Of a stretch of 40,760 bases of DNA, positions 1 through 40,760 are shown one piece after another (positions within the stretch are counted from its first letter, which is position 1; each line of letters opens with the position of its first letter). The notes beneath the pieces were generated by a model. It was not told where the DNA came from. It did no database searches and saw only the letters and a program-made list of their open reading frames with translations. The DNA comes from Lachnospiraceae bacterium (lineage in GTDB: Bacteria > Bacillota > Clostridia > Lachnospirales > Lachnospiraceae). The stretch spans positions 1 through 40,760 of the forward strand of contig JAAWEK010000028.1 of assembly GCA_022794265.1 (NCBI GenBank), written 5' to 3'. The position numbers and the translations under genes are program-made.

Positions 1-184
1 GAATGTGACTACGAAAGACAGATTGCAAGTTCTTAGTGTTCTGCTAAGGTTCCAGCTATTTTCTGACACGAGGTCAGAAAAAGGCGGATTTGAGGCAGGA
101 TGCCGAATATCCGCCGGTAGCGTCCGCCTTCGAATATCTTTTACAGAACACTTAGAACTTTCATCTGTCTGAAGTGGAACATTC
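1..184. repeat. Long imperfect inverted repeat (about 184 bp), possible MITE or structured element
   Basis: The two ends are complementary in blocks. GAATGT (1-6) pairs with ACATTC (179-184). AGACAGAT (17-24) pairs with ATCTGTCT (163-170). A 17-base arm at 27-43 pairs with 144-160 with one mismatch. Inside are a perfect 9-bp stem with a 5-base loop (59-81) and a GGCGGAT/ATCCGCC stem (83-89 with 108-114). No ORF with a ribosome binding site lies inside. The element begins exactly at the window edge, so it may extend further left. It could be a miniature inverted-repeat element, an intergenic hairpin of an interspersed family, or a terminator/structured RNA of the gene to the left; I cannot decide between these. 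Confidence 0.6.
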
Positions 185-292
185 GGACCGCCTTCCCCGG
201 ACATAACTGCGTCCGTTTAACGAATTTATAATCTGCCTGCAGCAATTCTGCCTGAATAGTACCCTATACATCCCAAAAGGTTTCAGTGAAAC

Positions 293-321
293 TTGTAAAT
301 TATCCAAAATAATGGTATGAT
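293..321 (+). promoter_or_regulatory. Sigma-A-type promoter of the purine genes
   Basis: The -35 element is TTGTAA (293-298) and the -10 element TATGAT (316-321), with a 17-base spacer. It lies about 45 bp upstream of the first start codon, which has AGGAGG at 349-354. Between the inverted repeat (ending 184) and this promoter I see only a weak CGGAC/GTCCG hairpin (198-215). I saw no purine-riboswitch core or clear PurR box. Confidence 0.55.
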
Positions 322-365
322 AATACAATCTATGAAAACATATACTTTAGGAGGTCTTTGAACGA

Positions 366-1079
366 ATGGAAATGATTTCAATTGAAAAGGAACTGAAAGA
401 GAATGCCTATCCGGGCAGAGGTATTATCATTGGTAAGACACCGGACGGCACCAAAGCGGTTACTGCATATTTCATAATGGGAAGAAGTGAAAACAGCCGG
501 AACAGAATCTTTGTGGAAGACGGAGATGGAATCCGCACGGAGGCTTTTGATCCTTCAAAATTAACGGACCCAAGTCTTATTATATACGCACCGGTAAGGG
601 TATTGGGGAATAAGACGATTGTAACCAATGGCGACCAGACCGATACCATTTATGAATTAATGGATAAGCAGCAGACCTTTGAGCAGTCCTTAAGAACCAG
701 GGAATTTGAACCGGACGGTCCGAATTATACTCCTAGAATTTCCGGAATTATGCATATAGAAAATGGAGAATATAATTATGCCATGTCCATTTTAAAGAGC
801 AATAACGGAAATCCGGAAGCCTGCAACCGGTATACGTTTTCTTATATGAATCCGGTGGCTGGTGAAGGACATTTTATTCATACATATAAGTGCGACGGAA
901 ATCCGCTTCCAAGTTTTGAAGGCGAGCCTAAATTAATAACAGTAAAGAACGATATGAAAGAATTTGCAGAGGATTTATGGAATTCTTTGAATGAAGACAA
1001 TAAAGTATCTTTATTTGTAAGATATATTGATATTGCAACAGGAACATACGAAAGCCTGATTTATAATAAAAACAAATAG
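366..1079 (+). CDS. purO: IMP cyclohydrolase, PurO-like
   Basis: A 237-residue protein of the stand-alone IMP cyclohydrolase family (PF07826), which closes FAICAR to IMP in the last step of de novo purine synthesis in the cytoplasm. Family hallmarks seen are the N-terminal YPGRGIIIG stretch (residues 15-23), the YFIMGRSENSRNR block (about 35-47) and the central NYTPRISGI segment. The ATG at 366 is chosen because AGGAGG sits 11 bases upstream; a second ATG lies two codons later. The stop is followed one base later by the downstream reading frame, so it is clearly co-transcribed with the AICAR transformylase. Together the two replace the usual bifunctional PurH. The symbol is by analogy with the archaeal enzyme. 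Confidence 0.85.
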   Translation: MEMISIEKELKENAYPGRGIIIGKTPDGTKAVTAYFIMGRSENSRNRIFVEDGDGIRTEAFDPSKLTDPSLIIYAPVRVLGNKTIVTNGDQTDTIYELMDKQQTFEQSLRTREFEPDGPNYTPRISGIMHIENGEYNYAMSILKSNNGNPEACNRYTFSYMNPVAGEGHFIHTYKCDGNPLPSFEGEPKLITVKNDMKEFAEDLWNSLNEDNKVSLFVRYIDIATGTYESLIYNKNK

Positions 1080-1119
1080 AGTGAATAAACAGATAGAAAG
1101 AAAGCAGAGGTTGAGTTTG

Positions 1120-2295
1120 ATGAAAGAATTAGAATTAAAATACGGATGTAATCCTAATCAGAAACCTTCCAGAATTTATATGAATGAGGGTGAGCTGCCG
1201 ATTCAGGTGCTGAACGGAAAGCCGGGATACATCAATTTTCTGGATGCGTTTAACGGCTGGCAGTTAGTCAGTGAATTAAAGAAGGCAACCGGACTTCCGG
1301 CAGCCACATCCTTTAAGCATGTTTCTCCGGCTGGAGCGGCAGTAGGACTTCCTCTTACCGATGTGGAGAAAAAAATATACTGGGTAGAAGATATGGAAGA
1401 ATTTACGCCCTTATCCAATGCCTATGCAAGAGCCAGAGGTGCAGACCGGATGTCCTCCTTTGGTGATTTTATATCATTATCTGATATCTGTGATGTGGCA
1501 ACGGCAAAACTGATTAAACGGGAAGTATCCGACGGCGTGATTGCACCGGGGTATGAGCCGGAGGCGTTGGAGATACTAAAAGCAAAGAAAAAAGGAAATT
1601 ACAATGTTATACAGATTCATCCGGATTATAAGCCGAATCCGATTGAACGGAAAGAAGTATTTGGTATTACATTTGAACAGGGAAGAAATGAACTTGTCAT
1701 TGATGACGATTTCCTGGGTAATCTGGTAACAGAGAATAAAGAGATTCCGGAATCAGCTAAAATTGACTTAATTATTTCGCTGATTACATTGAAATATACC
1801 CAGTCCAATTCCGTATGTTTTGCCAAAGGCGGACAAGCCATCGGTATTGGAGCGGGACAGCAGTCCAGAATCCACTGTACGAGACTGGCAGGTTCCAAGG
1901 CGGATAACTGGTTCTTGCGCCAGTCTCCGAAGGTACTGGGATTACAGTTTGTGGATAGCATTGGACGGGCAGACAGGGACAATGCCATTGATTTATATAT
2001 TGGTGAAGATTACATGGATGTATTGGCAGATGGCGCATGGGAACATATTTTTAAGGTAAAGCCGGAAGTATTTACCAGAGAAGAAAAGAGAGCATGGCTG
2101 GACAATATGCAGGATGTGGCTTTGGGTTCCGATGCCTTCTTCCCGTTTGGAGACAATATTGAGCGGGCCCATAAGAGCGGTGTGAAATATGTAGCACAGC
2201 CGGGCGGCTCTATCCGTGATGACAATGTCATTGAGACGTGTAATAAATATAATATGGCAATGTGCTTTACAGGATTGCGTTTATTCCATCATTAA
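1120..2295 (+). CDS. AICAR transformylase (PurH transformylase domain only)
   Basis: A 391-residue phosphoribosylaminoimidazolecarboxamide formyltransferase. It transfers a formyl group from 10-formyltetrahydrofolate to AICAR, giving FAICAR. It matches the transformylase half of PurH: LKYGCNPNQKP near the N-terminus, SFKHVSPAGAAVG, DRMSSFGDFI, the KYTQSNSVCFAKGGQAIGIGAGQ-type nucleotide-binding region and a C-terminal QPGGSIRDD motif. The inosinicase (MGS-like) half is absent, which explains the separate cyclohydrolase upstream. The frame is open from a GTG at 1081, but the ATG at 1120 has AGAGG 8-9 bases upstream and gives the usual length for this short family. It follows the cyclohydrolase gene directly. 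Confidence 0.88.
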   Translation: MKELELKYGCNPNQKPSRIYMNEGELPIQVLNGKPGYINFLDAFNGWQLVSELKKATGLPAATSFKHVSPAGAAVGLPLTDVEKKIYWVEDMEEFTPLSNAYARARGADRMSSFGDFISLSDICDVATAKLIKREVSDGVIAPGYEPEALEILKAKKKGNYNVIQIHPDYKPNPIERKEVFGITFEQGRNELVIDDDFLGNLVTENKEIPESAKIDLIISLITLKYTQSNSVCFAKGGQAIGIGAGQQSRIHCTRLAGSKADNWFLRQSPKVLGLQFVDSIGRADRDNAIDLYIGEDYMDVLADGAWEHIFKVKPEVFTREEKRAWLDNMQDVALGSDAFFPFGDNIERAHKSGVKYVAQPGGSIRDDNVIETCNKYNMAMCFTGLRLFHH

Positions 2296-2361
2296 TTATA
2301 TCTTAGTTTGTATGAATGTCCGGGAAAGGATTCAAACAAAAAAACAGGAGGAGCAGTTTTA

Positions 2362-3570
2362 ATGGAAAAGATTAAAATGACTACGCCATTGGTGGAGATG
2401 GATGGCGACGAAATGACAAGAATATTGTGGAAGATGATAAAGGATGAGTTGTTGCTGCCTTTTATCGATTTGAATACGGAATATTATGATTTGGGACTGG
2501 AGCATAGAAATGCTACGGATGATAAGGTTACGGTGGAATCTGCAGAAGCAACGAAAAAATATGGTGTAGCAGTTAAATGTGCCACTATAACTCCAAATGC
2601 AGCGAGAATGACAGAGTATAATTTAAAGGAAATGTGGAAGAGTCCCAACGGAACCATTCGTGCTATCTTAGACGGAACCGTATTCCGGACACCAATTATT
2701 GTAAAGGGAATCGAACCTTGTGTGAAGAACTGGAAGAAACCGATTACCATTGCCAGACATGCCTATGGTGATGTATATAAGGCAACGGAAATGAAAGTTG
2801 CAGGAGCAGGAAAAGCAGAATTGGTATTTACCGATGAAAACGGAAAGGAAACAAGGGAGTTAATCCATGAATTTAAAGGCGCCGGTGTCATTCAGGGACA
2901 GCACAACCTGAATAACTCCATAGAAAGCTTTGCACGAAGCTGCTTTACTTATGCTTTGGCATCAAAGCAGGACTTATGGTTTGCCACAAAGGATACCATT
3001 TCAAAAAAATATGACCACACCTTTAAGGATGTTTTTAATGAAATATTTGAGGCAGAATATGCGGATAAATTTAAAGAAACCGGCATAGAATATTTCTATA
3101 CACTGATAGATGATGCAGTTGCCCGCGTGATGAAGTCGGAAGGCGGATATATCTGGGCTTGCAAAAACTATGATGGTGATGTAATGAGTGATATGGTATC
3201 TTCCGCATTTGGTTCTCTTGCCATGATGACTTCCGTACTGGTATCCCCGGACGGATATTATGAGTATGAAGCGGCTCACGGTACCGTACAGAGACATTAT
3301 TACAAACATCTGAAAGGGGAGGAAACTTCCACAAATTCAGTGGCTACGATTTTTGCATGGACGGGAGCATTAAGAAAACGCGGAGAATTAGATGGAAATA
3401 CGGCATTATCAGAATTTGCCGACAAGTTGGAACAGGCCTGTATTAAGACCATAGAAGAGGGCAAAATGACCAAAGACCTTGCGTTGATTACAACAAATCC
3501 AAATCCTGCTGTTTTAAGCAGTCAGGACTTTATTCGGGCAGTCAGAGCAACATTACAGGAGATGGTATAA
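2362..3570 (+). CDS. icd: NADP-type isocitrate dehydrogenase
   Basis: A 402-residue isocitrate dehydrogenase that oxidatively decarboxylates isocitrate to 2-oxoglutarate. It is of the eukaryote-like homodimeric type: [11 protein letters not shown] near the N-terminus, the [16 protein letters not shown] substrate-binding segment, the IDDAVAR metal/substrate aspartates and [11 protein letters not shown] in the cofactor region. The frame is open from 2308, but the ATG at 2362 is preceded by AGGAGG with good spacing and gives the usual family length. In an anaerobe the product mainly supplies glutamate. It sits between the purine genes and the DUF1653 gene on the same strand, and no promoter was seen in the 66-bp gap. 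Confidence 0.92.
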
Positions 3571-3576
3571 GTATAA

Positions 3577-4245
3577 ATGGCAGATAACAGGAGAGTCCTG
3601 CGTCCGGGACAGATTTATAGGCATTTTAAAGGAAAATTATATCAGATTATCACTGTGGCAGTTCATTCCGAAACAGGAGAAGAGCTGGTGATTTATCAGA
3701 AACTGTATGAAGATTTCAGGGTTCATGCCAGACCATTGGATATGTTCCTAAGTGAAGTAGACCGCAGAAAATATCCGAGAGCGAGACAGAGATATCGCTT
3801 TGAACTACTTTACGAGCCGGAATTTCTAGAAAAACAGGATTCCTTTTCGAAAAAAGAAACTGGGATGGAAGCCGGATTAATGGACGATAAGAAGATTGTA
3901 CAGACTGACGATAGCAGGTTAAGTGCCGGAAATCCGGTAACGGTTGCCGAAAAAGAGCAGAAGTATGCAGAACCTCAAGGGATATGGGAATCCGATACGA
4001 ATATCAATGAAAATGAACAGCAAGGAGCCAATCCCTGTCTGTTGCAGTTTTTAGATGCCGATACGTTTGAAGAAAAGAAGAATGTATTGGTCAGCATTAA
4101 AAATCGTATGACGGACCGCCTGATAGACGATATTGCAGCGGCACTGGATGTGACAGTGGACGAGGGAGAACTGGAAACCAGATACAATAGTTTAATGAAC
4201 TGTGTGGAAACCAGAAGAAAATTTGAATGCAACCGGTTTCGATAG
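3577..4245 (+). CDS. DUF1653 domain protein
   Basis: A 222-residue protein whose first 75 residues form a DUF1653 domain: a PGQIYRHFKGKLYQI start, a YEDFRVHARPLDMFLSEVD segment and RYRFELL. This small beta-rich domain has no established biochemical role. The rest is an acidic, low-complexity linker followed by a short helical tail containing DRLIDDIAAALDV. The start is only 6 bases after the icd stop. The nearest purine-rich sequence (AGGAG at 3557-3561) is 15 bases away, so translation may be coupled to icd. It is the last gene before a strong terminator. Function unknown. Confidence 0.75.
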   Translation: MADNRRVLRPGQIYRHFKGKLYQIITVAVHSETGEELVIYQKLYEDFRVHARPLDMFLSEVDRRKYPRARQRYRFELLYEPEFLEKQDSFSKKETGMEAGLMDDKKIVQTDDSRLSAGNPVTVAEKEQKYAEPQGIWESDTNINENEQQGANPCLLQFLDADTFEEKKNVLVSIKNRMTDRLIDDIAAALDVTVDEGELETRYNSLMNCVETRRKFECNRFR

Positions 4246-4280
4246 CCGGAAAGCAATTTATAAACATACTTTGGCAGAAC

Positions 4281-4340
4281 ATGATAAAATGGAACGAACC
4301 ATAATTGTTTTTATGATTATGGTTCGTTCCGTTTTATCAT
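4281..4340. terminator. Bidirectional intrinsic terminator between convergent genes
   Basis: A 25-bp stem (4281-4305 with 4316-4340) has a single T-C mismatch, equivalent to a G-U pair in one transcript, and a 10-base loop. A/T-rich arms on both sides supply a U-tract in either direction. It lies between the DUF1653 gene (+) and carbamate kinase (-). Confidence 0.85.
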
Positions 4341-4351
4341 TCTATATTCAT

Positions 4352-5293
4352 TTATTCGATAATTGTTCCAACTTTCAGATTGACACCGGCTTTTGCTTTA
4401 ACAAGATTGGTTATGATAGCCTTTCTTCCGGTTCCGGCAGCAACAAAATTAACTGCTGCTTCAATTTTTGGAAGAGTGGTCAGAGGATTTAATTTGTTAT
4501 CTTCAATCAGCTTATTTGCTTCAGCTACACTTAATTTACCAAGTTCTTTTTTATTTCCGTTTTCGTCAGTTATGGAAACATAATCGCTGGAGGTGAGAAT
4601 CAGCAGGGCGTCGGCATGAATCATATCCGCAAGCTTTGCTGCCGTATAGTCCTTCTCAATCACTGCACTGGCGCCTTTCAGACCAGTTGGCTGGTCCAGA
4701 ACCGGAATACCACCGCCACCAGCAGCGATTACCAGCTGGTTTGCATCCACCAGAGCTTTGATGGCATCGATTTCATAGATGTCGATGGGTTTCGGAGAAG
4801 CGATGATTCTGCGGTAGCCCTTGCCTTCTTCGGTTTCTTCATATGTGACATAATTTCCTTTGTGTTCTTCCAGTTCTGCCTCTTCTTTGGTCATATAACG
4901 GCCAATCACCTTGGTAGGATTGTGGAAGGCGCTGTCAAAGGGGTCTACCCGTACCTGGGTGATAATAGTGGAAACCGGTTTATAAATACCCCTGTGAAGT
5001 AATTCCGTCCGGATGGAGTTCTGTAAATCGAAACCGATATATCCCTGACTCATGGCTCCACAGACAGACATGGGAGCAACTGTATATTTATTGTCCAGGC
5101 GGCTGAATTCTGTCATGGCAGTCTGAATCATGCCAACCTGAGGACCGTTGCTGTGGGTGATTACAATCTCATATTTTGCTTCCACCAAATCTGCAATGGC
5201 AGAAGCGGCTTTTTTAACGTTTTCCTGCTGTTTCGGAAGGGTAGAGCCAAAAGCATTCCGTCCAAGGGCAACAACAATTTTTTTTGTATTCAT
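4352..5293 (-). CDS. arcC: Carbamate kinase
   Basis: A 313-residue carbamate kinase, converting carbamoyl phosphate plus ADP to ATP, CO2 and ammonia. Visible signatures are NGPQVG (residues 49-54), a TQVRVDPFD segment (about 112-120) and AAGGGGIPV (190-198). The usual N-terminal GGNA is GRNA here (residues 11-14). No arginine deiminase or ornithine transcarbamylase gene is nearby, so it may serve another carbamoyl-phosphate-yielding pathway encoded elsewhere. No good ribosome binding site precedes the ATG at 5293, but the start agrees with the family N-terminus. A palindrome lies just upstream (5308-5323). Confidence 0.92.
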   Translation of the reverse strand: MNTKKIVVALGRNAFGSTLPKQQENVKKAASAIADLVEAKYEIVITHSNGPQVGMIQTAMTEFSRLDNKYTVAPMSVCGAMSQGYIGFDLQNSIRTELLHRGIYKPVSTIITQVRVDPFDSAFHNPTKVIGRYMTKEEAELEEHKGNYVTYEETEEGKGYRRIIASPKPIDIYEIDAIKALVDANQLVIAAGGGGIPVLDQPTGLKGASAVIEKDYTAAKLADMIHADALLILTSSDYVSITDENGNKKELGKLSVAEANKLIEDNKLNPLTTLPKIEAAVNFVAAGTGRKAIITNLVKAKAGVNLKVGTIIE

Positions 5294-5307
5294 ATGATAA
5301 AACCAAG

Positions 5308-5323
5308 TATCACATCAGTGATA
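5308..5323. promoter_or_regulatory. 16-bp near-palindrome upstream of arcC
   Basis: TATCACATCAGTGATA has 6-bp perfect arms (TATCAC/GTGATA) and lies 15-30 bases from the arcC start codon, where a ribosome binding site would be expected. It could be an operator or a small leader hairpin. Single occurrence; low confidence. Confidence 0.3.
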
Positions 5324-5448
5324 ACTGCCCATATACTAGTAAAAAAGAAACGATAGCGGGCATCCTTTCTCAGATAATTTGTTTCTTCATACATTCAAAA
5401 TATAAAAATATTATAGTAGATACAACCATAAATTACAAGTGAATTCTG

Positions 5449-5598
5449 TTATCCAAATGATTTGAAAGATTATTTACAATTGTTATCCACAATTTCCACA
5501 GGGTTATACACAAAAATAACTCTATTTGAACATTAATTTTAAAAAAGTCTGACAAATTATACACATTTACAGTAAAAATGTACGAAAATTGTGGATAA
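5449..5598. promoter_or_regulatory. DnaA-box cluster in the arcC / ABC-F intergenic region
   Basis: Four exact matches to the TTATNCACA DnaA-box consensus lie within 116 bp: TTATCCACA (5483-5491, +), TTATACACA (5504-5512, +), TTATACACA (5557-5565, +) and TTATCCACA on the minus strand (5590-5598). Two one-mismatch sites, TTATCCAAA (5449-5457) and TTATTTACA (5470-5478), extend the cluster. The DNA between is very AT-rich. No dnaA or dnaN gene is in the window, so this is more likely a DnaA-binding or titration locus than the replication origin. The 313-bp gap contains no ORF. Confidence 0.6.
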
Positions 5599-5606
5599 CT
5601 CTGTTT

Positions 5607-7538
5607 TTATTCTTCCAGTTCTTCTGATAACTGCTCCCATAGTTCATACAAAGAGGAAAGTTTTGTGTTAATTTCTTCCTGTTCCGTAGTAATCTCCAAA
5701 AGTTTTCCGGCATTGGAAGCAATGGAGGTATCATTTAACCGCTCATTTAATTCGGAAAGTCTTTCTTCCAGTATGAAAATATCCTCCTCGGTTTTTTTAA
5801 ACAGATTCTGTTTTTTCCGGAGTTTTGCCTGTTCTTCTTTTTGGGATTTCCAGTCGGTTTTTGCGGCGGACATTTCTGAAGTACTGCCGGAGGCAGAAAC
5901 TGATGGGGATTCCGGTGCATAAACCCCGGTCAGTTCCTCACGCTTTTCCAGATAGTAATCATAGTTACCAATGTAATTTACAAATTGCCGGTTGGTTAAT
6001 TCCAAAATACGGGTAGCGGTTTTATTGATAAAATACCGGTCGTGGGAGACGTATAACACGGTACCGCTGTAATTGTTAATAGCCTGTTCCAGAATTTCCT
6101 TGGATACAATGTCCAAATGGTTGGTAGGCTCGTCTAAAATCAGGAAATTGGCTTCCGAAAGCATAAGTTTTGCCAGGGAAATCCGTCCCCGTTCCCCGCC
6201 GCTCAGCTCGGATATGCGTTTCATTACGTCGTCTCCTGTAAAAAGGAAAGCCGCCAGTACGTTTCGGATTTCAGTAACCGTCATGTCTGGATAGGAGTCT
6301 GACAATTCCTCAAATAAAGTATTTTCCATGGTCAGAACATGGTGTTCCTGATCGTAATACCCGATATTTACTTTGGAACCTAACGTAAATTCTCCGGAAT
6401 CGCTGTCAGTCAAACCGTTGATGATTTTTAGCAGGGTGGTCTTTCCGGTACCGTTGTTTCCGATGATACCTACTTTTTCCCCGCGTTTTATTTCAAAACT
6501 GATATCCGAAAATAACTGCTGGTTCCCAAAGGATTTTGAAAGATTTTTAATGGACAGCACATCATTACCGCTTAGAATCCGGGGAGTCAGGCTCAGATGC
6601 ATTTCGCTGTCGATTTCAACAGGTTTCTGAATCCGTTCAATTTTATTTAACTGCTTTTCACGGCTTTCTGCCCGGCGGATAGATTTTTCGCGGTTGAAAG
6701 AGCGAAGTTTTTCGATGACCGCCTCCTGGTGTCTGATTTCCTTCTGCTGATTGTAATACTGTTTTAACTGCGCAGCTCTTAAGCTTTCTTTTTTAACGGC
6801 GTAATCGCTGTAATTTCCCATATATGTCACGGCGGTTCCATTTTCTATTTCAATTACTTTGGTAACAATTCGATTCAGAAAATACCGGTCATGGGAAATA
6901 ATCAGGACAGCGCCCTTATAATTACTTAAAAAGGTTTCCAGCCAGGCAATGGAGTTTAAATCCAGGTGGTTGGTAGGCTCGTCCAGCAGAATGATATCCG
7001 GTTCCGATAGCAGAAGGCGGCTTAGAAATACTCTTGTTTTCTGACCGCCGGATAATGTACTGACAGGTTTATCAAAATCGTCTTCCGAAAATCCCAGACC
7101 TTTCAGAACGCCTGTGATTTCACTTTTATATGCATAGCCGTTGTTCAATTCAAAGCTGTGGGATAAACGGGAATAGTCTGCCAGCATGGCTTCCAGGGCT
7201 TCTCCTGAAGCCTGCTTCATATCGGCCTCCAGATTCCTTAAGTTCCGTTCTGTCTGAATAATATCTTTTTTTACCTCCAGCATTTCATCATAAACGGTGC
7301 GGTTACCGGAAATATCAGGATGCTGGGATAAATATGCCAGTGTTTTACCCTTTGAGATGATTATATTGCCGGAATCCGGCATCAGTTCTCCGGTAATGAT
7401 TTTAAATAATGTAGATTTTCCGGCGCCGTTAATACCGATAACGGCAGCTTTTTCATGCTCTTCGATATGAAAGGAACAATCGGATAAGATTGTTTTTCCG
7501 TCGAATGTTTGATTTATGTTATTACAGGAAAGAATCAT
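5607..7538 (-). CDS. ABC-F family ATPase (YdiF-like)
   Basis: A 643-residue soluble protein with two ABC ATPase domains and no membrane segments, which defines ABC-F proteins that act on the ribosome as translation or antibiotic-resistance factors. Domain 1 has Walker A GINGAGKST (35-43), signature LSGGQ (162-166) and Walker B ILLDEPTNHLD (183-193). Domain 2 has GNNGTGKTT (360-368), LSGGE (445-449) and LILDEPTNHLD (466-476). A charged interdomain linker spans about 245-320, and a coiled coil spans about 570-640. Length and the divergent rex neighbour resemble Bacillus subtilis ydiF near rex, so a housekeeping factor is more likely than a resistance gene. Substrate state of the ribosome unknown. 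Confidence 0.9.
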   Translation of the reverse strand: MILSCNNINQTFDGKTILSDCSFHIEEHEKAAVIGINGAGKSTLFKIITGELMPDSGNIIISKGKTLAYLSQHPDISGNRTVYDEMLEVKKDIIQTERNLRNLEADMKQASGEALEAMLADYSRLSHSFELNNGYAYKSEITGVLKGLGFSEDDFDKPVSTLSGGQKTRVFLSRLLLSEPDIILLDEPTNHLDLNSIAWLETFLSNYKGAVLIISHDRYFLNRIVTKVIEIENGTAVTYMGNYSDYAVKKESLRAAQLKQYYNQQKEIRHQEAVIEKLRSFNREKSIRRAESREKQLNKIERIQKPVEIDSEMHLSLTPRILSGNDVLSIKNLSKSFGNQQLFSDISFEIKRGEKVGIIGNNGTGKTTLLKIINGLTDSDSGEFTLGSKVNIGYYDQEHHVLTMENTLFEELSDSYPDMTVTEIRNVLAAFLFTGDDVMKRISELSGGERGRISLAKLMLSEANFLILDEPTNHLDIVSKEILEQAINNYSGTVLYVSHDRYFINKTATRILELTNRQFVNYIGNYDYYLEKREELTGVYAPESPSVSASGSTSEMSAAKTDWKSQKEEQAKLRKKQNLFKKTEEDIFILEERLSELNERLNDTSIASNAGKLLEITTEQEEINTKLSSLYELWEQLSEELEE

Positions 7539-7661
7539 GATAAAAACTCCTTTGTATATCTTTAAAATGTTATCGCAGGCCTGGAAATTTCCGTAAACCT
7601 GATATTAATATAATGGATATTCCTGAAAATGTAAATCTGCTTTCTATTTTTTTTGAAAAGT

Positions 7662-7679
7662 TTGTTTAAATATTGTCAA
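7662..7679. promoter_or_regulatory. Candidate Rex operator
   Basis: TTGTTTA-AATA-TTGTCAA matches the clostridial Rex site TTGTTAA-N4-TTAACAA at 6 of 7 positions in the left half and 5 of 7 in the right. It overlaps the -35 element of the rex promoter, so a bound repressor would block it. This points to autoregulation by the NADH/NAD+ ratio. Confidence 0.55.
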
Positions 7680-7693
7680 AGTTGTGCTATAAT
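7665..7693 (+). promoter_or_regulatory. Promoter of rex
   Basis: A perfect TATAAT (7688-7693) with a weaker -35 TTTAAA (7665-7670) at 17-base spacing. It overlaps the Rex-like operator and lies 45 bases upstream of the rex start. Confidence 0.6.
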
Positions 7694-7737
7694 ATGATAA
7701 AGTTTGCTTTATAGAATTGGAACGAGGATGGTGCCAT

Positions 7738-8382
7738 ATGATTAAGAATGAAATTTCAACAGCGGTAGTCAGAAGACTTCCACGGTATTACCGGTATCTT
7801 GGAGAGCTTATGGAATCCGGTATAGAGAGAATTTCATCGAATGAATTAAGTAAGAAAATGAATGTCACCGCATCACAGATACGACAGGATTTAAATAATT
7901 TCGGAGGATTTGGGCAGCAGGGTTATGGATATAATGTCGAATTTCTGTATCTGGAAATTGGTAAAATTCTGGGCGTAGATAAGAAACATAATATGATAAT
8001 CATTGGTTCTGGCAATCTGGGGCAGGCAATTGCCAACTATGCCAACTTTGAACGGAGAGGATTTGTCGTTACAGGAATGTTTGATAAAAATCCTGCATTG
8101 GTGGGCAGGACTGTAAGAAACATTAAAATTAAACCAATGGAAGAACTGAAAGAATATATAGTAAAACATAATATAGATATAGCTGCGCTTACCATTCCAA
8201 AACTGGAAGCGGTACATGTGGCGGAAGAACTGGTCAAATACGGGATAAAAGCAATCTGGAATTTTGCCCATACGGATTTGAATCTGCCAAAGCATATTGT
8301 TGTAGAAAATGTACATTTGTCAGAGAGTCTGATGCGTTTGTCCTATAATCTGACAAGGGCGGAAAAACAGAATATACAGTAG
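7738..8382 (+). CDS. rex: Redox-sensing transcriptional repressor Rex
   Basis: A 214-residue repressor that senses the NADH/NAD+ ratio and represses fermentation and redox genes when NADH is low. An N-terminal winged-helix domain (about 15-60) contains ISSNELSKKMNVTASQIRQDL, followed by FGGFGQQGYGY. A Rossmann domain carries the dinucleotide motif GSGNLG (90-95) and the swapped C-terminal helix. The frame is open from a TTG at 7717; the ATG at 7738 is chosen because GAGGA lies about 10 bases upstream and the length fits the family. Likely targets in this window are rex itself and possibly nfnAB, though no operator was seen at nfnA. Confidence 0.95.
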   Translation: MIKNEISTAVVRRLPRYYRYLGELMESGIERISSNELSKKMNVTASQIRQDLNNFGGFGQQGYGYNVEFLYLEIGKILGVDKKHNMIIIGSGNLGQAIANYANFERRGFVVTGMFDKNPALVGRTVRNIKIKPMEELKEYIVKHNIDIAALTIPKLEAVHVAEELVKYGIKAIWNFAHTDLNLPKHIVVENVHLSESLMRLSYNLTRAEKQNIQ

Positions 8383-8391
8383 ATTATATAT

Positions 8392-8414
8392 TGTCCGGAG
8401 AAATTTTCCGGACA
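8392..8414 (+). other. Hairpin between rex and the downstream gene
   Basis: TGTCCGGA (8392-8399) and TCCGGACA (8407-8414) form a perfect 8-bp stem with a 7-base loop. No U-tract follows, so it is more likely an mRNA processing or attenuation structure than a full terminator. Confidence 0.4.
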
Positions 8415-8445
8415 GACGGATATTTCCAAAAAAGGAGTGCTTACA

Positions 8446-9069
8446 GTGGCTAAAAAAACAACAAATGAATATTCCTATGCAGGAAAAATCAATATGAAAA
8501 AGGTTCCTCTGTTGCCGTTGGATAACAGATGGCATCAGTTGTTTCCGGCGGAAGAGAAGTCCAGTCGTATCAAGAAACTGGAAAATGAGGTTATGACAGT
8601 TATAAAGGCGGAAAGCCGTGTGTCCAAAGAACTGAAAGAACTGGTAAAACTAAAGAAAAAACTGATGGATGAAATTGTACAGAATATGGAAGAGACCACG
8701 GATGAAAAGGAGGCACTGAGACAGAAGAAACTGTCTGCCAGCCAGAAACTGATTCAGGATATTAATGAGAAGATGGAAAAGCTGGAAACCGAAGATTTGG
8801 AAATTCCTCATAAGCTGTTAAAAGCCAATGAAGCACTTTTATATGCCAGCATAGAGGATTGTTATGCCAGACTTGACCGGAATGCCGGACAGATTGAAGT
8901 TCTGACGGAGTGGATTAACCGTACCAGAGATGAATTAAAAAAGAACGTGATTATTAAGCAGGAAAAGGAAGAGATGAATCAGAGAATCTATTCCTATATG
9001 CATGATATGCTGGGACCGCGGTTTATGGAAGTCTTTGACCGGGAGCATAAAACGGATTCAGATTCTTAA
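8446..9069 (+). CDS. Predicted coiled-coil protein, function unknown
   Basis: A 207-residue, highly charged, mostly helical protein without signal peptide or membrane segment. Long Lys/Glu-rich heptad-like stretches span roughly residues 40-180, beginning SSRIKKLENEV and including QKLIQDINEKMEKLE. The GTG at 8446 is chosen over the GTG at 8437 because AGGAG (8433-8437) lies at 8-base spacing. It sits between rex and acpS on the same strand. I do not recognise a family with a known function; a structural or scaffold role is possible. Confidence 0.7.
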   Translation: MAKKTTNEYSYAGKINMKKVPLLPLDNRWHQLFPAEEKSSRIKKLENEVMTVIKAESRVSKELKELVKLKKKLMDEIVQNMEETTDEKEALRQKKLSASQKLIQDINEKMEKLETEDLEIPHKLLKANEALLYASIEDCYARLDRNAGQIEVLTEWINRTRDELKKNVIIKQEKEEMNQRIYSYMHDMLGPRFMEVFDREHKTDSDS

Positions 9070-9105
9070 AATATTATATACATAAATGAATGATGCAGAG
9101 GTATT

Positions 9106-9495
9106 ATGATAGTTGGTATTGGAAATGATATTGTAGAAATCAACAGATTTGAGTCAATCGTGGAACGGAAATCCGTACTTTATAAAATGTTTTCAGAGAG
9201 GGAAGTTATACTGGGAGGTAAACGTCCCTCCTTTTTTGCAGGCAGTTTTGCAGTAAAGGAATCGGTGTCTAAAGCATTTGGAACCGGAATCCGGGGGTTT
9301 CGTTTAAACGAGATTGAAGTTTTACGGGACGAACTGGGAAAACCCTATGTGGAGCTTTGGGGCAGGGCGAAAGAACTGGCGGAAATACTTGGAATTGACA
9401 GTATCTATGTGTCCATATCGGATACGAAACAGCTTGTTGCCGCAGTGGCTGTAGCGGAAGCAAAGGAGTCCCGTGACGGAAACGGAGGAAAATAA
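9106..9495 (+). CDS. acpS: Holo-[acyl-carrier-protein] synthase
   Basis: A 129-residue AcpS that transfers the 4'-phosphopantetheine arm of coenzyme A to acyl carrier protein, activating fatty-acid synthesis. The metal-binding aspartate lies in IGNDIVEI (Asp8) and the glutamate in FAVKESVSKAFG (Glu52). The length is normal. The start has AGAGG a few bases upstream. Its 3' end overlaps the ribosome binding region of nnr, and the acpS-nnr-alr-mazF order resembles the ydcB-ydcC-alr-ndoA area of Bacillus subtilis. Confidence 0.93.
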   Translation: MIVGIGNDIVEINRFESIVERKSVLYKMFSEREVILGGKRPSFFAGSFAVKESVSKAFGTGIRGFRLNEIEVLRDELGKPYVELWGRAKELAEILGIDSIYVSISDTKQLVAAVAVAEAKESRDGNGGK

Positions 9496-9499
9496 GCGT

Positions 9500-11056
9500 T
9501 TGAAACAATATATTTTATCAGCAGAACAGAGTAAATTTATAGATGAATATTGTATCCGCAGTATGGGAATCCCTTCGGCGGTACTGATGGAGCGGGCAGC
9601 TTTGGCAGTGGCCGGACTGGTTGGTAAAAAATGCGGGGCGGAAGATAGGATTCTGGCGGTATGCCATGTGGGAAACAATGGAGCGGACGGACTGGCGGCC
9701 GCAAGGATTCTGGATGGCTGGGGGTGTTCGGTAACAGTGTTTATTGTGGGCAGACCCGAGAAAGGAACTGAAGAATTTCGTATGCAGCTGAAAATTTTAA
9801 AGCATATGGATATACGGATAGAATATGTGGAGGAGGTCCCTTTTGAGTGTGGAGGATATGATGTCATTATAGACGGAATATTCGGAATCGGTCTTTCCAG
9901 GGATGTGCAGGGGATTTATGCGGAGATTATTGAGAAAATCAACCGCTCGGAATGTATGGTGGTTTCCATTGATATTCCTTCCGGTTTAAATGCAGATACT
10001 GGACAGCCTATGGGGATTGCCGTTCTGGCAGATTATACGGTCACATTTGGAAATTTAAAGCTGGGACATAAGATTTCAAAAGGAAGGGATTACTGTGGGA
10101 AAATTTATATTGCTGATATAGGATTTCGAAAAGAAGCTTATAATCAGCTGATTGACCGGGAATCCCTGCGATATATTTTTTGGGAGGATAAAACTGGCGG
10201 AGCTTCCGGTATTGGCAGCCGGGAGAAACCGGAATTGCCGAAACGAAGTCAGGCATCCAACAAGGGAACCTATGGAAAAGTGGCCGTAATCGCTGGCTTT
10301 GGAGGGATGACGGGCGCCGCATACTTTTCTGCAAAAGCTGCATATCTGTGTGGAGCCGGTCTGGTAAAGGTGATTTCTGTCAAAGAAACCACCAGTATCC
10401 TGAAATCCATGTTGCCGGAAGCCGTCTATGCCGAGATAGATGGAATGAAGAACTTAGGCGGTGCCATCAGGGAACTGGCGTCCGACTGCCGTGCTGTGGT
10501 AATTGGACCGGGTCTGGGACAGGGAGATGCTGCCTGCGAGGCTGTGAAGGCTGTGCTGGAAGTGGAACTTCCAACAGTAATGGATGCAGATGCCCTGAAT
10601 ATTCTCGGCAGTCACCGGGAACTGTTCCAATGTCTGAGGAAAAATATTATCGTTACTCCTCATGTGTTGGAATTGTCCAGAATGACCGGAACCAGCCGGA
10701 CGGAAATCTCGGGAAACATTGTGGCGGCGGCAGAGGATTTTGCCGCTGTCCACGGCTGTATCTGCATATTGAAAGATTCTTCTTCAGTGGTATCATCGAT
10801 GGCAGAAGAGCAGCTGCAGACATATATTAATATAACCGGAAACAGCGGAATGGCAGCAGGAGGAAGCGGAGATGTGCTTTCTGGCATTCTGGGAGGGTTG
10901 CTGGCGCAGAAGACGGGATGCAGGGAAGCTGCGGAACTGGGAGTATATATCCACGGAATTGCAGGAAATCTGGCGGCGGAAGAAAAGACGGAATACGGCG
11001 TAACGGCATCGGATATTCTTAATGCCATACCGGGAGCCATTGGCCGGCTGATTTAG
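9500..11056 (+). CDS. nnr: Bifunctional NAD(P)HX epimerase / ADP-dependent dehydratase
   Basis: A protein of about 518 residues that repairs hydrated NADH and NADPH. The N-terminal YjeF_N domain (about 1-215) epimerises R- and S-NAD(P)HX and contains GNNGADGLAAAR and the DGIFGIGLSR block. The C-terminal ribokinase-like domain (about 240-510) dehydrates S-NAD(P)HX using ADP; GGSGDVLSG carries the catalytic aspartate. The frame is open from a GTG at 9473 that overlaps acpS. I prefer the TTG at 9500 because GGAGG lies at 9484-9488 and the resulting MKQYILSAEQ start resembles the family. A GTG start with AAGGAG at only 4-base spacing cannot be excluded. Confidence 0.9.
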   Translation: MKQYILSAEQSKFIDEYCIRSMGIPSAVLMERAALAVAGLVGKKCGAEDRILAVCHVGNNGADGLAAARILDGWGCSVTVFIVGRPEKGTEEFRMQLKILKHMDIRIEYVEEVPFECGGYDVIIDGIFGIGLSRDVQGIYAEIIEKINRSECMVVSIDIPSGLNADTGQPMGIAVLADYTVTFGNLKLGHKISKGRDYCGKIYIADIGFRKEAYNQLIDRESLRYIFWEDKTGGASGIGSREKPELPKRSQASNKGTYGKVAVIAGFGGMTGAAYFSAKAAYLCGAGLVKVISVKETTSILKSMLPEAVYAEIDGMKNLGGAIRELASDCRAVVIGPGLGQGDAACEAVKAVLEVELPTVMDADALNILGSHRELFQCLRKNIIVTPHVLELSRMTGTSRTEISGNIVAAAEDFAAVHGCICILKDSSSVVSSMAEEQLQTYINITGNSGMAAGGSGDVLSGILGGLLAQKTGCREAAELGVYIHGIAGNLAAEEKTEYGVTASDILNAIPGAIGRLI

Positions 11057-11070
11057 AAAGGAATTATGTC

Positions 11071-12285
11071 ATGGACAGTTTGGAAAAATATTACAGAGTG
11101 TATGTAACAATTAATTTAGATGCTGTATATAATAATGTAGTGAATCTGAAGAAAAATCTGAAACCGGAAACCGGTGTGATAGCAGTGATTAAGACGGACG
11201 GATATGGACATGGTGCCATACCCATTGCATATACCATTGATCCGCTGGTGGAGGCATATGCGGTTGCGACCATAGACGAAGCAGAAAATTTAAGAAAACA
11301 CAGGATTACCAAACCCATTTATATTTTAGGGTATACCCATTGCAGTCAGTTTGACCGGGCGATTCGGAATGATATCCGGCTTACGGTTTATACTTTTGAG
11401 GATGCGGCATGTTTTGACCAATATTCGGAGCGGGCGGGCAAATGCGGACGCATACATTTAAAAGTGGATACCGGAATGAGCAGAATCGGATTTTCGGATA
11501 CACCGGAAAGCGTGGAAGCGATTAAGAAGATAGCGGGGTTAAATCATCTGGAGATAGAAGGAATCTTTACTCATTTTGCCACGGCGGATGAGAAGGATAA
11601 GACAAAAACATACCTTCAGTTCCAACGGTTCCGGTCTTTTGTGGAGCAGCTGGAGAATGAAGGGATAAACATTCCGATTAAGCACTGTTCCAACAGTGCG
11701 GCCATGATGGATCTGCCAGAGGCAAATATGGATTCCGTCAGAGCCGGAATCGCCATGTACGGGTTATATCCTTCCGGGGAAGCAGACCAGACAAAGGCAG
11801 AACTTATACCAGCATTGGAACTGAAAAGTCATATCATACATGTAAAAGAACTGGGACCGGGAGTGGAGATTGGTTATGGCGGTACGTATACCACTGGGAA
11901 AAAGACGATGGTGGCAACCATTCCGGTGGGGTATGGGGACGGTTACAGACGAAGCCTTTCCAACCGTGGTTATGTACTAATCCGTGGAAAACGGGCACCG
12001 ATTCTTGGAAGAGTATGTATGGATCAGTTTATGGTCGATGTATCCCATATAGAAAATGTCAGAACCGGAGATGTGGTTACTTTAATCGGCAGGGATGGGG
12101 ATGACAGGATTACGGCGGAGGAAGTGGCGCAGATGGCAGGAGAGACATTTAACTACGAGATTGTCTGCGACCTTGGAAAACGAATTCCCCGTGTGTTTTA
12201 CAGAAACGGAGAAATCGTCTGCATGAAAGATTATTTTGATGATAGATATGATGTGAATATGCAGATTTCACCGGGGATTTTCTGA
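11071..12285 (+). CDS. alr: Alanine racemase
   Basis: A 404-residue PLP enzyme interconverting L- and D-alanine for peptidoglycan. The PLP lysine is Lys41 in VIKTDGYGHG. Further hallmarks are VDTGMSRIG, FTHFATAD and the C-terminal beta-domain segments IPVGYGDGY (with the catalytic-tyrosine region EIGYGGTY just before) and GRVCMDQFMVDV. AAAGGA precedes the ATG, 14 bases after nnr, so it is part of the same operon. The C-terminus is about 15-20 residues longer than the shortest homologues. Confidence 0.95.
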   Translation: MDSLEKYYRVYVTINLDAVYNNVVNLKKNLKPETGVIAVIKTDGYGHGAIPIAYTIDPLVEAYAVATIDEAENLRKHRITKPIYILGYTHCSQFDRAIRNDIRLTVYTFEDAACFDQYSERAGKCGRIHLKVDTGMSRIGFSDTPESVEAIKKIAGLNHLEIEGIFTHFATADEKDKTKTYLQFQRFRSFVEQLENEGINIPIKHCSNSAAMMDLPEANMDSVRAGIAMYGLYPSGEADQTKAELIPALELKSHIIHVKELGPGVEIGYGGTYTTGKKTMVATIPVGYGDGYRRSLSNRGYVLIRGKRAPILGRVCMDQFMVDVSHIENVRTGDVVTLIGRDGDDRITAEEVAQMAGETFNYEIVCDLGKRIPRVFYRNGEIVCMKDYFDDRYDVNMQISPGIF

Positions 12286-12352
12286 AATATTTGGAATACA
12301 CACTTTTTTTTAGGCAATACTAATTGTATCAAACAAATGGAGTGTGAATTCG

Positions 12353-12700
12353 TTGGTAGTTAAAAGAGGAGATGTGTTTTATGCAGACCTGAGACCGGTT
12401 ATCGGTTCGGAACAGGGCGGTATAAGACCGGTGTTGATTATTCAGAATGATATGGGAAATAAACATAGTCCTACTGTGATATGCGCCGCCATTACATCAA
12501 AAATGAACAAGGCAAAGCTTCCGACCCATGTGGAGCTTGACAGCAGTAAATATGAGATGGTGAAGGATTCGGTGATTCTGTTGGAGCAGTTGAGGACAAT
12601 TGATAAAAAAAGGCTGAAAGACAAAGTATGTCATTTGGATGCAGAGATTCTAAGTAAAGTGGACCGGGCATTGCTGATTAGTCTTGAATTAAATACATAG
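12353..12700 (+). CDS. mazF: MazF/NdoA-type mRNA interferase without adjacent antitoxin
   Basis: A 115-residue PemK/MazF endoribonuclease close to Bacillus subtilis NdoA, seen in the start [28 protein letters not shown], the AAITSK segment and [14 protein letters not shown]. The family cuts RNA at short motifs. The frame begins at a GTG (12344), but its GGAG is only one base away. The TTG at 12353 has GGAG at 10-base spacing and gives the NdoA-like N-terminus. In Bacillus the antitoxin gene ndoAI sits between alr and ndoA; here the gap is 67 bp and has no room for one. An antitoxin may be encoded elsewhere. Confidence 0.9.
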
Positions 12701-12774
12701 AAGTTGACTAATAAGGCAGAAAATGATATATTTTTTAAGTATTTAAAATATTTGGAAAAAAGGAGTCGAATACA

Positions 12775-14097
12775 ATGGACGGGAGTAGTCCCCTATTAGA
12801 GATAATATGGTTTGCGGTATTATTTATATTTAATATTATTGTATATGGATACAGTGCCGCAATACAAAATATCAGTGAAGTACAGCTGGAAGAAATCGGA
12901 GACCGAAATGGGAAACTGCGGGATAAGATTATAAGGATTATTGAGGATCCTCATAAGTTTATCAATACGGTGCAGTCGTTATCCATGTTGATGAACATTT
13001 TTGCAGGCGCATATGAATTAAAACTTATACATTATTATATCCGGTATGCGGACTGGAATATATCAGATGCCATGCAGCTTCGGCTGATACAGATTCTCAT
13101 ATTTATAGCCATTGCTTTTCTGATGGTATTTCTGCTGCTTACATTTTCTGTGTTGCTGCCTAAGAGAATTGGAAATAAACATCCGGTTTCCTTTGCGGTC
13201 TCGCTTACAAATATCACGTATATCATTATGATTCTGCTGACGCCGCTGACGTTTATGGTACACGTCACTTCAGGAGGATTATTAAAAATATTTGGTATGG
13301 ATATTAAAGAGCCGGAAGATAATGTAACGGAAGAAGATATCATATCTGTGATTCACGAAGGACATGAGCAGGGAGTTCTGCTTGCCAGTGAAGCGGAAAT
13401 GATTAATAATATTGTGGGCTTTGGAGATAAAGAAGCCAAGGATATTATGACGCACCGGAAAAGTATAGTAGCGGTTAATGCGGAAATGACGCTGACCGAA
13501 GCTGCCGGATATATTCTGGATGAGAATAATTCAAGATTTCCGGTATATGAAGGCGACATTGATAATATAATCGGAATTGTAACCCTTCGGGATGTTATGG
13601 TGGAGTTTCAGCAGGGAATTCATTCGGACCGGAATATCCGGGAGATTCAGGGATTAATCCGGGCGGCCACATTTATTCCGGAGACTCGAAAAATAAATGT
13701 GTTGTTTAAAAATATGCAGTCTGAAAAAATACATATGGCGATTGTCGTCGATGAGTATGGTCAGACATCCGGAATTGTGGCAATGGAAGATATTCTGGAG
13801 GAGATTGTCGGGAATATTCTGGATGAATATGATGAGGAAGAGATGAATATTATTCACAGAGAGGACGGAAGCTTTGTGGTCAGCGGTTTATCTTCCCTGG
13901 AAGATATAAGCGATGCCACTGGCATTGTATATAATGAGGAATATGATACTTTAAACGGTTATCTTACCTCAAAATTTGAGAGGATTCTGTCAAATGATGA
14001 GAGGCCGGAGATAACCATTGACGGAGTGACCTATAAAATTCTAAACGTTCAGAATAAAATGATTTCTTCCGTTCAGATTGTTGTAACCGGATTGTGA
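12775..14097 (+). CDS. DUF21 / CBS / CorC-HlyC membrane protein
   Basis: A 440-residue protein of the hemolysin-C/CNNM-like family linked to divalent-cation (Mg or Co) efflux. An N-terminal DUF21 membrane domain (about 10-170) has three or four hydrophobic segments, including the LIFIAIAFLMVFLLLTFSVLLPKR region. Two CBS domains follow (about 215-335; MTHRKSIVAV and IVVDEYGQTSGIVAMEDILEEIVG). A CorC_HlyC domain (about 350-438) closes the protein. The ATG has AAAGGAG upstream. Transport substrate is not deducible from sequence. Confidence 0.85.
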   Translation: MDGSSPLLEIIWFAVLFIFNIIVYGYSAAIQNISEVQLEEIGDRNGKLRDKIIRIIEDPHKFINTVQSLSMLMNIFAGAYELKLIHYYIRYADWNISDAMQLRLIQILIFIAIAFLMVFLLLTFSVLLPKRIGNKHPVSFAVSLTNITYIIMILLTPLTFMVHVTSGGLLKIFGMDIKEPEDNVTEEDIISVIHEGHEQGVLLASEAEMINNIVGFGDKEAKDIMTHRKSIVAVNAEMTLTEAAGYILDENNSRFPVYEGDIDNIIGIVTLRDVMVEFQQGIHSDRNIREIQGLIRAATFIPETRKINVLFKNMQSEKIHMAIVVDEYGQTSGIVAMEDILEEIVGNILDEYDEEEMNIIHREDGSFVVSGLSSLEDISDATGIVYNEEYDTLNGYLTSKFERILSNDERPEITIDGVTYKILNVQNKMISSVQIVVTGL

Positions 14098-14207
14098 TTT
14101 TGATATAATATCACATTATGATAACGGATGATTGCGAAACGTATGGCTATTGGTCATAAGTGTCGTTTTTATTTATAAAATATGATACAAATAAAAGGAG
14201 TAACAGT

Positions 14208-14936
14208 ATGTCAGGACATTCAAAATTTGCAAATATTAAGCACAAGAAGGAAAAAAACGATGCCGCGAAAGGTAAAATTTTTACAATTATTGGCAGGGAG
14301 ATTGCGGTTGCTGTAAAAGAAGGCGGCGCAGACCCGGCAAATAACAGTAAACTCAGAGACGTTATTGCAAAGGCAAAGGCAAATAATATGCCTAACGATA
14401 CCATTGACAGGGGAATTAAGAAGGCGGCCGGAGATGCCAACTCCGTAAACTATGTAACGGTTACATATGAAGGATACGGTCCGAATGGAACCGCTATCAT
14501 AGTGGATGCCTTAACCGATAATAAAAACAGGACAGCCTCCAACGTCAGAAATGCTTTTACCAAAGGCGGCGGAAATGTCGGTACACAGGGCTGCGTTTCC
14601 TTTATGTTTGACAAAAAAGGTCAGATTATTATAGATAAGGAAGCTTATCAGGGAGATGCGGATGAACTGATGATGACGGCTGTGGATGCAGGAGCAGAAG
14701 ATTTTGCGGAAGAAGAGGACAGCTTTGAGATTACAACGGCGCCGGAAGATTTCAGTGGAGTGAGGGAAGCGCTGGAAGCTGCAGGGGTGCCCATGGTTTC
14801 GGCAGAAGTGACTATGATTCCACAGACCTGGGCGGAATTAACCGACGAGAATGATATCAAGAAAATGAACAGGATTTTGGACCTGCTGGATGCGGATGAT
14901 GATGTTCAGGCTGTATATCATAACTGGGACGAATAG
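14208..14936 (+). CDS. yebC: YebC/PmpR-family regulator
   Basis: A 242-residue YebC/PmpR protein. The start [20 protein letters not shown] is nearly invariant in the family, and [14 protein letters not shown] and [15 protein letters not shown] also match. Members are DNA-associated transcriptional regulators, and some relatives relieve ribosome stalling during translation; which role applies here is unknown. The frame is open from 14160, but the ATG at 14208 has AAAGGAG upstream and gives the canonical N-terminus. Confidence 0.92.
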
Positions 14937-15046
14937 AAGAAATTTATTTATAGATATTCTGTTAATTTTAAACCGGAATCTGCCGATAAAATATATAGCG
15001 GTTTTTTGATATAATCAAAATATTTTAAGGAAAGGTATGAAAATAA

Positions 15047-18000
15047 ATGGCGAAGATGAAATTAAAGATTAAAAACGTGAGTCGCATATGGAAAGCCCTG
15101 GCAGTGCTGGTCATCAGCTTTGTTGTGTTTATGGTGGCTTCTAAGTTTGCCACCGCCAGTACGGTCAGTGTCAGTATTGTCGGCGACGACCTGACCGACG
15201 GTACATGGGAAGTGGGAAGCGGCACTAAGGTATGGACCGCAAGCGCATATGATTCGGAACTGGACGGCGCTCTGAGTCTGGAAGACGGAGGCAGTATTGT
15301 GTGGACATCTTCCGACCGGAATATCGTAGATTTTTCCAGCAGCTCTCAGGGAACGGAATCCACCGTTACTCTGCGGCCGGTCAGTGCCGGACGTGTTACC
15401 ATCACGGCTACATATTCGAAAGTAATGACATCACCGGACGGAGATTATGAGATTCGGGAATCTTCCAGCAGGGATGTTGTTGTACGGTTTAAACTGGATG
15501 CTACGAAGCTGCCACAGGCGCCGTATGAAGATGACTGGATGGTTCCCACCATATTATCCAATTCCACAAAACCGGTAACCTGGACATCTTCCAATGAAGG
15601 TGTTGTTACGGTAGCCGATGACGGCAACGGAAATGGTATCGTCACACTGGCAGGCGCCGGTTCGGCAATCGTTACAGCAACCACTGAGGACGGACAGAGT
15701 CAGAGTTTCCCGGTGGTGGTTAATGCAAAGTTAAAAGAAAATTCAGCCCTTATTACAGTACCTTATAAAGATTATTATACACTTAGCACTAATGCGGTGA
15801 ATCCGTCCAACATTGTCTACGGAAGTGCTAATCCGGCCATTGTATCGGTGGATACCGACGGAACCGCCAGAGGTAATTCTGCCGGCAGAACTACATTGTA
15901 TGTTTATGCAGTAGATGAGAATCACGAATGGTATCCGCTGTTGCCGTCTCCGGCACGTTCGGTTCAGGTAAAAGTGGATTTGCAGATTGATGCGGATTCT
16001 ACCATTGTAGCAGTAGGAGATACCCTTCAGCTTTCCGCAAACGTAATTCCGGAGTATGCAACAGGAATTAACTGGACGTCTACCGATACATCGGTTGCAA
16101 CCATAGATTCTACAGGACTGGTTACAGCGGTGAAAAAAGGGACAACACAGATTAATGCCACCATGGTAAACAAGGAATTATTTGGAACGGATGAGATGCA
16201 TACCGCAACGATTACCATTAATGTAATCGATTCATTTGCGGTAAGCGAATCCCAGCATATCATGAATGTGGGGGACAGTTTTGATATCAGCGCTATCGTT
16301 ACCGACCAGTCGGCTACGGTTACATGGGTTTCCAGTGATGAATCCGTGGCAAAGGTGGCTGTATCAAAGGATGATAAATTCGGTGCTACCATAACCGGTG
16401 TTTCCAAGGGAACCGCAACGATTACGGCAACACAGATTATTGACGGCGTAGCAAAATATGCTACCTGTGAAGTATCTGTGAAAGAACCGGTAGTAAATGT
16501 AGAGATTTCACCGGCTCAGATTGAGATTATCCGGGGAAGCAAATATCCGCTGGTAATTGAATTTACACCATTCCGGCCGGATAATATGAATGTAACATGG
16601 GTTTCATCTGATACTTCGATTGTAACTGTAGACGACAAGGGCGTTATAACCGGTGTTAAGGGAGGACAGGCGGCAGTATCCGTTATTTCGGAAGATGGAA
16701 TAAAAGTAGCTTCCTGTACCGTAACGGTAAGGGAACCGGTAACTTCCATTAAACTGGATGTTCACAGAGTAACCACAAGTCTTCTTACAGGTACCTATCA
16801 GCTTACATATACGATTGAACCAAAGGGTGAAGGCGTGAATCGGGATGTTACATGGACATCATCTGCACCGGATGTAGCAACCGTTGGTGAAAATGGTCTT
16901 GTTACATTTTTAAAACCTGGTAAGGCAACAATCGTTGTGAAAACGGTAGATGCAGGTATTAGCGGCAATTTAATTGATACCTGTGAATTTTACATAAACA
17001 ATCCGGTGACTTCTGTTGATTTGGATTATACGGATATAACATTAAAAATGGGAGAAGAATTCCGTTTAACTGCTTTGGTTTTACCGGAAGATGCTTCGGA
17101 TAAGACGGTTTTATGGTCTTCCAGTGATACAAACGTAGCCACCGTCAATGAAAACGGTATGGTTACAGCAGTGAACAGCGGTTCCGCAACAATTCTCTGT
17201 AAATCGGCAGACAGCGGAGAAACTTCCATGTGTAATGTAACAGTATACCAGCCGGTTACAGGAGTTACTATCAGTAATGAATCCATGACGGTTCGTAAAG
17301 GTCAGGAGTTTTGGCTGAATGCCACCTGTCAGCCGGAAAATGCCATGAATAAGCTGATTATCTGGTCTTCCAGTGATACCAGTATCGCAACGGTTGATAA
17401 AAATGGTAAAGTAACAGCAGTAGAGCCGGGTGATTGTGTGATTACAGCAACCAGTCAGGACAGTGGTGTGACAGCCAGATGTTCTTTAACAGTCACACAG
17501 CCGATTACGGGTATATTCTTAAATACAAATGCCAAGACAATTCTGGCAGGTGAAAAATTTGTTATCATTCCTACCATTGAACCATTGGATGCAGATAATA
17601 AGAATGTTACATATACTTCCAGTGATACTTCAGTGGCAACAGTAGATTCTGACGGAATAGTTACTGGTGTCAGAGGCGGAAAAACGGTGATTATTGTTAA
17701 GACGGAGGAGAGAGGTCTGATTGCAAGCTGTCTGGTCACAGTTCAGGAGTTTGTATCTTCCGTTAATATAATTCAGGATTCTGCACAGATGAATTTAGGA
17801 GCAGTTCTTCAGTTACAGGCAGAAGTTTTAAATGAGACGGCTACAAACAGAAAACTGACATGGTCTTCTACAAACAATGGTATTATTCAGGTGGATTCCA
17901 CCGGAAAAGTTACGGCAGTCGGTATGGGTACAGCAACGATTTATGCTTATGCAACAGACGGTAGCGGTTTATATGATACCTGTCAGATTACGGTTATCAA

Positions 18001-18724
18001 ACCGGTTGGAAGTATCGTAGTCCAGCCGAGTAGTGTTACCGTTTCGGAAGGTAAGACGGCAAAGGTAACGGCAACGGTATATCCTGCCGATGCGTCTATT
18101 CAGGATATTGAATGGTCCAGTTCTGATCCTTCAGTGGCAACAGTAGATTACAATGGAGAGATTACTGGTATTACAAAGGGTATCTGTAAAATATTTGCAA
18201 CCTCTTCCGACGGAAATAATATTGTAGGCGTATGCCGGGTAACGGTTAAAGAAACTGTACCGGCAACGGGAATTACCATTAATTCCAAGAATATTACAAT
18301 GCTTCCGGGACAGACCAGAGGTTTGTCTGCAAGAATCAAACCGGCCCGTTCTACGGAAGGTATCTATTGGGTGTCTGGTGATACATCGGTTGCAACGGTA
18401 TCGGCAGACGGTGTGGTAACGGCCAGAGGTCAGGGCATGACCGAAATTTACTGTATTTCGGATGAAACCGGAGTGGAGAGTTCCTGTGAGGTAATCGTAC
18501 TGGCAATGAATGCCACGTTTATCACGCTGGGACAGTATGATACCTTTGATTTGGATGTATTCGGTTCTACCGAAAGAATCCGCTGGTATTCCAATAATAA
18601 GAGAGTTGCAACGGTAACAGCCACCGGTCAGGTAGTGGCACGTATGCCGGGAACAACTACGATAACAGCAAAGGTAAACGGAAAGATTTTATATTGTACC
18701 GTAACGGTAACCACAATATATTAA
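15047..18724 (+). CDS. Large secreted BIG2 (bacterial Ig-like) repeat protein
   Basis: A 1225-residue surface protein. Residues 1-38 form a basic stretch plus a hydrophobic segment (about 17-34), a signal peptide or N-terminal anchor. The rest is about 14 tandem BIG2-type domains of roughly 80 residues, each with a recognisable W-x-SSD, VATV, GxVTAV and ATI pattern. Repeats 4 to 13 are best conserved; the last is short and ends in CTVTVTTIY. There is no LPXTG motif, C-terminal membrane helix or SLH domain, so it is anchored by its N-terminus or released. BIG2 domains occur in adhesins and cell-wall-associated proteins. Ligand unknown. Confidence 0.85.
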   Translation: MAKMKLKIKNVSRIWKALAVLVISFVVFMVASKFATASTVSVSIVGDDLTDGTWEVGSGTKVWTASAYDSELDGALSLEDGGSIVWTSSDRNIVDFSSSSQGTESTVTLRPVSAGRVTITATYSKVMTSPDGDYEIRESSSRDVVVRFKLDATKLPQAPYEDDWMVPTILSNSTKPVTWTSSNEGVVTVADDGNGNGIVTLAGAGSAIVTATTEDGQSQSFPVVVNAKLKENSALITVPYKDYYTLSTNAVNPSNIVYGSANPAIVSVDTDGTARGNSAGRTTLYVYAVDENHEWYPLLPSPARSVQVKVDLQIDADSTIVAVGDTLQLSANVIPEYATGINWTSTDTSVATIDSTGLVTAVKKGTTQINATMVNKELFGTDEMHTATITINVIDSFAVSESQHIMNVGDSFDISAIVTDQSATVTWVSSDESVAKVAVSKDDKFGATITGVSKGTATITATQIIDGVAKYATCEVSVKEPVVNVEISPAQIEIIRGSKYPLVIEFTPFRPDNMNVTWVSSDTSIVTVDDKGVITGVKGGQAAVSVISEDGIKVASCTVTVREPVTSIKLDVHRVTTSLLTGTYQLTYTIEPKGEGVNRDVTWTSSAPDVATVGENGLVTFLKPGKATIVVKTVDAGISGNLIDTCEFYINNPVTSVDLDYTDITLKMGEEFRLTALVLPEDASDKTVLWSSSDTNVATVNENGMVTAVNSGSATILCKSADSGETSMCNVTVYQPVTGVTISNESMTVRKGQEFWLNATCQPENAMNKLIIWSSSDTSIATVDKNGKVTAVEPGDCVITATSQDSGVTARCSLTVTQPITGIFLNTNAKTILAGEKFVIIPTIEPLDADNKNVTYTSSDTSVATVDSDGIVTGVRGGKTVIIVKTEERGLIASCLVTVQEFVSSVNIIQDSAQMNLGAVLQLQAEVLNETATNRKLTWSSTNNGIIQVDSTGKVTAVGMGTATIYAYATDGSGLYDTCQITVIKPVGSIVVQPSSVTVSEGKTAKVTATVYPADASIQDIEWSSSDPSVATVDYNGEITGITKGICKIFATSSDGNNIVGVCRVTVKETVPATGITINSKNITMLPGQTRGLSARIKPARSTEGIYWVSGDTSVATVSADGVVTARGQGMTEIYCISDETGVESSCEVIVLAMNATFITLGQYDTFDLDVFGSTERIRWYSNNKRVATVTATGQVVARMPGTTTITAKVNGKILYCTVTVTTIY

Positions 18725-18739
18725 TTAATTAATTAATTT
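18721..18739. repeat. TTAA tetranucleotide run over the stop codon
   Basis: Four TTAA units followed by TTTA begin at the stop codon of the BIG2 gene. Slippage would not easily extend the protein because several frames meet stops, so phase variation is unlikely. Confidence 0.5.
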
Positions 18740-18741
18740 AG

Positions 18742-18780
18742 CTGCCACGCCGGTGAATTCTGCCGGCGTGGCAGTTTTTA
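18742..18780 (+). terminator. Intrinsic terminator after the BIG2 gene
   Basis: A perfect 12-bp GC-rich stem (CTGCCACGCCGG at 18742-18753 with its complement at 18763-18774) with a 9-base loop is followed by TTTTTA. Confidence 0.9.
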
Positions 18781-18782
18781 TG

Positions 18783-18811
18783 TTGACAGATTGGAAAATA
18801 TTGGGTATTCT
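18783..18811 (+). promoter_or_regulatory. Promoter of the first zinc-ribbon gene
   Basis: A perfect -35 TTGACA (18783-18788), a 17-base spacer and -10 TATTCT (18806-18811). It lies directly after the BIG2 terminator and 60 bp before the next start codon. Confidence 0.6.
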
Positions 18812-18870
18812 ATATAAGCATATTACATTATGCTAAAAAATAAATACAACAGAGAAAGAGAGGAAGAAAA

Positions 18871-19869
18871 ATGTATTGTATTAAGTGTGGATTTAAAAAT
18901 AAAGATGAAGCAATTTTTTGTGCAAATTGCGGAACCGTTATGACAAAAAAGCCATCCGATGCATTTGATCAGGAGATACAGTCAGGAGAAAAAAGTAACG
19001 GCATTGAAAAAAATTTTGCGGAAGAAAACCGGACATCTGGTATAGAGGATATACAACCTGCAAAGCAGGCAACGGAAGAGGATTTTTCCAGAGTGAGTTT
19101 GGAAAAACCGGAAGCGGTACAGTCAGGGGAAATGAATCAGGTAGATACAGTTTCCAATTCGGCTGACATCTATCGTTCTCCATATACTCAGGAGAACAGA
19201 GGAAATAATCAGGTATATCGTATCAGAAAGTTTTCTATACCAAGATTTATATTTAGTCTGATTATTATACTGGCTACATTTTGTTCCATTGCAACAATTG
19301 CATTTAAATATGTAGGAGTGACATTGACAATGGAAGAAGAAATACTCGAATATTCCAAAAGTGAAACAGAATATTACAATGTAAAAGGTTATAAAATCAT
19401 TAAAGAAAAAGATTATCTGGGCGGTGAAAAGTTAATATATAAATTGGAAAAAATGAGAGAAGATACGGATGAGTTTGTTGATACCCTCAATATGTTCAGA
19501 TATATTATTATAGCATTTATGGTTGCAATACTGGTATTTTGTATTATTGATTTTATGCTGCTTTGTTTGCTAAGAAACAGGATTGCATATTTATTAACAA
19601 TAATATTTGTCTTTGTTAAAGCAGCATTGGGAGGTATTGCCATCTATATTTGGTCTGTAGATATATTGAATCAGTTTAAAAAAGTATTTGAGCTATCTAT
19701 GAATGAGTCAATTGACTTTGGCAGATACAGGATTCTGATTGAATGTGCGCCGGGGATTGGCTTGATTCTGGCACTGGTAATGCAGGCAGTAATTTTGATA
19801 AGCGCAGTTGTTTTATTATGTATCAGACCAAAGTATCAGGAAGTAGCGCCGCAAACCATAAGCGCATAA
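18871..19869 (+). CDS. Zinc-ribbon multi-pass membrane protein
   Basis: A 332-residue protein with an N-terminal zinc ribbon (Cys3, Cys6, Cys17, Cys20; CIKC and CANC) and an acidic linker (about 30-120). Four hydrophobic segments follow, near 127-150, 208-235, 237-262 and 298-322. Between segments 1 and 2 lies a charged loop of about 55 residues. AGAGAGGAAG precedes the ATG. It has its own promoter and terminator. The architecture (cytoplasmic zinc ribbon plus membrane domain) is common in clostridia, but the function is unknown. Confidence 0.75.
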   Translation: MYCIKCGFKNKDEAIFCANCGTVMTKKPSDAFDQEIQSGEKSNGIEKNFAEENRTSGIEDIQPAKQATEEDFSRVSLEKPEAVQSGEMNQVDTVSNSADIYRSPYTQENRGNNQVYRIRKFSIPRFIFSLIIILATFCSIATIAFKYVGVTLTMEEEILEYSKSETEYYNVKGYKIIKEKDYLGGEKLIYKLEKMREDTDEFVDTLNMFRYIIIAFMVAILVFCIIDFMLLCLLRNRIAYLLTIIFVFVKAALGGIAIYIWSVDILNQFKKVFELSMNESIDFGRYRILIECAPGIGLILALVMQAVILISAVVLLCIRPKYQEVAPQTISA

Positions 19870-19888
19870 CTTTTATAGTAAAAAATAG

Positions 19889-19934
19889 AATCGCTTTTAT
19901 TCTGTGGGAATACAGAATAAAGGCGATTTTTTAA
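19889..19934 (+). terminator. Intrinsic terminator
   Basis: A 16-base arm (19889-19904) pairs with 19913-19928 with one wobble, an 8-base loop and a following T-run. Confidence 0.85.
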
Positions 19935-19943
19935 CTAAATCTC

Positions 19944-19972
19944 TTGCCTTGATTATTGAATTATGATATTAT
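19944..19972 (+). promoter_or_regulatory. Possible promoter of the second zinc-ribbon gene
   Basis: TTGCCT (19944-19949), a 17-base spacer and TATTAT (19967-19972) lie just after the preceding terminator. Confidence 0.4.
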
Positions 19973-20091
19973 ATTTAGTGTTTTATTGTTTATGATAGGA
20001 TTGTACTATTAGCGGAAACAGTCCATCAAACTATGACAGACCGGAACAGTTTACAGCTTATAAGGATACTGTTCCGACATGGAGGATTCAT

Positions 20092-21735
20092 ATGAAGTGC
20101 AGTAAATGTGGAGAAGAGTGCAGAGAAAATCAGGCATTTTGTTTAAGATGCGGGACGCCGATTCAGGTGGTGCCGGATTTTAATCTGATAGAAGCAGAGC
20201 TGGCCAACAGTGTGGGAAAACTGATGAAGGAAGAAAAGCAGAAAGCCAGTTCGGAAAATAAAAATCAGGATTTGGATTATCTGGAAGATGAACAGTATGT
20301 CACAAAAAACTATATTCCAAGGGATAAACGGGCTTCACAGACTGGAGGAACCAAGAGACTGGCAGATACGCCTGTATCACAGACAGATTTTCTTGTGGAT
20401 GGCACCGGTTTTTCCGAACAGACGGCAAAAACAAAAAAAAATAGTAAGAATCAGCCTGACAAACAGGAAGATATAAAGAGAGAAAAAAAGATATTTAAAA
20501 TTAAACTTGCAATTTTCAGCATTTTTGTAATAATCATATTAACAATTGCTGTTTTATTATTAAAAGGTGTCAGTGGATCCGGTTCCAAAGAGTCTTTTGC
20601 TTCAAAATACAATCAGGGATACGATTACTATACGGCAAAGGCCTATAACGATGCACTGGTTGAATTCTTAGCGGCGAAAAAGATTACAGACAGCAAAGAG
20701 GATAAGATTAAAGTGAATAAATCATTACTGGCTACTTATGAAAAACTGGGCAGCCGGGATACGGATATGATTGAAATATTAAAAGAGTTGATTGAGCTTG
20801 AACCGAAAGAAGCAGATTATTATGATGAGCTGGCACAGTTATATGATAAAAATGAAATGATTGATGAACTGGATGCGTTTCTGGATTCTATTACTGATGT
20901 TTCAATTGCTTCAAAGTTAAGCGAGTATAGTGTATCTGCTCCGCAGTTTAGTCAGAAAGAAGGAGTATATGATACATATATTTCTATTAAACTTTCTTCA
21001 GCAGGAAGGAGTACGATTTATTATACCATTGACGGGTCAGAGCCGACGACATCCAGTACACAATACAAGGAAGAGATAAAACTGACATCACAGGGTACCT
21101 ATACCATTAAAGCGTTGGCAGTGAATGAAAAAGGTGTTTCCAGCAAGATTGTGACTAAAAATTATGAAATTAATCCAAGTGTGATTGAAGCACCGGTAGT
21201 TGTTCCGTCCAGTGGGGAATATACTGCGGCTGGTAATATTACGGTGAATGTTCCGGAGGGAATGAAGTGTTATTATACCTATGGGGAAACATCCGCGGTT
21301 CCTACGGTTGCGGACCAGTTATATACGGAGCCGGTTCCGATGCTTCGGGGGAAATATATTTTTTCTGCCGTTTTGGTATCGGCGGATGGCAAGACCAGCG
21401 AAGTTACCCAGAATGTCTATCAGCTTACCATTCCGAGAAATGTGGATTACAGTTCAGCACTGACTTTGTTAGAGAGCTATCTGATACAGAATCAAAAAGC
21501 GGTAAAAGCGGAAGATGGAACACTGATGAAGAACAACCAGGCAAAAATAAGATTTAGTTATAATAGTATTATGAATATTAATAATAATGAATACTTTGTC
21601 ATAAACTTAGAAGAACTGAATGATACCCAGCAGGTTGTCGCTACGGAACACTATGGTGTGGACACTGTTACCGGTAGTGTAGCAAAGCTTATTGCGGATA
21701 CGGAGCATGCCGGATTATATAAAATAACAGAATAA
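20092..21735 (+). CDS. Zinc-ribbon, single-TM protein with chitobiase-like C-terminal domains
   Basis: A 547-residue protein with an N-terminal zinc ribbon (Cys3, Cys6, Cys17, Cys20), a charged linker (30-135) and one membrane helix (137-158). An extracellular part begins with a TPR-like helical region (about 170-270) and continues with beta-sandwich repeats of the chitobiase/beta-hexosaminidase C-terminal type (about 290-350: STIYYTIDGSEPTTSST; a weaker copy about 360-430). The tail ends in a small alpha/beta domain. GGAGG precedes the ATG. It follows another zinc-ribbon membrane gene and precedes nfnA by only 19 bp. A sensor or cell-wall-binding role is possible but unproven. Confidence 0.75.
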   Translation: MKCSKCGEECRENQAFCLRCGTPIQVVPDFNLIEAELANSVGKLMKEEKQKASSENKNQDLDYLEDEQYVTKNYIPRDKRASQTGGTKRLADTPVSQTDFLVDGTGFSEQTAKTKKNSKNQPDKQEDIKREKKIFKIKLAIFSIFVIIILTIAVLLLKGVSGSGSKESFASKYNQGYDYYTAKAYNDALVEFLAAKKITDSKEDKIKVNKSLLATYEKLGSRDTDMIEILKELIELEPKEADYYDELAQLYDKNEMIDELDAFLDSITDVSIASKLSEYSVSAPQFSQKEGVYDTYISIKLSSAGRSTIYYTIDGSEPTTSSTQYKEEIKLTSQGTYTIKALAVNEKGVSSKIVTKNYEINPSVIEAPVVVPSSGEYTAAGNITVNVPEGMKCYYTYGETSAVPTVADQLYTEPVPMLRGKYIFSAVLVSADGKTSEVTQNVYQLTIPRNVDYSSALTLLESYLIQNQKAVKAEDGTLMKNNQAKIRFSYNSIMNINNNEYFVINLEELNDTQQVVATEHYGVDTVTGSVAKLIADTEHAGLYKITE

Positions 21736-21754
21736 GAGAGAAAGTGAGAGAAAT

Positions 21755-22642
21755 ATGTACAAGATAGTAAAAGCAAAAGAATTATCGACGAACATCTACT
21801 TAATGGATGTAGAAGCACCTAGAATTGCAAAGTCCTGTCAGCCGGGCCAGTTTATAATTGCAAAATTGGATGAAAAAGGAGAGAGAATTCCTTTGACAAT
21901 CTGTGATTATGACAGAGAGCAGGGACTTATCACCATTGTATTCCAGGTGATTGGTGCCTCTACGGAAAAGATGGCAAAGCTTCAGGAAGGCGATTCTTTC
22001 CGGGATTTTACAGGTCCGCTGGGTCAACCGTCTGAATTTGTAAATGAAGATCTGGAAGAATTAAAGAAGAGAAAATATCTCTTTGTAGCCGGAGGTGTTG
22101 GAACAGCTCCAGTGTATCCGCAGGTGAAGTGGCTGCATGAGCATGGTATTGAAGCGGATGTTATTGTGGGAGCAAAGACAAAAGACATTCTGATTCTGGA
22201 AGAAGAAATGAAGGCGGTGGGTAATCTTATTGTTGCCACCGATGACGGATCATACGGATTTAAGGGTATGGTTACAGGCGCCATTGAAGACCTGGTAAAC
22301 AATCAGGGTAAAAAGTATGATGTCTGTGTAGCTATCGGACCAATGATTATGATGAAGTTCGTTTGTCTTTTAACTAAGAAATTAGAGATACCTACCATTG
22401 TATCCCTGAACCCAATCATGGTGGATGGTACTGGTATGTGCGGCGCCTGTCGTGTTTTGGTAGGAGATGAAGTGAAATTTGCCTGTGTAGACGGTCCTGA
22501 ATTTGACGGACACAAGGTAGATTTTGACCAGGCAATGAAGAGACAGCAGATGTATAAAACAGAAGAAGGCAGAGCATTATTAAAACTCCGTGAAGGTGAT
22601 ACTCACCAGGGTGGCGGATGTGGCTGTGGAGGTGACAAGTAA
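21755..22642 (+). CDS. nfnA: NADH-dependent ferredoxin:NADP+ oxidoreductase subunit A (NfnA-like)
   Basis: A 295-residue FAD/NAD-binding subunit of the sulfide/dihydroorotate-dehydrogenase-like family. FAD-binding segments include RIPLTICDYD, the NAD-binding region has VAGGVGTAPVYPQ, and a C-terminal [2Fe-2S] cysteine cluster has MCGACRV followed by FACVDGPEFDG. It ends in a Gly/Cys-rich GGGCGCGG tail. With NfnB it would couple NADH and reduced ferredoxin to NADP+ reduction by flavin-based bifurcation in the cytoplasm. Its stop overlaps the nfnB start (TAATG). An ordinary glutamate synthase small-subunit role is less likely because no large gltB-type subunit is adjacent. Confidence 0.85.
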   Translation: MYKIVKAKELSTNIYLMDVEAPRIAKSCQPGQFIIAKLDEKGERIPLTICDYDREQGLITIVFQVIGASTEKMAKLQEGDSFRDFTGPLGQPSEFVNEDLEELKKRKYLFVAGGVGTAPVYPQVKWLHEHGIEADVIVGAKTKDILILEEEMKAVGNLIVATDDGSYGFKGMVTGAIEDLVNNQGKKYDVCVAIGPMIMMKFVCLLTKKLEIPTIVSLNPIMVDGTGMCGACRVLVGDEVKFACVDGPEFDGHKVDFDQAMKRQQMYKTEEGRALLKLREGDTHQGGGCGCGGDK

Positions 22643-24024
22643 TGGATGTATTAAAAAAAGTACCTGTAAGAGAACAGGAGCCGAGTGTCAGAGCGAAAAA
22701 TTTTGAAGAAGTATGTTTAGGATATAATATGGAAGAGGCACAGGAAGAAGCCAGCAGATGTTTAAAGTGCAAGAATCCCCAGTGTCAGAAGGGATGTCCG
22801 GTTTCAATCGATATTCCGGCATTTATAAAAGAAGTAGAAGAAGGAAATATAGAAGAAGCTGCAAAGGTAATCGGAAAATCCTCCGCACTTCCTGCGGTAT
22901 GCGGTCGTGTTTGTCCTCAGGAAAGCCAGTGTGAAGGAAAATGTATCCGGGGAATCAAGGGAGAACCGATTTCCATTGGCAAGTTGGAGCGGTTCGTGGC
23001 TGACTGGTCCAGAGAAAACGGAATCGAGCCGGAAAAAGCAGAAGGAACAAACGGAAAGAAGGTTGCGGTTATCGGTTCCGGTCCTTCCGGTCTGACCTGT
23101 GCGGGAGATTTAGCAAAGCTTGGATATAATGTGACGATTTTTGAAGCACTGCATGAGCCGGGCGGTGTATTGGTTTACGGTATTCCGGAATTCCGTCTGC
23201 CGAAGGATACTGTTGTAAAACATGAAATTGAAAATGTAAAAAAATTAGGCGTTAAGATTGAAACAAATGTTGTAATCGGACAGTCTACCAAGATTGATGA
23301 ACTCTTGAATGAGGAAGGTTTCGATGCTGTATTTATCGGTTCCGGCGCAGGACTACCAAGATTTATGGGAATTCCGGGTGAGAGTGCAAATGGTGTATTC
23401 TCTGCAAATGAGTATCTGACTAGAAGCAATCTGATGAAGGCATTTAATGAAGATTATGATACTCCGCTTGTAGCAGGTAAGAAAGTTGCGGTTGTAGGCG
23501 GCGGTAACGTTGCAATGGATGCGGCAAGAACTGCTTTAAGACTTGGTGCTGAAGTACATATTGTGTACAGAAGAAGCGAGGAAGAGCTTCCGGCCAGAGT
23601 AGAAGAAGTCCATCATGCAAAAGAAGAAGGCGTTATTTTTGATTTACTGACCAATCCGGTGGAAATCTTTGAAGATGAAAACGGCTGGGTAAAGGGTATG
23701 AAATGTATACGTATGGAACTGGGTGAGCCGGATGCATCCGGCAGAAGAAGTCCGGTGGAAGTTCCGGGTTCTGAATTTGAACTGGATGTAGATACTGTTA
23801 TTATGTCTCTGGGTACTTCACCGAATCCGTTGATTTCCTCTACTACGGTTGGTTTGGATACGGATAGAAGAAAATGTATTATAGCCGATGAATCCGGAAA
23901 AACCACCAAAGAAGGTGTTTATGCCGGAGGTGACGCAGTAACGGGAGCAGCAACCGTTATTCTGGCAATGGAAGCCGGAAAAGCAGGTGCGAAAGGAATC
24001 CATGAGTTTCTTTCCAAACAATAA
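22642..24024 (+). CDS. nfnB: NfnB-like NADPH-binding flavoprotein (GltD/GltA family)
   Basis: A 460-residue flavoprotein of the glutamate synthase small-subunit type. N-terminal iron-sulfur cysteines are CLKCKNPQCQKGCPV (about 38-52) and CGRVCPQESQCEGKC (about 87-101). The FAD site is GSGPSGLTCAG (about 145-155), and the NADP site is GGGNVAMDAARTALRLGA (about 286-303). GGDAVTGAATVILAM near the C-terminus completes FAD binding. It overlaps nfnA by one base, so the two are translationally coupled. Rex is a plausible regulator of this step, but I see no Rex site upstream. Confidence 0.88.
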   Translation: MDVLKKVPVREQEPSVRAKNFEEVCLGYNMEEAQEEASRCLKCKNPQCQKGCPVSIDIPAFIKEVEEGNIEEAAKVIGKSSALPAVCGRVCPQESQCEGKCIRGIKGEPISIGKLERFVADWSRENGIEPEKAEGTNGKKVAVIGSGPSGLTCAGDLAKLGYNVTIFEALHEPGGVLVYGIPEFRLPKDTVVKHEIENVKKLGVKIETNVVIGQSTKIDELLNEEGFDAVFIGSGAGLPRFMGIPGESANGVFSANEYLTRSNLMKAFNEDYDTPLVAGKKVAVVGGGNVAMDAARTALRLGAEVHIVYRRSEEELPARVEEVHHAKEEGVIFDLLTNPVEIFEDENGWVKGMKCIRMELGEPDASGRRSPVEVPGSEFELDVDTVIMSLGTSPNPLISSTTVGLDTDRRKCIIADESGKTTKEGVYAGGDAVTGAATVILAMEAGKAGAKGIHEFLSKQ

Positions 24025-24059
24025 GAAATTATAGAACAACTATAGAAAAAAAGAAGTCT

Positions 24060-24100
24060 AAGGGAGACGCTTCGTAAAGAAGTGTTCTCCCTTCGCTTTT
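24060..24100 (+). terminator. Terminator after nfnB
   Basis: AAGGGAGACGCTTC (24060-24073) pairs with 24079-24093 with one bulge and is followed by CGCTTTT. Confidence 0.55.
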
Positions 24101-24110
24101 AAAACATTTG

Positions 24111-24124
24111 CAGGCAATTGCCTG
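24111..24124. promoter_or_regulatory. Perfect 14-bp palindrome upstream of the hydroxyacid dehydrogenase
   Basis: CAGGCAATTGCCTG is self-complementary and lies 28 bp before the next start codon, after the nfnB terminator. It is a candidate operator for an unknown regulator. Confidence 0.4.
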
Positions 24125-24152
24125 TTAAATTATATGGAAGAAGAGGAGAACC

Positions 24153-25145
24153 ATGAAAATTGTATTACCGGATATAAAAACCCTTACGGAGGGGGATTTG
24201 GATTTGTCCGTGCTGGAGCAGTTTGGAGAAGTAATTGCTTATCCGCTGACGGAATTTAAAGAGATTGCCGGCCGGATTGCCGATGCCGATGTGGTGTTAT
24301 GCAATAAAACGCTGATGAATGCAGAGACGTTAAAAGATGCCGGGAAGCTGCAATATATCGGACTGTTTGCAACGGGATATAACAATGTGGATTTGGAATA
24401 TACAAATGCCCATAATATTACCGTATGTAATGCCGGCAGTTATTCCACCGATGCAGTGGCACAGCATACCTTGGCCCTGTTATTAAATTATTATGGGAGA
24501 ATCAGGGAATATGCGGCATATACGGCCTCCGGCGGTTGGACGCACAGTGATATTTTCTGTTCTTTTGCATATCCGATGCAGGAGATAGCAGGGAAGACCT
24601 TAGGGATTATCGGATTCGGCAGCATTGGTCAGAGGGTGGCGGAAATTGCTCTGGCATTCCGAATGAAGGTGCTGGTTTCTTCCGGGACATGGAGCAAAGC
24701 GGAGGAAACTTGCCGGGAACTATTTATGAAGGCATATGAGGAAGATTTCATTGAAGTGACGGATTTGGAGACCCTGGTTTCGGAATCCGATGTGGTGACT
24801 GTTCATTGTCCTCTGAACGACCGGTCGGAACGAATGATTAACCGGAGTTTACTGGAAAAATTCAAACCTTCGGCATATCTGATTAATACTTCCAGAGGCG
24901 GTATCATAGATGAAGAAGCATTATATCATGCATTGGAGGAGGGCCGGATTGCCGGTGCGGCTCTGGATGTTATGCAGACGGAGCCTATGCCGGAGAACTG
25001 CCGGCTGTTGGGAGCAAAAAATCTGGTAATAACGCCTCATGTAGCCTGGGCGCCACTGGAGACCAGACAGAGACTGTTAGATATTGCAGTGGATAATCTG
25101 GATAATTACCAGAAGGGGACGCCGAAACATGTGATTCGGAAATAA
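24153..25145 (+). CDS. D-2-hydroxyacid dehydrogenase (glycerate-dehydrogenase-like)
   Basis: A 330-residue NAD-dependent oxidoreductase. The Rossmann motif is GFGSIGQR (154-161). The catalytic triad is Arg248 (NTSRGG), Glu277 (TEP) and His296 (TPHVAW). The substrate loop is LFATGYNNVD (71-80). The closest subgroup by eye is hydroxypyruvate/glycerate dehydrogenase, but phosphoglycerate or lactate-type substrates cannot be excluded. GAGGAG precedes the ATG. It lies alone between the nfnB terminator and the CapA-like gene. Confidence 0.85.
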   Translation: MKIVLPDIKTLTEGDLDLSVLEQFGEVIAYPLTEFKEIAGRIADADVVLCNKTLMNAETLKDAGKLQYIGLFATGYNNVDLEYTNAHNITVCNAGSYSTDAVAQHTLALLLNYYGRIREYAAYTASGGWTHSDIFCSFAYPMQEIAGKTLGIIGFGSIGQRVAEIALAFRMKVLVSSGTWSKAEETCRELFMKAYEEDFIEVTDLETLVSESDVVTVHCPLNDRSERMINRSLLEKFKPSAYLINTSRGGIIDEEALYHALEEGRIAGAALDVMQTEPMPENCRLLGAKNLVITPHVAWAPLETRQRLLDIAVDNLDNYQKGTPKHVIRK

Positions 25146-25183
25146 GAAAGAAAGTATGTTGATATGGGAAAGGAAGCGATTAT

Positions 25184-26503
25184 ATGAAGCAAACAAAAGC
25201 TGAAGGCAGGACGGACAGAGGGAAACCTTCGATAAGACCGGTGAGGATAGTATTTTTATGGCTCATGACATTTCTGGTACTGACGGGATGCGGAAAATCA
25301 GACCGTGTTCCGGCCGGAAATGATGTGGTAACTATGTACACACCTTCAGAAATGGGTGACTTCCGGCCGTCAGATTCAGTTTCACAGGAGGAGGCAACAA
25401 CTTCGCCAGTGGAGCCATCTGATGCAGTGGAGCCCGTCGGAGCAGAGGTGACAGACCGGGACAATAGGGTGAAAATCCTGATGGCAGGTGATATTTTACT
25501 GCATGAAAGGGTCAGTGACAGCGGGGAAATGCCGGATGGAACATATAATTATAATCATTTGTTTGCAAATCTGAAGCAGGAAATTACATCTGCAGACCTG
25601 GCACTGGTGAATCAGGAGGTAATTCTGGGTGGGAGAGAAATCGGTTTATCCGGCTATCCTTCCTTTAACGGAGCTTATGAAGTGGGAGATGCCCTGGCGG
25701 AAGCAGGATTTGATGTGGTTCTTCATGCCACAAATCATGCTTTGGACCGGGGAAAAAAAGGGCTTTTAAACTGTATTGCATATTGGAAAACAAAACACCC
25801 GGATATGGGAGTTCTGGGAATTCAGGAATCAGAAGAGGAACAGGATTCCGTCTATGTAAAAGAAATTAATGGTATCCGAATCGCAATCCTAAATTATACC
25901 TACGGGACAAATGGGATTCCTCTTCCTTCAGATATGCCTTTTGCCGTGAATCTTTTGAATAAAACCCAGGTGGCGGCGGATGTGATAAAAGCAAAAGCAG
26001 TTGCTGATTTTATTATTGTGTGTCCGCATTGGGGGACAGAATACATATATGGAATCAGTGATTATCAGCGGGAGTGGGCAGAGTATTTTGCATCTCTGGG
26101 TGTAAATCTGGTATTGGGGACACATCCCCATGTCATTGAGCCTGTGGAATGGGTCGGAGGAGAAAATGGCAACGGCGGGACTCTGGTATATTATTCCATT
26201 GGAAATTTTATAAATGCCACCAATGAAAACGGAAGCGGCGTAGGCGGCCGGATGCTGGGAGCTTTGGCAGAAGTTACGATTCAGAGAAATTCCGACGGTT
26301 CGGTGACAATTGCGGATTATGGAGTTTTGCCTACGGTAACCCATTTAAAAACCGGAGCGGGTCAGATTACCACATATAAACTTCAGGATTATACGGAAGC
26401 ATTGGCAGAGGAGAATGAAATCCGGAACCAGGATTCCGGATTCTCCTACCAGTATTGTGTGGAATTATGCAGAGAGGTTTTTGGGAAATTGTATAAGGAG
26501 TAA
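25184..26503 (+). CDS. CapA-family lipoprotein (PGA_cap metallophosphatase fold)
   Basis: A 439-residue exported protein. A basic N-terminus and hydrophobic segment end in the lipobox LVLTGC (lipid-modified Cys36), followed by a Ser/Glu/Pro-rich linker to about residue 95. The CapA domain starts at KILMAGDILLHERV (Asp103 metal ligand), with VNQEVI, HATNHALDRG, VCPHWGTEY and LGTHPHVIEPVEW metal-site motifs, and SIGNFINAT near the end. The family includes poly-gamma-glutamate CapA but is widespread without capsule genes, and no capBC is here. A surface phosphatase-like role is plausible. Confidence 0.85.
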   Translation: MKQTKAEGRTDRGKPSIRPVRIVFLWLMTFLVLTGCGKSDRVPAGNDVVTMYTPSEMGDFRPSDSVSQEEATTSPVEPSDAVEPVGAEVTDRDNRVKILMAGDILLHERVSDSGEMPDGTYNYNHLFANLKQEITSADLALVNQEVILGGREIGLSGYPSFNGAYEVGDALAEAGFDVVLHATNHALDRGKKGLLNCIAYWKTKHPDMGVLGIQESEEEQDSVYVKEINGIRIAILNYTYGTNGIPLPSDMPFAVNLLNKTQVAADVIKAKAVADFIIVCPHWGTEYIYGISDYQREWAEYFASLGVNLVLGTHPHVIEPVEWVGGENGNGGTLVYYSIGNFINATNENGSGVGGRMLGALAEVTIQRNSDGSVTIADYGVLPTVTHLKTGAGQITTYKLQDYTEALAEENEIRNQDSGFSYQYCVELCREVFGKLYKE

Positions 26504-26515
26504 AAGTATTGTCTG

Positions 26516-26544
26516 CCGGCCATGGAAATGGTTCGGAGTTTTTA
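26516..26544 (+). terminator. Terminator of the CapA-like gene
   Basis: CCGGCCAT (26516-26523) and ATGGTTCGG (26528-26536) form a stem with wobbles and one bulge, followed by AGTTTTTA. It sits at the convergent junction with the RNA-repair operon. Confidence 0.5.
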
Positions 26545-27312
26545 TGTTATACTTTTTATGATTGATAGAAACATCCGGTTTAATTCTTCATAACCGGAAG
26601 AAGTTTCCTGTTTCAGAAAAGGAAGGGAATCGGGAAGTTCCTTTAGATTTCTGTCTATATACCGGTTTAAATCTTCAATTTGCGGGCAAAGCTCCAGTTC
26701 CGGCGAATGGATTTTTAAATCCAGCAGTTTATGAATAACCGGTTGTAATTCCGGTTCCAGTTCAGCCTCCGCCAGAGTTTGAAAGAATACCGGCGGAGGT
26801 GAATTTTTATCCAGAATCCATTTACAGGCCAGCAGGGGACGAATAACATAGAAATATTTTTTTAGACGCACCATGTCTCCTTTCAGGCAGTTTCTGTAGT
26901 TATTGACGGCAGTATTCAGATAGTGGTGGAATCCGGCTCTTGGAGAAAAATATTCACAAATCAACGGTTTTAACTGATTCCATTCCTCTGTACAACGATA
27001 GACAATGGGAGAATCCGCCCATTCAAACAATGTGGGATTGGATCCTTTTAACAGCCGCAGAGCTTTCTGCAGATCCCAGCCGTTGATATCCAGCGTATCG
27101 TCTAACTGCCATTCGATGACATCTCTGGTTTTTTCTAATTTCAGGTAAAATTCCGGTCGGCGCACGTAAATAAATCTTACGTCGTAATCACTGTCCGGGG
27201 AGGCAAATCCCCAGGCGCGGCTGCCGGATTCCAGAGCATAAATGATTTTTACCTGTTCCCGTTTTTCAATTTCTTTTAATTTTTCCTGAATAATCTGTTG
27301 CAATGAAAACAC
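26542..27312 (-). CDS. RlaP-type nucleotidyltransferase (RNA-repair-associated)
   Basis: A 256-residue DNA-polymerase-beta-superfamily nucleotidyltransferase of PF10127 (RlaP, named for its link to RNA-repair loci). The active site is ESGSRAWGF followed by DSDYDVRF, with metal-binding aspartates Asp42 and Asp44. The remainder is helical with NGWDLQKALRLLKGSNPTLFEW and the YFYVIRPLLACKWI segment. It lies 26 bp downstream of rtcB. In this setting it could add or prepare nucleotides at damaged RNA ends; the substrate is unknown. Confidence 0.85.
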   Translation of the reverse strand: MFSLQQIIQEKLKEIEKREQVKIIYALESGSRAWGFASPDSDYDVRFIYVRRPEFYLKLEKTRDVIEWQLDDTLDINGWDLQKALRLLKGSNPTLFEWADSPIVYRCTEEWNQLKPLICEYFSPRAGFHHYLNTAVNNYRNCLKGDMVRLKKYFYVIRPLLACKWILDKNSPPPVFFQTLAEAELEPELQPVIHKLLDLKIHSPELELCPQIEDLNRYIDRNLKELPDSLPFLKQETSSGYEELNRMFLSIIKSIT

Positions 27313-27338
27313 CTTCTTTCTAATATTGGGTTGTGAAA

Positions 27339-28562
27339 TCAGGAGCCTGCTTTAAAATTGTAAACAGGTTTGATTATTTTGATAATATCAGCAGTCGGCG
27401 TAATATTGTTTACAATATCCGCCATATTTTTATATGCCATCGGACATTCGTCCAAAGTGGAAGCGTGAATGGAAGTAGTATAAATACCTTTCATTTCTTT
27501 TTCGAATTCTTCTACCGTAAAGTTTTCTTTTGCGGCAGAGCGGCTGTAGAGCCGTCCGGCTCCGTGGGGAGCGGAGCAGTTCCAGTCTTCATTTCCTTTA
27601 CCAACACAAATCAGACTTCCGTCCCGCATATTAATGGGAATTAAAAGTTTTTCTCCTTCTTTTGCAGACACAGCGCCTTTTCGCACGATATTGCTGTCAT
27701 GGTCAATATAATTGTGGATGGTTTCAAAGTATGGAACCTCTTCCAGCTCTTTGTTCCGTAAATGTTTCAGAATGGTATCAGCAATGGTAAAGCGGTTTAT
27801 GCTTGCAAAACGCTGACATATCTTCATATCCGCCAGATAGTCGTCTCTGTATGTACCAGTGAGATAACATAAATCCTTTGGTATATCAATGTCTTTTGCT
27901 TCAAACCGGGATTTTAATTCTTTGATTGCAGTCTGTATTTCATTTTTTCTTCCGGCAGCCTTGTATTCTGCAATGATACGGTTCTGTTCCTGAAAAAGAA
28001 TATCTTTTCCCCGAAGAATCTCGTATGCCATATTCTGATGATATTCCGCAACCTGTTTACCGAGATTCCGGCTTCCGGTATGAATCACCAGATACTGGTT
28101 TCCTTCCCCGTCCCGGTCTACTTCAATAAAATGGTTACCGCCGCCTAAGGTGCCGATACTGCGCTGAATACGTTTTGTGTCCTTTAAAGCCCGGTAGCAG
28201 GTTAAATCCTGTAATTCCGGGAAACGTATGGTCCTTCCGGGATGCACCTGTTTTCCACTGGGTACATGGGTACGGATAATGGTATCCAACTCTTCAAAAT
28301 CAATGGTTTCTTTGCCAAGTTCCACAGTCAGCATACCGCAGCCGATATCTACGCCTACAATATTGGGAATTACCATGTCCCCAAGGTTAGCGGTAAATCC
28401 GATGACGCAGCCGTTTCCGGTATGAACATCGGGCATGATGCGGATTTGGCAGCCTTTTGCAAAGGGCTGACTGCATAACTGTTCAATCTGGGAGATTGCG
28501 CTGGGTTCAATTATATCTGTAAAAACAATTGCGGATGCATAAGTTCCGTTGATGGTGTTCAT
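27339..28562 (-). CDS. rtcB: RtcB RNA ligase
   Basis: A 407-residue RtcB, a GTP- and Mn-dependent ligase that joins 2',3'-cyclic-phosphate or 3'-phosphate RNA ends to 5'-OH ends. Motifs are IMPDVHTG (Asp45, His47), VGVDIGCG (Asp72 and metal Cys75), GGGNHFIE (140-147), HTGSRNLG (161-168) and PHGAGRLYSR, which carries the histidine that is guanylylated. The frame is open from 28643, but the ATG at 28562 follows AAGGAGG and gives the usual N-terminus. The 202-bp gap to the slipin gene holds a separate promoter. Confidence 0.95.
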   Translation of the reverse strand: MNTINGTYASAIVFTDIIEPSAISQIEQLCSQPFAKGCQIRIMPDVHTGNGCVIGFTANLGDMVIPNIVGVDIGCGMLTVELGKETIDFEELDTIIRTHVPSGKQVHPGRTIRFPELQDLTCYRALKDTKRIQRSIGTLGGGNHFIEVDRDGEGNQYLVIHTGSRNLGKQVAEYHQNMAYEILRGKDILFQEQNRIIAEYKAAGRKNEIQTAIKELKSRFEAKDIDIPKDLCYLTGTYRDDYLADMKICQRFASINRFTIADTILKHLRNKELEEVPYFETIHNYIDHDSNIVRKGAVSAKEGEKLLIPINMRDGSLICVGKGNEDWNCSAPHGAGRLYSRSAAKENFTVEEFEKEMKGIYTTSIHASTLDECPMAYKNMADIVNNITPTADIIKIIKPVYNFKAGS

Positions 28563-28645
28563 GGTGTTATCCTCCTTTTCATTGTGAAAGTGGTTTGTTT
28601 TTGTGGTGGTGGGCGCCTTTCGGCGGCTGTGTACTGGAAACAAAA

Positions 28646-28674
28646 AATATATTTATCTTTTTAAATTAAGTAAA
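28646..28674 (-). promoter_or_regulatory. Internal promoter for rtcB
   Basis: On the minus strand, TTTACT (28669-28674), a 17-base spacer and TATATT (28646-28651). About 80 bp separate the -10 from the rtcB start, and this leader includes a CGCC-GAAA-GGCG tetraloop hairpin. Confidence 0.5.
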
Positions 28675-28764
28675 AAGTTTAAGCTTGCTATGATAAAATA
28701 TCCTATTTGCCAAGAAACAGCTCCCATCCTCCCATTCCGGCAGCGTCCCTTTTGCCAATATGAA

Positions 28765-29868
28765 TCAATTTGCATTTCCGCCTCGCATAATTGTATTAAG
28801 CTGTGACAGCAAATCCGCATTCCCATTTACCGATATATTTCCTACATTTTCGCAGATTCTCTCCAGATATTCCAGTTCTTTTAATTTATAAAGTGTCCGG
28901 TTTTCGTCCATTAGTTTTGCCGTGTTTAGCAGGGAGCGGGTAGATGCCACCTCTTCTCTGCGGGTGATTACATTGGCCTGGGCCCGTTTTTCGGCAACCA
29001 GTACGGAATTCATGATTTCACGGATTTCTCCCGGAAGGATGATATCCCGGATTCCGGCATCTGTGATGTCTACATAGAATTCGGCAGCTTTCCGTTTTAG
29101 CTTTTCAAATACCTGTGCAGAGATTTCATCTTTATTTTCCAGCAGTTCGTCAATGGTATAACGGCCGGTGTATTCCCGAAGTGCAAGCTGTGCCGCCAGA
29201 TGAAGCTGTTCCTCGTAATCATCTATTTCCGTCAGGACTTTGGTATAGTCTGTTATCTTATAATTGCAGACAAAATTTATTCGAAGGGATACTTTGTCTT
29301 TGGACAGGATTTCCTGACCAGTAATGGTAAGCCGGGTTAAACGGGTATCCACGTAATCGGAAGTTACATTTGTTTTGTACTGCCAGAAGTAGTAGATACC
29401 GGAATCCAGCAGCCGCACCAGACGTTTATTGTAGTAGAGCCGGGCTTTCATGTATTCGGCAACTTCAACTTTGGTGTATAAATGTGCAGGAATCCGTGGA
29501 AACATAAACTTCGGTATTTCGTTAGCACTTTCCGGTTCTGTCATATTCATCCGGGTAAAAGTATGTTTATCATAAACCGTCCAGAAGGCATATGTACCGG
29601 CTGTCAGGGCTTCCGTAAATCTGCCGTTTACAAAATGGATTGCCAGTTCTTCATCGGAAACATCAATAACCGTGGTATTTGCTGCGATGTCAGGATTTTT
29701 AAGCAGTATATCCAGAGAAGCGGTTTGGGAAGCAAGGGGCTGCTCCAGAGATACCAGTTCTATCTTTTTTTCGCCGAAGGTACGGTATTTACCGGCGTTT
29801 AATAATGTTATAAGTTTACCATTATGAAAGAGAAGTCCTCTTTGATTTTCTGTGATAATTGTTTTCAT
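28765..29868 (-). CDS. Slipin / SPFH (band 7) family protein
   Basis: A 367-residue SPFH-domain protein of the slipin type seen beside rtcB in many bacteria. The region about 190-320 contains the SPFH core: TRLTRLTITGQEILSKDKVSLR, VCNYKITD, LALREYTGRYTIDELL, and the DAGIRDIILPGEIREIMNSVLVAEKRAQA motif typical of the family. The N-terminal 140 residues are an extra beta-rich part, and no obvious transmembrane helix is seen. AAAGGAGG lies 8 bases before the ATG at 29868; upstream in-frame codons to 29925 lack one. It may form membrane- or complex-organising oligomers; its role in RNA repair is not established. Confidence 0.85.
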   Translation of the reverse strand: MKTIITENQRGLLFHNGKLITLLNAGKYRTFGEKKIELVSLEQPLASQTASLDILLKNPDIAANTTVIDVSDEELAIHFVNGRFTEALTAGTYAFWTVYDKHTFTRMNMTEPESANEIPKFMFPRIPAHLYTKVEVAEYMKARLYYNKRLVRLLDSGIYYFWQYKTNVTSDYVDTRLTRLTITGQEILSKDKVSLRINFVCNYKITDYTKVLTEIDDYEEQLHLAAQLALREYTGRYTIDELLENKDEISAQVFEKLKRKAAEFYVDITDAGIRDIILPGEIREIMNSVLVAEKRAQANVITRREEVASTRSLLNTAKLMDENRTLYKLKELEYLERICENVGNISVNGNADLLSQLNTIMRGGNAN

Positions 29869-29915
29869 ATGTAAATCCTCCTTTTTAAATTGCCTTTTTC
29901 CATGCAGAAAATGCG

Positions 29916-30090
29916 GCCGAAGCATTAAGTTTTACTTCGGCATAAGCGGAAGCATTGCTCTGGCTTATGAAGAAATAAAACGGTATCCTTTTCGGGCAGG
30001 GCATTTGCTGCATTGTTACGGAAGCATCGTATCAGACACCGGGTAACCGGAAAATGGCTGTTTTAATTTTGATTGTGTCCCTAACACAAT
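29916..30090 (-). other. Hairpin-rich leader between the tRNA-like RNA and the slipin gene
   Basis: No ORF is seen here. Stems are a 7-bp GCCGAAG/CTTCGGC (29916-29941), a compound hairpin with 7-bp CATAAGC/GCTTATG arms (29941-29969), a 5-bp GTTAC/GTAAC arm (30015-30047) and a perfect 7-bp ATTGTGT/ACACAAT with a 5-base loop (30072-30090). A nonamer ATGCTTCSG (minus strand) recurs at 29917-29925, 29947-29955 and 30019-30027. This could be part of the same RNA, an attenuator or RNA-processing sites. Confidence 0.5.
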
Positions 30091-30129
30091 GGCATAAAGC
30101 CAAAAACCAAAGCCACTTGGCCGGAAGGA

Positions 30130-30195
30130 TAATCCGGGCAGGATTCGAACCTGCGATGTAAAACGTTTTAGCATACACTTTGGTATTACCGGATG
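30130..30195 (-). ncRNA. tRNA-like RNA of the rtcB locus
   Basis: Reading the minus strand from 30195: an acceptor-like strand CATCCGG, TA, a D-arm-like hairpin ATAC-CAAAGT-GTAT (30186-30173), then an 18-base segment. A canonical T-arm follows, GCAGG-TTCGAAT-CCTGC (30154-30138), then CCGGATT (30137-30131) pairing with the first strand at six of seven positions, and A as discriminator. The anticodon arm is replaced by a short palindrome, TAAA-ACGT-TTTA, so there is no 7-base anticodon loop. No CCA is encoded. Total is 66 nt against about 74-76 for tRNA. It lies in a 427-bp gene-free gap inside an RNA-repair locus, behind its own promoter. Confidence 0.65.
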
Positions 30196-30201
30196 CACTA
30201 T

Positions 30202-30228
30202 GGCGAAATTCCTGAGGATTGACTCGCC
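30202..30228 (-). other. 5' hairpin preceding the tRNA-like RNA
   Basis: On the minus strand GGCGA and TCGCC form a 5-bp stem enclosing a smaller AATCC/GGAATT hairpin with a 3-base loop. Just upstream, TGTAAAAC (30240-30233) is perfectly complementary to GTTTTACA (30164-30157) in the anticodon-replacing segment, offering an alternative fold. Confidence 0.45.
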
Positions 30229-30246
30229 AACTGTTTTACAAGGGAT

Positions 30247-30275
30247 ATTGTAATGGAAAATAGTGGAATAATCAC
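30247..30275 (-). promoter_or_regulatory. Promoter of the tRNA-like RNA / slipin unit
   Basis: Minus-strand -10 TACAAT (30247-30252) with a weak -35 GTGATT (30270-30275) at 17-base spacing. The predicted start is near 30240, exactly where the pairing segment TGTAAAAC begins. It lies directly downstream of the WYL-operon terminator. Confidence 0.5.
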
Positions 30276-30278
30276 GGA

Positions 30279-30318
30279 AAAAAAGTTGCGAACTCTTATT
30301 TTGGTCCGCAACTTTTTT
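30279..30318 (-). terminator. Intrinsic terminator of the WYL operon
   Basis: A perfect 12-bp inverted repeat (30279-30290 with 30307-30318) has GTTGCG/CGCAAC as its GC part and A/T-runs on both sides. On the minus strand the second arm runs into seven Ts. It overlaps the last codons of the distal WYL gene. The symmetrical A/T-runs could make it work in both directions. Confidence 0.8.
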
Positions 30319-31222
30319 GTTGAATGAGCCGTTCTTTTATTAATTCAATAAATGAATCCGGCTCTGTGATTTTGATGAATGGCCCGAAGGACAGAACACG
30401 GATAACCAGTTCGGTTTCATCCTCCCGGTTATAACGGATTATAATCTGATAACGGTCGTCGGATAAACGTCTGGCTTCTTTTTCAAAGTGGGCAAAATGC
30501 AGCATAACACGTTCTAAGGCATTCCGCCGGTCCTCCAGCTCCAGTATAAAGTGACTGGAATTGGCTTTGGATATATGGTTTCGAATATCAGCCTCTTCTG
30601 TTTGTAATTCACAGGTTTCTATACGTCCTACATTTATGATATCCGTAAACCGGCATCCGCCAATGAGCAGCCGGAATTTATCGTCTTTTTCCGAGTATTC
30701 CAGCCGGTAGGGGGAGCAGAAAAAGGTACGGTGTATGCCTTTTTTACCCAGATAGCTGACTTTTATTTTTTTGTGTGTCCGAAGGGCGGTTAATATGGTA
30801 TGGAATATATTGATATAATGTATATCCTCATAGGGGTCTCCATCTTCATATTGATCAAAGTTTACATAATCCGATGGTGTAAACAGCGGCGGTATATCCG
30901 TTGCTGCTATTTTCATCAGAAATGCATATTCCTGCTGAAACAGCCGGATACGTGAATCCAGACTGACGGCTTTCAGCCAGCGCAGTTCCAATGTGGACAA
31001 TGGCAGCGTGGGAATATGTTTCAACGGGGTCTGCAGGGTGGAATCCAATAACTGCCAGCGTTCCTGTTCCAGAGCCGGCAAAATCGTGAGAAAGCTTTCT
31101 GAAAAGGTATTTTGGGCAATGATTTCTTTCATTCTGGCTTCCGTTAATGTTCCGTTGATGGCGGAAGACAGTATTCTGGCTACTGCATGGTAATAGCAGC
31201 CGTATATTTCATGAAACAACAT
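30296..31222 (-). CDS. WYL-domain regulator (distal)
   Basis: A 308-residue protein of the WYL type. A helical N-terminal part (1-130) precedes a beta-rich WYL-like domain (about 145-225: THKKIKVSYLGKKGIHRTFFCSPYRLEYSEKDDKFRLLIGG) and a WCX-like C-terminal extension with VMLHFAHFEKEARRLSDDRYQIIIRYNREDETELVIRVLSFGP. The canonical W-Y-L triplet is not obvious, and I see no clear HTH at the N-terminus, so it may be a ligand-sensing partner rather than a DNA binder. Its start overlaps the preceding WYL gene by one base (TAATG). WYL domains commonly bind nucleic-acid ligands and switch on repair or defence genes. Confidence 0.75.
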   Translation of the reverse strand: MLFHEIYGCYYHAVARILSSAINGTLTEARMKEIIAQNTFSESFLTILPALEQERWQLLDSTLQTPLKHIPTLPLSTLELRWLKAVSLDSRIRLFQQEYAFLMKIAATDIPPLFTPSDYVNFDQYEDGDPYEDIHYINIFHTILTALRTHKKIKVSYLGKKGIHRTFFCSPYRLEYSEKDDKFRLLIGGCRFTDIINVGRIETCELQTEEADIRNHISKANSSHFILELEDRRNALERVMLHFAHFEKEARRLSDDRYQIIIRYNREDETELVIRVLSFGPFIKITEPDSFIELIKERLIQQKSCGPK

Positions 31223-32496
31223 TAGCAGTTACCTCCGATATTATAGAGCTGATACATTTCTTCCAGGTCCTTTCGGAATTGGTTTTCAATGGTACGGTTG
31301 GAAAAATCCATAGAAGCAATACGGCAGATAAAGGTCCGAATCCAGGGAATCATTTCACCGGTATCGAAGACATCTGCTGTAAAGCGGCAGGTATGTTCGT
31401 CCAGGCGTTCCACGGTGCCACAGCGTTTCTCACGCTTCAGACGCTGATATATGTATTCTTCACTGGCATCTATGCGAAGGGTAAATTCTACATGTTCCAG
31501 CCGGAATTCTTTCATTTTTTCATATCCGTTGGAAATTTCCAGGGATACGTTACAGGAAATTCCCCACATATGGGATTCTATCTGATGAAGGATTTCCCGC
31601 AGGCGGTCAAAGTCGGGGGAAGGTTCCTGAAGCTGTACAACTGAGATATAGTCCAGACGGTAGGATTTCATACAATGAAGTTCCAGATTGTAGGACATGA
31701 GATAGCAGCGCCCGCTTTGGACACCGATGAATATCTTAAGGGGAATTACCATAAATTCCCTGTGATAATTGGTACGACGGGAATAATTGGTAATGGTCAC
31801 ACAGCGTTTTTCGCTGATTGCCTCAAATAACCGGCAAAGAATTTCGCTTTCCAGTGCATGGGTGATATAATGATGTTTGAAAGTAAAATATTCCCTGTGA
31901 ATTTCTGTCTTATCCAGCAGGAAGCTGCCGATTACTCCGCAGGGAGCCGTTTCAGAGAAGAACTCCAGCATATCGGTTAAGGGAGAGATTTCCCATTGTC
32001 CGGTGCGTCTGTATAGCATTTGGCGCCCCTGTCTGCTGGTTGTCAGCAGACCCAGCTCTGTATATTCTTTTAATTTTTTCCGAACAGTGGATGTATCAAA
32101 GAACATGGGACTGGAAAATCTGTAAAGATATTCGTTGTCAATTTTATCTGTGATTTCATCAATGGAAAGCTGCAGTTCCGGTGTATATAGAATATCGAAC
32201 AGAATAAAGTGCAGAGTGATATCTCCGTCCGTAAAGCTTTTGGTTTTTAAGGCTTTGTAGAGGGGATTGTGAATGGAGTTTCTGCTGTCAATAGACAGAA
32301 ATACATTTTTTCCAGTTCCGGTCTGATGAAATTCCATAAAATCACCCAGATAGCTTTCAATCCGCCGCCGCTCATTATCATAGGAGCGGGCACTTTTTTT
32401 ATCAAATTCTTCCCGGCTTTTAAATCCATACACATAGAATTCACGCATGTAGTCCCGGATACGCTGGAAATTTTTAATCAGTTCGTGGTATGCCAT
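31222..32496 (-). CDS. WYL-domain regulator (proximal)
   Basis: A 424-residue WYL regulator. A wHTH-like region (about 85-165: FDTSTVRKKLKEYTELGLLTTSRQGRQMLYRR) gives DNA binding. The WYL domain follows (about 235-305: ISEKRCVTITNYSRRTNYHREFMVIPLKIFIGVQSGRCYLMSYN), then a WCX-like tail ending DLEEMYQLYNI. The frame is open from 32583; the ATG at 32496 is chosen because AAAGGAG lies at about 7-base spacing. A 16-bp inverted repeat lies just upstream. It is probably the transcription factor controlling the RNA-repair locus. Confidence 0.8.
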   Translation of the reverse strand: MAYHELIKNFQRIRDYMREFYVYGFKSREEFDKKSARSYDNERRRIESYLGDFMEFHQTGTGKNVFLSIDSRNSIHNPLYKALKTKSFTDGDITLHFILFDILYTPELQLSIDEITDKIDNEYLYRFSSPMFFDTSTVRKKLKEYTELGLLTTSRQGRQMLYRRTGQWEISPLTDMLEFFSETAPCGVIGSFLLDKTEIHREYFTFKHHYITHALESEILCRLFEAISEKRCVTITNYSRRTNYHREFMVIPLKIFIGVQSGRCYLMSYNLELHCMKSYRLDYISVVQLQEPSPDFDRLREILHQIESHMWGISCNVSLEISNGYEKMKEFRLEHVEFTLRIDASEEYIYQRLKREKRCGTVERLDEHTCRFTADVFDTGEMIPWIRTFICRIASMDFSNRTIENQFRKDLEEMYQLYNIGGNC

Positions 32497-32519
32497 TACG
32501 CACTCCTTTCCGCACAGCA

Positions 32520-32564
32520 GGCGATTGAAAAATTCTTCCGAAAAGTTTGAATTTTTCAATCGCC
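32520..32564. promoter_or_regulatory. 16-bp perfect inverted repeat upstream of the WYL operon
   Basis: A perfect 16-base arm at 32520-32535 and its complement at 32549-32564 are separated by 13 bases. It lies between the stop of the zinc-ribbon gene and the WYL start. No T-run follows on the minus strand, so it is not a typical terminator there. A TTGAAA within the arm could serve as a -35 element, so an operator overlapping the WYL promoter is plausible. Confidence 0.55.
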
Positions 32565-32572
32565 TGTGTATG

Positions 32573-33397
32573 TCAGGCTTCAAATACGGCCTGATAAATC
32601 TGTTCTATCAAATCTTCTAAGTATGCTTCGTCCAGATTGCCATATTTAGCGGTAATCTGTTTTTTCAGATAGTCGGTACGGTTAAAATACAGGGTTCCTT
32701 CATTTTCGCTTTTCTCATAGTTGGAATCCAGTTCGTCCGCTGTTTTTACTGTAAATTCGGACAGAATACCGGCAGTCAGCTGTTCTTCTGCATCGATTTC
32801 GCCTTTTATGGTATTGGATTTTTTGTAGGCCAGGATTCCTCCGATGAGAAACACGTTAAAAAGGGTTCCCATGACGATTAGAAATAATATATTTGTGATT
32901 CCACTGTAATCAGGTCCAAAAGGAATCATGCCCATGGATTTTCTAATCAGATAGATATCTCCCAGCAATCCTGCCAGTATCAGGGTCAGGGCAGAACCGC
33001 GCAGGTCTTTGTATTTATCTGCTTTTTTTACATAATTGGCGGGGGCCTCTTCCAGTGGGGCAGAAGAAGGAAATTCTGCTTCCGGTGTATTTGCGGCTTC
33101 CTCTTTTAATTCATTGTCAAAATAAATATTTAACAGACGTTTTACACTTTGTTCATGGGTAGCATCGGTATAGATACAAAAGCTTTCTTTTTCTTCATCA
33201 TAGTGCTGTGCCACCGCATTTATTTTGGAATATTTCAGGTATTCGGTTAGTTTTGATATGTATTCCTCATTTTTATCATAATATATGGGAACACTTAATT
33301 CAAAATCCGGCAGTTTATCGGTTAACGGACAGTTGCAGTCCGTACAAAGCGTTATGCCGTCTTCGTATTCCAATTTGCATTTTGGACAAATTGCCAT
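32573..33397 (-). CDS. Zinc-ribbon, two-TM membrane protein
   Basis: A 274-residue protein with an N-terminal zinc ribbon (CPKC at residues 4-7, CTDCNC at about 18-23) and a DUF2007-like small alpha/beta part (about 35-95, YISKLTEYLKYSKINAVAQHY). A linker leads to two membrane helices near 134-152 and 166-190, and the acidic tail ends LEDLIEQIYQAVFEA. GGAG precedes the ATG at 7 bases. It is directly upstream of the WYL genes on the same strand, 76 bp away. Function unknown; no link to RNA repair is visible. Confidence 0.7.
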   Translation of the reverse strand: MAICPKCKLEYEDGITLCTDCNCPLTDKLPDFELSVPIYYDKNEEYISKLTEYLKYSKINAVAQHYDEEKESFCIYTDATHEQSVKRLLNIYFDNELKEEAANTPEAEFPSSAPLEEAPANYVKKADKYKDLRGSALTLILAGLLGDIYLIRKSMGMIPFGPDYSGITNILFLIVMGTLFNVFLIGGILAYKKSNTIKGEIDAEEQLTAGILSEFTVKTADELDSNYEKSENEGTLYFNRTDYLKKQITAKYGNLDEAYLEDLIEQIYQAVFEA

Positions 33398-33498
33398 AAG
33401 ATTCTCCGTTCTGCCGAACGGTTCATACCGTCCGGCTTTTTATTTTAATAGTTTGTTATGCCTTTATATATCACATTTTTTCTGTTTTGATGTCTGAA

Positions 33499-34290
33499 TC
33501 ATTGATTTGCAGGAAAATTCCGGATTTCATAGGCTGTATATTCGTGGTCATAATGATACCCTAATTTTTCTGCTAATGCAACAGAAATTTTGTTTTGGGC
33601 ATCCCAGCTTGGATACAGATTTCGGGAAAGGCATTCCAGTATCAGCCGGGCGCTGCAGGCATAAGCCAGTCCTTTCTGGCGGAATTCTTTTCTGGTATCG
33701 ACTTCGATTTCAATTCCATTTCTGTATCTGGAATAGGAGGAAGCGCCGGAAACCAGGGTTTCCTTATATATAACTGCGGCGCCCATACCCTGTTTCCGGT
33801 AAACGGAATAGTCCTGAAACCGGGAAACAAGGTCACGGCTCCAGTCCTCTGCCTGACAGAGATGAAAGATATCTTCGTCGATCAGCTTTAGTGAATATTC
33901 AGGCGGAAGAGAGGATACGGCATGTTGTAACTTCTTAATGTCAAAGATATCCAGTTCTTTTTTGAATGCATACCGTGTTACTTTTTTGGCATTGACGCCA
34001 TAACAGGTTTCAATCAAATCCTGCCACGGATGCGTCTGGGGAACCAGAATGAGAAAGTCTGAAGCTAAATCGGGAACTCTTCGTTTTTGAATAAATGTTA
34101 TCAGTTCCCGGTTGGGAACGCCTGTCAGAAAGCAGAAATCCCCTAAAACGGCTATTGCAGACTGGGGTTCTTGTCTATGGTCTGCATAGATATTGCCCAT
34201 GGTTCGGTCCAGACAGGACCAGATCATGGTTTCCTGCCAGTGTAGGAACAGACCGGCTGCGATAGGTGTATGTTCAATTTTATATATCAT
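33499..34290 (-). CDS. GNAT N-acetyltransferase (GNAT_acetyltran type)
   Basis: A 263-residue acetyltransferase resembling PF12746. The N-terminal half is a divergent GNAT-like module with the CLDRTMGNIYAD segment. The C-terminal half has the acetyl-CoA core: a VSGASSYSRYRNGIEIEVDTRKEFRQKGLAYACSARLILECL region with the RQKGLA loop, ending in an LGYHYDHEY strand. The substrate is unknown. Its start codon overlaps the stop of the YjbR gene by 4 bases (ATGA), so the two are translationally coupled. Confidence 0.8.
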   Translation of the reverse strand: MIYKIEHTPIAAGLFLHWQETMIWSCLDRTMGNIYADHRQEPQSAIAVLGDFCFLTGVPNRELITFIQKRRVPDLASDFLILVPQTHPWQDLIETCYGVNAKKVTRYAFKKELDIFDIKKLQHAVSSLPPEYSLKLIDEDIFHLCQAEDWSRDLVSRFQDYSVYRKQGMGAAVIYKETLVSGASSYSRYRNGIEIEVDTRKEFRQKGLAYACSARLILECLSRNLYPSWDAQNKISVALAEKLGYHYDHEYTAYEIRNFPANQ

Positions 34291-34631
34291 TTCGTTTTTC
34301 TCCGTCTGGGTTTTACTAAATCATAACTTTCACCAATCAATTGTTTCACGGTTTCTTCTGGTACGCTTCCGTCCATGATAACGGAATTCCAGTGTTCTTT
34401 ATTTAAATGGTAGGCGGGGAGAATGGAGGAGAAGGAGTTTCTCCAGAAGTCCCGCCATTCCGGATTTACTTTCAGATTTATCCAGATATGTTCCTGCCGT
34501 TCAAAAATCCAGGCAAAAATTTTGTTATTCTGTTTACATCGAATTACTGTCCAGTTGACATCATGGAACGGATAATCTTCATAAGTATCCGGCATGGTCA
34601 GACAGTAGCTGATTAATTCCTGACGGGTCAT
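34287..34631 (-). CDS. MmcQ/YjbR-family protein
   Basis: A 114-residue MmcQ/YjbR domain protein, a small CyaY-like fold often annotated as DNA-binding, although its function is unsettled. The DYPFHDVNWTVIRC start, KIFAWIF, INLKVNP and PAYHLNKEHWNSVIMDG blocks are typical of the family, as is the C-terminal ESYDLVKPRRR. It is the first gene of a two-gene unit with the GNAT gene. Confidence 0.85.
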   Translation of the reverse strand: MTRQELISYCLTMPDTYEDYPFHDVNWTVIRCKQNNKIFAWIFERQEHIWINLKVNPEWRDFWRNSFSSILPAYHLNKEHWNSVIMDGSVPEETVKQLIGESYDLVKPRRRKTK

Positions 34632-34674
34632 GGCTGCCTCCTTGTTCTGCTGGTTTTAATTGCATGTTCTGTGT

Positions 34675-40760: not shown

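Follow-up and report, generated by a model that had tools for sequence, protein, structure and literature searches.

The leader of a slipin-rtcB-rlaP operon in a Lachnospiraceae bacterium encodes a tRNA-like element that is very probably a conserved, rotated tRNA mimic. The window, by which we mean the whole stretch of 40,760 nucleotides analysed, holds one member of a group of RNAs with the conserved order T-arm, closed acceptor and D-arm, which is that of a rotated tRNA with its ends falling at the anticodon. This order follows from two observations: a T-arm with a directly adjoining capped hairpin is found within 800 nt upstream of slipin at 83 of 96 loci (79 of 91 without repeats, window included), and the linear acceptor stem of an ordinary tRNA occurs among these leaders at chance level. 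Besides an RtcB substrate, a toxin bait and a WYL ligand, the earlier note on this DNA had proposed a tRNA mimic that resembles Y RNAs and is linked to RtcB where Ro60 is lacking; this is the best of its ideas, and the layout, the covariation and the gene order support it. The tRNA-like element is real; the fold first drawn for it is not supported.

The element is matched by the Rfam tRNA model RF00005 at 30195-30130 of the minus strand with 24.8 bits, below the gathering score of 29, and the match lacks a large part of the anticodon arm; ARAGORN calls no tRNA. A perfect T-arm had been described, and it is present as GCAGG-UUCGAAU-CCUGC (5+7+5, 30154-30138, minus strand), the sole such T-arm on both strands of the 40,760 bases, with a stem that covaries in relatives. 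The strings CATCCGG and CCGGATT, which had been drawn as an acceptor stem, do form six of seven pairs; however, only 10 of the 79 homologous leaders, including that of the window, allow a linear acceptor, versus a mean of 10.03 with shuffled letters, and for this reason the linear tRNA fold was rejected. The D-like hairpin of the original drawing exists at 30186-30173 but overlaps a conserved GUAUGC motif by eye, and its placement 5' of the T-arm is not supported; the conserved D-arm stands 3' of the T-arm at 30120-30107. Similarly, the 12-base palindrome can be read at 30170-30159, but the comparison gives no support to the idea that it replaces an anticodon arm. Two other Rfam families (one miRNA family, one plastid family) matched weakly at the element and were taken as chance. 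A TwoAYGGAY RNA is found at window positions 10-176 (110.4 bits).

Read in the rotated order, the window copy is a unit spanning 30081-30164 on the minus strand, as delimited by a covariance model of its relatives. Directly 3' of the T-arm is a capped acceptor-like hairpin, CCGGA-UUAUCCU-UCCGG (30121-30137), followed by the D-arm-like CCAA-GUGGCU-UUGG (30107-30120), to which homologous D-arms correspond in relatives. Both the cap (CCGGA/UCCGG) and the D-arm (CCAA/UUGG) of this copy were identified in the sequence itself and through homology, and the lenient D-arm rule of the locus scan chose a shifted stem here. Farther 3' are two small hairpins, UGGC-UUUAU-GCCA and UUGUGU/ACACAA (30073-30102), at a site that is occupied by an anticodon-arm-like hairpin in many relatives. 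The mimic is flanked by the GUAUGC motif on its 5' side (30171-30178; GUAUNCC-type in many leaders, by eye) and, within the leader's 3' part, by a conserved GGAUACCG motif (29981-29988), all on the minus strand. Across many leaders GUAUNCC and GGAUACCG vary little. A possible long-range pairing of GGUAUNCC with GGAUACC is not singled out by the comparison; both strings hardly vary, and GUAUNCC/GGAUACC pairing is inconsistent among leaders. The motifs GGUGCC, GGUAUACCG and GGAUACCG are also seen in the leader of L007/L055, from which the T-arm is absent.

Within the family, 16 of 299 genomes, including that of the window, encode the slipin protein, and 80 of at least 583 slipin relatives from named genomes were examined, giving the 96 loci; five of these are repeats (L029, L042, L055, L057 and L063) and were dropped from the counts of 79 leaders and 91 loci. 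Elsewhere in the same loci, the rule for a T-arm with a cap is satisfied 15 times in 1.05 Mb on both strands, and a D-arm candidate follows the T-arm and cap in most loci under the lenient rule. Thirteen of the 96 loci have no match to the rule. The upstream DNA of L022 and L054 is too short; L068, L080 and L090 carry a T-arm 945-1000 nt upstream, outside the 800-nt limit; the T-stem of L069 has four of five pairs; and L092 has a match to the covariance model R2. Matches to a further model, R1, are found at L011, L030 and L031, the last two with the RNA farther from slipin (~2.9 kb and ~1.1 kb, respectively). L009 lies on the same contig as L030, and L007 and L055 are one locus without a T-arm. 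When 97 relatives were searched at the DNA level, the window's own genome matched, as did one other, G089, through two T-arm matches of 23 bases; the eight other genomes of the genus gave none. Tandem mimic units, each with a T-arm, a capped acceptor and a D-arm-like part by eye, are visible in L074 (3625-3792) and in L100-L103 (near 1430-1590, minus strand).

Covariation was assessed in two MAFFT alignments that were not fitted to structures, the structures being drawn from the alignments themselves. Of 79 reference sequences, left after eight second or weaker matches were dropped, 46 entered alignment A2, 20 entered A4 and 13 entered neither: L004, which is the window and was left out on purpose, and L017, L038, L043, L050, L071, L073, L079, L083, L084, L085, L091 and L093, whose caps or D-arms were odd or unclear by eye. 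The addition of L068, L080 and L090 brought A4, which represents the window's kind without the window, to 23 sequences. Type 1 (A2, n = 46, mostly Lachnospiraceae where named) shows changes on both sides at 13 of 17 pairs, a number reached by 23 of 500 shuffles, and a covariation score of 0.487 versus 0.159 shuffled and at most 0.173 when slid. Type 2 (A4, n = 23) shows both-side changes at 11 of 16 pairs, reached by 2 of 500 shuffles, and scores 0.408 versus 0.192 shuffled and at most 0.103 slid. The slid controls matter because kinship alone can lift sequences above shuffles without any structure. In type 1, pairing is seen in 96-100% of cells for the T, cap and D helices. A covarying closing stem, at most 6 bp long, is paired in 60.1% of cells in the register counted. 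The homologous capped hairpin changes on both sides at 7 of 7 pairs in A4 and at 2 of 2 counted pairs in A2. The earlier note had named a lack of compensatory changes and confinement to a single strain as what would speak against its proposal; the RNA covaries, and it precedes slipin in many genera of Clostridia.

A covariance model built from relatives with the window excluded, R2, scores 35.5 bits for the element (30164-30081; E = 3.7e-11 within the window). In the whole genome this is the best match (E = 2.6e-9), the second, at 29.9 bits, overlapping a tRNA cluster, so that the margin over the tRNA cluster of the same genome is 5.6 bits; moreover, several of the cap pairs are shown as unpaired when R2 aligns the window copy. 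The model R1 gives the window copy 23.0 bits, mainly from the T-arm according to the alignment. The margin of the window copy over tRNA background is therefore modest, and its position, its neighbours and its resemblance to L005 and L006 add support. In 20 relatives, R2 gave a match of 79.9 bits in G065 and matches of 20-36 bits in the remainder. A search of 391 genomes of the class with R1 returned a match in 306, a tally that is no count of slipin-linked RNAs because most of the R1 loci listed contain tRNAs: among those 30 loci, only L100-L104 and L114 are free of an ARAGORN tRNA.

Given such tRNA-like letters, one explanation to be considered is that the element is a decayed tRNA gene or a scar left where a mobile element inserted. 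Such insertions often target tRNA genes, and in L030 unrelated genes, phage-like by eye, occupy 1142-4001 between the RNA and slipin, where the T-arm may have served as an integration site. The compensatory changes, the conserved place upstream of slipin and the rotated order with its closed acceptor all argue against decay, and we regard this explanation as highly improbable.

The genomic setting is as had been described, with WYL genes on one side of the element and slipin-rtcB-rlaP on the other. All of these genes lie on the minus strand. The slipin, a Band-7 (SPFH) protein, is encoded at 28765-29868 (PF01145, 8.5e-30), the RtcB RNA ligase at 27339-28643 (PF01139, 4.4e-61; longest reading frame, with a provisional start) and RlaP, of an RNA-repair nucleotidyltransferase family, at 26542-27312 (PF10127, 5.8e-87). 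Upstream, a WYL-domain protein that is the likely operon regulator is encoded at 31222-32583 (PF13280, 1.9e-6) and is a neighbour in many loci; the second protein of the WYL pair (30296-31222) has no Pfam match and has homologues beside other slipin loci. Two gene orders recur. In the window type, one strand carries WYL-WYL, RNA, slipin, RtcB and, in some loci, RlaP; in the Lachnospiraceae type, divergent WYL genes are followed by a more distant RtcB, the RNA and slipin.

A promoter had been placed ahead of the element. A sigma-70 consensus scan of the window finds no promoter on the minus strand, but an operator-like string, GTTCGCAACTTTTTT (30279-30293, minus strand), stands ahead of the promoter region of the RNA-slipin-rtcB-rlaP operon, with a -10-like box TACAAT 3' of it (30247-30252, minus strand) that the generic scan missed and whose spacing was judged by eye. 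With at most two mismatches, GTTCGCAACTTTTTT occurs on the operon strand 200-2700 nt upstream of slipin at 60 of 91 loci, versus eight occurrences elsewhere in 1.32 Mb on both strands, and a -10-like box can be seen by eye 3' of it at conserved loci. The operator lies between WYL and the RNA in the window type and ~1.9 kb upstream of slipin, ahead of rtcB, in the Lachnospiraceae type. Because it stands upstream of the RNA in both operon types, the RNA is probably within the operon transcript, and the WYL proteins would be the ones to bind the operator. A similar GTTGCAAACTTTTTG followed by TATACT is visible by eye in three loci where the RNA is linked to Ro60 (L104, L132 and L138).

This arrangement raises an alternative hypothesis, namely that the mimic is a cis-acting leader whose binding of RtcB, of slipin or of a modification enzyme provides feedback on transcription or on the translation of slipin. 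The RNA stands directly upstream of slipin in both operon types and, by the operator position, inside the operon transcript; in addition, a terminator-like hairpin at 29941-29916 lies ~47 nt ahead of the slipin start. By eye, however, L005 and L006 have not retained that hairpin, the RNA is well removed from slipin in L030 and L031, and a similar RNA is found between Ro60 and RtcB in G719 and upstream of Ro60 in three genomes. The mimic may be a leader only, and on balance we consider cis regulation unlikely.

A close structural comparison for the rotated mimic is the bacterial Y RNA YrlA, whose Rfam consensus (RF02553) has the same order as the slipin-linked RNA: T-arm, capped acceptor and D-arm. 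The YrlA model matches at the same place in 10 of 13 related loci with 23.5-44.2 bits, seven of them at E < 0.01, and none of the matched loci reaches its gathering threshold of 69 bits. At E <= 1 it has no match in the window copy, nor does it match the nearest relatives, L005 and L006, or L007. Matches below ~34 bits carry little weight because the tRNA clusters of G000 and G211 give 33.6 and 33.5 bits and below-threshold matches occur in 9 of 14 control genomes; five relatives (36.8-44.2 bits) clear this tRNA-cluster background. RNAs beside clostridial Ro60 score likewise below the threshold with the YrlA model (46.5, 42.0 and 38.3 bits). YrlA also has a long basal stem joining its 5' and 3' ends; on this point the slipin-linked RNAs show the covarying closing stem of type 1 and the inconsistent GUAUNCC/GGAUACC pairing.

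The absence of a TROVE gene had been noted for the window, and it extends to the window's whole genome (PF05731). Ro60 (PF05731) is found in none of 16 and none of 39 slipin genome entries, with a positive Deinobacterium control; these 55 entries probably count one genome twice (G268 and the genome of L057). Six further genomes came from the class search, and four of them have Ro60. G517 and G719 have Ro60 and no slipin within the stretch examined. Of the four further slipin genomes, G558 and G662 have Ro60, with slipin at a separate locus, and G516 and G628 are without it. An R1 match adjoins Ro60 in G517, G558, G662 and G719 (48.7, 46.7, 40.9 and 33.7 bits over the four), lying upstream of Ro60 in the first three and between Ro60 and RtcB in G719. 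R1 scores tandem tRNA genes at up to 48.1 bits, and therefore scores alone are no proof of homology for the Ro60-linked RNAs; beyond the scores, homology is argued from their position adjoining Ro60 and from ARAGORN, which finds no tRNA in those of G517, G558 and G719. The slipin-linked RNA is thus like YrlA in its rotated order and its link to RtcB, with a similar RNA beside Ro60 in four Clostridia; it differs in that the partner gene here is slipin and that its scores stay below the gathering threshold.

We propose that a Y-RNA-like tRNA mimic is transcribed at the 5' end of the WYL-linked slipin-RtcB-RlaP operon and would belong to an RNA-repair particle as the RNA that partners slipin, a putative RNA-binding protein taking the place that Ro60 has in Y-RNA systems. 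The closed acceptor would keep the mimic uncharged, while its elbow would still dock tRNA-handling enzymes such as RtcB, modification enzymes and nucleases. Once RNA damage is sensed by the regulators, the RNA might then tether or gate these enzymes on a scaffold of oligomeric slipin, or hold damaged tRNAs there. This mechanism is tentative, and we give it somewhat less than an even chance, an estimate slightly lowered in view of the tRNA background of the YrlA matches and the two genomes that contain both systems. The case for slipin as partner rests on the conserved position and gene order, the rotated order with its compensatory changes, the R2 match in the window, the five relatives clear of the YrlA background, the shared operator-like string, the rarity of Ro60 in the genomes tested, the R1 matches beside Ro60 and the MVP-like model; counted against it are the R2 margin, the unpaired cap pairs, the missing YrlA match in the window copy, L005 and L006, the R1 scores of tandem tRNA genes, Ro60 in G558 and G662, and the 60.1% of the closing stem. 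As for slipin itself, a structure model of the L010 protein, 46% identical to the window's, suggests a possible MVP-like fold over the repeat, shoulder and cap-helix parts, and slipin is possibly vault-like; MVP, which with vault RNA makes up the vault particle, shares ~10% identity with slipin, and over the SPFH part higher Z values are obtained with stomatin and prohibitin.

Loops resembling anticodon loops in the relatives bear on a different function. The 79 leaders contain 24 seven-nucleotide CUGUNAA loops closed by stems of 4 bp or more, versus a mean of 0.18 (maximum 2) in 100 dinucleotide shuffles, and control DNA has eight in 962 kb. The third anticodon letter is C in 11, A in 6, U in 6 and G in 1; CUNNNAA loops overall number 40 versus 2.2 shuffled. 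CUGUNAA loops imitate those that carry the anticodon in the tRNAs for Asp, Tyr, Asn and His. In type 1 they stand mostly 3' of the D-arm, often with a second T-arm; outside type 1 they occur at other places and on stems of different sequence, and for this reason they are not all one inherited hairpin.

One hypothesis is that the mimic acts as a tripwire or decoy for anticodon nucleases, such that cleavage at CUGUNAA would report RNA damage or spare tRNAs and RtcB would reseal the cut. The excess of these loops on stems of different sequence speaks somewhat for a bait or sensor. Moreover, according to a passage in PMC5372726, every potentially Q-modified tRNA is cleaved by colicin E5, the cut falling between positions 34 and 35, and the GUN (queuosine-type) tRNAs imitated by the loops are this same set. 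However, by the same count a CUGUNAA loop is missing from 55 of the 79 leaders, including that of the window, and the window leader has no anticodon-type 7-nt loop whose stem reaches 4 bp. The leaders are hairpin-rich in any case (844 seven-base loops versus 546 shuffled), and about half of the 24 loops share a single position 3' of the type 1 D-arm and could descend from one hairpin. In Salmonella, according to a passage in PMC7790460, YrlA fragments were undetected while tRNAs were cut. A search for the colicin E5 domain found it in none of the 55 slipin genome entries, with an equally silent positive control. We regard such a tripwire or decoy as rather unlikely, and the broader proposal, that the widespread rotated family would serve as bait or alarm for anticodon nucleases within a WYL-linked operon of RtcB and a vault-like slipin, with RtcB resealing it, as doubtful. 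The readings of the RNA as slipin partner, as bait or sensor and as cis-acting leader are not mutually exclusive.

The association of an SPFH protein with an RNA is treated here as known. The abstract of Burroughs and Aravind (2016, NAR gkw722) reportedly names SPFH/Band-7 modules that come with a new tRNA-like molecule of their own; in that system a tRNA-like RNA is reported to partner a Band-7/MVP-like protein in RtcB systems, as here, and the window's RNA has both a Band-7 gene as neighbour and RtcB. A passage in a 2026 preprint cites the same paper for bacterial MVP homologues and ncRNAs in their operon (PMC13404743). The rotated layout, the tandem units, the Ro60-linked counterparts, the operator and the CUGUNAA loops may or may not already be in the 2016 paper. 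Among the literature matches listed, which did not include that paper, no title concerns a slipin-linked RNA, and we do not claim absence from print. The Salmonella rsr-yrlBA-rtcBA operon is likewise an RNA-repair operon with RtcB and a tRNA-mimicking RNA, but it has RtcR control and Ro60 where the present one has WYL neighbours and slipin (passages in PMC7790460). PaFlo8 is an SPFH protein inside the rtc locus of Pseudomonas aeruginosa PA14; that locus is of the RtcA/RtcR kind, and the passage on PaFlo8 mentions no RNA (PMC13086221).

The slipin-linked RNA and the bacterial Y RNAs can be placed in one structural class, and the clostridial loci described here may be meeting points of its Ro60 and slipin branches. 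The alignments, the covariance models, the operator-like string and the anticodon-like loops provide features open to test that Rfam, in the copy searched, misses at its thresholds. The anticodon-like loops point to one class of tRNA damage and are, like the rotated layout, a concrete handle on function. Finally, the findings suggest a bacterial vault-like protein with an RNA of its own, which bears on the unknown function of vaults.
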